From: Selaginella tamariscina
Lineage: Eukaryota; Streptophyta; Lycopodiopsida; Selaginellales; Selaginellaceae
Assembly: GCA_003024785.1 (NCBI GenBank)
Contig: PUQB01000059.1
Coordinates: 441,853 to 505,852 of the forward strand
Reading direction: 5' to 3'
DNA length: 64,000 nt
Positions 1 to 64,000 of the stretch are shown here, piece by piece (position 1 is the first letter of the stretch; each line of letters opens with the position of its first letter). The notes beneath the pieces were generated by a model. That model made no database searches. It had not been told where the DNA came from and saw nothing but the letters and a program-made list of their open reading frames with translations. Position numbers and translations under genes: made by a program.

Positions 1-2860
1 ATGTTTAATATGCTATATACATATATGTAATAGAGATTCAGAAAATAATAATTTAATTTTAATGTATCATTTAAATTTTATTGCTATAGCATGACTTGAA
101 CAATTTAATGGTGTATGGTTATATGTATGTATGTAAAATAAAATCAAGCACTATTTTATTTGAATTACCGTAGCAAATGATGATGCAATGAATAAGCAAT
201 TCTATGCAACACTGAACATGGTAAAATAAGACATGGGATTCCCTTTTTTCTAATCAATAAGAAGGGCACAAATGAGTATGTAGGTTTAGTGTGTGAGGTG
301 TTGTTAATTTCAAGGATCAAAATGCACTTTGTATCTTCTACCCTACACAATTGTATATATAATAATATGTGAATTGTTCGAGCATGTTTAATATGATGCA
401 AGTTTCAGGGTCAATGACTATGGTGTCATATAACGTAATGCAAGCTTATGGAAGCTCCACAACCGTCAACCACCATTCTTAATGTAAATTGGACTGTAAA
501 GAAATCAGCTAGTTCTTTACAATGAGAATGTATAGTCGGAACTAATCATTGGCTCCCCCTTTCTTGAATGAGATTAAACAAGATTATCAAACCTCATATG
601 AGGAATATTCTTAATATGTTAATGAATAACATAGAAAATTCCCTCATTTATATGTTAATTTCTAAAGTCTATATTTATTAAAATACTTATTTTGAATACA
701 CACATTTTAAGTATGCAGAAGAATTCTATATGTATAAAGCTTTATTTAAAAACCTAACATGGAATTTAAGCTATTTTAAAATCTTTATAATGAAATTGTG
801 GTCTCAAATTAATATCTTTACATGTAATCATTACAATAATGGGCATACTTACATCCCAATAGCTAACACATGTCAATAATTATGTTTTTTTTTTTTCAAA
901 ATCCCTAAAAAATTGAAAAGAACTTAGTTAAATTTTAATGGCAATGAAAAATTGTGATTAAGGGGCAATTAAGCCCAAAACTTGCTTACTGTTTGGGGAT
1001 TTCTTTCCTTGTGCTCTGTCCACGATTGCTCTAGATGAATGGATCATATAAAGGGATTATAACATAAACATTACCTTTGTGCATGCATTATGGGGATTGT
1101 TCACTTCTCCACCCAACATGTACTTCTTATCTATGTATAAACATTATATTTATGTATGATTTTGTTTCTATTATGGGTCTATGGGTCGATAAACCTTCAA
1201 ATTTGTTATAAATATATCAATATATTCTGATTTGGTGGATTATGTAATTTCAAATTTAAAGAGAGATTATATTTTTTCATTTATAAATTATATATTATGA
1301 TTTATATGTTTCTATTTAATTTTATATTGTATTCATTATTATATTATATTAATTAATATTGTATGCATTACACATTGCACTTTTAAATATAGTTTAATTT
1401 AAATATTATTATTTATATTAGTGTTACAAATTATATATATTAGAAATACATTATTAACATTAAAATGAGATTTTTCATCAAATCTCACAATTAAAATAAA
1501 ATTCTTGTAACTTACATTGGAACTTAAAGTTGTCATTAAGGCTATAAATATACTACTCTAATAATTTTGATTAAATCAATTCTAGGACGAATGTATTATT
1601 TTAAATTTCCCTAATTTACTATGTGAACGATTACATACATTATTGTATTTATTCATACATATTGTATGTAATAATATGTTGAGTTGATATGAAAGTTTGT
1701 GAAAAAATAAAAAAGGATAACCATACATAAATACATATTATAAGTTTTCAAATGAAAAAGAATTTTACAAATGAAATATTAAATATTTTATGATCAACAT
1801 TAGTCTAGCCCAACATGGGGTTTTCTTTAAATGGTGTACATTACAATTTCGAACATAGTACACTCTTGTATACTACTTGGAAAAATTTAAGTACATTAGC
1901 ATATAAACATTATCAACACATTATACGCACACAAACACCGTAATAACAAAGTTAGAAATTTAAGATCAAAACAATATTGCTAAAGAGGAGTCCCATTCTT
2001 ACTTTTCAAGCAATTTACTTAAGATTGTACAATATAACAATTGCTCACATCAGTCTCTCATTATGGAATCAAATTATTATTGTTTCTAACACAACATATG
2101 TGTGTGTCTACTCTGCACTGTGAAAACAATGCCTTGTTGTGGTTATTGTTGATAATTTGGCTAACAATGTCTCTTCTTACTTTGTGTATATATTATGGGA
2201 TATGTATATCAGATTGTGTGTGTGATTATACAAGTTACTCATCCAAAATCAAAAACAATTCTTTGTTTATGTTAAAAATAATTTATGGACCATTGTTTAA
2301 AAGATGATAGCTTGGTTTTCTAATATAAAAATATAAAAAGAATATATAATGACTGTGTACTAGTTTTTAAATGTTTAAGGAAATATAATGTCTTTGAGCT
2401 TATTAATTTGCTTAAGCCCTTTTTTACTTTGTGTACATGGGATATATTTTTCCTATATAACTATACAATGGTTTAGTCTAATGGCAAAAGAAAATATTCT
2501 TAAGAATATAGTGTTGACTTTAATTTTATACCACTATTGTAACATGGAGAAGCATACATAAATTCAAAGATTTGGTAAATGGTGAACACATACAAAGACA
2601 CAACCTATAGAGTACATACGAGCGCACACACATACACGTTACGCGCACACACACACCACGGAAGCACACAAACGATTACTAACCTGTTTAGCAATGGCAT
2701 TGCTTTGCCTGATTTATAAAATAGATCATATAATAAATAAATAGACTTACTAGCTTCTGCAAACAAAATAAAGAAAAACATAATCTAATCTAATTATTCT
2801 CTTCTCTCACATAAGGTCGTGTATATGTACGTGTCTAATACAATAATACATTAGACGTGT
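1..2860. other. AT-rich intergenic DNA, no gene seen
   Basis: Strongly AT-rich sequence with frequent stops in all frames. The few open stretches (such as one at 2041-2307) have low-complexity, hydrophobic translations without family resemblance. A short CA-rich patch lies near 2600-2665. A segment at 766-960 recurs at 10838-11000. Confidence 0.7.
766..960 (+). repeat. Direct repeat copy 1 (partner at 10838-11000)
   Basis: The segment starting ATTTTAAAATCTTTATAATG, followed by a T-rich run and an AAAATCCCTAAA-like stretch, reappears in the same orientation at 10838-11000 with moderate divergence. The two copies bracket the whole nested LTR block. Confidence 0.65.
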
Positions 2861-2866
2861 GGAAAA

Positions 2867-3577
2867 AAAATATGTCGTTAGGTATTTCAAGAAACTCTAG
2901 GCGAAGTTCGCACTTTCATTTAGAAAACCCTCTCCCGTTTTGACGTTTCAGGTTAGGATTCTTCGCCCAAAAATATAACTTGTCAAAATAAGGGTTAGGG
3001 GCACCCCTAGGGTTGACCTAACCCTAGGGTTGCCTTAACCCCACCCCCTAGGGGTTAGGTTTAGGATTAGGTTAGGACAACCATTTTCTCTAAGGGCTGG
3101 CATTTCCGTGTCAGCCCACTTACTCACTTAGGTAAACGGGGGGGTCCGTCACATAAATAAGGTAGAGTATATGTAATGAGGTTTCCTGGGTTCAAAAGAG
3201 AGCTCGTTAACCTTCTATCGGTGCAAGTTAAGCTTGTGTCGTCAAGGTGCAACTCTCCGTTGTGCCGCACAAACTTCCACACGACAGGTTACAACCCACC
3301 CTAGGGTTAGGCTATCCTTATCGTTGGCAGGATCTTGCCTTTGAGATAGGGGCACGTTCACTTCCAAGAAGTTAGTCAGATTCCTTAGTCCAAAAACTTG
3401 TTCGCAAGCTCAAATGCATTGCCCAAGTTCACGTTCCGCAAAACTAGTGGTTGAGGCCTTGCTCCAACCGCCTCAACCACGCCAAGCTAGGAACAACACA
3501 TAAAGCTCGGCTAGTCAGCATATCTTGATTCACAAGGTGAGTCTCGTTTGTGGATTTAGTCAGCCAGGGGTCCTAGG
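2867..3577 (+). repeat. Older, diverged LTR fragment, left part
   Basis: Follows the same order of landmarks as the LTRs at 54951-56647 and 60278-61998 (read on the other strand): the GGTATTT..CAAGAAACTCT start, the AACCCTAGGGTT-rich block, CACATAAATAAGGTAGAGTATAT, the GAGCTCGTTA stretch and TTGTGCCGC. It is much more diverged than the LTRs of the intact elements. It breaks exactly where the element at 3578 begins and seems to resume after 10702, so it is the older host of that insertion. Confidence 0.65.
3573..3577. repeat. Target-site duplication CTAGG, left
   Basis: CTAGG immediately precedes the TGTCATAG start of the 5' LTR and is repeated immediately after the 3' LTR end. Confidence 0.9.
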
Positions 3578-5348
3578 TGTCATAGTTTTACTATGACTCG
3601 ACCCTTTACTTTGGACGTTGACTGTTGTTACCTACTGTACTATGTTGATAAGCCCTAGGTGTAGAAGAAACAGGCCCGCTTAGTGCACTTGGATATCTAG
3701 TGATGGTCCGGCCGGGTGTCATTAGGTATTTGCAAGAAACTCTGGGCGAAGCTAGCACTTCCATCTAGAAAACTCTTACCTTGGTTTTCGTGTCCCGGTT
3801 GGATTAATGGCTAGTTCCGGTGAGTTCGGCATGTCGGATATGCTTAGAAATACCCCCAGGTTTGACAGGTTAGGGTTTAGGGGTCGATGGATAACTCACC
3901 AAGTATGTTCCCTCTGGGAATGAGATTTCAGTGCTAGCCCACTTATGTAAACAGGAAAACAGGGGGGGGGGGCTCTGTCACATAAATAAGGTAGTATATA
4001 GGAGTGAGGGTTCCTGGGTTCATGACTGAGCTCGTTACTCTTCCCGGTGCAAGCTCTAGCTTGTGTCGTCAAGGCACAACCCTCTGTTGTGCCGCCCTAA
4101 CTTCCAGATGCCAGGGGTACGTCCCACCTTCGGGGTAGCTTACCCTTAACGTTGGCGAATCCATGCCTGGGAGGTCTTGTCGGAATGCACGTTCCAAGAG
4201 GCAGAGGTTGAGGCTTGTCTCCAGCCTCCTCCTCCACGTCAAGCTAGGTGTAGCACTCACGGCCAAGCAAGGCACATCCGTGTCCTTGTCCAACTGTGCG
4301 TGGGATCTTGTTTGACAGGTTCACGTTACTGGTTCCTGAGGGTTCATTGAGGGGTTCTAGAGTTGGCATTTAGGAGCCACGTTTGTGGCACTTGGTGCAA
4401 CTCTTGAATCTAAGGGCTATGGCATGATAGCCCACATCGGGGAAGGCAGTGTCACATGGAGATGTGACACTGGGCTAAACGTCACATGGTACAACGCCTG
4501 AGGCACGCCCTTTGGGGTTATGTCATGGGCTTGTCGCCAAGGGGTTGGATACTTAGCAAACAGACATGCTTGTGCTTGCACTAGGGTGCTAAGCCTTGGG
4601 CATCCGCTCAAGGGAGGTTAGGTCTCATAACTAGGTGTGCTTTGGCACACTTGGCTAGGGGAGTGTTCTCCTTGGAATTCAAGGGTTGAACAACCTAACA
4701 TGTTAGCAGAGCCCTTTCGTGAGGCACTCGCAAGGTCATGTGCTTAGGGTTATCCCAAACCTAGCCTTAGGGAGTTTGCTTAGCAGAACACTCGTGTCCG
4801 CCTACGGCGCACACTCGTGTCCTCACTAAGTACTAGCCCTAGGTCTAGGGTATAACTTGGCCACTCAAACCCTTAGGGGTTAGTCGTGGTTCAGGGTACC
4901 CCTTGTCGCCCTAAAGGGGTTGTACTCCCGGATGAGGGTGATTCCTCAAGGGGTAAGTGACGATGCCTTAGCTCTGTCAGGGGTATGTGTGGAACACACG
5001 TCTCCTTGATGGGGGTTAGGGCATGAGCCTGTCTAGGTCTTCTAGGGCAAGACCCTAAGTCAACTAGGGTTATCCCTCAAGGGTTTTGGGGGTAGACACT
5101 CTAGGGAGACTTAGGCTAAACCCTAAGTCAACTAGGGTTATCCCTCAAGGGTTCTGGGGGCAGACATTCTAGGGAGACTTAGGCTAAACCCTAAGTCTCC
5201 TGTCCACTTGGGCATTAGAGTCTAACCCTAGGGGTCGTTGGGGTTGTTCTGGGAAACTTAGCGTTGCTCACACAGGGTGATGACGCCGAATGGCCACCTG
5301 GCAGCCACGTGTTGCCACGTGTTGGCCCTTTGGGTTAAAACTCTGACA
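3578..5348 (+). repeat. 5' LTR of copy A
   Basis: Begins TGTCATAG and ends CTCTGACA. It opens with a 7-bp inverted repeat (GTCATAG/CTATGAC) that could form a hairpin. It is rich in CCCTAA/CCCTAG-like motifs. It is about 67 bp longer than its 3' partner because of a 68-bp tandem duplication at 5053-5188. Confidence 0.92.
5053..5188 (+). repeat. 68-bp tandem duplication inside the 5' LTR
   Basis: Two adjacent units each start CCCTAAGTCAACTAGGG (5053 and 5121). The 3' LTR of the same element and the LTRs at 54.9-63.4 kb have a single unit here. The duplication therefore arose after, or during, this insertion. Confidence 0.85.
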
Positions 5349-5350
5349 AT

Positions 5351-5363
5351 TGGTATCGGAGCC
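5351..5363 (+). promoter_or_regulatory. Primer-binding site (initiator tRNA-Met)
   Basis: TGGTATCGGAGCC starts 2-3 bases after the 5' LTR end. It matches the usual plant TGGTATCAGAGCC site at all but one position. Confidence 0.88.
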
Positions 5364-8300
5364 TATTCTCTACGGTCAGTAGGACTACCTAAAGTGTAGT
5401 GTTTTAGGGTTTAGTTAGTTCTAAATTCTTGAAGTACTCTATCACTTTCGGCTAATGTCTGAATTCTGCGTGGAGAGTTGGTCCTGAGATCTATAACTCT
5501 TAGAGTACACCTACTTCATAAGTGGGTGTGGGTTATGGACTCAATGTCAAAGGTAGCACTTGGAAGCAACTTCCAAGTTGTATGCCAGGTTACTTTACCT
5601 TAGGTTGTCCAGGTTACTTTACCATATACTTCCACAAGAAGGCGTGTTAGTTTGTTCTGGCTTACAAACTAAGTCTTGTGAGTGGGTCTTGTGATATCCT
5701 AAGTCTACACATTATTGAAAATTTTTCTTTTTCTTTAAGGTGTTTGAATTTGGGATAACACATGATTTGGAAACAGACAGTGTCCTTTGAGTTTTGGCTT
5801 AGGTCAAGATTCAATATCGTTCCAACAATAGTGTTCAAACGGGGAAAGACTTATGTTCAGAAGTGCATCTTTGACTTCGGGAAGAAGGGGCATATTCAAA
5901 CATAAGATGAACACTACATTTTGACATAAAGTGTAAAATAAGCTCTCATTATAGTGCATGTTTCCGAGAGTGTAACTCTAGAAGCAGACTATGGTGATGA
6001 ACTTATAATACAACGAAATGTCAAATATTAACATATGATAAATATGTTAAGCAATGGGTTTGAAGATCCAATGTAGTCAAAGTATTGTCTGATGTTCGCA
6101 ATATTTTGATGACGCTAGCTGCAAGTAACATTAGGTGGAATAGTTTACTAATTCAAGTCCCTTGATTTGAACAAAGTATAACATGAAACCTTAGTTAGTT
6201 GTAAGCGCACTCTGTATTCAAGTTAGCTAGCTCGACTAACTTGATTATGTTGTCTCATATGGGATCATGAGAGAGACTTCGGATAATAGCTTGAGGATTT
6301 CGGTTTCTTATCAATACAGTTTTGGGATAGATGGCATGATCTATCAGAAAGAGAAATGTTGGAAACATACGTTTACATTTTAGTTTACTGAGTAATGAAG
6401 GACTTGCATAGTGAAGGCGTTCGGCGCACACTTGTGCATTTTCATTGTTAACTCTTTAATCTTGAAATCTGTAACGTTGTTTGCAATGTGGGGATAAGCT
6501 CTTGAACAAGGGTGATTCCTTGGTTAAGAAGAGCATGATTTGGGATTCTCCACTTTGTTTATGACTAAGTAAGGAAACTTGCTAAGTTTGATAACTTATG
6601 TTGAGAATTACCAATGAGCTAGTAAATAGTCGGATTTCCATTGGAGGTTTAAGTGCATGTACCTCCTCAAGAGTCGGTATTCGATGAGAATTGAAGTTGG
6701 TATTGTTTTCAATAACAATTTCATTTTAGAGTCGAATACGATTATTCAAAAGACGGTTTCTTGACTTGCATCATGGTCGCAAATGTGGGACTAAAGAACA
6801 AATAAAGTAGTATCTTCATTCTTTAGAATATTGAAAAATAGAACTATTCTTGACTCAAGGTTTGATTGTATTCCTTGGGTTAGTTTTAGTTCTATCTCAA
6901 GGTTTGATGGTGTTCCTTGAGTTGGTTCAATATTCTTGAAAGTAAGTAGCGGGATTAGCTCAAGAAGATGGTGTCCCTTCTTGATGATTGTGATCAATGC
7001 ATAAGGTTGTCCAATATCCGTTCAAAATATGAGGTTTCCTATCACCTCATCATTGAGATATTATATTCTTAAACTTTGAAAGTATTTATGACAATCTTTT
7101 AAGATTGATTATAAATGACTTGTCAAAGTATAGTATGATATCTCTTCAATATTGAGTTTGGAGCGCTCAATATAAACTTGGTTATGATCACATGAGGTGG
7201 CCATAATCATAAATATAAAGACTCAAGTGGATTTGAGTCAACACTTTGGTAAGGCACTACCTTAGTGTTATAACTTGAAACGTGTTTTCAAGTTAGTTGA
7301 GAAATGAGCATTTCTCAATACATTGCTTGAGGGGCAATGTGATACTTTCTGGATTGCTAGGTGTCTAGAGTGAATAATGTATCTTAGTTCAATGTACTGA
7401 ACTAGATTTTTATTCATGTTTGGGGAGATCTATTGAATTATAAGGTATGACTAAAACATGAAGTTGATATAACACTTCAGTGTTATGATAACATTTATGT
7501 GGAGGTTGATATCTTACTAAATCAATTAGATGAACCAGACACTAGTTCATGATTCCTCTTAGTCTCTGAACAAAGTTCCTCGAATACTGTCATAACATTA
7601 TATTCCATCTAAAAACTAAGTTCGGTTCATGTAAACTAAGACCATATCTATATTATAGTTGTAGCATTTTGATAAATTGATATGATTGTAAGTTTATATC
7701 CACTAGTATAACAACTAGTTGATAACTTAGGATTTGAACGTTAAAACGATCATTATCCATTCAAGAGTATCAATATCGAAATTACAACTTTATAGAATAA
7801 GGATTAGTTTAAAAGATGTTTATCAAAACACTAAGTTGCTTCAATTAGTGAAATGCTATACTTCGGTATAGTGTTGAGAAACATTTACAAATCAATTTAA
7901 AGTTGGAAATAAATATAATGTTATGGAGGCGTACAGTATTACGAGTTCAGGGAGACTCTTATCGTGGAAACTAAGTTCTAAAATTCGGTATTTTAAACTT
8001 AGTACGATAAGGAGTTAGGAAGTATTGAACGGCATCTAGTACGATGTGCTCTTTGGGAATGAGTACAATGAAAGTGACAATTAAGAGACGTGTTATCTAA
8101 AGTTGTCGATTGAGGCACTAGAGATGGGTTGAATTTCCTGGTTTCCACATTGGTTTGTAAGAAAGGTATGTTAGCTTATCTGGTCCCTGAACTGGTCGGT
8201 GTTATGAAAGAGTACAAAGTTGGTTGTGAAAGACGAATGGCAGTTGGCAAGACCTTGTTGTATACATGTGTACAGCCATGCGCCTCTGTGATCGCCTCTG

Positions 8301-8984
8301 GCCAGATTGACATGTTTACAAAGAACAGGGTTTTACGACTTGTACTCTTATATCGGAAAAGAGCTTGATTCCGATAAAAGTCTCATACTTAGTCTTGCGT
8401 AACTATATACTAATGAGAGATAGGTATAGTAGCAGACCCTTATGAAAAGGGGTAATGAGAAGCACCGAGGGATGCAGAGATGTAAGCTATAATATTGTAA
8501 CATGTGGAGATGTGGGACCATTGGAAAATCAAAAGAAATGCGAGGTGTTTGGTCAAGCATTTGAGAAGTGCTTATTATGTGTTAGACGACAGGGTCGTCA
8601 ACAGCATTTAATATTAAGGAATAAAGCAAGTCTTTATTTCTTGTTAACCAAGGGGCCGGCAACAACACTAACTAGAGGCCTCCAATATAAATTCTAGTTA
8701 AGTAAAGAAATTAACCAGTGTTGTGTGCGTCGGGTGACAGACTTTGCAGACGTGCAAAAGGTCTCCAAGTGACTTCATGTCGCAGGTGGTGCCTCCGGCA
8801 GCTAGGTTTACGACTTAGTGAACGACGGTTCTGAAGTACTTGGTTTCGCGTAATGCAAGGGGGGTAATAAAACTTATGTGAACTTTTGGCTGACTCCGCA
8901 TAGAGTGATATGTTAGTTTTGGTTAATTTTTTCTAACATTATCTAGTCTTGGAGTTGGACGTCAACGAGGACGTTGACATTTTC

Positions 8985-8998
8985 AAAGGCGGGGAGTG
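8985..8998 (+). promoter_or_regulatory. Polypurine tract of copy A
   Basis: AAAGGCGGGGAGTG directly abuts the TGTCATAG start of the 3' LTR. The same sequence, reversed, sits beside the LTR at 56648. Confidence 0.8.
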
Positions 8999-10702
8999 TG
9001 TCATAGTTTTTACTATGACTCGACCCTTTACTTTGGACGTTGATTGTTGTTACCTACTGTACTATGTTGATAAGCCCTAGGTGTAGAAGAAACAGGCCCG
9101 CTTAGTGCACTTGGATATCTAGTGATGGTCCGGCCGGGTGTCATTAGGTATTTGCAAGAAACTCTGGGCGAAGCTAGCACTTCCATCTAGAAAACTCTTA
9201 CCTTGGTTTTCCGTGTCCCGGTTGGATTAATGGCTAGTTCCAGTGAGTTCGGCATGTCGGATATGCTTAGAAATACCCCCAGTTTGACAGGTTAGGGTTT
9301 AGGGGTCGATGGATAACTCACCAAGTATGTTCCCTCTGGGAATGAGAATTCAGTGCTAGCCCACTTATGTAAACAGGAAAACAGGGGGGGGGGCCTCTGT
9401 CACATAAATAAGGAGTATATAGGAGTGAGGGTTCCTGGGTTCATGACTGAGCTCGTTACTCTTCTCCCGGTGCAAGCTCTAGCTTGTGTCGTCAAGGCAC
9501 AACCCTCTGTTGTGCCGCCCTAACTTCCAGATGCCAGGGGTACGTCCCACCTTCGGGGTAGCTTACCCTTAACGTTGGCGAATCCATGCCTGGGAGGTCT
9601 TGTCGGAATGCACGTTCCAAGAGGCAGAGGTTGAGGCTTGTCTCCAGCCTCCTCCTCCACGTCAAGCTAGGTGTAGCACTCACGGCCAAGCAAGGCACAT
9701 CCGTGTCCTTGTCCAACTGTGGGTGGGATCTTGTTTGACAGGTTCATGTTACTTGGTTCCTGAGGGTTCATTGAGGGGTTCTAGAGTTGGCATTTAGGAG
9801 CCACGTTTGTGGCACTTGGTGCAACTCTTGAATCTAAGGGCTATGGCATGATAGCCCACATCGGGAAGGCAGTGTCACATGGAGATGTGACACTGGGCTA
9901 AACGTCACATGGTACAACGCCTGAGGCACGCCCTTTGGGGTTATGTCATGGGCTTGTCGCCAAGGGGTTGGATACTTTAGCAAACAGACATGCTTGTGCT
10001 TGCACTAGGGTGCTAAGCCTTGGGCATCCGCTCAAGGGAGGTTAGGTCTCATAACTAGGTGTGCTTTGGCACACTTGGCTAGGGGAGTGTTCTCCTTGGA
10101 ATTCAAGGGTTGAACAACCTAAACATGTTAGCAGGAGCCCTTTCGTGAGGCACTCGCAAGGTCATGTGCTTAGGGTTATCCCAAACCTAGCCTTAGGGAG
10201 TTTGCTTAAGAACACTCGTGTCCGCCTACGCGCACACTCGTGTCCTCACTAAGTACTAGCCCTAGGTCTAGGGTATAACTTGGCCACTCAAACCCTTAGG
10301 GGTTAGTCGTGGTTCAGGGTACCCCTTGTCCCCTAAAGGGGTTGTACTCCCGGATGAGGGTGATTCCTCAAGGGGTAAGTGACGATGCCTTAGCTCTGTC
10401 CAGGGGTATGTGTGGAACACACGTCTCCTTGATGGGGGTTAGGGCATGAGCCTGTCTAGGTCTTCTAGGGCAAGACCCTAAGTCAACTAGGGTTATCCCT
10501 CAAGGGTTTTGGGGGCAGACACTCTAGGGAGACTTAGGCTAAACCCTAAGTCTCCTGTCCACTTGGGCATTAGAGTCTAACCCTAGGGGTCGTTGGGGTT
10601 GTTCTGGGAAACTTAGTGTTGCTCACACAAGGTGATAACGCCGAATGGCCACTGGCAGCCATGTATTGCCACGTGTTGGCCCTTTGGGTTAAAACTTTGA
10701 CA
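8999..10702 (+). repeat. 3' LTR of copy A
   Basis: Starts TGTCATAG and ends CTTTGACA, followed by the CTAGG target duplication. Nearly identical to the 5' LTR apart from the missing 68-bp repeat unit and scattered one-base indels in homopolymers. Confidence 0.92.
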
Positions 10703-10830
10703 CTAGGGCTTGGGTTCCTAATACGGGTTATTTTATTAGATTCCGTGGGTTTCAGAGAGGGGATTCCATGGTTGGCACTTGGCAAGCCACCTCTGTGGCA
10801 TCATAGTGGCGTCCTTGGTTACATATAATA
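10703..10830 (+). repeat. Older LTR fragment, right part
   Basis: After the target duplication, GGTTCCTAAT, GTTGGCACTTGG and CTCTGTGGCA-like motifs follow in the order of the LTR landmarks GGTTCCTGAG, GTTGGCATTTAG and TTTGTGGCAC. This fits continuation of the old LTR interrupted at 3577. Confidence 0.5.
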
Positions 10831-10837
10831 ACAAAGG

Positions 10838-11000
10838 TTATTTTAAAATCTTTATAATGAAATTATATCTCATATTAATATCTTTATATGTAGTGCTTAC
10901 AACCAGCATACTGACATCCTAATGTTTTTTTTTTTAAAACCCTAAAGAAATTAAAAAGAAATTGTACTTTAGCTTTTGCTTAATGGCCACGTGTTAATAG
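10838..11000 (+). repeat. Direct repeat copy 2 (partner at 766-960)
   Basis: Matches 766-960 in the same orientation, including ATTTTAAAATCTTTATAATG, the oligo-T run and the AAACCCTAAAGAAATT stretch that follows. Confidence 0.65.
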
Positions 11001-13200
11001 CTAGGTTTAAAAAAATAATAATAAAAAGAACTAAAGAAATTTAAATGAATTCAATTAAATTCTACTTGAACTTTTACTTAATGAGCCAAATTGCTTTATA
11101 AAAATTTGGGAATTTTTTATATTAATTAGGATTATATTTATTTCTTATTATCTTTTTTAATCAAACTAAGCTTAAACTTGGTAGGAACAGTTTAACACGC
11201 ACGCTAACATTAAGGTTAGATACACGTTCGTGTATTCTATATTTTTAATATCTTAGTTCACTTTTAAATTTAGATTTTCTTATATTTGTTAATTGAAACT
11301 TTTATATATTTGTGAGCCCATTACATCGACCTTTATTTTTATTTAAAGTTAATATTGCTATAGGATACAAGAGGCCTCCCGCATCTTTAATTCCATATCT
11401 TTTATATTTTTCTTTTTTATTATTTTACGTTTTGATTTAAATTTAGATTGACCTCAAATTTTACTAGATTCAAAAGGTTCTACTTACACGTACAATCTTT
11501 AATAATGTTAAATAATTAATCTCACATTTATCGTTCTCAATTTAATCTACTGTTTCTCTTTATACAATAATGTCACATTTGTAATATGCACTTTGTTTAT
11601 GTGGTTTGTTGCAAATGTGGACAAGTAAGCCTTACAAATTACTATAACCCTTGTACTATGAAGTACTACATAGAGTTTGCTCAATCAGCAAGCACCTTAA
11701 TTGTGGTTAGTGGATGAAGCTTTAGAAGCGCTATGTGTAGCATGGTATTTGCAATCTAAATACTGTATGGATGCATGTTTGGGGTACTTAAAAAGTGAGA
11801 TTATATGGGTTACAGCCATGTAGATGGAGAACATAAATCTGTTTTGGATGATTTGTGTGTAGATATTAGTGAGTTTCCATTTTTCAAGGAAGGATTACAC
11901 ATGAATGTAAGATCTATGACTTGAACACATGATAAACAAATTAGGACAAGTGCAGTGACCTACATAAGTGGATCATGGATATTGTCAAACACATAGAACT
12001 GTAGGGTGATAGTTTTGAGGTGGCATGCATGTTTAAAAATTGGCTTCCAAACTTCTAGATGGATGATAAGGATGATGTCTTTGCAAAGGGCATCACCTGA
12101 TGAGATGCTTGCATTCATGTTTGGTGCCTTATTTATCTGCAATATACCGTTGATAGCTAAGAAAGATAGGCATTTAATAATAAAGTTTGTAGAAATAATT
12201 GCACCTACACTCGGAAAAGGACAACTCTACACATTCTTGGTATTGTGCTTGAAGCATTGCGGCTAATGGGTAAATTGGAAGTTTGTAGGAAGTTTGTATA
12301 TAGAATACCTAGTTTCATTATACTCCTCAATCAAATACGTTATAGAAGGAATATCTCTAGACTGTTTGCCAATTCATTGGAATTGCTTTATATTTGTACA
12401 TGTTCTTGTGAAGGGTACAAAAGAAGATTTGATGCATACGTCTTCAAAAGTATTTTCAAAACGATAAATATTATAAAAAACAATTATGACATATACACGT
12501 CTATTGAATAGTCCATATCATAATGATGAAGTTTATGCATTAAACAGCCATTTTAGATCTAAATCCATGTGGCACTATCGAGGCCATTGATCATGCATGC
12601 ATGACATACATGGTATTAATGTTTATGGTAAATTCATTAAGTTAAAAATAAAAATTGGGTTAAGAATCAACTTAACCATAAATAGGTTAAGCATAAAAAT
12701 TGAGTTAAGGGCACTAGGTTAAGGATAACAAGATGGTTAGTTAAGCATAAGAATATTCATAAAGTTAAAGAATAATAATTGGGTTAAGGGTTTCTATTCT
12801 ACAAAAGTTTATGTAAACCATTTATTTTTAGCATAATTATATCCTACATATTAATACATATTTAATTACAATAATAAATTATTATTATAATAAAGAATTT
12901 ATTGTGTATTGGTGAAATAAATTAAAAAAGAACCTTTTTTTATAATAATTATGTAATATGTAATATGCATTAAAAACTTGATTTTGAGCATATACCCTTA
13001 TGATTTAAAATGCAAGTTTTGTAACTTTAAAAGTTAGTATAACCATCAATTAAGCAATTTGATTTTCATATTTATTAATAAAATATTAAATAATATTTAA
13101 TAAATACTAATCATATAATTCATGAAAAATATACTCAAATAATTACATTTGAATTCTGGTTCGCTCAACCTTTTACATTAGGATAAAATAAAGCCCTAAA
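11000..13200. other. AT-rich spacer with possible decayed coding traces
   Basis: No recognisable gene. Two weak open frames at 12006-12511 on the plus strand encode no known family and are probably chance or decayed sequence. At 12640-12800 the motif GGTTAAG, often preceded by AAAATTG, recurs several times at irregular spacing. Confidence 0.55.
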
Positions 13201-13217
13201 TTGTAGGTTTAGGGATT

Positions 13218-14619
13218 ATGGAGCCGGAGAAGCATGAGCTGCTCAGGGCCATGAAGACGCCTGAACGTAAGTTGTTTTTAATGCTGTAATTTTGATCCGT
13301 CTGACTGAATCTGCTGTGACAGTGTTGGAGCATTTAAAGTAGGCAAGAAAAAGAAATGGCGAATTACAGACCCTGCAGAAATTGCTCCAAACTACTATCA
13401 CGAGGATCTCTTCACTGCCAACTTCCCTTTAGTGTCAGTGAAGAAATATTATGCTGGACAAGCTTTTCCAATTACAGACAAGTTCAAAGGCCAAGTTCTC
13501 GATTTTCGACAGGACCAAAACAGCACGATCCCTTTGGAATGACAGGTTGATGGATGTTGTATCTGTGTACAAAACGCCTGCGAATGAAACACAGGCATTT
13601 CCTCATCATCTTGCACTTGTCGAAGGGATTGTACAGTTCACCATGCCAGGTCCAGAACTCATCGACATGGTGGAGAAACTTAGGAAGCGTAAACGGGCAG
13701 CTCAAGAATTCGAAGGATCTGCAGAAGCAGTTACAATGGAGGATGTGGATGAAGAAAGCTACAATGGCTTATGGATAGCTGCGGTTGAAGAGGATCAAGT
13801 AGCAGTTCTGACATCTCAGAATGAAGACGAAGGAGGACAGATTTTTCCAGAAGGGTCAGTGGATCTCATTGGCGTTTTACAGGAGCATGAGGGTGTTCCA
13901 ACAGGTTTTACCGATGCTCTGATTTCCGTGCATGACAAGGGCCTCTTCTACGAGCAGCCAAAAGGCAAAAGATTGAAGCAGGAGGCATCCGAGAACTTAC
14001 TGAAAAGCTCCAGTCGGTTAACATTCAAACAGAGCGGGTTGCTGCTGTTCTTGAACGGAAGTTTGCAGAAGACAACTCCAAGTCAGACGCACCGTTTCAA
14101 GGTTGTTTCTACGCAGTTAAGCATGCAGTGGTGAACATCCAAAACGGCCATGGGACTCCGGTATATGTGATTGTCATGACATCACATAAGTGGTGTTACG
14201 GTGTCCTTGTGCCTGAAGGATTTGTCCGGGTTCAAGATGGTGACATTGATACTCGGTCCATGGTCGCTTTTAAGGAGCATCAGGAGATCACTGGGATTGC
14301 AGACCACAATCTCAAGACTTTGCAAGAGAAGTTATCTGCTGGCACAGAGTTCTACCAAAAGAATTTCCGAGACAACCCTCATGCCAAGTACAGGAACGGC
14401 CCAATGCTGGTAGGAACCTTCTACCTGCGAGACGAGTGGTTTTCCCTTCCCACTACTGAGCATGGTGGGTTTGGTACTGATGGAGCGCTACGATTGTTCG
14501 ACGGCCTGATGAGGGTAGCTCTTGGCGATTCTGTGCTGAAGATGACTGCTGAGGATCTTGCGAAGCGAGTTGAATTGAGGCTCAGGCTAAAAGAAGAGCT
14601 GAAGAGTGATGTGTCATAG
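13218..14619 (+). CDS. Unrecognised gene, ~450 residues, with two apparent frameshifts
   Basis: Exon 1 (13218-13266) starts at an ATG just after a TTTAGGG motif and ends at a GTAAGT donor. A likely intron ends at AAAGTAG (13342). Coding signal then runs in three blocks: frame 1 (13343-~13540, including VKKYYAGQAFPITDKFKG), frame 2 (~13540-13960, with a basic LRKRKR motif and an acidic stretch) and frame 1 again (~13980-14619, ending LRLKEELKSDVS). Each block is open, balanced in composition and meaningful only in its frame, so this looks like one protein broken by two single-base indels. The C-terminal block has a long charged helix at its end. I recognise no domain. An RNA polymerase I A49-type subunit was considered but is not supported. 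It could be a real host gene with assembly errors, a young pseudogene or a transposon-borne gene. Confidence 0.55.
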
Positions 14620-17497
14620 CTTGGACGCGACCAGGACTTACGCCAGACGTCTTGAATGAAACAGGAACAAAACTTTAGAAAATTAAGGTCAATTATGAAA
14701 ACATGTAAAAGTTAAAGAAAATTTTAAGATTATAACAAGCAAATTTACCTGCAGGATGGAGGACTCTATTCAACTCCTTCAATATATTTAAACGCGCTAA
14801 TAAAAACTTGGAGCACCGTGAGTAATAATAATATATATCATAATATATATACATAAACATAACATAGTATAAATTAATATAAATTAGATTAATTAAACAT
14901 GTATTAACGAATAAGTCAATACCACGGTGAGTATTTTGATACTATAGAGAGGTCCTTAATCAAAAAATCGGAAAAAGAAAAAGGTAAAAATACCAGTGAT
15001 TAAATCTGTAGTCGAAAAATACTACGGAAATATTTAATTACTAATTTAATTATTAATTTATTAATTATTAATCTAGTTTAATTCTTAATCCGTAACGTTT
15101 TTTTACTACCGCATATATCACTGAAAAATACGTCTCAATATAACTCAGACTATGACGTAAATTTACAGATGAGATAACTTCCGAGAGAAGCAGGTCTCGT
15201 AATACTGTATATGCACCAGAGTTCTATAATTATTAATTTAATAAAAACTAAAAAACATTTAAATAAATATTATTATAATAAGATTTATATATGTACCCTG
15301 ACCTCCTCCATTGTAATAATTAGAAATTTTAGACATAACACTGTTCAACCTGCATGTAAATAGTATGTCATATATATAGAGAGAGATGTATGCGTATGTG
15401 CATTGCCTACTGGTTTGATGGTCTCAGAGAGTTTTGAAAACAATCGAATATACTGATAGGATACTGGGTTTTATTCCAGTATATACTTTCAAGATACGCC
15501 GGACCACTAATAAATAAATAATAAATATAAAATAAAATAATAATAATATATAATATTATGATAATATACTAGTTACTTACTTGATTAAAAATGTAACATA
15601 CCCTTTAAACCTATTCGGGTTGAAAATAACCAGTCCAATACCATCTGCATACATGTATTCAATTCCATACGTTAACTTTAATTTTATAACTAATAATTAA
15701 AATTATTCCAATTTTTAATTATATAGATTACTAATACAGTTTATTATTATAATTACACATTAGAGTTGTTTTAAGAGTTTATTGTAATAAGACTCTCTTC
15801 TGTGTATATTGTCAATTTGATCGTATATTTATAAAGTTCTTTTCGATTAAAGTTTAAACTTAGCCTATATTACATCGATTCAAATTTAAACTCTTTAAAT
15901 TTAAGCTAATTTAAATATTTGTTCATAATTTAAATTAGCCTATATTAATTTAAATCACACTCACAGGAGTTTATGGTTCACTAAAGATGCATTTAATTAA
16001 TTAATTTATATAAAATTGCTAATATTTATTTTGAAAAGAAGTAATTAAAAGGGTATATGTAGCTCATTGTAATTATAATTTTTATTTTCTATTAATAAGA
16101 ATATTGTTATAATTTTATATAGTAAATTCACAAAATTTTGATGTGCATGATTAATAATAGTATAATAAATTAATAAAATAATATACTAGTCGATATAATT
16201 AATAATAGTTGGTGATTTATTCATGTTACTTTTATTTTACATAAGTTTGGTTTGCATGTCTTTACATACTATACACACACGCGTGCACACACACGCACAC
16301 ACATTAGAGTTGGCTTATACAAGAACAAACGTCCAATTGTTAAATATAATTAAAACAAAAGTGAATAAGATATAAATGAGAAACACTTTAAGGTATTTTT
16401 CAATGCAGTTATGGTTTAAATATTATCTTTTACTTTTATTATATAATTTTAACTTCAATTGAATGTTAAATTAATAAATAAGTTTAGTAAAGAATTACAG
16501 TATTAAAAGTTTATTTATTGAATTATTTTCATTTAATCATTATTAAAGTTTAAGTTAATTAATTACACTATATCCCTCCAACACGTACATCTCAGTAAAC
16601 AGTACTCTGTTTAAATTGGTACACGTGAGTTTACATTTCTACATTAGAAAAGTATTACATTATTTAACTTATTAAGCAACTTAATACCAGCTTAAAAGAA
16701 GCATGTAATAACGATGGATGCCGGATTCAAATAAAGTGCACATATATCTGCACATGTGCGTGCGTGCGTGCGTGTGTATCTGTTGAGAAATCAGGTGAAT
16801 GTGTGTATGTGTGTGCATGTGTATGTGTGTGTTTATAATAGGAATATCAATCAATAATATCATGTAAACACTGTTTTTTATAATTTACTACATACTAGAA
16901 ATATATTAACAAAACAAAAAACATTTAAAATATGTTAAGATTCTATAGTCAGAAATATTTTGTTAAGTTTACAGAGAAATTATAAATTTAATTCTTAATA
17001 TAAATATAAATTAAATTACCCAAATCCGATGCAAGAACTTTCTTACCGTTGGATTAGGTGCATCCGGATCGTCCATAATGGTTCGAGTAATTCACAAGAT
17101 CACCTCTCACCAAAATTAACATTATAAGTGCACAACACACACACACACCACACATTCTGGTATGGATGTATATCCCATATATATAATATATATATGCGTG
17201 TGTATTATTAAATCTAATAAAATGAAAGCACCTTAAATTGAATATTTCAACCGGTTAGCCTCACATTAAACATAATTTTTATTTTTTACCAAAATAATTT
17301 TAAAATATTATTTTGTTGTATTGATAAGCTTCAATTTAAAAACAATAAAAACATTTAAATTTATATAAGTAGCAGCTTACATGACTTGTGTATTATTCCT
17401 TGGTTATATATACAGCATCAAAATCCACATCTTCTAAACAAATAAGAAACAATTTGAACACAATTAAACAATAAACAAATTAAACCATATTCTATGT
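14620..17497. other. AT-rich intergenic DNA
   Basis: Runs of TAATTTATTAATTA-like sequence, short CA tracts (about 16272-16300 and 17134-17152) and a GT/CGTG tract near 16755-16840. No coding frame of interest. It separates the convergent 3' ends of the gene at 13.2 kb and VAC14. Confidence 0.65.
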
Positions 17498-17739
17498 TCA
17501 TTTCCAATTGAAAACCGGAGTAGATAGCTTGGGTACTGGCAGTTTCCCTCGGACATCCTCACTCTTCTAAACAAATAACTAGATAAATAAATAAATAATT
17601 AATGCATAGTATAATATATAACAACAATACAATGACTTTTTAAATTATCTATATAAACTGCATGGTATGATTCAACGTATGTATGAATGCATCATTATTT
17701 TACCTACCACACACACACAGAGGTTCAAAGGCTATATAT

Positions 17740-17793
<54 letters not shown>

Positions 17794-20700
17794 CTGGACC
17801 TGCGGAGAGGATTTTTTGGGGGGTTTGGACATTTGAGATTGAACAGCCTGACGATGTAATCTATGTTGATGTTGCATAAGTTCAAAACTGCTGTAATCGC
17901 ATTGCAAAATTTATACCACCAGACCCATTGTTATTGCTCTCCGCAACCTAATCACATAATAATCCATGTGTTAATCTGTGTGTGTGTGTATATACATATA
18001 ACAGGTGTACATACATATATAATGTTATATGCATAATATTATTTATAACGATCATACTAAGCATATAAATTTATGTGGATACATAACTGTGCAACTTACA
18101 TAAAAATAATAACATATAAAGTACCTTTTCGCCATCTTCAAGCAATTGTGAATACGGTACAGCAGATATAGATCTACGGCCAGGATTGATCCAGAATAAT
18201 CAGGTACATGTGCAGAGTGTATTTGCATGGTGTGTATGACGGCACTGCCTTCAATCTGGTTTTTCAGGATGTTAAATGCTGAACTTTGCTGTCATAATAA
18301 AACTGCATGCATTAAAATTTTGAGTCATTTTAATTAAGTATACATATATCATGTATGTATATCTTTATGTGTATGTATATGTATCCCACCTACAAATACA
18401 TCTATATGTCTATTACGTTTATATATACTTATAACAATCAGCATACCTGAGGAAGCAGCATAAGCAGCCCGTACAATGTCTTTAACAAGGATGGATAACG
18501 CCCCGGATCAAGCAACTACATAAAAATGTGTGCGTGCGTTTTGCATATGCTATGTAGTAGTATACAAAAGCATAGATACATACGTGTATACTTGAACATT
18601 ATACTAATTATATGTACATGTCTCTTTGCATATACATGACATATAAAATGTGTATCAGCATCTATTTCATATTTATACGCGTGTGTGCTTAATTAACAGT
18701 TTAACTAACCTGTAATCTCAGGTATCCAAATATAGGAGTTTCCAAAAGCCTCACTAGTTTGTCCACTTGAACCAAGAACTTGGTATTAATATCCGATTCT
18801 CCAAGGGATTGAATAACTGCAGTTGCATGTGAATAAGCCTGCAAAAGCATATGCAAACATAAATTAAACTAATATATAGGGGTGTGATATAAGTGTAGGT
18901 AGATGAATATATACTATTAGTTCGCAACTGGCTCTATGAAGCAAGTATATTCACAAACACAAACAGGCATACCTGAGCAAGTAAGCATAAGCTTACAGTG
19001 GCCATTGGTGAATGACACCAGGATGAATACAAGGCTACAAACAAGTCCTTTCCCTGTGGAGTTGACAAGGATTGCTTTAAAAGTGCCCTCAAATCGGCAA
19101 GCTCCGCAGCAGTAAGAAGTATTAAGTTGAGTGCCTGCATAATTAAACTTGTTTAAAACACATCGCACACGCACGTGAACAGAACTTCATATGTGCGCCT
19201 ATACATGTGTGTTTATACATACGACATATATTATATACCTGAACCATAACCGAAGCAAATTCTAAGTCTGCTTCACCTTCCAATATGGTAGCGAGCTCTC
19301 TATATACTGTCTCAGCATCTAAGAGGACACATAGTCTCCTTAACGCTAATGTTCCTTCCTGAAATGAAAACAAATAACAAATAATCTTTATAGTGCTTTG
19401 TAGATAACGTGTTGTTTTCTATGCTAAACATGCATGTTTTGTTAATGCATTACACTTAATTATATATAATATGCATTTATATGTGTATGTATGCATTCTT
19501 TATTACCTTTCAAGAAGAAGGTTGTCCATTTGAAACTTATGTACAAGAAAGACCATTAAACGTCGAAACTGCTGTGTGTCGCGTGCTATACAAGCTTGGA
19601 CTTCCAAAACCAGCAAAACTACCTGTGTTTTTTTTATCAAATTATAAATAAATGTAATATTCTACAGTACTATAATCACATATAATTACAATTATGCATC
19701 TTAAACTCACATCATCAGACTCATCCGATAAAGATTGAAGCAAGGCAGGAAATATGTCATCAAGGAAGGAGAGGACCTGTCGTAAAGAACCAAGCAATCA
19801 ACATATAATCAAGCTTAGTATGCATATATGTATTCATATATTTGATAATACAGATGTATATTACCTCAGTTCTATGTCTCTCCAGTAGGACCAGCATCCA
19901 TCTCAATGCTTCTAACCTTGTAGCCTCGAATTCACTTACGAGCTCTAAAAACATCATATGGTGTCATATATACACAAGTATGTAGACTTACGTATGTACT
20001 CACGCATTTTAATGTTAGCTTATGAATTTTTACATGAATGTAACCTGTTTCACTTATTAACATTAACGACAGATATACAGATAGGATGAATCACACACAT
20101 ACACATGCAACCCCCACCTCCCACCCCAACACACACCACACATTCAATAAACTAACCGGCGAGCTGCATTTAATACAGAACCGACGTCAATGCCTTCTAC
20201 TGGCTCTGCTCGAATTGCCCGAAGCTCCTCGTTTGTCTCTCGAGCAACCTATAAAAGAAAATGAACTTTTTAATTTTTTAGCAATTACTTGATTGTATTA
20301 TATAGTACAAGGACGTAACACACCTATATTATATTATTATTTCATGTTAATAGTATGTCTTACAGCTCTGATTTTCTCTTCCTTATCAGATATAGCTGGC
20401 AATATTGCTCCCAATATCTCTGCATAATATGGAACAAGTTGTTCTCCGCCCAGTTTCACAAACTCATTCATCTGAATACACATAAAAATCAATATAAACT
20501 ATACATTCAAGTGACAGTATGTATAGTATAAGATATATATATACTTCAAATATACATGATATTGATTATTATCTTATCAAAAGCTTACCCATGTGATGGA
20601 TGTTAAACGAGTGAATTCATCAGGTGATCTTGCTCTTTGTACAAGTATTTCAGTCATGCGTCCATAATCCACAGACTGCCATAAACTCATTCCAATCAAA

Positions 20701-22738
20701 CATGCACGCCCATATATATACAAGGTGTCTATTGTATATATGTTCAAGTGTGTATACTTCACTTACTGGCGCATTCTTTATTTCTTGTAGAAACTCGGAC
20801 AATGCAGAATCAGCTTGCTGTCTGATTTCATGGCTGGAGTCACTCAGCATGTTAAATAAGCCTGAATGAATAAACACCAAAAACTGCATTATTACTACAA
20901 ATGACACAAGTATATCATAATTAACCATGTTCACACGCACACGCACACGCACACACAAATAAAGCGATAATCAAAGCCATAGAATATTAAGTTATTCATT
21001 TATCATGACTACAGTAATTATACTTTGAGAGAGAGAGAGATTGTTTATCAACCGTGTAAAGTTCAGTAAAATGCCAAAGTAACTCTAGCTTAAATTATAT
21101 ATGCACTACATTTTTCACTCATACATGTTGATATGTAACATTTAGCTATAGTGTACACACACACATTATGTATACATGTGTGCTTGTGTGTTTACCATCA
21201 AGAAAGTCGGGTAAGAAGCCAAGCATGTCAATATCGGGGACGCTGTCCAGCACAGTTATCCATCCCACAAGGAACTGCCGAACAAAGGGATTTAACACAT
21301 TCATACGTTCTCGGAGCAGAGGAATAAACTCTTCAATACTGCAAAGAAACACATGCAAAATAAGTGAAACTGATAAATTACGTTAACTTAATTAGATTTA
21401 CCTGAACTGGTCGCTCTCTGTAACTATATCCTGCAAATAAAAATCTCCAGATGATACATGTAACAATACATACATATCTATATGCACATGCATATATCCA
21501 TGCTAGTGGATAAACATATGTATGTATAAAGAATGAGTGTGTGTGTGCATACATACACCCCATTACAAGTATATACACATATATGTACGTATGCGTGTGT
21601 CCATGATGTGAACATGGACATTGGTCATTCATTCTCATATGTCTGCTAGTAGATAAATACACACAAACACATACACACACACGTCCTGACAAGCGCAGAA
21701 AATATATATGTGCGTATATACCTTAATCAGGCGATCCAAAAGATGAGCAGCACTTTGTACATTCGGATCTGAATCTGCTGACAATTTACAAAGTGCATCG
21801 AATATTTTATTAAAAAACAAAATTAAATCTCCTCTTGCAACCTGAAAATTGATATAAGAATTAATATACAATTTTTTTTATGACATTTATATGTATAGTA
21901 CTTATGTATGTTATACTAATAAATTACGTAAGGAATAATACATATAACCTACCTTTGCAATTTATACAGTGCCTCACACGCATAAAATCGCACTCGACTA
22001 TCTTGGTCAGTAAAAGAGTTCAGAACAGGTGGCACAATCCTCTAAACACATAAATATATAATGAGCTATATATATATATATATATAATATATATATATAT
22101 GCGTGTGTGTGTGTGCGTGTGCGTGTGCGTTATACATCAAATGTGTATCTAATTTGTAAAAACATACATCAAGATATTGAGCGGATTCAGATGCCAGACC
22201 GACTGTAGCAGCAGCCAGTCCAATTAAACCACCCTGTAATGAAAAAGAACATTTGAATTAAATGATAAATAACTAGATTTGAATTTAAATTAATTAAACG
22301 TATATATAATAAACAGACCTTTCGATGGCTAGCTTGAGGTGACAATGCAAAGTCATTGATTAAAAGCATAACTACAGATGAAATCTTCTCATGGTCACCG
22401 GCACTAACTAAGCTTTTGAGCACGCCTTCAACCTATACCATCAGTTTAAAACACTTCAATTAATATAATATACACATATAATACATGTACATACAAATAT
22501 GAATTTGTATTTGTCAGTATATGACGCACACCTCCATTATGCATATGAACATATCCATATGAGAGTGTAAATACTGTTTCAATGTCAATTCCTTGTCGTG
22601 TCATGCAGTTAACAATGTCTCTCTACACACACACACACACACACTCACCTCGAGGGCAGCACTCTTGCGCTTCTCATAAAGCTTGTCGGAGAGATTGCGA
22701 AGAATGGAAGTCCCAATCAAAGCTGACACGTCCGACAT
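17498..22738 (-). CDS. VAC14: VAC14, scaffold of the PI(3,5)P2 kinase/phosphatase complex
   Basis: VAC14 holds FAB1/PIKfyve and the FIG4 phosphatase together on endosomal and vacuolar membranes to make and turn over PI(3,5)P2. I traced 21 coding exons from ATG at 22738 (MSDVSALIG..) to the stop at 17498, with GT-AG borders: 22738-22649, 22432-22319, 22233-22168, 22041-21953, 21841-21722, 21430-21402, 21338-21196, 20861-20767, 20675-20589, 20471-20364, 20248-20157, 19944-19865, 19776-19711, 19622-19507, 19358-19239, 19134-18973, 18838-18710, 18515-18447, 18288-18125, 17947-17800, 17566-17498. The ~718 residues compare with about 740 in Arabidopsis. HEAT-type helices are highly conserved ([45 protein letters not shown]). 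Single-base frame breaks occur in exon 4, around the exon 11/12 and 14/15 joins, and in exons 19 (at least one) and 20, mostly in homopolymers. With such strong protein conservation, assembly error is likelier than gene death. Confidence 0.93.
17751..17791. repeat. (AG)n microsatellite next to a VAC14 splice donor
   Basis: About 20 AG units (CT on the VAC14 strand) begin only some ten bases inside the last VAC14 intron. Confidence 0.95.
22065..22130. repeat. (AT)n followed by (GT)n in a VAC14 intron
   Basis: Uninterrupted AT repeats run into GT/GC-GT repeats, inside the intron between VAC14 exons 3 and 4. Confidence 0.9.
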
Positions 22739-22743
22739 CTTTA

Positions 22744-23190
22744 TCTGGGTTAAGTTCGCGACCACCATGGATTCATACTAGTTCTATATGCATAACCAAC
22801 ATCACATATTATATATATACCACTTACACTTCAATAAATGCATTGTGTCTGTTACACACAAGGTTTCACTAAGAACTATCTGAAAGTATGGATTTTATAA
22901 TTAATAACTTAGAATGGGTATACAGATATATAAATCAAAGTATGTGTATATAGACATATATAATCAAATTCTGCAAAAGAACTAGCTGAACATGCAATTA
23001 AGAACTTACCGTGGGCTTGATCATTTGGAGAGGCACGAGGGTGCCAGAAGAGCGAGATTGGCCAGCAGAATTGGAGCATTCCACAGCATATGAGCGCCAT
23101 AACTACGTCATTGATCCACACGCAGCTCGATACAGCGCCTCTGATCAAGCGGCGCCCCACAAACCCTGGAGGAAGAACCCTAAAATGAAG
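22744..23190 (-). promoter_or_regulatory. VAC14 5' untranslated exon, leader intron and likely promoter
   Basis: A CCCACG|GTAAGT donor (exon end 23010) pairs with a CAG acceptor before 22744, six bases upstream of the VAC14 ATG. This implies a non-coding first exon from about 23010 to 23190 and a 265-bp leader intron. An AACCCTAAA-like telo-box lies at about 23167-23175. The transcription start is not visible directly. Confidence 0.55.
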
Positions 23191-24019
23191 TACGGCAGAG
23201 CAAGTTTTATATATGAACTTTTTTTCTTTTTAATTTTGAAATTTAGGTGACGTGTTAAGCTATTTTGACTAGGTGTCGTAATATGCATAAAACACACACA
23301 CGTGTGTGTATTTTGAATATTAATAGGTGTGCACGTATATGTATATATACGTACAGAGTATAATTTCATGTGAATACATTAAATATATTTAAACCTTGGA
23401 TAAGACAATTAGGAATTAATTAAACTGTCTTAACTATAATCTTAATAAACTATCACGCCTCTTATATGTGTAGACGTGTGTGGTGTCTGCAAAATAGACA
23501 ATGCATATACAGCTATATATGTCTCTGTATATTCATATAGTCGTAAAGAAGCGTTTCAGGGTATATATATAGTATTGTAACTATAATATGACCCCAGTAT
23601 ATTATGTAACTTAAATGCAAGATTAAAATATTAAATATAGTTTACAGTTAATGTTTATAGTATATTAGTGTCATAGTTTAAAATGTTTGTACAGGCTTTA
23701 TTCAAAAAACAAAAAGTATATGTATACAGCGTGCGTGTGTATGTGTATGAAAGAGAGAGAGAGTAAGTTGTGTTATATGTATGTGTATGCCTCATTTCAA
23801 TATTATAAAAGGATATACATATCAACATGCATACATCTATACTGACTTATTAATTGATTTAATTGTTTATTTACACGAAATTATACTCTGTATATACACA
23901 TATACGTGCATACCTATATTACACACACGTGTGTATGCTTTAAACGGAGACACGTCACCTTAAAATTTCAACATAAATTAAAATAACATTTTGTGTATAT
24001 ATACGGGCCTCTCAAGAAG

Positions 24020-24046
24020 TTTGTGTGTGTGTGTGTGTGTGTGTGT
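24020..24046. repeat. (GT)13 microsatellite
   Basis: Uninterrupted GT dinucleotides. Confidence 0.95.
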
Positions 24047-24747
24047 TGCATTTATCGAATTATAAAGTGTATATGCATATTTCAAGCTAATTCTTTTGCA
24101 GAACTTGATTATATATGTGTATATAGTAGTTATTAATTTCTGAGTGAAAACATATATTTTGTTTATGTTACTCGTGTAATTGTAAGTGGTGTATGTGTAT
24201 TATATATAATATGTGATGTTGGTTATGCATATAGAACTAGTAATTTAAGGTGTGGGGTCCTTAATCATAATTAATTAAGTTAATTATTTTAATAATTTCA
24301 TATGCATTTAAAGGATATAAATGAAAAAAGACCTTCACGGCTAGTGCATTTCATCTATATACATGATTAGTATATAAAACATATATATATTTGGTATATG
24401 TATGTTTGGTCTGCCGGTATGTTTTTACATATTAGATACACAGTTGATGTATTACACACACAAACACACACATATGTAAATATACACACGCAGACATGTA
24501 GATGTATGTATATATGTGCCACTCTTTAATTATTTAGTTTAATTATATTTAGAATATCTTGCGTTTAAAATGATGAAATATTAAAATATTTTAGTAATGT
24601 TCTATATGGATAATGTAATATAATAATCTTAAATAAATTCATAATTATATTAAAATATACTAAGCTTAGACCATAATGATGTTAAGGATATATATGGGAA
24701 ACTGTACAAGGAAACTGTACAGTGCGTAAAGGTAAAACAGAGCAACA

Positions 24748-24785
<38 letters not shown>

Positions 24786-24786
24786 T
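24748..24786. repeat. Compound (GT)n(GA)n microsatellite
   Basis: About 11 GT units change directly into GA units. Confidence 0.95.
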
Positions 24787-24895
24787 ATATGCAGATACGT
24801 TTGTTTAAGCTTCTCCGTATAATTTCAATATGTGTATGTGTGTGTGTGTGTGTAAACGCAAAGACACACAAACACATATATAGATTGAGAATGCA

Positions 24896-24901
24896 CACAC
24901 G

Positions 24902-24944
<43 letters not shown>
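24896..24944. repeat. Compound (CA)n(TA)n microsatellite
   Basis: CA units run directly into TA units. Confidence 0.95.
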
Positions 24945-25538
24945 TTCATCACATATGTTAAGAAAGCTTTAAAATAATTTAAGTGTACAGATTCTTTCTC
25001 TTTTTAACTTTTTATTAATTCGATTGAACAGGAGTCTTGTCTCGCAGATTTAGTAACCCAGTTTTAATAATTTTTACATTTCAGATATTTATCGTATACA
25101 TCTTGAATAGAGTGTAATCGCAAAATATATCTAGCATTGATCATGGTTATAGATTGATTTACACATCAGTGGGTTATTATGGTTAGACATTCAGAATTAA
25201 ATCCAATTCTTCTGAGTTATAAATTTGTATTAATTTTTGATTAACATACTTAATCCGAATAGATAGAAGATTTATACTTTTATTTTTACAATAAATATGG
25301 ACTTATTTACTTTGATTTAACTCGTGTTTAAAATTAACTAAAAGAACAACAGACTATAAGATTTTAAAATTATTATTTATTACATTTGCTTTCTAGAGTT
25401 TAAATGTAGAAAAAGTATTCACTTCTGTAATACAAAAGAATCTGTATCTGTGTACACATGTACGTGTGTATAAAATTATTGCATGTGTGGAGACTCTTCA
25501 TCAGAGTAACTTCAACACACACGCACTCACGCGCACAC

Positions 25539-25541
<3 letters not shown>

Positions 25542-25636
<95 letters not shown>

Positions 25637-25637
25637 G
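25542..25637. repeat. Long (CT)n(AT)n microsatellite
   Basis: About 40 CT units followed immediately by about 8 AT units. It is the longest simple repeat in the window. Confidence 0.97.
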
Positions 25638-25866
25638 ACTCCTATGTGTGTATACGTGCAGTTTGCTGTATTATGCTACGAAGGTTTTTATTTTATTTGT
25701 TATATTGTTCACTTTGCTTTTTTTTTAATTAGTGAGTATCGATTACATTTATTTTTTATTTGAAATATAACAAAAAACATCACATATAACTACTATGACA
25801 TGTGATAACAAGATTAAAATATTTCAAGTATAAAATTGACTAATAATAATTTAAATCCTCTACTAA

Positions 25867-25868
<2 letters not shown>

Positions 25869-25916
<48 letters not shown>

Positions 25917-25932
25917 ATATATATATATATAA
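25869..25932. repeat. Second (CT)n(AT)n microsatellite
   Basis: About 18 CT units followed by AT units, repeating the architecture of the tract at 25542. Confidence 0.95.
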
Positions 25933-27883
25933 TTCATTAATGTGCACTCTAGATACACATATGCCTATATATATGTAACCATGTTTATATGATATATAGT
26001 AATATAATGTTTTCCTAATATATACTGGTATAGTCTTATTAAGATCAACATTATCGTGCTTGCTGGAGGTTAGTAAAACGTATTAAAGAATTTTGATTAT
26101 CATTATGGCCTAAGGCTTGCTTATATTAAACACGTTAGTATATGCTAATATAATCATAATTTTAATATTACATATCCATATAGAATTACTTAAAATACTT
26201 TAATTTTTGACCACAAGATTTTATTGTAATCACCATTGTTTAAATAAAATTTAAGACTGAAACAAAATCTAATAAAAATATGCAGTCCCATCCGTTCAAA
26301 TTCTTTCCTTACTAATTTAATAAGGAAAGCAAATCTAGATTTTCTTTCCTATAATTTAAAATATAAATTAAAGCAAAGCATAGATGATTTAAAAGATATT
26401 TGCGTATTAAAATAAGAGCATAGCTTGATGGTACACACACCTTTATGTGCACGTGCACGTAAGTGCGTGGTATAACTTTACGCATACAGTCGTGTGCCTT
26501 ATATGTGTCTATATATTCACTCATTCGTGCCTATAATATATGTATCTGCATGTATATATATATATAAAATAAAAGTTTTCTATGCACATCACACACATAT
26601 ACATACACATACATACCTACACAGGCGCGCACACACACACACAAATATGTGTGTGTGCAAAAGTTTTTGCAAAGTCTTTAATTGATACATCGTTTCTTAG
26701 AAAATGAGATACAATATGCCATTAAAATTTCATGTAATATTAAACTAAATACATTGTTGATTTAAATAAATTCATTCAAATAATTAAGAAATAAGTAAAC
26801 TGATTAAGGAGATTTAGTTGTCTAAATTATAAGATCATCGTATAGAGATTACTACTGTAAATATTATTATGTCATTATATAGCTACAGAGGTTATACGCG
26901 TCTTTATTTATCACATATATTTCCTTATTAAAAAGATTATGACATTAACAAACTATGTGCATACGGCTACGTATCCACACACACAAATATGTACATAATA
27001 TATACATTCATACATATGTATACATAGGTTGTTTAATATATGATTCACATAAAACATAAGAAACCTTAGGCGAAAGTTGAGTATGTACACACATACTGTG
27101 CTGTGTGTGTGTGTGTGTGTAACTGGTGGAGAAGCATAAAAAAGAATGCGTACACACCAACTGGCATACTCAAGGCCCAGTAAGCTAAAGAAAACACTAA
27201 TGGCTAATGTGTGCGTGAGGGCATCACGCGTGTGTGTCCTATACCGTTTTCTTTAACATGTCCAAGAATGCATAAGAAATAATTTAAACTTATAAAGCTT
27301 AAATTTAAACATTAAATTTATGATATGCATGTTTAAAGCATATTCTCATCAAAGTTTCGAGGATAATAAGTTTTAAATTGAGTGTAATATATATAATATA
27401 ACTTAAACTTTAGATGAATAATAAAGAAATTATTAATTATTATTTAAAGAACAATACTAAAATAGAATGAGTCTGACTCTACAAGAAATATCAAAATGTT
27501 TCCTTTAAAACAAAATTAAAAATTAAAAGTTGATAAATATACATGTTCACATGAGATAAAACTAAACCCATCATACTTTATTCTATCAAGAATAGTGCCC
27601 ATCTTTTTAATTATATATTTATAATGTTAAAAATAAATCAATCACTATCAAAACAACTATAAAATTATTGAGTGAGTGTCAGTGAGCCTATCAATGGCTA
27701 TAATAATTAATCTTCATCGTCAAACTTAAATGAATTTAGAGTTTAATTTATTCATATTAAAACTTTAAAATAGTAAGTCTCACAAATTGACTGCGTATAC
27801 ACAATACTACCGAAAAATAAATCATCATGTATACATGCCAAACAAAGTCAAAAACAATAATAATACACATCAAATAGTTTACT

Positions 27884-27929
27884 CCCCCCCCCCCCCCCCC
27901 CCCCCCCACACACACACACATATATATAT
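27884..27929. repeat. Poly-C tract with (CA)n and (TA)n tail
   Basis: About 24 consecutive C, then CA repeats, then TA repeats. Confidence 0.95.
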
Positions 27930-27994
27930 GCCTTAGAATATAATCTCACATTCTATAATACGTCAATAAATTACCTTACACTACTCATTTTTAA

Positions 27995-28251
27995 TTAATC
28001 AGACTCCTTTGCGACTCCAGCAAAGCAACCTTCCTATAAAAATAATAAAAAACCAAAACAATAGTGTTAAAATATAATAATAAAAAAATTAAATAATTTT
28101 TTAAAGAAATATACCTCTGAACAGTTCACAATACCAAATTCAAGACCATCAACAAGAGCCCTGAAGCTAGCTTCCACAATCGACGTATGTGCACCAACCT
28201 TAAACATAGACAAGCACTATAAACTACAATTATACCTGTATATATTCTGAG

Positions 28252-28282
<31 letters not shown>

Positions 28283-31200
28283 TATCATGTATGTATATAT
28301 AATTATGTGTATACCTATTTGTCTGTGGATGTAACCACACACTCTCTCTCACACACACGCACATGCACACACAAACTCACTGTTGTCCATTTGTTGCCAC
28401 ATGCATCGGGTGAAGTCCACGGTAACTCGTGTTTGTAGAGAGTGTTCCCTTGTGAGCTGTAGATGGCTCTATCAAATGAACGTGATAATCTGCTAGTTCC
28501 ACTTGTTTAAGTTGTGGATAATGCGTTTCTAATGCACTCCTGCATGGATTAAAACAATAATTATTGTGTTAATAGTCATTATTCACTTTATAGAACTATA
28601 AACAGACCGTAAAGCGTGGCTTAGAGCATCAACTGGTCCAATACCTTCTGCTGCACTTACCTGAAAAGTTCGACAATCAAACAAAATCCACACAGACACT
28701 ATGGAATGACCATATAGAATCTCTTGGTATATTATGTGCATATATATAACGCACCAATCGATATATATATTTATAATTGCATGTATGAACTTACTTGACT
28801 TTTACCACCAACAGAAAGTTTAACCATGGCTTGATTAACTTGACTATCACTTCCACACCACGCAAGCCAGTTATCATCCTGGTTTCTATTCTCGTTGTCA
28901 CGTGGCACTCCACGGTTACTGGAAAGCACGGTAAACTCCAACACTCGAAACCTGCATTATCGATGTAATTAACAACGTGATTAAGATAATCATAACATTA
29001 TAAGATAATACTGTATTAAGATAGTGATTTCAATAATACAATATTGTAATTAAACCTTACGGTTGTTTGTAACGCTTCCCCTTTCTCACAATGAGCATGT
29101 CTACCGAGGCACCAGCATTTTCAAATGCACAACCCTACAATATATATTGTCAAAAGTTCAATAAATTTTTTGTTACTGTTACTAACATGGGAACATATAA
29201 TCCCAGTATAAATATATTATACACATAAATCTCTCTCTCTCTCTCTCATACACACACATGTAAATATATAATGTACATACCTCCCTCTCCATACGTTTTA
29301 TATGTGCAAGCACACTCCCAGCAACGTCCTTATCCAAAACGAGACCTGCCCTTTCTGCCTGTATGTAAATGAACAATAAGCAAATCAACATGTACATGCA
29401 TAATTATACGTGTGTGTATGATATAGTATAGTTTTACATACCTTATCAAGTATATTGCCTTTGCCAGAAAGCTCACTAACTACTGAGTGCATAGCGTTCC
29501 CAACGATAGTAGGATCCATATGATTGTAGCTTTCAGGCATCTGTAGAAGTAGTACATAGTGTAGTATGCTTAAATAATATTTAAATACTATAATAAATAA
29601 TGATAATAATATACACACACATACATAATTATGTACCTTTCGAATAGCAGCAACATGTATACCACCTTTATGTGCAAATGCTGCTGATCCAACATAAGCT
29701 TGTGTTGGTAAAAGTGGCTGTTTTGTAATCTCTGCCACTGTGTATGATAAATTGCAGAGTTTTGCTAATGACTCTGGGGGTATGCATTTAACACCAAGTT
29801 TAACTTGTAAACCTCCAATCACACTTATCTGGAAAATATAATCCGCTTAATGTCACAAAAATGTTATAATTAACAAGTTCATAATAATAACTTCACACAC
29901 ACACACAAGACAGTAATATGCAGTTTTTACACTAATTTCGTTAAGTAATAAACCGTATGCCGACCATTGTTATGTGAATATATTTACAGCTTTTTTTATT
30001 TGATAGTAATAAGAAATAGTATTATTATTGTAATATCGTACCAGATTTGCATTTCCCGTACGCTCTCCGTATCCATTAACACAGCCTTGAACAACAGATG
30101 CGCCACCTCTTACAGCTGCTAAAGAATTTGCAACTGCGAGCTCCGTATCGTTGTGTGTATGTATGCCTATCTGTACATGTGGCCATGGCCTAATCTCTTC
30201 TTTAACAGTTCTTGTCACTTCCTATATTATTCAATTAGTTAAGTAACAAACAAAACGTTATACATTGCTATAATAATCTATATAACAAAGTTTAGGAAAG
30301 AAATATGAGCTAATATATTATATTAAAACTATTACTAATTGCATCGTACATGTTAATATATACCTTATGTTGTATATAATATGTACTCATATACGTAATT
30401 TATATGACTATTCTTATATTACCTCGACTATCCAAGGCATGGTACCTCCATTGGTATCACAGAGCACAACAACATCCACTCCTGCTTTTGCAGCTGCTTT
30501 TAGACATTCCAGGAATATTCTCTATGAAACATCATCCTTAGCGCAATTTTATATAGGTATGTTTGAATCAAAATGCATATGTTTATATTCGACTGTACAT
30601 ATCGTACTAGTGGTTTTAGTCACACACAGACACACAAATGCATACGTACTCGTTAGCAGCAAAACCGTCAAAGAAATGCTCAGCATCTAGCATTACCTCC
30701 TTACTTCGAATCTGTCACCGTTCTTATAAAAGAAAATTAAAAGATAAAATGAAGAATATATTAAGGAAAACAAAGAAAACTCTAGGAAAATAAAAACGAC
30801 TATTACCTTGAAATAAGAAACAGACTCAGAAATCATGTTTAAGTTTTCCTCCAGTGTTGTTTCTAATACTCTATGAACCTGTGCATCCCAAGCCTAAAAT
30901 ACCAAAAGCAGTCTTAAGCAGATATAAGTAACTAATGAATACTACTATAGATTTTGAAATGAACCTTTGCTACTAGTGTAATGACATCGGCCTCACTTGA
31001 CAGTAAAGCTTGCAAGTTTGCATCCTGTATTGGAATAAACAAACAATAAATAATGGGAATTCAGAAGCTCTGAATTAAAATAAGCCTATTATATAAATCA
31101 TCAGTATAAATGTATGTGCATGAATATATACGCCAACTAAGAACTCTCTCTCTCTCTCTCTCTCCGTACGTGTACCTTGTGTATGTGTGTGTGTGATAAT

Positions 31201-32516
31201 CATAACGTATACCTCTGCACAAGTTACATTTTTTCGTCGAGTAGAACCAAAAGCAGCAAGTTTTGTTATAGATTGCTGGTTGAGAACTTCTTCTTTGCAA
31301 AGTTTAAAGAACTCGGCATCCTTTGGATTCGAACCGGGCCATCCTCCTTCAATATAGTCTACACCTGCAATAATATTAATCATATTAGAACATAACACAG
31401 ATGATTAAGTATAGCCAAATGCATAACAAACGCTTAACGGATGTAAAAGCTGGTACATATAAACTGTAAGTTGAGACACACACGCATGCACAGAGCATAT
31501 CTCACCTATCTCCGTTAAAGCTTTAGCAATTTTCAATTTGTCACTTAGAGTCAAGGAGATCCCTACCATCTGTTAAATAGAAAACAAAATAGCCCTCAAA
31601 TAAATAAACATATGTATGTATATAACGTATAATATATTGGAAGTACATTGACAATAATTTGTCGATAAAAAGAGACACTTATGAATAAAAAACAAACGCG
31701 CGTGCACAGACACACAGACCCACCCACACACACACACACCTGGGCACCATCTCTCAGTGTAGTATCATAAATCGAAACACTATTCTTCAAAGAGTCAATG
31801 GCAGTCGTAAGCACCTAAGAGAAATGACGTCAAGAACAAACTGAAGAAATACATATAAACTAAAAGTGTTACCTTCTCCGACACATGAGTCCCAACGGAA
31901 ACCGCACAAACAATCTTCCTGTTTAAAATTATCATCAAACAAAAATACTCTCTCTCTCTACTAGACAGTCATATATATCAATATAGCAACTTATATAAGA
32001 GATTATATCATCCACATCACATATGTCAAGTAGAAGGAACACACACATATATAAGTATGCATACTAAACCGGTACTTCAACATACATCTGTACAAGGTTG
32101 TCACGAAAAGAACAGATCTCTATGTACGTATACACACTACATAAATGTAGACTAAATAAATCACAGCCGCAAGAGAGTCGAGACATATCAACAGGTAAAA
32201 TTGCATATGCAGGAAGAAAGATATATTTTCACAAGAAAATCATCCAAATAAGCAAATTATACGGATTTTCATACAAATAAGCAAATTTTAGCAGATTTTC
32301 ACCACAAATTTCACCATATTTTCAGTAAAATACACAGATTTTTATCAGAAAACCACATTAAATTTCCACCAGAAAACACAAATTTCACACTGTAATCTAC
32401 ATCACACGCGCACACACAACACACAACACACACCTTCGCGTACGGACTTTGTTCGTAAATACGGGAAGAGCTTGAATATGGCGCCGTGGAAGCGCCATAA
32501 CCGAAGACGCATCCAT
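27995..32516 (-). CDS. Citramalate synthase of the bacterial CimA type (LeuA-related), plastid-targeted
   Basis: Members of this family condense acetyl-CoA with pyruvate to (R)-citramalate; related isopropylmalate synthases use 2-oxoisovalerate. I traced 19 exons: 32516-32434, 31918-31873, 31814-31740, 31569-31506, 31364-31213, 31024-30965, 30893-30807, 30711-30646, 30521-30423, 30221-30042, 29828-29637, 29540-29442, 29358-29281, 29134-29061, 28951-28795, 28660-28608, 28539-28381, 28198-28115, 28033-27995 (~615 residues). The first ~45 residues form an Arg/Ser-rich, acid-poor leader typical of a plastid transit peptide. Catalytic motifs are [34 protein letters not shown] (metal-binding His pair), [15 protein letters not shown] and [10 protein letters not shown]. 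The C-terminus keeps a LeuA-type allosteric domain ending [12 protein letters not shown]. Insertion of [10 protein letters not shown] and the GGIHVAAI motif fit CimA rather than plant IPMS/MAM. One frame break lies in exon 17 near a CT repeat. True substrate is not proven. Confidence 0.88.
28256..28282. repeat. (CA)n microsatellite in an intron
   Basis: About 13 CA units between exons 17 and 18 of the citramalate synthase gene. Confidence 0.95.
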
Positions 32517-32835
32517 CCCTAACCCGCACTGAAACCTAGAAACATTTCATCCGTGGGTTTAAGGTTTCTTCTATCAACGGCCTAGATTTGTCTTTTCGCC
32601 GTCCGTTCAAGCCCTTCAATGGCCAGATTGTGACAACGTATCTAAACCGTCGATCTTTTCGGCCGTTACAATCTACATTGGCATATATCCATTTTTATTT
32701 TAAATTTATTAATTATATTTATTAACATTTGAATCATTAAATTATATTCTTTATGGATAAGAAATATAATATTTTAAACAAGGATACTTTTATTATCTAT
32801 AATAAACATACAGATAAAACATTTAAATAATTATT

Positions 32836-34419
32836 CTAGCCTCCTAATTGATCATCAATAATGGATGCACCGAGTTGTGTAAGTGTATTTCCCGCTTGCC
32901 CAAACAGTGACGTTAGCGAGTATTGATCCATGGCCTTCACTTGGTACCAACTGTCCATTATCACGTTGTACTTGTCTGTCCCAGAAAACACAAGGTTTAT
33001 CTGTAATAAACAAATCTTTAAAATAATAAAATAAATTATTAAAATATTAATATTTGTACATATGCATATGCCCTGTATACATGCATTTAAGAAACTATAA
33101 GAAGAAGTGTGTGTGTGTGTGTGTGTGTGTGAAAGTTTACTATTCTCCCTCTCTGTCAAACCACCTCATCCATTACGAATACATTTGTATGTACATGAAA
33201 ATCTATCTTTCTCTATACTTCTCTTTCTGAACTTGCATATGTGTGTGTGTGTGGGTGTGTGTTATATGCTCTTACAGCAAATCTGCACGGATCTGAGCCT
33301 TTAACAGATGAAACTACAGCCGTGGGATCAGTGCAGGAACCTCCAACGTGTAACACGCACCTTCAAAGCATGAGTCGCTCTTTGGTCCCCCACATGCCAG
33401 GCAATTATCATCTTTCCTGTAATAAAAAATATAACAAATTAATGTAAAATTGAACTGTTAAATATATCATTGTTAAACTGATATATACCAAGATAAACTA
33501 ACAAGTGGCCTTTCTTGAGTTCAACAACTAGTGTATAGATTGGTATTCTCCCCTGCAAAAACATGCGTGGGCGTGTGTGTATACACCTCTCTATGTTGTG
33601 TGTGTAAACATAGATATGTATATTACATACCATAGGAATCAGGAAGTATCGAGGGGGTGTAATGACGGTTGGATTTCCTGCATATGCAACAACTGTAGCA
33701 TTACCAGGGAACTGCACAGTTAAAAAAACATTAATAAAACAATTAAAAAGGAAGAATTCAATATCACCTGTTAAATAGTCTCCCTTGCTACATAAATAAA
33801 ATAATATGTTGAGATATTATACAGAGGTTTGAAGAGCAAGGTAGCTGGCATTGTTAGTCCTTAACATAGATATCTGGTCCAATAGTGGCCTGAACACTGC
33901 AACAAGAGAGCCCGCTGGCATTTGCTGCATTACATATATAATTATATATCAGTATATTTTAAATCATACATTTATATAGTAAATTAATCCAGTTCTTTTG
34001 TTTTGCTAGAGAACATCTGCTTTCATTTTAATACCCATATTCCGTTCAGATGATACATTGTATTCTCATTTATATATCTAAGATATATGTTGATAATATA
34101 TATACACAGAAATGTACACGTAAACACAAAATGTATACAGATAGAAGCTTACACTGACGAGGCTATTGTCGCAAGGGGAGAGTTGAGCAGCATTAAGATT
34201 GGAATTGTTGTACCACACAGCGGCTCGACCACTGTACCCAACTGCAATGCTGATCGAATCCCTGCCGCCCAAATGCAGAAGTGGGCTGCACGGATTAAAC
34301 ACTGGATTTGTATCCCCGCCATGAACTGCTCGCACCAGGAACACAAGCACAAAAGCCGTCCACATTATAAGAACCCTAACCCTAAACTTCGTTTTGTTTA
34401 CCGTTACATAAGACGTCAT
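32836..34419 (-). CDS. Plant-specific secreted protein of unknown function
   Basis: Six exons: 34419-34153, 33924-33823, 33711-33631, 33552-33489, 33416-33276, 33000-32836, about 273 residues. The start has a hydrophobic signal segment (VLIMWTAFVLVFLV). It is followed by NPVFNPCSPLL, an N-glycosylation sequon region (NNSN) and LSPCDNSL. The middle contains LVAVFRPLLDQIS and YTLVVELKKGHL, then a Cys-rich block (CLACGGPKSDSC..CYTLEV). The end carries LVFSGTDKYNVIMDSWYQVK and YSLTSLFGQAGNTL. This order matches a conserved land-plant family of secreted, probably wall- or membrane-associated proteins with no known activity. Single-base frame breaks occur at the exon 4/5 join and near CCTGCACTG in exon 5. 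It is followed closely on the same strand by the citramalate synthase gene (320 bp between coding ends). Confidence 0.8.
33107..33130. repeat. (GT)n microsatellite in an intron
   Basis: About 12 GT units between exons 5 and 6 of the secreted-protein gene. Confidence 0.9.
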
Positions 34420-34519
34420 ATATAAGATTTTCCCTAAGTTTATTGTAAACTATATTAATAGAAACTGAGAGTAATTAGAACTGTTTTACAAGAGTAGTTT
34501 AGGACAATAGAAATGATTA

Positions 34520-35392
34520 CTACCAAGAATGTTTAGACTTGTTATACTCTAAATCCGTATTAACCACGTCGTCACTTGTTGGAGCAGTGCTACTACTAGG
34601 AGCACCATTTGCCACAGCAAGCTCGTGAAGCCATATCTGGTGCTTGAGAAACTTGACATATGTTATAGCCTCGTCCAACATTGATGCAGTGTCCATTTTT
34701 GTGCCGCCCGGAACCAGTTTCTGGAGTTCCTTGAATCTCTCGCTTATTCTTTTCCTCCTTAGTCTCGCAGCCACACTCTGTGGATCAGTTGAAAACTTGC
34801 AATTGCTACTGCATAAACCAATGCCCATTACATGTGTCTGTGTGCGCGTGCGTGCGTGTAGCATGCAGACATGCTTCAGAATGGAATTGGAACTTGAATT
34901 GCCGCTTATTATATATGTATATCATAAATACTGCACATGCACATACACGAGTGCAGACATGCAGAAACTTTGAACAATAAGCTAATTGTCACTCAAGAGG
35001 TTGTTAGCATAATTTCTACATTAATACTTGCATGTGCTCGTTTCCAAAGCAGAATTGTGCGTGTATATGTAGAGGGGAACAAAAATTCACATGTAGAGCC
35101 ACACATACCCAGCACTGTTGCCACGCTTGAGGTACTTGTGGTGACTATTAGATGTCGAGCAGCTCAGCTTTGCCATTTCTGTGGCAGTGTTACTAATGGG
35201 AGCTTGTAATGGTAAAGAGTACGAAGGTACATGCCGGAGGTTATTCAAAATCAACAGGAACTGTTGGAGAAGGCTGTACATATGTAGATGCATTCGTGGA
35301 AAGAATAGAAGAATTTACATCAGAGACTCGACCCAAGAACCGATTTGATCAGCTTCATGCAGAACATCTCTGAGTCCATCGAAGCAATCCAT
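34520..35392 (-). CDS. bHLH transcription factor, HECATE/INDEHISCENT-like (subfamily VIII)
   Basis: Two exons: 35392-35109 (ATG at 35392, [16 protein letters not shown]..) and 34808-34520, about 190 residues. Exon 2 carries the whole DNA-binding and dimerisation domain: [20 protein letters not shown] (atypical basic region), then [12 protein letters not shown], then [25 protein letters not shown] with [15 protein letters not shown] is the signature of plant subfamily VIIIb. The basic region has Ala and Leu where canonical E-box binders have His-Glu spacing, as in HECATE proteins, so DNA contacts probably rely on the partner. Exon 1 is Ser/Thr-rich and has two frame breaks (near codon 26 and around DFE), one consistent with a lost base. 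The tail after the helix is short and acidic. Confidence 0.85.
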
Positions 35393-35399
35393 ACTTGAA

Positions 35400-36300
35400 C
35401 TGTAGAACGACTAAAACATATAGGAGAGAAAGTAATACGGAATTACTTATAAAGATGCAAATTAATAAAATATTTGAAATGTATAAAAATAGAGAATAAT
35501 GTGGGATTCCCCAGATTCCTGGCTGTCTGAATGTTTTTGCTATAAGGAATCATCATTAACTCGCATATGATATGTCAATGTTTTGTTCAGTTTTCTCTTT
35601 CTCGGAATCTTTAACATTTCTGGCATGCCCCCATGAAGAAGCGCTATAAACGAGGATTTGAAAGTGACAGAGCTCCTAATAAACTACCACATTTGCTACA
35701 TCTCTATCATTCTATTTTTCTATAATACTGACGTAGACTATATGTGTATATGATGCACACGTATAGTGTGTGTACAGGTGTGTAGAATTGACATGGAACA
35801 GTGGGCTCTGGGTGGGTTGCAGGAAGCTCTTTACTCAAGAAGAAAAGATGGCAGATTTTGACGCTAACATGTGAATTGCCCAAGAGAGAACATGAAACAT
35901 GCTTTGGATCATTGTCTTAACAAATGACGTATGAAGTCTTTAACCTTTAGGGTTTTTTTGACGAGAATATACCATTGTCAAGCATATACTCCTCTCCGTT
36001 AGCCAACTTATCGTTTTGTATACATGTGAGTGAGCTTGGACAGGTTGGTGCTTTCTAAGTCTTTATGCCTTCGCAATAAGCGGTAAATTGTATGTCTCAT
36101 GCGCTTGGAAAGGGCATAATAAGAATACACAATTGACTATTATATATAATAATATAATATGGTATAATACATGTTAATGTGTTGCAGTCAAATTAACAGA
36201 ACAAGTATACATAATTGGGCGTATACAACACGCATAATGTGTCTTACAACATGCTTGTGGTTAAGAATCCCCATTCTCCACATGCCTTACCTAGCTCCGA
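35400..36300. other. Spacer with a copy of the GH17 upstream region (repeat A)
   Basis: Positions about 35965-36265 share CCATTGTCAA, TGTGAGTGAGCTTGGACA, TTCGCAAT, CCCATGCGCTTGG-like and ATACACAATTGACT motifs, in order, with 37640-37965, the DNA just upstream of the GH17 start. No GH17 coding sequence follows this copy. Confidence 0.7.
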
Positions 36301-36627
36301 AACGTAACTTCTTTGTTTGGATTGTAATATATATATACACGCGAAGAGGAGAGGGCCTTAACCTTGTGTAAACCGGTACGTGTTTAGTGTTTACGTCTAG
36401 TGGTCCAGCTCCTAGGACGAGCAGAGATAACCATACAACTTGGATAGCCCATCTGCCGACACTTGACGACCGATAATTCTTCGTACGATTGTTCCGTGTA
36501 CGAACGCAAAAGTTCAAAAACGGGGAATCCGTGGTTTATACCGAAGATGGTTCCTTGGAATGTATTGATAATTGATATTGTCAAGGATGAGGCTTCGTGA
36601 GAGGAGGTTCATGTGTGTGTATGTGTC

Positions 36628-37104
36628 ATGTACTCGTGAGTAAAATATTCTTTCAGGTAACACTAATATAGTATATTCCAGTATTTCAGGTATATAGTGT
36701 ATGTACACACACATTAAATATTATTCTTTTTACAGGAGGAGGTCCCAGACGGCTAAGAGTCTCTCCCAGACAGATACGCAGTAGCTAGAGATCGAAATTG
36801 CTATTTCTTGCGGTTGAGATATCTGGGGAGAGGAAGAAGAACATGGCACTCACATGGAAATACGCATCAACACCTGCGCTTGAAAGTTACACCGGCTAAA
36901 TAATATCACGTTTTATTGATGTACGTCTATACGTGTGTGTATATTATGCATGTAAATGTGTATATGCAAGTAATGCAGATTGATCAGCTATCTCGCGCTC
37001 TCTCTCTCTCTCTTGCACACACACGCACATGCACATTCAAATCTTTTGGGATATATATCACTATGTGCATAAATATGCTGGTTGGTATTATGTATGCATA
37101 GATA

Positions 37105-37105
<1 letters not shown>
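36628..37105 (+). repeat. Duplicated segment B (partner at 49242-49740)
   Basis: Shared landmarks in order: GTACTCGTGAG, CTTTCAGGTA, TTACAGGAGGAG, TGCGGTTGAGA, ATCTGGGGAG, TGGCACTCAC, CTAAATAATATC, GTACGTCTATACGTG, AAGTAATGCAG, TTGATCAGCT. Same orientation, diverged. Function unknown. Confidence 0.75.

Positions 37106-37151
<46 letters not shown>
37106..37151. repeat. (CA)22 microsatellite
   Basis: Uninterrupted CA dinucleotides after GATAT. Confidence 0.97.
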
Positions 37152-37154
<3 letters not shown>

Positions 37155-37499
37155 GTATAGTTTTAGCGCAAATGGCGGGTGTGGAAGAAAAAACTTTGGA
37201 CATGCGGGAGCCAGAGTAAAACTGGCAAGCATCTACAATATCACATTCAAGGTTACATGTATAACATACATACATTATACACACACAAATGTATGTGTGT
37301 TTATGTATATGTAAGATCTAGATATAGAAATTAAAGTATATACATGGCAAAGATGTATCAATGAGTGACTATGTTCAGGTCCTTTTTTTTAGACAGTTCA
37401 ATGACTTATATGAAAAATACAACTATTTGATTAGTGTCTATGTGTGTTTTTGTATGTCTGTTTGTGTTTATGTGCCTTACGCGCGCGCGTGCTTTGCAG

Positions 37500-37630
37500 G
37501 CCTAGACATTGTGACCACGTTGGCCTTTGCAGGGGCCGTTGGAGGTATTGATAGCGGAGCATTTGAAGAGGTGTTGGGTAAGGAGATGACAAAAACTACA
37601 CAAGAAGTCACTCCTGCCAACTCTTCGTAA
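37500..37630 (+). pseudogene. Isolated terminal-exon-like fragment, unrecognised
   Basis: A good acceptor (GCTTTGCAG) precedes an open stretch reading LDIVTTLAFAGAVGGIDSG, then AFEEVLGKEMTK, ending in TAA at 37628. Composition and splice context look like a genuine last exon. No matching upstream exons can be identified in the duplicated DNA before it, although a short open stretch starting MAGVEEKTLDM lies at 37171. It is probably a remnant of a gene disrupted by the local duplications. Confidence 0.4.
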
Positions 37631-37639
37631 GGTTTTGTA

Positions 37640-37965
37640 CGCCATTGTCAAAGTATATACTAGTAATCAATTTCTAGAAAGTTTAGACTCCGTATTTGAC
37701 ATTTACTTAGCCAACATGTGAGTGAGCTTGGACATGTTAGTGCTTTCTTAAGTGCCTTCGCAATTAGCAGTAATTGTATGTCCCATGCGCTTGGATGGCA
37801 CAATACACAATTGACTGAAATTTACAACAGTAAATATATACAATATGTAATGTGTTGCTTTTGAAACGTAATTGGGCGCTTTTGTTGTTTTCAATGTCTC
37901 TTAGAACATGTGACATCCTTGACAATTCGTAGATTCTATCCTACGTATACAACACGCACTGGATA
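37640..37965 (+). repeat. Repeat A', upstream of the GH17 gene
   Basis: Diverged direct copy of about 35965-36265. It ends about 45 bp before the GH17 ATG, so it includes the likely GH17 promoter. Confidence 0.7.
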
Positions 37966-38010
37966 GCCCCACATATAAATGACATGAACATTTCATAAAA
38001 TAGCTCATTA

Positions 38011-39330
38011 ATGCAGAGCAACATGATCACATACACATTGCTTCTCCTTGTACTCACGCCCCATGCGTTCTTCCATACAGGTATATGTAGTAGCAGAATA
38101 TGTATTCATAAAATCATTATTAAATTATTAGTTTTCGTTGCAAGAGTTTGTAAATTTATCATGCTGTAAATTCAAATCCTGTATATTACTTAAATACATG
38201 TTATATGCTAATTAATCTAAGGTTAAACTATGCTAATACTTTGTTTTATGCAGATGCTATAGGTGTTAACTATGGTAGAGTGGGAAACAACTTACCGTCG
38301 CCATCCCGAGCAGTAGAGCTTATCAGATCGCTTCCTGGGAATGTAGACAGGGTAAAGATCTTCGATGCAGACCAGGGGTACTTAGGGCATTCTCAAACTC
38401 TGGCTTTAGAATGACGGTTGCAGTTTACAATGACCAAGTTCCAACCTTTGCAAGTAACTCCCAGGAGGCTGCTAACTGGGTTAGATCCAATGTGAAACCA
38501 TGGTCTAATATCGACGTTATCGTGGTTGGCAATGAGAAATTATCAAGTTCCCTAGTCCCTGCCATGAGGTATGTGTATACACAGCCTACATATAGTTTTA
38601 ACTTAAACAATATAACTTTGTATAGAAATGTTAAGAGTGCACTGGACTCCAATAATCTGGGAAACATCAAGGTGACAACTGCTTTAGCATTTGATGTTGT
38701 TGCAAACTCATATCCACCATCAGCAGGATCGTTTAAATCCGACATCAGTTCACTCCTCCAGGTATAAATAAATACTTAAACGCACACACACACACAAACA
38801 CAATTTACTGACTTGTTTGTGGCAGTTCTTGAGTAGCACAGGTTCATTTTTTATGATAAATCTTTACCCATACTTCTCATGGAGAGGGAACAAAGGGAGC
38901 ATATCTCTCGACTATGCATTATTTCAAGGAATGTAAACGTGGATAACAAAAAATACACAAGCTTATTGGATGCCCAACTAGATGCTGTTTATTCCGCACT
39001 CGAACGAGCCGGATATGGGAACTTGAACGTCCAAATCGGTGAAACAGGTATTTTCTCGTGCGTGTATGTGTGTGTATGTATGACCGTGTATATGGGAAAC
39101 CAGGTTGGCCTAATAATGGAGGAGATGGAGCTAACAAGGAGAATGCAAGGAACTATAACACCAGGTTGATTAGGAAGATTAATGGGAATAATGGGACTCC
39201 TAAACGCCCCTCTAATCGCATAACCACGTACATATTCGCCTTGTTTAACGAGAATCAGAAAGGCGGTGACGTTGAGAAGTACTGGGGGCTGCTGAATGCA
39301 GATGGTTCTCCTGTGTATTCCTTGAACTGA
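38011..39330 (+). CDS. GH17 glucan endo-1,3-beta-glucosidase
   Basis: A secreted beta-1,3-glucanase that cuts callose-type glucans in walls or at plasmodesmata. Five exons: 38011-38080, 38254-38568, 38626-38761, 38826-39047, 39104-39330, about 322 residues. Exon 1 encodes a signal peptide (YTLLLLVLTPHAF). The mature protein starts IGVNYGRVGNNLPSP. The acid/base Glu is in VIVVGNEKL and the nucleophile Glu in ETGWPNNGG. The end has the family landmarks NGTPKRP, TYIFALFNENQK and YWGLLNADG. No CBM43/X8 domain or GPI signal follows, which suggests a soluble form. Two frame breaks (around 38413 and 38933) interrupt otherwise good family sequence. Either assembly errors or an early pseudogene; both catalytic residues remain. 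Confidence 0.83.
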
Positions 39331-39597
39331 CAATAACGCCATGTTGTTTAATAAGAGTGATAATCTTTAATAAAACTCATAGATGGTTCTTATGTGTCAA
39401 CAATAAATATCACGTTAGAATATTTACCATAAGAAAAATTCCTATATATGTGACGATAATTGAAGAAGGTTTCATTTTGGATTGGATATATTATTTTGTT
39501 AGTAATTGTCTATTAGTTCCTATTAGTATTATTAATAAATGTGATAATCTTTAATAAAACTCTAATAAATAAACTTATAAATGTATATATCATATAA

Positions 39598-40120
39598 ATA
39601 CATGAAACTCAATAGCTGGGATCAGAGACAAGGTGCAAATAGCAACCAAGTTTGGGATATCCAGCCAGGGTTTAGAGGGGACCTGCATATGTACGAGAGT
39701 GTTGTGAGGAAGCCTTTCGAGACTTGGTATTGACTGCATTGATTTCTATTATCAGCACCGTCCAGATGTTAAAGTTCCAATAGAGATTATGGTATGTAAT
39801 ACACACACATTTACACGCACATACATGTGTGCGAGGTATCTTCTTTAGATATTCGTCGAAGCACATGCTTGTAACTTGAATGGTCACTGTGGACGTGGTT
39901 CCTACTTGCAGGTCAGTACATATGTGTATGTACATGTATATGTGCATTTATACATCTGCATATGTAAGCATATTGATCAAAATGTGGAGTATTATAGGAA
40001 ATTATGTGATATTTCAACAAAGAAAAACTGCACGTCAGGTTAACTTGCACTCGCGTGGCTTCACCACCAAGGGTGATTCAATCCCTGGAACTACACAGCT
40101 TAAGAATCACTCTTGTTGGG
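39598..40120 (+). pseudogene. Aldo-keto reductase pseudogene (plant auxin-induced/AKR13-like)
   Basis: Three fragments align in order with plant aldo-keto reductases. 39610-39792 has KVQIATKFGIS and, after an in-frame stop, FYYQHRPD..VPIEIM. 39849-39911 has IRR and LEWSLWT with a stop between them. 40013-40116 has NCTSG, then LALAWLHHQG, then out of frame DSIPGTTQLKN. Stops and frame changes in each fragment, plus absent N-terminal and middle exons, mark it as dead. The tetrad Lys and Tyr region cannot be fully assembled. It sits just outside the left end of the DNA transposon. Confidence 0.8.
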
Positions 40121-40129
40121 CATAGAGCT

Positions 40130-40351
40130 CAGTATATATATATCCATACATGTTAGTGATATATAAATAATGCTTATCCATTTTAGATTAAAAAAATCAT
40201 ATAACTTATTGACTGATTTTGAACATGAGTCTTTCTTTTGAAGTATATTTTTCTTAAAGATTTTAGAATCATAAGTACTTTAATCTAACACAAGTACAAT
40301 ACAAAAAATGCAAGCACACAGTATAATATATGTGTGTGTGCTGTTGTCATG
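40130..40351. other. Short AT-rich spacer before the transposon end
   Basis: AT-rich sequence with no coding features between the aldo-keto reductase remnant and the left end of the DNA transposon. Confidence 0.6.
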
Positions 40352-40555
40352 GGGCACGGCGAAATTCGAGCGGAGGTCAACGAGCTTGACCTAGATTTCC
40401 GAATATTCTTGAATATTCCGTTGTTCCGTACGATTTGTCTAGATATCCTCGAATATTCTGTACGGAAATTTTTCGTACTGCCAAGTGTACACACAATTGG
40501 ACCTTCCAAAATTTTCAAGAATATTCTAGAAATTCTAGTGCGGCGGCCGCATACA
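40352..40555 (+). repeat. Left terminal inverted repeat
   Basis: Starts GGGGCACGG, then TTCGAGCG, CGAGC, GATTTCCG, TGAATATTCC, TTCCGTAC, and further in AGAATATTCT and GTGCGGCGG. Several GAATATTC palindromes are spaced through it and could be transposase sites. Confidence 0.7.
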
Positions 40556-40707
40556 AAATATGGTAGTATATTTTTGTTGTATTTAAAGAAATATATGTTA
40601 AATTACTTAAAAATATGCTAAATAAAATTACCATTAAAATTTATATTGAAAATTAAGTTTGAAATAACAAATATAAAACCGAAGCTGTTGAAAACAAACC
40701 AAACACA

Positions 40708-43700
40708 CTAAATAGATGGTGGAGGATGGAGGTTCCTTGGTAGCATCAATAAAGAACTTAGTTCACGGGGTGCAAGTGTACGACGTTGCAAATGCTTGAC
40801 AACTCGAGGATCAGCTCCCAGTACACGCTTGTAAACAAAATACATATGTTTGCAAGGCACCCACTGACGACCATTGCAGAACTCCGAGCATGAACAAGAT
40901 GGTGCGCTACAAATGACAACCCAAGCAGATGTATGGTCGTTGTCACATACTCTGAAGCGAATGCATGTTGGAGGATCAACCACGTCAACTTCTGCGACAT
41001 ATGCTCCCAACGTCAAACATGCTTCAAAACTTACCTGTTGTTTCTTAGACATCCCTAAAGGTGTTCTTGTTGCACGACCACTTGCAGGAACAGGAGGTCC
41101 ACGAAATTGTGCAGGGGGTGTTGAAAATCCAGTGACTCCAACAGGAACTGAAGGAACATGAGGTGTTGAAAAACCTGGCACTCCTGCATGAGCTGAAGGA
41201 AGCCCAGCTAGCATAAAACCTGATCTTGCCAGATCATTGATCTCCATTGCTATCAGCTTCGTGCCCACTTGAACTTTCCAAACCGAGGTAGAAGCTGGCG
41301 GAGAAACAATAGTTGGTCTTGGATGTCTGTTGCAAAGCATGTTTGTTGGACAAAAAACATCATTTGTGAGCGAAAGCATTCTTCACCAGTTTCTTTGTCA
41401 TTGTATCTGATCCTTCCAAAAAAACAAGGAGCAGCCACTCGATTACCACTAGGACTGATCTTTTTGTCACAAGCACTCCACTGACCTCCTGAAGAGGGAA
41501 AGCCTGCCAGACATTTCACAGAACTTCTTTCACCACATCTTCTAATCGCCCATTGTCCAGGTGTAACATCTTGTTCTTCAACCAGAACATATTCTTCATG
41601 TTCTTCTGCAAGTTGAAAATCCAATCGTCGCTTCCGTCTACACTGTGTTGGAATAACCTGTTCACTATAGAAGATGTCCGGTCGGTGGGATCGTTCAGCC
41701 TCTGACCCCATATTTCTTTGCACAGTGCGATGTTCAACATTCGTGGCAGCCACAAAAGCAGTATCCTGCATGCTTGATGGAGCAACATCTTCAACTAAGT
41801 CGATGATAACCTTTGCTGTAGGTGTTGTTGAGTTAGCATTTGACATTCTTCTCTCGAACCTTGCTGAGAGCTCCTCTGAAGTCGGCCCGGAACCACTATA
41901 CCTTCCATCTCTAAAAGCCTTCACAAGAGCACATTGTCGCACTGATTCAGTCAGGTCGTGGATTGTAGCTTGGTACAATGAAATGTATTTTGAATCTCTA
42001 GCCCTCCTCCATCTTCCGTGAACAGACTCCGACTGGTTTGTCATGGGCACAACCCTTGCAGCATTCTCCGGCATGCTTTCAAGAACAACATTTGAAATAT
42101 GATTCTTCTGTCTTTCCCACCATGAAAACCACGTCTGCATAACTCCAACATCCTTCACATTTTCATTCCAAAAGCGGAAAAGATTATTTTCAATTTCTTC
42201 ACGATCAGTTGTTGATGTGGCTGTTGGCCATGATCTCAAAAGTTGAAGATGTTGTTGTTGATGTTCAAGAGGGACCCACTTCCTTGTCACACGTTGTATG
42301 GCTTGTTCATAGTGAAAGATACAGCTCCGTTCACGTCCAGGAATTTCTTGGCCATTAAAGAACACATTCCTAATTGCTTGCCAGATCGCTCCTGCTTCAT
42401 CGGACATAAACCCAGCGAACTGCACATTGTAGATTCCCTTCTCGGAACAGACATCCAACATAGCACGAAAAAACTTCTCCACAGCTCCAGCCGTTTGTCT
42501 CTTCATGTCACCATAAGCAATGGTGGATAATCGGCGCACACTATAAAATAATCAAAGAGTTAAGCAAACAACAAAAAGATAACATCTTACTTTGGGTCGT
42601 AAACATGCAATGCCAGAGTGATCCACTTATCAACAACACGGTGTGTGTGATCAAGTAGAACCCAACTCTTCTGCAAAGGGCCAAGAGGAGGTTGGCACAT
42701 CCTTACATAATCGATTCCAGAACCTGGCCCTGAAACCGTCATCTTAAAAACTAATGCCTGGTCGTCTGAACCACGGAAATTCATCCCAGGATAGTGAATC
42801 ACGTGGATGAATGGGATAGACAACCTTCGTTTCAGCTCCAATAATCCATCAATATTCTCTGGCATTTCAGCAGCAGTTCTCTTTGCGGACGCTACCCATT
42901 GACGAACTCTGCATCAAAGGTATTATCAAAGAATGCTCAGCACAAAGTAAAACTCTAATTGTACCTTCGATTGTTTGATAATGGTTGCAAATGATCCATG
43001 AGCTTATCCCAACTTCCAGGCTCAGAATTATCTAATAGAAAACCAAAGATAGCATCTTTACATGCTGCCATTTCGATGACTCTTGGACTAGCTCTGGGAG
43101 TTCTTTCTGTTGCATTCTGGACCGCCATATGCATTTCTTCTTTGTTCGATGCAGAAACACCATCACCCACTGGATGTGAATGTTTTCCCTGGTGGATAAA
43201 CAATCTAGTCTTGGTTATGTCGTCTGGGAAAACGCAAAACGCCACAGCATGACAAACTTCAAGGCACAATGGATTTTCTTTACAGAAAAAACATGTCAAT
43301 CCTTTTGCCAGTTTGTCGATTGAAGGTGGGGAAACAATACATCCTTTCCATTTAGTGCAGTTCGGAAATCCTGCCTTAGAAGCAGGGCAGTCCGGGTTGA
43401 TACAGCAAAGGCTCCCAACACATTTGCTCCTGGACACCCTCGCTTGAAAATTCCAGTTGCTGGTCGTTCCTGCTGTCCAGGTATGTCCATCCTCTTTCCG
43501 ATTCATTCCTTTGTATTTGTATTCGGAAGGAGGGAGCTCAAAAATGACATCCCCATCATACGCAATAGGCAATTCATTTGTATGAATGATCGTGGAACCC
43601 TCGATAAGAATTCTTCCCTTTTTGCAGGTATTAGAAGTGAAAAGGTTCTTCAACGTTGAGTATTCAGAGTCAGAAGCAACGACAAGCTTAAACAATGGTC

Positions 43701-43926
43701 CTTCATCCGGTAACAAAACATATCCTGGATTATCCTTCCCTCCAGCATCTTGGTCCTCGTTTATTTCGATCTGTAAAGCAGATTGCCCATGAAGAAGTTT
43801 AAAAAGACGAACACTTTGCCAATCAAAAATGCCAAAGAACGTTCTAATCTGATTAGTAAGAATGATTCCAACACCATCTATCACAGGAACATCGTGATCC
43901 AAATTGCCGTAAACAATCCTGGCCAT
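40708..43926 (-). CDS. Mutator-like (MULE) transposase with SWIM zinc finger
   Basis: Three exons: 43926-42965, 42908-42591 and 42540-40708, about 1,037 residues. I chose the ATG at 43926 (MARIVYGNLDHD). Residues ~165-255 hold a Cys/His cluster (CVGSLCCINPDC..C..C, then HSHPVG), resembling the WRKY/GCM1-type DNA-binding fingers of MULEs. The DDE-type core follows: a first Asp in LLDHTHRVVDKW (~410), a second in GFMSDEAGAIWQAI (~472) and a candidate Glu near WWERQKNH. Near residue 975 a SWIM finger reads CSCSEFCNGRQWVPCKHMYF. Around 41260-41380 two frames overlap: coding signal passes from FVQQTCFATDIQDQ in one to KVQVGTKLIAMEIN in the other, so a single-base indel or a frameshift joins them. 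Otherwise open, suggesting recent activity. Confidence 0.82.
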
Positions 43927-44599
43927 TTTGCAAGCAGTTACCACAAACGTGACAGAAAAACAGCATTACTTAATCATCTTTTGGTAAATATCGGATATTA
44001 CCATTTCAAAAATTCACAATCATGACTCAACGTGGGCGAATATTTAATTCAAGGAAACGTATAGATCTTAGATGCTAATATAGTATAGCACTTCACGTAG
44101 AGATAGAGCAATCTTTATTGTCTTTTAAATAAATGTGTGTCTAATCTACATTCATCTGACATATTTATTTATGACTTGTTTATATTCTGTTAATTTATTT
44201 ATTATAATTATATAGTTATTTGATCCAGTATTTTATCAAATGTAGATGTTGATTAATACTTGCTCCGCTACCAATTGTCAATTATAAATACATATTTTTA
44301 CACGAATATTTATTTAATTATATAATAATATGTTTTTTTAACATACAAATTTTTACTTAAATATGTGTTTGTATTTGTATCCTTTTATATAGTATGTTAT
44401 TTATCGTAAGTATTATATATACTGTTGTATGGTTTAATTAAACACAGTTTTATAGTTAAGGGTCAAAGGGTTAAGTGTTAGATTTTAGGGTAAAGGTTCA
44501 GGACTACCCATTCTTCTTCTCCATTCTCCATTGTTGAGAGAGGGCACTTTTGTTCTTTTTTTTGCGGCGACAAGAGGCTAGTGTGAGCGTCACGGCGAC
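43927..44599. promoter_or_regulatory. Shared divergent promoter region of the transposon
   Basis: About 670 bp of AT-rich DNA separates the start codons or leaders of the two oppositely transcribed genes. A GGGTTAAG/TTTTAGGG stretch lies near 44460-44500. This arrangement would allow joint expression. No start site can be placed. Confidence 0.5.
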
Positions 44600-44730
44600 A
44601 TGGCTACAGGTAAAATCTTATATATGTGTATAGTAATTTCTGTGAATGTATGTGCAAATTCAGTAGGATTTCTTTGTATTCACAAACGCACGCGCGTGTG
44701 CACACACACACACACCTCCGACGCATGAGT

Positions 44731-44823
44731 TATTGCCGATTTCGGCAAACACACACACACACACACACATTTCCTGCCAATTCGGGCAGGAAATCCGTGT
44801 TGTGTGTGTGTGTGTGTGTGTGT
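44731..44823. repeat. Two nested-style hairpins in the leader intron
   Basis: TTGCCGA-TTT-CGGCAA at 44731-44746 and ATTTCCTGCC-AATTCG-GGCAGGAAAT at about 44769-44794 are perfect inverted repeats. The second is flanked by an outer (CA)n arm on the left and a (GT)n arm on the right, which extend the stem. Confidence 0.8.
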
Positions 44824-44938
44824 TTTTGCGCACACACATAAATAACATTTTACACACGTATGATTATACAACATTAGACTTGTATACATGTGTGTGTGTA
44901 TATAAATAAATATATTTAAATACATACTTAAAAAGACT

Positions 44939-44965
<27 letters not shown>
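44939..44965. repeat. (TA)n microsatellite
   Basis: About 13 TA units in the leader intron. Confidence 0.9.
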
Positions 44966-44977
<12 letters not shown>

Positions 44978-45306
44978 AAGTATATGAATTTAAGACTTGT
45001 ATATATGAGATGATGCTTTTTCGTCTGTATATACATGTGAAGAGATATGAATATACCCATATTCTCTCACACAGACACATCACAAAACACAAACAACATT
45101 GCACACACACACACATAATCAACATTACACACATACACAAGGAACATTATATAGTGAGCACACACACAAACAACATTACACGTATAAATATGTGTGTGTG
45201 TGCGTGTGTGTCTATATATATTGATAGGTATACATATATAGTAAATGTGTGTCCATAAATTAAAACAACTCACACACACACACTTATCAGTTGTTGTAAT
45301 TGCAGA

Positions 45307-48300
45307 ATGAGACAAAGGCAGAGTAAGAGACTACGAGATAAATACAAGACTTTGACACTTCAAGAACATATCGTCCAAGAAGCTCTTGCAGATATGGCTC
45401 CAAAACCTCGTGGCAAGAAAGGAGGCCGAGGCGCCAAGCAACAACTGCAACACAAAGAGATGCCGACGAACAATGAACCTGTGGATAGTTCGCAAGTCAT
45501 TGATGAACATACTGTGGTGAGTGAATGGATGCCTAGAAATAGGGAGATTGCAGGAAGCTCTGCAGAACACGGTAATGCAGAGGAAGTACCGGATATTGAT
45601 CTTGGTAGTAAAATGTTCAATAAGAAGAGGAAACTGGATGCTCCTGAGGATGTTGCCGAATCATATGCAATTCCGGAGCGGCTGACACTTGAGGCTCCAT
45701 CCAAGCTTCTTCGGGATCTTGTTATTCGGTATGACACAGATATTGACACATCGCTACAAGGACGAGACCACTACGTTCCAGTTGAGCTTGGTGAGCCTCC
45801 GCGTATCCCGGTTCACAGGTTGCTCCCACACCAACGTTTGAGGAATGTCACTAAGGACGGCGTGAAAGACCTTGTTGGATGGATTAGAGCTGAAGGATTT
45901 TACCAGGAGACGTCAGTGTTCACCTTATCTTTCGGACCACAGCTGAGTGCAGACGAACGCCGAAGTTGGAATGAGTCAGAAGCACAGGTCGATAGAGAGT
46001 TTGAAGCGGATTTGCATAAGCCAGCATTTTCTGCATGGTATCGATTTCTGAAAGATGCAAAGTTTCTGGTGTGGGATGGGAATCATCGTCGGGTTGCTTT
46101 GAACACTTTGCTTGCTGAAGAGCCAGGTTTGAAATGGACTTTGCGTGTACGTGCAACACTCATAGCATCCACAGTGCAAGAGGAGAAGAGACTAATCGCT
46201 GCTTGCAATCGGTTGAATGAGTAAGTGACTTGTTTGTTTCATTATTTAAATACTAAATAAATGTTGTTTTGTTTTGCAGAGCAACTGCTCGTGTGGTTCC
46301 TACAACAATCATTCACACCTTGCAGTTCTTACGGAATTGTTGTGTGAAGTCTGCAGATCTTTCTACCGATCATGTTCTTCGCGGGATGCCGGAGGAAGAT
46401 AGAAAAGCTGTGGAAGTGTGGAGATCGAACAGAAAAGAAGACGTTTGGTACGAGTATCCAAAGACGACATTGGTGAAGATTTTTTGGGAGGTAATCTTTT
46501 CTTCTTCTTTTGACTGTTTTTTGATTTTCGGTTTCTTTTGCAGAATCAACTGAAGCGACAAATCGCTACAAAACTTGCGAACAGAAAACCAAACCAGACA
46601 GAATCTCAGATCCTCTCCAGCGTTTACAAGACATTCACAGTTCGGATGAACAAATTCCTCACCATTGCTGATCCGGCGGTCGGTGAAGATTGGTTCAAGG
46701 CGATCACAGATATCACTATCAAACCATCAACGAAGCAAATAACTCTGGAGAAGCTTCAAATGCTCGCGAAGTCCCAGCTTCCTTCCAACGTCAAGGTTGA
46801 TATCCTTGGAAAGCTTGTGCACATTCAAGAACGTGGCGTTCTTGAGAAGCTGGTGAACATGACGGAGAAAGACAAGAAGGAAGGTGTCACCGGCTGGCCT
46901 GACAAGGACTTCATCAAGTTTTTGCACATCTTTACTTACTGGTTCCAGGTAATTTAATATTTATATTTTTCATTTTTATTCGTTTTATCGTGCCAGGTCG
47001 CGAGGCAGCTAAAGAGCTTTTGGTCGAGCATGTAGAGGAGTTCATGACATGGTATATGAAGATGCACAATGAAATTAAGTTGGATATGTACCAGAACATG
47101 CTCGAGAACAAGGAGTTCGGTGCGACAATTCCACCTCCTCGACTATTTGAGCTGGAAAAATCTGCAAAAAGAATGGCATTCAGGCAAGTTTTTTTTTTGT
47201 TTCTTTACAGATTTTTATCTATTTTTACAGGTTTTTAAAATGGAAGAACGATGCACTCCCTGAAGATTTCAAAGAGTGGATGGATGTTACCAAGGATTCT
47301 AGCATGTGGAGCCGGTTGTTACGTGATATCAGTGATTACGAAGTGGAACACTGTCCTTTCTGGCTGGATTTCCTTCCTGGTGACTGTCCCGAATGGGAGA
47401 TGGCCAGCTATAAGATACACAAGGATGATCGGCGAGAGCTATTATGGAAGAACGACAATGCTGCAAGGAAGCTCCATGTGAAGATGGATATCAGGTATGC
47501 TAGATCGGCGAGCAAGGTCAGCAAGGGACAAGCTTCTTCTTCAGCCCCATCCTTCATCTCGGCTGGATTGGAAGAAGATGATATGTTGAGGATGGTGATG
47601 CCTGAGAAGGGAAATGGAAGCTGGGAAATCATTCATGCAGATTCAGAGAACCTTGCAGTCCAGTACTTCAAAGCCGGAAGGCCTTTTCCGTCAGGATTGA
47701 AGGAGCTTGAGGATTGGATCGTGAGTCACAAGTCAAGTTGGACTATTCATGTGTTTGGTGCGAAGCCTCCACCAAAATGCATCCAGGGAGCTGTTGATCT
47801 CGTTGTCATCGACCCGCCTACCGGATGCGTTGCTGAGGCAGGCGGGATGGTGGATCAATACACGAAGTTCTCGGATGCTTTGCTGAAGAACTTGGTGAAC
47901 CTTGCTTTCGGGATATTAGACAGAGCTGGCCATGTGGTAGTGTTTGTGCTACCGGATGATGTTCTAGCTTTGAAGAACACTGCAGAAACTTGCAAGCTAA
48001 AGTTTCTGCAGATGAGTTATGTGCACACGACAAAGTCATGGGGATACCGTTTCTCTAGAAAGGTAATTCTTCTTTTTGAGAATGTCATTTTTTAATGTTT
48101 ATTTTTTCAGGAAAGCATCATTGCCATGTGTATTTTTGGTTCCCCCTACTCTAAGGTTGCCAAGAACAAGGAGATCTTGGACACTCGCTACACTCTTCTT
48201 TTTGATGAGCCAGAAGATTTCCAGCTCCCATGGTATAATGTTGTTTGTTATTTCTCATGTTCTAATATTGTAACTTTCAGGATTTCAATTGGCCCGAAAT

Positions 48301-48935
48301 CTCCCAAGTTGTTTGCGATGCTAGTGGAGAAGCTCACAAAGCCTGGTGGAACTGTTGTGGATCTAACAGTGGGAACCGGTGCTAGTATTCTTGCAGCTTT
48401 TCACACAGGGAGACATGGTTATGGAATCGACATCAACAAGGATCTGGTTTTAGCAGCCAGAGATGTCTTCAGGAAGGTCATTCCAAGTGTTACAGCAGCT
48501 GAAGGTGGTGGGGATGATCAAGTTGTTTCCATGATTACTCCTTTTGATGAGTGGAAGAGGGCCATGGAAACAGAAGCACAGGATTTGCCTTTGGCTAGCG
48601 ACAACGATGGAGACCAGGATCCGCCTTCTCGAAACGACAAGGATGTTGTTACGGAGAAGTCCGTGGAGCACAACGACGAGTCATCAGATGAGTCAGCAGA
48701 AGAGAGATCATACGAGTCATCAGATGATGAGTGAGATTTGTTTTATCATTTCTTTGGTTTTAAACTTTAATATGTTTTCAGTATTGTTCTACCAGACTAC
48801 GCTAATCAGATGGCAAAGAAAATGGTTGAAGAGTTCGAAGTTTACGACAGACAGATTTTGGAGAAACGTTCACGACACCGTAACAATGCATTCATTAACG
48901 ACGAGGCACTGGCTGGTGGAAACGAGTCTTCATGA
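45307..48935 (+). CDS. ParB-like domain fused to beta-class N4-C/N6-A DNA methyltransferase
   Basis: Eight exons: 45307-46220, 46280-46490, 46544-46948, 46997-47183, 47231-48062, 48111-48232, 48281-48730, 48782-48935, ~1,091 residues. The basic N-terminus (MRQRQSKRLRDK, KPRGKKGGRGAK) could serve nuclear import. Residues ~155-305 form a ParB-like domain (IPVHRLLPHQRL, GWIRAEGFYQET, FLVWDGNHRRVALN). A helical middle region follows. The methyltransferase has catalytic motif IV, VDLVVIDPPTG (~765), before the S-adenosylmethionine motif X/I, KPGGTVVDLTVGTGAS (~917): the beta-class order of amino methyltransferases. The usual DPPY/W is DPPT and DPFxGSG is DLTVGTG. An acidic Ser/Asp/Glu tail precedes the last exon. 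Intron 4 uses a GC donor (CAG|GCAAGT). The exon 3/4 join is off by one base, probably a lost G. ParB-methyltransferase pairs are typical of phages and mobile DNA in bacteria. Target base is unknown. Confidence 0.85.
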
Positions 48936-49119
48936 TTGAGTTATGTTTTTATTGTAATTTTTATTTAGTTTGATGCGGTATTTATATAAAAATATAATTA
49001 TAGTTATAAATATAAATATTAAAATAAAAACATAAATATAAATATAAAATATAAATATATATGTCAGATTAACCCCCAAATTTGTGAAACTTTGACACAT
49101 TACCGTGCCGCCATGATTG

Positions 49120-49237
49120 CCCGCCCGCCGCACCAGAATATTCTTTATATGAAAAAGAATTCTGTACGGAATGGAATATTCCGGTATGACGGAAATCCGT
49201 ACGCTCGGCAAACTGCGCTCGAGGAAATGTCAAACCC
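49120..49237 (-). repeat. Right terminal inverted repeat
   Basis: Read on the minus strand from 49237: GGGTTTGACATTTCC, TCGAGCG, CGAGCG, GATTTCCG, GGAATATTCC, TTCCGTAC, AGAATATTCT, GGTGCGGCGG. This parallels the left end at 40352. Confidence 0.7.
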
Positions 49238-49241
49238 TGTG

Positions 49242-49740
49242 CAGTACTCGTGAGTTTTGTGAACATCTGTCAATATAATGTTACTTTCAGGTACATTAGT
49301 ATTCAAGTATGCAGGTTTAAACTTTCTGTATACACTCTGTGTATCATATTGTGCGTGTGTGTATGTGTGTATACACACACATTTAACATTAAAGAGTCCT
49401 AAAGCGTTTACAGGAGGAGCTAGAGGAGATTGAGGTTCTTTCCTGCGGTTGAGACATCTGGGGAGGAGGAAGAAAACGTGGCACTCACTTGGAAACACGC
49501 AACACACCTGCGCTGAAAAAAGCTACATGCGCTAAATAATATCGCATTTATATATGTACGTCTATACGTGGGTGTATAATTATGGTATATATGCAAGTAA
49601 TGCAGGTTGATCAGCTCTCTCATATCTCTCTCACACACACACCACACACCACGTACAAAAATCGTTTTGGATATGTATCACTATGTGCATGAATATGCAT
49701 CTAACATGGCACGTTGGGTTTATGTATGCAAGATATTACA
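49242..49740 (+). repeat. Duplicated segment B' (partner at 36628-37105)
   Basis: Diverged direct copy of segment B, beginning a few bases outside the right end of the transposon with GTACTCGTGAG and ending in a CA-rich tract. Confidence 0.75.
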
Positions 49741-49744
49741 CACA

Positions 49745-50900
49745 CATCACACACCACACGATGAATGTGCCTTGTTTGTTCTTCCAGCCACAACAACTCT
49801 GAAGTGCACCCTTTTACATTGTTGAGAGAACCATGCATGCTTTCAATCCTACTCTAGTTTGCATTTGTACAATATCTCCTTCTTATAGCTAGACTGGGCT
49901 TCCAAATTCCCATGTTATCAAATGTTAAGGAAACTTATTGTCATGGCCTGCAACTTCGAAAGTAATGTCAAATCATCTTCTTACCATAATAGAATTATGT
50001 GAGGGATGATGCAAATCTCTCAAATGATATCCTTCACATGTAAAATACATGGCACTCATCCAGGAACCCAAAATTTGCATCACTATGCTTCATAATTTCT
50101 GGTAGAGATGTTCACTCATGACAATGGTATCTATATATAATTATTGAGCATGTTAGTATAAAGTTTCTCACAACCTCTTGTGACTTACTTTTGAAATGTA
50201 GCTGAAAAGAGAACAAGAATGTGCCCAGAATAATCACACTGAGAAATCTTAGTAACATATTTCACCTGCATTTAATAATATATTAGCACATTGGATTTTA
50301 AAGTCAAGTAAATTGAACCATGCCTAGACTGTCGGGTCTCAAGTAACAACCACACTTGAATATTGTGCCATGCAAGCAAACTGCCTTGTGTTGAAGACAA
50401 GCATGTTTGAAGATATGCCTTTTCCTACTCCTACAAAGTCTTGATATTGCCTGTAGTTGGAGGATAAGAGTGGTTAGGTTGTTACATGCCAACAAAGCAC
50501 ATCAACAACTAAGATACAATTCTTTCAAGCTGTAGTTCCCATAGAAAAAATATGTCCTCCATAACTCCATTGCTATCACCTTTGAGTTAACAACAACGAT
50601 GCCATCTTTAATGTTACAAACTTTTAGAAGAACATGGTTTCACAAAATTGCTATTTGACATTAGTTTCAGCTTTCTGGAGGTAATAATCCAATTGCATTT
50701 TAGCATCGTCTTATCTTATAATGTTGTAAAGAAATACCTAACAATTGTGCAAGGTTAAATAAAATTCAAATTCAATAAATCTCAAACCAATAACATACCT
50801 AAGATGTGTTTTTGTTAATGTCATCTCCATTTTAATATTTTTGGTATTAGTTGCATTTAATTCTTTGAAATCTAACTCATAGCCATAACACCGAACTGAT
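49745..50900. other. Spacer, no gene seen
   Basis: Mixed sequence with scattered stops in all frames. It may be the edge of the decayed element that follows. Confidence 0.5.
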
Positions 50901-50908
50901 GTGTGTCA

Positions 50909-51345
50909 TCACAAATATGACCTCTTCCAAACGCATGCAAGAGTGTAGACTGATGTGCTCCAAATCTTTTTGTACCAAGACACTTCAATAGTGTTGTAGA
51001 GCTCACACAAAATATCTAACGTCTCTAAACTCCAACCACTTCTTATGCTCCAGTCAAACAATATCCTTGTTACCTCTATTAGCAATTTGTAAATTTGAAA
51101 AGCTTTTTCGTCAATAAGGCCATCTACCACATAGGTTTGGTAACATTGTGTGAAATGTTGATGTTCTTGTGCTCACTAGAAACCCAGCCTTGTGAATGGA
51201 TGGTCACCTTCTTCATGTAGGTGTTTTTGTTTCTTAGGATAGTGTCCATTCGCAACATTGCTGTATCTACCTCCCCTACTTCTTGGATTGATTGAAATAT
51301 GTATTCATTAGAAACCTTCAAGACGTTTAAGCGCCACAAATGCAT
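50909..51345 (-). pseudogene. Decayed coding remnant 1, family unknown
   Basis: Two adjoining minus-strand blocks in different frames read protein-like: VGEVDTAMLRMDTILRNKNT, then VDGLIDEKAFQIYKLLIEVT and LFDWSIRSGWSLETLDILC. The composition (Trp, aliphatic heptads) suggests a once-functional helical protein, perhaps from a transposon. I do not recognise the family. Confidence 0.4.
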
Positions 51346-52423
51346 AATATTATATGCTAACTTGCAATAGGTTCAACCTATAAAACCAAGTAACCACATT
51401 GTCCTTGCACTTCAAAGGCCTTACCTGTAGACTTCGTGGAGACAATGCAAGCAACCTTGTCCTCGTACTCATGTGTTGCTTTACAATCTTCGTTTTTAAA
51501 TGCATTATGCATTTATTGATGCCTCTAGTTTAAACATTGCATTATAACTTGTATATCTTCAAGACTTCATTCAAGTGTTAGCTCCATTGAATTTTCTAAG
51601 ACTTTGTCATGATTCTATTGAGTTCTATCTTTAGTCATTGGGGTCAAGTATTTCCTACAACAATTATTTCCACATGCCAAAGCACAAAAAGTTATTGTGA
51701 GCAACTGTAAACGTGCAATTGGCTGCACACTTGATAGTTTTAAAAGCTCACATTGCACATGATGATTTGCAGTAATGACCACAGCAATAACACTCTCAAT
51801 TAAAATATCTTTGTAAGAACTATGCATTCTATTGCATAATCTACTTCAGCTCCATCCACAAAAAGCTAAACCAATTCAGCAAATAGAAGATCTAAGAAGG
51901 GATCCAAGCTATTTGTCCCGGTCTCCACATGTGACTTTGGGATATACATTACAGAGAGTGTCATTCTTGATGATGTTGTCCCATGCAAACTTAGATTCAA
52001 GACTTTCGCATTCAATGCCCCACTGCTTCTTTGTTTGGTTCTTACAGATTGGAAACCATCTTAGTGAATTTGCAAAGCCAAGTTCCTTGGGTCGTCTCGT
52101 ACAACCCTTCAACTAGCCTTGAATGTCGACGTGCAATGAGGGTAGTCGATTGTGTACATTCCATGGGCATCCGCATACACACCATTCATATAGCTATTCT
52201 TTGTAGGCCATTGTTGAATGAACTCTTCATAACTACTACATTTAATAGGGTGCTCAAATACTTGGTCAAGATCAAAGAAAGCTTGTTACTTCCTCCACTT
52301 GCTTCCTTCCCATATCTCAAAAATTATTGATGGTGGTTTGTACATAGCCCTGCCTCTTCAAGAATCCCTAGCCCTCCAAGGATCAAGGTCATCCCAGCAA
52401 ATCAATTTTACCTTGGCCTATAG

Positions 52424-53309
52424 CTAAAGACGCAATGCAAGGGGTATGTAGAAGAAAGAAATAGACTTGTCAATAGCTGCTCCATAGAATGTGCACTCCT
52501 CCCTACATAAGCCACAACGATGCAGAGGAACCCTACATCGAGGGATTTGAAGCCTACCCACACAAGCAAATTTGTTGCCGATCACTAAAAATGTAAGTTG
52601 CTGCATCTTTGATTGAGGCAATAGAAATCATGCCTTACAACAGTCGGCATTTCAAGCTTGCTTAGCAACCAATCTAGAACTCAAGATGATAGTTTAACTT
52701 TTACAAAATGGCTAGTTAAAGAGGCACAAAACATTCTTGTAATACTCTGGTTCCAATCCCAAAAACTACCTGCAATAGCCTTGAACAATGCCTCTGACAC
52801 ATGACTAATATTGAATAGATTGCATAGCTGAAACAATGACCTCAACATCTTGGCTTCCAAGCTGGTGTTTGTAGACATATCTTGGCTTTCATTTGCAATG
52901 TGCTCATCTTCCATTGGAAGAAAGATCATAATCATCTTCATATCACTATTGCCTTTAGGAGAGCTCTTTGAAGTGCTGGCTAGATTCCTAAACACTTCAC
53001 TTATTAGTCCCACGTCGCATCCATTTTGATCAACATTCTGGTCTAGGTAGTTAAAGTGGCATTTATCAACATCATCCTCTGTGGGTTGTGCTGCGACTCT
53101 AATCTTGAGGTGTATGAAGCATGCAAGTGCTTGTAGAAGCCAGACTTGCTCCAATTCCTATGAGAAGCATTGCATTTAGTAAATTCATAAATGAAGGAAG
53201 GAATGAATCCATTTCTTGGTGGTAAAGACTTGTGCAGCTCATGCCATCTCCAAGCACTTCTCCTCACTCTTTGGCCATTAACAAAATACTCTATACACTT
53301 TGACATCAA
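52424..53309 (-). pseudogene. Decayed coding remnant 2, family unknown
   Basis: Minus-strand blocks: RRSAWRWHELHKSLPPRNGF with FIPSFIYEFTKCNASHRNW in one frame. The next block, VWLLQALACFIHLKIRVAAQ through ISHVSEALFKAIAGSFWDW, is 157 codons with no stop. A third has FLVIGNKFACVGRLQIPRC, then HRCGLCREECTFYGA with a CxxC pattern. They probably belong with remnant 1 to one old protein-coding element now broken by stops and indels. No known transposase motif can be assigned. Confidence 0.4.
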
Positions 53310-53354
53310 AATGTAGTGTTTTGGGAAAATTCTTAAACTTAAACATTTGCAATT

Positions 53355-54600
53355 TTGTGTTCTCTAATCAATAAAGAGCCTACATTCAAAGTTGTTGGCT
53401 ATGAGATGTATGTATACACAATGCCGCGGGTTGTGGTAATCCGCTTCAAAATGTCTAAGTGCCAACAAGTTCTAAGTTCAAAACCGCCAATAAAATTTTG
53501 GGCCTTGCAAATCCCTAGTCAAGGTTTAGGTTACGTTCAGAGTCTTGTTTTTGAAGTGGCGATAGAACGAGCTTGGGTAGTGCAACTTGAACACCAATGA
53601 CTCTTCAGAGCAACACCGTTGAGGAAGTCAAGGCTTTGCTAAAATCCAGGTTTGGTTCATCTAGGATTGGTTTCCACTCTTTGGCCCACAAGGATCTCAT
53701 CAATGGTTTAGGCCTAGTTGAGATGAAATCTGGTGACTGGGTTTCTTTGGGCTTAAGCGAGGCATTACAGTGGCCATAGTGCATTTTGTAGAGTAGGGTT
53801 TGAAGGCTCTTCCACCCTCACTGAACTCTACTACCATGATAATGGCTATGCTTCCTAATGAGCCTAGAAACCACCTCTAGTGCATAGTTGCAAATGACAT
53901 TGACAACCATAGAAGCCGTAGCACCAACAGTGACAAGAAGGTGGCATAGTGTTTCATTTGAAGCTCCATAGGTTGCAAAGAAAGCTTCAAAGGTTGTTAC
54001 AACCAAGGAGACACACACCCAACTCAAAACCGAGTTCCCAAACTTCTGGGTCGCAAAGTTTAAGAGGCCCCAAGCTGGAAAGTTCCTCCTAAAGTGTGCA
54101 GAGATCATCAATAGATTGTATGAGGCTGAAAACTCAAATGGAAGCCGAGAAGGAAATAGGGAGGAAGCTGACAAGCTTGCGCCGATCAATTACCCATAAA
54201 AAGCAAGCTTTGGAACATGTAGGCGAGTTGGAGTGCAAGTATGAGTGGGTACTACCATCATTGATTTGTTAGCTTATAGGAAGAAGTTGAGGGCTATGGA
54301 TATGGTCAACTTGCATGTAGCACAAATGCAAAAGCCCCATGTGTATTTATAAGTGAAGGTAAGTTTTTCTTTTAAGTTGGGATTTCTATTTTTTGTTAAA
54401 TACTCTGCACTTGTTTTTGTAAACCAGGTTGGAAGTACATTTGTTGTTGAGTGTTTCAATACAGTTGGGCATTCGTATGCTATTCTACATGTTAGAGTTT
54501 GACTCTTGATGAGAGGATTAAGGATATTTGCTTGCCATTTTAGCAAGGAACTCCATTGATTGAGGAAGACAATTCACAGTGGGCTTCTCAAGTACAAGTG
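53355..54600 (+). other. Possible coding remnant interrupted by the solo LTR
   Basis: Short plus-strand open blocks (VEEVKALLKSRFGSSRIGFH at about 53620, KFLLKCAEIINRLYEAENSN at about 54090, and a charged helix RKLTSLRRSITHKKQALEH in another frame) suggest decayed exons. The solo LTR is inserted right after this stretch and similar low-grade sequence resumes at 63388. Confidence 0.3.
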
Positions 54601-54619
54601 CAGGTAATATCAGAGCTTG

Positions 54620-54624
54620 TGTTA
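54620..54624. repeat. Target-site duplication TGTTA, left
   Basis: TGTTA precedes the solo LTR and is repeated at 63383-63387. Confidence 0.9.
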
Positions 54625-54950
54625 TGTCATAGTTTTTACTATGACTCAACCCTTTACTTTGGACGTTGACTGTTGTTACCTATGTACTATGTTGATAAGC
54701 CTAGGTGTAGAAGAAACAGGCCCGCTTAGTGCACTTGGATATGTAGTGATGGTCGGCCGGGTGTCATTAGGTATTTACAAGAAACTCTGGGGCGAAGCTA
54801 GCACTTCCATCTAGAAAACTCTTACCTTGGTTATTCGTGTCCCGGTTGGATTAATGGCTAGTTCTGGTGAGTTCGGCATGTCAAATATGCTTAGAAATAC
54901 CCCCAAGTTTGACAGGTTAGGGTTTAGGGGTCGATAGATAACTCACCAAG
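54625..54950 (+). repeat. Solo LTR C, left part
   Basis: Starts TGTCATAG like the LTRs of copy A and follows them to ACTCACCAAG, where copy B interrupts it. Together with 61999-63382 it makes a full-length LTR of about 1,710 bp flanked by TGTTA, without an internal region or partner LTR. Confidence 0.92.
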
Positions 54951-56647
54951 TGTCAGAGTTTAACCCAAAGGGCCAACACGTGGCAACACGTGGCTGCCAG
55001 GTGGCCATTGGCGTCATCACCCTGTGTGAGCAACGCTAAGTTTCCCAGAACAACCCCAACGACCCCTAGGGTTAGACTCTAATGCCCAAGTGGACAAGAG
55101 ACTTAGGGTTTAGCCTAAGTCTCCCTAGAATGTCTGCCCCCAGAACCCTTGAGGGATAACCCTAGTTGACTTAGGGTCTTGCCCTAGAAGACCTAGACAG
55201 GCTCATGCCCTAACCCCATCAAGGAGACGTGTGTTCCACACATACCCCGTGACAGAGCTAAGGCATGTCACTTACCCCTTGAGGAATCACCCTCATCCGG
55301 GAGTACAACCCCTTTAGGGCGACAAGGGGTACCCTGAACCACGACTAACCCCTAAGGGTTTGAGTGGCCAAGTTTACCCTAGACCTAGGGCTAGTACTTA
55401 GTGAGGACACGAGTGTGCGCCGTAGGCGACACGAGTGTTCTGCTAAGCAAACTCCCTAAGGCTAGGTTTGGGATAACCCTAAGCACATGACCTTGCGAGT
55501 GCCTTACGAAAGGGCTTCTGCTAATGCTTAGGTTGTTCAACCCTGGATTCCAAGGAGAACACTCCCCTAGCCAAGTGTGCCAAAGCACACCTAGTTACGA
55601 GACCTAACCTCCCTGAGCGGATGCCCAAGGCTTAGCACCCTAGTGCAAGCACAAGCATGTTTGCTAAGTATCCAACCCCTTAGCGACAAGCCCATGACAT
55701 AACCCCAAAGGGCGTGCCTCGGCGTTGTACCATGTGACGTTTAGCCCAGTGTCACATCCCCATGTGACACTGCCTTCCAAGATGTGGGCTATCATGCCAT
55801 AGCCCTTAGATTCAAGAGTTGCACCAAGTACCACAAACGTGGTTCCTAAATGCCAACTCTAGAACCCCTCAATGAACCCTCAGGAACCAGGTAACGTGAA
55901 CCTGTCAAACAAGATCCCACGCCCACAGTTGGACAAGGACACGGATGTGCCTTGCTTGGCCGTGAGTGCTACACCTAGCTTGACGTGGAGGAGGAGGCTG
56001 GAGACAAGCCTCAACCTCTGCCTCTTGGAACGTGCATCCCGACAAGACCTCCCAGGCATGGATTCGCCAACGTTAAGGGTAAGCTACCCCGAAGGTGGGA
56101 CGTACCCCTGGCATCTGGAAGTTAGGGCGGCACAACAGAGGGTTGTACCTTAACGACACAAGCTGAAGCTTGCACCGGCAGAAGAGCAACGAACTCATTC
56201 ATGAACCCAGGAGCTCTCCTACATATACTCTACCTTATTTATGTGACGGAGCCCCCCCCCCCTCTTTTGTGTAAGTGGGCTGGCACTGAATTCTAGCCCC
56301 TTAGAGAAAATGATTGTCCAAACCTTAACCCTAAACCTAACCCGGGGGGGGGTTTAGGGCGTGGGTTAGGGCAACCCTAGGGTTAGGTCAACCCTAGGGG
56401 TTCCTAACCCTACTTGACAAGCTAACTTTGCAAAACCAACCTGGACGTCAAAACGGGGGGGTTTTCTAAAGGAAGTGCTAGCTTCGCTAGAGTTTCTGCA
56501 AATACCTAAGACACCCGGCCGGACCATACTAATACCCAAGTGCACTAAGCGGGCCTGTTTCTTCTACATCTAGGGTCGTCACATAATCCAGTAGGTAACA
56601 ACAGTCAACGTCCAAAGTAAAGAGGAGTCATAGTAAAAACTATGACA
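54951..56647 (-). repeat. 3' LTR of copy B
   Basis: Plus-strand reading starts TGTCAGAG and ends CTATGACA. It contains an AACCCTAGGGTTAGGTC-type block (about 56320-56420) that copy A's LTRs lack but the old fragment at 2.9-3.1 kb has. Confidence 0.92.
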
Positions 56648-59600
56648 CACTCCCCGCCTTTGAAAATGTCAACGTCCTCGTTGACGTCCAACTCCAAGAC
56701 TAGATAATGTTAGAAAAAACTAACCAAAACTAACATATCACTCTATGCGGAGTCAGCCAAAAGTTCACATAATTTTATTACCCCCCTTGCATTACGCGAA
56801 ACCAAGTACTTCAGAACCGTCGTTCACTGAGTCGTAAACCCAGCTGCCGGAGGCACCACCTGCGACATGAAGTCACCTGGAGACCTTTTGCACGTCTGCA
56901 AAGTCTGTCACCCGACGCACACAACACTGGTTAATTTCTTTACTTAACTAGAATTTATATTGGAGGCCTCTAGTTAGTGTTGTTGCCGGCCCCTTGGTTA
57001 ACAAGAAATAAAGACTTGCTTTATTCCTTAATATTAAATGCTGTTGATGACCTCTGTCATCTACACAACAAGCACTTCTCAAATGCTTGACCAAACACCT
57101 TCGCTTTTCTTTGATTTTCCAATGGTCCCACATGTTACGATATTATAGCTTATATCTCTGCATCCCTCGGTGCTTCTCATTACCCCTTTTCATAAGGGTC
57201 TGCTACTATACCTATCTCTCATTAGTATATAGCTACGCAGACTAAGTATGAGACTTTTATCGGAATCAAGCTCTTTTCCGATAAGAGTACAATTCGTAAA
57301 ACCCTGTTCTTGTAAACATGTCAATCTGGCCAGAGGCGATCACAGAGGCGCATGGCTGTACACATGTATACAACAAGGTCTTGCCAACTGCCATTCGTCT
57401 TTCACAACCAACTTTGTACTCTTTCATAACACCGACCAGTTCAGGGACCAGATAAGCTAACATACCTTTCTTACAAACCGATGTGGAAACCAGGAAATTC
57501 AACCCATCTCTAGTGCCTCAATCGACAATCTTTAGATAACATGTCTCTTAATTGTCATTGTACTCATTCCCAAAGAGCACATCGTACTAGATGCCGTTCA
57601 ATATTCCTAACTCCTTATCGTACTAAGTTCAAAATACGAATTTTAAACTTAGTTTCACGATAAGAGTCTCCCTGAACTCGTAATACTGTACGCCTCCATA
57701 ACATTATATTTATTTCCAACTCTTAAACTATTTCGTAAATGTTTCTCAACACTATACCGAAGTATAGCATTTCACTAATTGAAGCAACTAGTGTTTTTGA
57801 TAAACATTTTTAAAACTAATCCTTATTCTATAAATAGTGCAATTTCGATATTGATACTCTCGAATGGATAATGATCGTTTTAACGTTCAAATCCTAAGCT
57901 TATCAACTAGTTGTTATACTAGTGGATATAAACTTACAATCATATCAATTTATCGAAATGCTACAACTACATTATAGATATGGTCTTAGTTTACATGAAC
58001 CGAACTTCAATTTTGAGACGGAAATATAATGTTACGACAGTATTTCGAGGAACTTTGTTCAGAGACTAAGAGGAATCATGAACTAGTGTCTGGTTCATCT
58101 AATTGATTTAGTAAGATATAAACCTCCACATAAATGTTATCATAACACTGAAGTGTTAGATCAACTTCATGTTTTAGTCATACCTTATATTTCAATAGAT
58201 CTCCCCAAACATGAATAAAATATCTAGTTCAGTACATTGAACTAAGATACATTATTCACTCTAGACACCTAGCAATCCAGAAAGTACACATTGCCCCTCA
58301 AGCAATGTATTGAGAAATGTCTCATTTCTCAACTAACTTGAAAACACGTTTCAAGTTATAACACTAAGGTAGTGCCTTACCAAAGTGTCAGACTCAAATC
58401 CACTTGAGTCTTTATATTATATGATTACGGCCACCTCATGTGATCATAACCAAGTTTGATATTGAGCGCTCCAAACTCAATATTGAAGAGATATCATACA
58501 TACTTTGACAAGTCATTTATAACCAATCTTGAAAAGATTGTCACAAATTCTGCCAAAGTTTAAATATAAATATCTCAACAGATGAGGTGATAGGAAACCT
58601 CATATTCTCGAACCGGATATTGGACGAACCTTGAACTACAATCATCAAGAAGGGACACCATCTTCTTGAGCTAATCCCGCTACACAATATCATACTTTAA
58701 GAATATTGAACCAACTCAAGGAACACCATCAAACCTTGAGATAGAACTAACAACTAACCCAAGGAATACAATCAAACCTTGAGTCAAGAATAGTTCTATT
58801 TTTCAATATTCCGAAAGATTGAAGATACATACTTTATTTGTTCTTTAAGTGCCCACATTTGCGACCATGATGCAGAGTCAAGAAACCGTCTTTTGAATAA
58901 TCGTATTCGACTCTAAAATAAAATTGATATTGAAAATCAATATCAACTTCAATTCTCATCGAACACCGACTCTCTGAGGAGGTACATGCACTTAAACCTC
59001 CAAAATGTATCCGACTACTTCTGACTCATTTAACCTCAACATAAGTTATAAACTTAGCAAGTTTCCTTACTTAGTCAATAAGCAAAGTGGAGAATCCCAA
59101 ATCATGCTCTTTTAACCAAGGAATCACCCTTGTTCAAGAGCTTATCCCACATTGCAAACAACGTTACAGATTTCAAGATTAAAGAGTTAACAATGAAAAT
59201 GCACAAGTGTGCGCCGAACGCCTTCACTATGCAAGTCCTTATTACTCAGTAAACTGAAAATGTAAACGTATGTTTCCAACATTTCTTTCTGATAGATCAT
59301 GCCATCTATCCCAAAACGATATCGATAAGAAACGAAATCCTAAGCTATTATCCGAAGTCTCTCTCATGATCCCATATGAGACAACTTCATAATCAAGTTA
59401 GTCGAGCTAGCTAACTTGAATACAGAGTGCGCGCTTACAACTAACTAAGGTTTCAGTTATACTTTGTTCAAATCAAGGGACTTGAACTTAGTAAACTATT
59501 CCACCTAATGTTACTTGCAGCTAGCGTCATCAAAATATTGCACATCGGACAATACTTTGACTACATTGGATCTTAAAACTGCTTAACATATTTATCATAT

Positions 59601-60277
59601 GTTAATATTTGACATTCATTGTATTATAAGTTCATCACCATAGTCTGCTTCTAGAGTTACACTCTCGGAAACATGCACTATAATAAGAGCTTATTTTACA
59701 CTTTATGTCAAAATGTAGTGTTCATTCTTATGTTTGAATATGCCCCTTCTCCCGAAGTCAAAGATGCACTTCTGAACATAAGTCTTTCCCCGTTTGAACA
59801 CTAGTTGGATCGATATTGAATCTTGACTAAGCCAAAACTCAATGGACAGTCGTTTCCAAATCATGTGTTATCCCAAATTCAAACACCTTAAAGAAAAAGA
59901 AAAATTTTCAATAATGTGTAGACTTAGATATCACAAGACCCACTCACAAGACTTAGTTTGTAAGCCAGAACAAACTAACATGCCATGTCTTGTGGAAGTA
60001 TATGGTAAAGTAACCAGACCACAAGGTAAAATAACCTGGCATACAACTTGGAAGTTGCCTTCCAAGTGCTACCTTTACATTGGGTCCATAACCCACACCC
60101 ACTTATGAAGTAGGTGTACTCTGAAGAGTTATAGATCTCAGGACCAACTCTCCACGCAGAATTCAGACATTAGCCGAAAGTGATAGAGTACTTCAAAATT
60201 TAGAACTAACTAAACCCTAAAATACACTACACTTTAGGTAGTCCTACTGACCGCAGAGAATAGGCTCCGATACCAAT
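56648..60277 (-). other. Non-coding internal region of copy B
   Basis: Aligns on the minus strand with 5349-8998 of copy A throughout. No retroelement protein domain is seen. The polypurine tract lies at 56648-56661. Confidence 0.8.
60263..60276 (-). promoter_or_regulatory. Primer-binding site of copy B
   Basis: On the minus strand TTGGTATCGGAGCC directly follows the 5' LTR, as in copy A, including the same G for A change from the usual site. Confidence 0.85.
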
Positions 60278-61998
60278 TGTCAGAGTTTTAACCCAAAGGG
60301 CCAACACGTGGCAACACGTGGCTGCCAGGTGGCCATTCGGCGTCATCACCCTGTGTGAGCAACGCTAAGTTTCCCAGAACAACCCCAACGACCCCTAGGG
60401 TTAGACTCTAATGCCCAAGTGGACAAGAGACTTAGGGTTTAGCCTAAGTCTCCCTAGAATGTCTGCCCCCAGAACCCTTGAGGGATAACCCTAGTTGACT
60501 TAGGGTCTTGCCCTAGAAGACCTAGACAGGCTCATGCCCTAACCCCCATCAAGGAGACGTGTGTTCCACACATACCCCGTGACAGAGCTAAGGCGTCACT
60601 TACCCCTTGAGGAATCACCCTCATCCGGGAGTACAACCCCTTTAGGGCGACGGGTACCCTGAACCACGACTAACCCCTAAGGGTTTGAGTGGCCAAGTTA
60701 CCCTAGACCTAGGGCTAGTACTTAGTGAGGACACGAGTGTGCGCCGTAGGCGGACACGAGTGTTCTGCTAAGCAAACTCCCTAAGGCTAGGTTTGGATAA
60801 CCCTAAGCACATGACCTTGCGAGTGCCTCACGAAAGGGCTCTGCTAACATGCTTAGGTTGTTCAACCCTGAATTCCAAGGAGAACACTCCCCTAGCCAAG
60901 TGTGCCAAAGCACACCTAGTTATGAGACCTAACCTCCCTTGAGCGGATGCCCAAGGCTTAGCACCCTAGTGCAAGCACAAGCATGTCTATTTGCTAAGTA
61001 TCCAACCCCTTGGCGACAAGCCCATGACATAACCCCAAAGGGCGTGCCTCGGCGTTGTACCATGTGACGTTTAGCCCAGTGTCACATCCATGTGACACTG
61101 CCTTCCAGATGTGGGCTATCATGCCATAGCCCTTAGATTCAAGAGTTGCACCAAGTACCACAAACGTGGTTCCTAAATGCCAACTCTAGAACCCCTCAAT
61201 GAACCCTCAGAACCAGGTAACGTGAACCTGTCAAACAAGATCCCACGCCCACAGTTGGACAAGGACACGGATGTGCCTTGCTTGGCCGTGAGTGCTACAC
61301 CTAGCTTGACGTGGAGGAGGAGGCTGGAGACAAGCCTCAACCTCTGCCTCTTGGAACGTGCATTCCGACAAGACCTCCCAGGCATGGATTCGCCAACGTT
61401 AAGGGTAAGCTACCCCGAAGGTGGGACGTACCCCTGGCATCTGGAAGTTAGGGCGGCACAACAGAGGGTTGTACCTTAACGACACAAGCTAAAGCTTGCA
61501 CCGGCAGAAGAGCAACGAACTCATTCATGAACCCAGGAGCTCTCCTACATATACTCTACCTTATTTATGTGACGGAGCCCCCCCCCCCTTTCCTATATGA
61601 GTAAGTGGGCTGGCACTGAAATGCTAGCCCTTAGAGAAAATGAGTTGTCCAAACCTAACCCTAAACCTAACCCCTGGGGGGGTTTAGGACGTGGGGTTAG
61701 GGCAACCCTAGGGTTAGGTCAACCCTAGGGGTGTCCCTAACCCTTATTTTGACAAGCTATACTTTGCGAAAACCCCTAACCTGGAACGTCAAAACGGGGG
61801 AGAGTTTTCTAAATGGAAGTGCTAGCTTCGCCTAGAGTTTCTTGCAAATACCTAACGACACCCGGCCGGACCATCACTAGATACCCAAGTGCACTATGCG
61901 GGCCTATTTCTTCTACATCTAGGGTTCGTCACATAATCCAGTAGGTAACAATAGTCTACATCCAAAGTAAAAGAGGAGTCATAGTAAAAACTATGACA
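60278..61998 (-). repeat. 5' LTR of copy B
   Basis: Plus-strand reading starts TGTCAGAG and ends CTATGACA, next to CCAAG. Nearly identical to the LTR at 54951-56647, with indels mainly in runs of one base. Confidence 0.92.
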
Positions 61999-63382
61999 CC
62001 AAGTATGTTCCCTCTGGGAATGAGATTTCAGTGCTAGCCCACTTATGTAAATAGGAAAACAGGGGGGGCCTCTGTCACATAAATAAAGTAGTATATAGGA
62101 GTGAGGGTTCCTGGGTTCATGACTGAGCTCGTTACTCTTCTCCTGGTGCAAGCTCTAGCTTGTGTCATCAAGGCACAACCCTCTGTTGTGCCGCCCTAAC
62201 TTCCAGATGCCAGGGGTACGTCCCACCTTCGGGGTAGCTTACCCTTAACATTGGTGAATCCATGCCTGGGAGGTCTTGTCGGAATGTACGTTCCAAGAGG
62301 CAAAGGTTGAGGCTTGTCTCCAGCCTCCTCCTCCACGTCAAGCTAGGTGTAGCACTCACGGCCAAGCAAGGCACATCCGTGTCCTTGTCCAACTGTGGGC
62401 GTGGGATCTTGTTTGACAGGTTCACGTTACCTGGTTCCTGAGGGTTCATTAAGGGGTTCTAGAATTGGTATTTAGGAGCCACGTTTGTGGTACTTGGTGC
62501 AACTCTTGAATCTAAGGGCTATGGCATGATAGCCCACATCATGGAAGGCAGTGTCACATGGAGATGTGACACTGGGCTAGACGTCACACGATACAAAGCC
62601 TAAGGCATGCCCTTTGGGGTTGTGTCATGGGTTTATCGCCAAGGGGTTGGATACTCTAGCCAACATGCATGCTTGTGCTTGCACTAGGGTGCTAAGCCTT
62701 GGGCATCCGCTCAAGGAGGTTAGGTCTTATAACTAGGTGTGCTTTGCACACTTGGCTAGGGGAGTGTTCTCCTTGGAATTTAAGGGTTGAACAACCTAAA
62801 CATGTTAGCAGGAGCCCTTTCGTGAGGCACTCGCAAAGTCATGTGCTTAAGGTTATCCCAAACCTAGCATTAAGGAGTTTGCTTAGCAGAACACTCGTGT
62901 TTGCCTACAGCACACACTCGTTTCCTCACTAAGTATTAGCCCTAGGTCTAGGGTATGACTTGGCCACTCAAACCCTTAAGGGTTAGTCATGGTTTAGGTA
63001 CCCCTTGTCGCCCTAAAGGGTTGTAATCCCGGATGAGGGTGATTCCTCAAGGGGTAAGTGACGATGCCTTAGCTCTATCACGAGGGTATGTGTGGAACAC
63101 ACGTCTCCTTGATGGGGGTTAGGGCATGAGCCTGTCTAGGTCTTTTAGGGCAAGACCCTAAGTCAACTAGGGTTCTCCCTCAAGGGTTTTGGGGGTAGAC
63201 ATTCTAGGGAGACTTAGGCTAAACCCTAAAGTCTCCTGTCCACTTGGGCATTAAAGTCTAACCCTAGGGTCGTTGGGGTTGTTCTGGGAAACTTAGCGTT
63301 GCTCACACAGGGTGATGACGCCGAATGGCCACCTGGCAGCCACGTGTTGCCACGTGTTGGTCCTTTGGGTTAAAAACTGACA
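61999..63382 (+). repeat. Solo LTR C, right part
   Basis: Resumes at CCAAGTATGTTCCCTCTGGG, the exact continuation of the interrupted LTR. It ends AAAACTGACA and is followed by the TGTTA target duplication. Confidence 0.92.
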
Positions 63383-63387
63383 TGTTA

Positions 63388-64000
63388 TGTTTTTTTGAAT
63401 TTGACTTGTTTGTTTCTTAAGTGTTGCACTAGGATATGTAATGAAGATGATGATCTAGATTTCATTCATAAGAATGACAACCCTCCACCTTTGGATGCTA
63501 CACAACTTGTTAAATGGCCGAAAACAATAGCAATGGTGGAGGTTAGCTTTCTTTAATTATGAGCATCTTTTTTGCCTTTGTGAGTTTGAATTTGGTTATG
63601 TTTCATTGTAGAACCTACAAAGCATGTATAAGTCTCCATCAACAGTGGCAATGATCCAGTGGAACAATTGGTTGGTAAAGTTCAAGTTGTAGTGTCCGAG
63701 TGTGAAGAGGTGAGCCTTCGATTTTACTTATGTAATCCTAATTTGTTTTTATATGTTTTTTGGTGTTTGTAAGAAGCTAGTGCAAGCAATAACAACGATG
63801 ATAAGAGCCCAAACCACCTTGATGTTGCTAAAAAATTTGAAAATCAACAAAAGTTATGGATAGCACTAATGTTGGTCCCACTTAGTAGTTAGCCATCATA
63901 GATGAGGGCCCTAAAGACTAGCCTATGGAAGATGCTCCACATGTGGATGAATGCTAGACTACAAATCCTATCACTCAAGTAATCAACATCTTGCAAGGTA
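63388..64000 (+). other. Continuation of pre-insertion DNA, weak coding signal
   Basis: Short plus-strand open blocks such as DDDLDFIHKNDNPPPLDATQ (about 63450-63510), separated by GTTAG- and TTGTAG-like sequences, suggest exons of an unrecognised gene or old element that continues beyond the window. Confidence 0.3.

Follow-up and report, generated by a model that had tools for sequence, protein, structure and literature searches.

A MULE-like transposon of Selaginella tamariscina with a ParB-like/amino-methyltransferase-like second gene and an altered catalytic motif

The window analysed here (64,000 nucleotides of Selaginella tamariscina contig PUQB01000059.1) contains a transposon with two genes between inverted ends; one encodes a MULE-like transposase, the other a ParB-like/amino-methyltransferase-like protein. 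This observation is confirmed, and the element is a young, high-copy plant DNA transposon. Its anatomy and the core status of the methyltransferase gene are very nearly certain. The catalytic motif of the methyltransferase is altered, and judging from this the protein may bind DNA instead of marking it. Overall, the best explanation, to which we give an even chance, is a plant MULE with a transposase and a non-writer DNA-binding fusion protein that helps the element.

The transposon occupies positions 40351..49237 (8887 bp, no strand assigned) and runs from GGGGCACGG to CAAACCC; its borders were placed from alignment breaks in fetched loci and from paired ends. When 20 genomic loci (L009-L028) were aligned to the window, the alignment ended within 49232-49241 on the right in all 20 and within 40344-40351 on the left in 13. 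In four others (L018, L020, L026, L028) the fetched piece ends before the left border, and three begin internally (L021 at 43667, L023 at 40375, L027 at 42006). On both sides these breaks agree with the boundaries 40352-49237 of an earlier sequence-only reading, and the matching inverted ends which it described around both genes are also found: the terminal inverted repeats are imperfect, about 100 bp long, and reach a local alignment score of 63, where the best of 300 shuffles scored 42. Element ends form 24 pairs spaced 8839-9052 bp apart. Among 40 scored genomic copies of the methyltransferase segment (window copy counted), 25 score as high as an identical copy would; at least 150 PF01555 matches lie above the cut-off (150 scored among 739 candidates, all of which pass). 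Plant-type genes (glycosyl hydrolase 17, bHLH) surround the element. The genome has a single match to the LEAFY profile (E 7.8e-38), against none in 14 control genomes, which fits a land plant; some streptophyte algae have LEAFY as well.

The MULE-like transposase gene (40708..43926, minus strand; exons 43926-42965, 42908-42591 and 42540-40708) encodes 1037 aa in open copies. Its frame is broken in the window copy and open in 4 of 21 copies. A short intron was considered as the cause of the frame change; since four other copies are open without such an intron, a frame break is likelier. Searched alone, a transposase segment matches PF10551 (E 0.0034, profile positions 2-96 of 99) and SWIM (0.76), both below cut-off, while a profile search with longer transposase proteins gave no MULE match. 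In 7 of the 14 copies for which both flanks could be compared, at least 8 exact bases are common to the two flanks (9 bp in five of them), against 2 of 182 mismatched flank pairs; a clear target duplication was not seen at the flanks of the window copy. The MULE assignment is based on these weak profile matches, the target duplications and what we take to be a D/D/CxxH/SWIM layout, which together bear out the earlier description as MULE-like; both a target-site duplication of 8-11 bp and terminal inverted repeats, as expected of MULEs, are present. We read the element as an autonomous-type plant MULE with two genes facing apart.

On the plus strand, the second gene (45307..48935) has eight exons (45307-46220, 46280-46490, 46544-46948, 47005-47183, 47231-48062, 48111-48232, 48281-48730 and 48782-48935), which read through to 1088 aa in the window copy. 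Its seven introns are 47-59 nt long, and each has GT or GC at its start and AG at its end in every one of 21 copies; the frame is open in 12 of 21. Between the divergent genes lies a 1.4-kb region with CA/TG microsatellites (43927..45306), presumed to be a two-way promoter. The N6_N4_Mtase profile PF01555, proposed earlier as a check, matches the plus-strand protein at 5.2e-8 (33.6 bits; cut-off 26.7), and the phage methyltransferase family phrog_67 matches its methyltransferase part at 7.3e-11. The order of the domain is permuted: the motif IV region (47780..48062, plus strand; VVIDPPTG, a non-canonical DPPT) precedes the SAM-binding motif I region (48281..48480, plus strand; VVDLTVGTG, PF01555 profile positions 165-219).

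The ParB-like (DGNHR) region lies at 45814..46220 on the plus strand (residues about 170-305). The DndB profile, which we take to be ParB-like, covers the WDGNHR segment at 4.4e-4, below cut-off; no ParB-named profile matched the plus-strand protein in the profile search, and among solved structures there were methyltransferase matches over motif I and no ParB match. The ParB label, which rests on the sub-threshold DndB match and the motif, is therefore a putative one. A ParB domain joined to a beta-class methyltransferase, head to head with the transposase, had been claimed for this gene; the methyltransferase and the orientation hold, and the ParB part is supported as a putative ParB-like region. 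We read the gene as a fusion of two bacterial-type domains, one ParB-like and one a beta-class (permuted) amino-methyltransferase-like domain.

A sister element in the same plant has a transposase 47% identical over 249 residues. It carries a ParB-like/methyltransferase gene where the arrangement of the window element predicts one, with 248 of 870 aligned residues identical; in the stretch read, five of five introns match the window gene in column and phase. The gene is thus an old, co-inherited second gene. The sequence-only reading had offered cargo or core, and the same gene in the sister family makes it a core component, not late cargo. A profile made from both families matches MboIIA at 3.2e-4; the sister's ParB-like region matched neither DndB nor ParB in profile and structure searches. 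Of 41 sister transposase matches, 30 have a listed PF01555 match 4.8-5.6 kb away on the opposite strand; the other 11 carry little weight, because PF01555 scoring covered 150 of 739 candidates.

Prokaryotic ParB-methylase genes are not known to contain introns. Prokaryotic contamination is ruled out by introns in both families, plant-type neighbours and the many genomic places of the element. Scans of prokaryote genomes, phages and viral contigs, which find mostly close relatives, yielded no relative that passed, whether the query was a single protein or the alignment of both families; a phage tblastn search with a relaxed limit turned up nothing but methylase pieces, none with E below 0.3.

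Selection on the gene was estimated with the observed mutation spectrum. Differences common to copies L030, L032 and L033 give an omega-like value of 0.38 (z 4.5), and L034 (0.36, z 3.9) and L031 (0.34, z 2.4) give similar ones; the value is 0.69 (z 2.8) for differences shared by L030 and L032, 0.72 (z 2.6) for L032 overall, 0.62 (z 3.6) for L033 overall and 0.91 for differences private to L033. L029 has too few changes (6 to 1). L030 and L032 have stops in common, so part of their common differences postdates the death of the ancestor copy; for this reason the estimate took the place of a simpler dN/dS-like count on the shared differences (0.39). Purifying selection is seen in part of the divergence that older copies have accumulated, with mixed results across copies.

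These results bear on what the second gene is for. Plant MULEs commonly capture cargo, and the gene might be a passenger without a role for the element, acquired by Pack-MULE-like capture. This is contradicted by its presence with the ends, by the sister family with its conserved introns and by the partial purifying selection: a methyltransferase match is listed at the fitting place for 37 of the best 40 left ends and for 40 of the best 40 right ends, so that, as the earlier reading required, other copies of the ends do hold the gene. We consider a passenger extremely improbable; Pack-MULEs are named in the available text of PMC12477816. An active amino-methyltransferase, steered to the ends by the ParB-like domain and writing 6mA or 4mC for transposition control or escape from silencing, fits the strong retention of the gene with the ends and in the sister, as well as the retained motif I and permuted order; self-modification is also proposed for algal elements in the accessible part of PMC12477816. 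Motif IV argues against it. This catalytic motif is normally (D/N/S)PP(Y/F/W); it reads DPPT in the window element, DLPN in the sister and DLPN in a third copy type. All three copy types read retain the D and the second P, but each has T or N in place of the aromatic residue. The motifs of known enzymes given in the available section of PMC8885841 (SPPY, DPPY, NPPY, DPPY/F, DPPW) include none with T or N. Since the catalytic motif departs from the normal form, the methyltransferase is not filed as an active writer; Thr or Asn at this position would not by itself prove inactivity, and an active writer appears unlikely. The earlier interpretation stands in its MULE, its gene pair and its core component, and the proposed writing of 6mA or 4mC is what motif IV speaks against.

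The protein could instead be a transposition cofactor, whose ParB-like nuclease/nucleotidase or clamp aids excision, end pairing or repair and whose methyltransferase-like part serves as a structural module that binds DNA. The strict retention of WDGNHR in both families read, the linkage of the gene to the transposase and the DNA-nicking ability of a ParB domain that is joined to an adenine methylase (PMC5512222, in the part available) are in its favour. We nevertheless regard it as improbable. MULE transposases usually work without such a partner. A DNA-binding helper or anti-silencing factor is favoured, and a non-writer DNA-binding helper comes close to an even chance.

Such a helper would bind the element's own DNA, and the GAATATTC palindromes in the element ends are its candidate sites. 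GAATATTC occurs nine times in the 64-kb window, where 1.45 are expected by chance over the whole window. Six lie within the element, all in terminal regions: four in the left terminal inverted repeat region (40351..40560, plus strand), at 40401, 40411, 40451 and 40519, and two in the right one (49061..49237, minus strand), at 49136 and 49174. In the sister piece, two copies downstream of the gene are the candidate binding sites (3 of 200 shuffles reach that number). GAATATTC may possibly be the transposase's own site. WDGNHR is identical in the window element and the sister, and the SAM motif is also retained; the SAM pocket and ParB-like domain would then serve binding or clamping and not base methylation. 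The protein might keep the ends or promoters active, or assist transposition, a role comparable to that of VANC, the second gene of Arabidopsis VANDAL elements. VANDAL elements are MULEs; to our knowledge, VANC is unrelated to the ParB-like/methyltransferase protein. A wider version is possible though doubtful: a plant MULE clade whose obligatory second gene came from a captured prokaryotic ParB-methyltransferase, lost base methylation and became a SAM-dependent, sequence-specific reader of its own clustered palindromes, acting as an anti-silencing or transposition switch.

C>T changes are in excess among the element copies, more strongly so at CpG (30 changes in 552 CpG bases versus 54 in 3111 other C/G bases). 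Because of this excess, the element probably does not simply escape 5mC silencing, contrary to the earlier suggestion; any anti-silencing by the element would be incomplete.

The wider question touched here is how DNA transposons cope with host DNA methylation. Plant transposons have kept a bacterial-type DNA-modification module through deep divergence and at high copy number, with its catalytic motif changed, which raises the question of whether a methyltransferase fold can be a reader or clamp and not a writer. The near-identical young copies make direct testing feasible with native long reads.

Among the matches listed in open-licence literature, only PMC12477816, in its available part, describes ParB-methyltransferases in eukaryotic transposons; it reports such genes in a brown alga and cites work on green and red algal transposons that carry them (Iyer 2011; Petroll 2025). 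Titles and abstract openings of the listed matches indicate none in a plant MULE. The idea of a transposon-encoded ParB-methyltransferase, supported here, was therefore already in print for algae; the plant MULE setting, the co-inheritance and the motif change look new. As in our element, the second gene of Sola1-1_Ec32 from Ectocarpus, going by its published description in the accessible text, lies opposite the transposase strand and encodes a ParB-like and 4mC/6mA-type methyltransferase protein (1104 aa). Sola1-1_Ec32 is a 21.5-kb Sola1 transposon of a brown alga, whereas the element described here is an 8.9-kb plant MULE known from two families with conserved introns and an altered motif IV.

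VANDAL elements with VANC, as presented in the available part of PMC5735166, likewise combine a plant DNA transposon with an additional gene and a short target motif that forms clusters in the element's non-coding parts. For VANC, anti-silencing is demonstrated; for the present element it is a proposal. The bdelloid rotifer N4CMT (PMC8885841, accessible text) is another permuted N6_N4_MTase that is found in a eukaryote and derives from bacteria. In contrast to the transposon-encoded protein, it is a host gene product with a chromodomain and an SPPY motif that acts on transposons. Bacterial and phage ParB-methylases share with the plant protein the fusion of ParB to an adenine methylase (PMC5512222, in the portion available), and the phage methyltransferase family phrog_67 resembles the methyltransferase part of the fusion.

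The ParB-like/methyltransferase gene is a core gene of the element, not cargo. Of 128 candidate left ends, the best-scoring 40 were compared with the listed methyltransferase matches: 37 have a correctly oriented one (6.5-8.0 kb away in 36 and 14.2 kb in one), and three (on contigs C1154, C838 and C1141) have none among those listed; all of the best 40 of 138 candidate right ends have such a match. Because these counts cover only the best 40 in each set, they may overlook derivatives that are shorter or older.

A second element family, found by transposase search (47% identical in an alignment of 249 residues; 41 rows, none with inner stops), bears on the same question. For this sister family, 4.2 kb was fetched where the same head-to-head arrangement would place the partner gene. 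A homologue is encoded there (tblastn 8.9e-50), in the orientation opposite to that of the transposase; the spliced protein is identical to the element protein at 248 of 870 aligned residues. All five sister introns in the stretch read share alignment columns and phases with those of the element gene, which has two more. For 30 of the 41 sister transposases, the listed PF01555 (N6_N4_Mtase) matches include one on the opposite strand at a distance of 4.8-5.6 kb. The sequence-only reading had proposed a cargo or core enzyme, and its core option was right.

Genome-wide, PF01555 yields 739 candidates; 150 were scored, and all of these are above cut-off. Further matches have other frame lengths (C1293:521691-521984, C565:331665-331829, C516:760708-760872, and on contigs C14 and C113); these suggest further methyltransferase-bearing element families.

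The whole element occupies window positions 40351-49237, based on where alignments stop in fetched loci. The assembly searched comprises 300.7 Mb in 1391 contigs, with the window at C937:441853-505852. It is from a plant, probably a land plant: a LEAFY profile matches it once (E 7.8e-38) and has no match in 14 control genomes, though some streptophyte algae have LEAFY too. A search with 1451 bases of the methyltransferase gene gives 151 candidates there; of the 40 scored, 25, counting the window copy, score as high as an identical copy would. Alignments of 20 fetched loci to the window end at 49232-49241 on the right in all 20 and at 40344-40351 on the left in 13; four other left ends are truncated where the fetched piece stops, and the alignments of L021, L023 and L027 start at more internal positions. 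Internal segments are missing from L011 and L014. With the microsatellite region left out, 13 of 21 copies carry 0-4 substitutions relative to the majority and the other eight carry 6-29; amplification is recent.

Target duplication was assessed in the 14 of 21 copies with both flanks. In seven of these, the two sides have 8 or more consecutive identical bases in common, versus 2 of 182 mismatched flank pairs; the shared run is exactly 9 bases in five of the seven (e.g. TCACTTATA, GAACTATAT, TAGTTTATA). The match is 6 bases in two copies and 5 or fewer in five, including the window copy. The ends are imperfect inverted repeats (score 63 vs a shuffle maximum of 42).

The observation of this transposon is confirmed, and its anatomy is as first described: head-to-head genes within inverted ends. 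The transposase (40708-43926, minus strand; 1037 aa, three exons) is readable in 4 of 21 copies, and its frame is broken in the window copy. Pfam support for a MULE assignment is weak (PF10551, 0.0034, below cut-off with the transposase segment searched alone; SWIM, 0.76). The ParB-like/methyltransferase gene (45307-48935, plus strand) has eight exons, with splice dinucleotides intact in all 21 copies; the frame is open in 12, and nine copies encode an identical protein. Introns are 47-59 nt in both genes and 52-60 nt in the sister gene; typical plant introns are far longer. The short introns may reflect past transfer from a short-intron lineage.

Elsewhere in the window, GH17 and bHLH genes lie near the element. 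A near-identical frame of ~83 aa (containing DKDTDVPCLAVSATPSLTWRRRLETSLNLCLLERAFRQDLPG) occurs five times (4072-4320, 9495-9743, 55863-56150, 61177-61476, 62171-62458) and is probably another repeat family. Two overlapping long open frames of 230 and 227 aa at 13442-14616 (plus strand) have no Pfam match and resemble a gene whose reading frame has been broken. An exon at 29973-30221 (minus strand) has an HMGL-like domain (PF00682, 2.2e-19); with adjoining minus-strand frames, it resembles a 2-isopropylmalate/citramalate synthase.

Selection was examined in six older copies (L029-L034) against the majority of six young copies, excluding gapped codons. Methyltransferase differences common to L030, L032 and L033 comprise 34 non-synonymous and 44 synonymous changes, where the same mutation spectrum would predict 25.6 synonymous (omega-like 0.38, z 4.5). 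Values are similar in L034 (0.36, z 3.9) and L031 (0.34, z 2.4); L029 has too few changes. The other comparisons are weaker or neutral: L033 gives 0.62 in all (z 3.6) and 0.91 for private differences (z 0.5); L032 gives 0.72 in all (z 2.6), 0.69 for changes shared with L030 (z 2.8) and 2.39 for private ones (12 to 2). For the transposase, the ratio is 0.28 in L034 (z 6.6), 0.80 in L032 in all (z 1.4), 0.75 for changes shared by L030 and L032 (z 0.8) and 1.09 for those private to L032. L030 and L032 have stops in common; therefore, both descend from one dead copy. We read this pattern of unpolarised shared differences as suggesting selection during the active life of the lineages and then neutral decay.

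The methyltransferase part has beta-class motif order and keeps the SAM-binding motif (LTVGTG; IGSGTG in the sister), and element and sister have the same WDGNHR in their ParB-like domains. The catalytic motif IV is DPPT in the element family, likewise in relics L030, L032 and L034, and DPPI in L033. It is DLPN in the sister and also in C111, a third type of copy, where the 241 bases read agree with the sister at 44 of 79 residues. The motifs of known enzymes in the excerpted text of PMC8885841 are SPPY, DPPY, NPPY, DPPY/F and DPPW, none ending in T or N. Judged from these motifs, catalysis is in doubt; the earlier proposal that the enzyme writes 6mA or 4mC is unproven, and the altered motif IV (DPPT, DLPN) speaks against it.

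Over the 21 copies with strands pooled, C>T changes number 84 vs 24 T>C. By context, 30 of the C>T changes are at CpG (552 bases) and 54 at the remaining C/G positions (3111 bases); the microsatellite stretch enters the base counts and is excluded from the change counts. This CpG-weighted excess looks like a footprint of 5-methylcytosine. The palindrome GAATATTC occurs nine times in the window vs a chance mean of 1.45; six are in the element, every one within ~175 bp of its ends, and the sister piece has two, 3' of the methyltransferase stop. This placement fits a candidate cis site for the transposase or the ParB-like/methyltransferase protein. VANDAL21 offers an analogy for such clustering: according to the excerpt of PMC5735166, its VANC21 protein binds a clustered 9-base motif and causes loss of DNA methylation.

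A ParB-methyltransferase on a eukaryotic transposon has been reported earlier in Ectocarpus, in the excerpted text of PMC12477816, which also cites cases from red and green algae. What is new, so far as the open-licence literature searched can tell, is the plant MULE context, a second family whose introns are shared, and the change in the catalytic motif.
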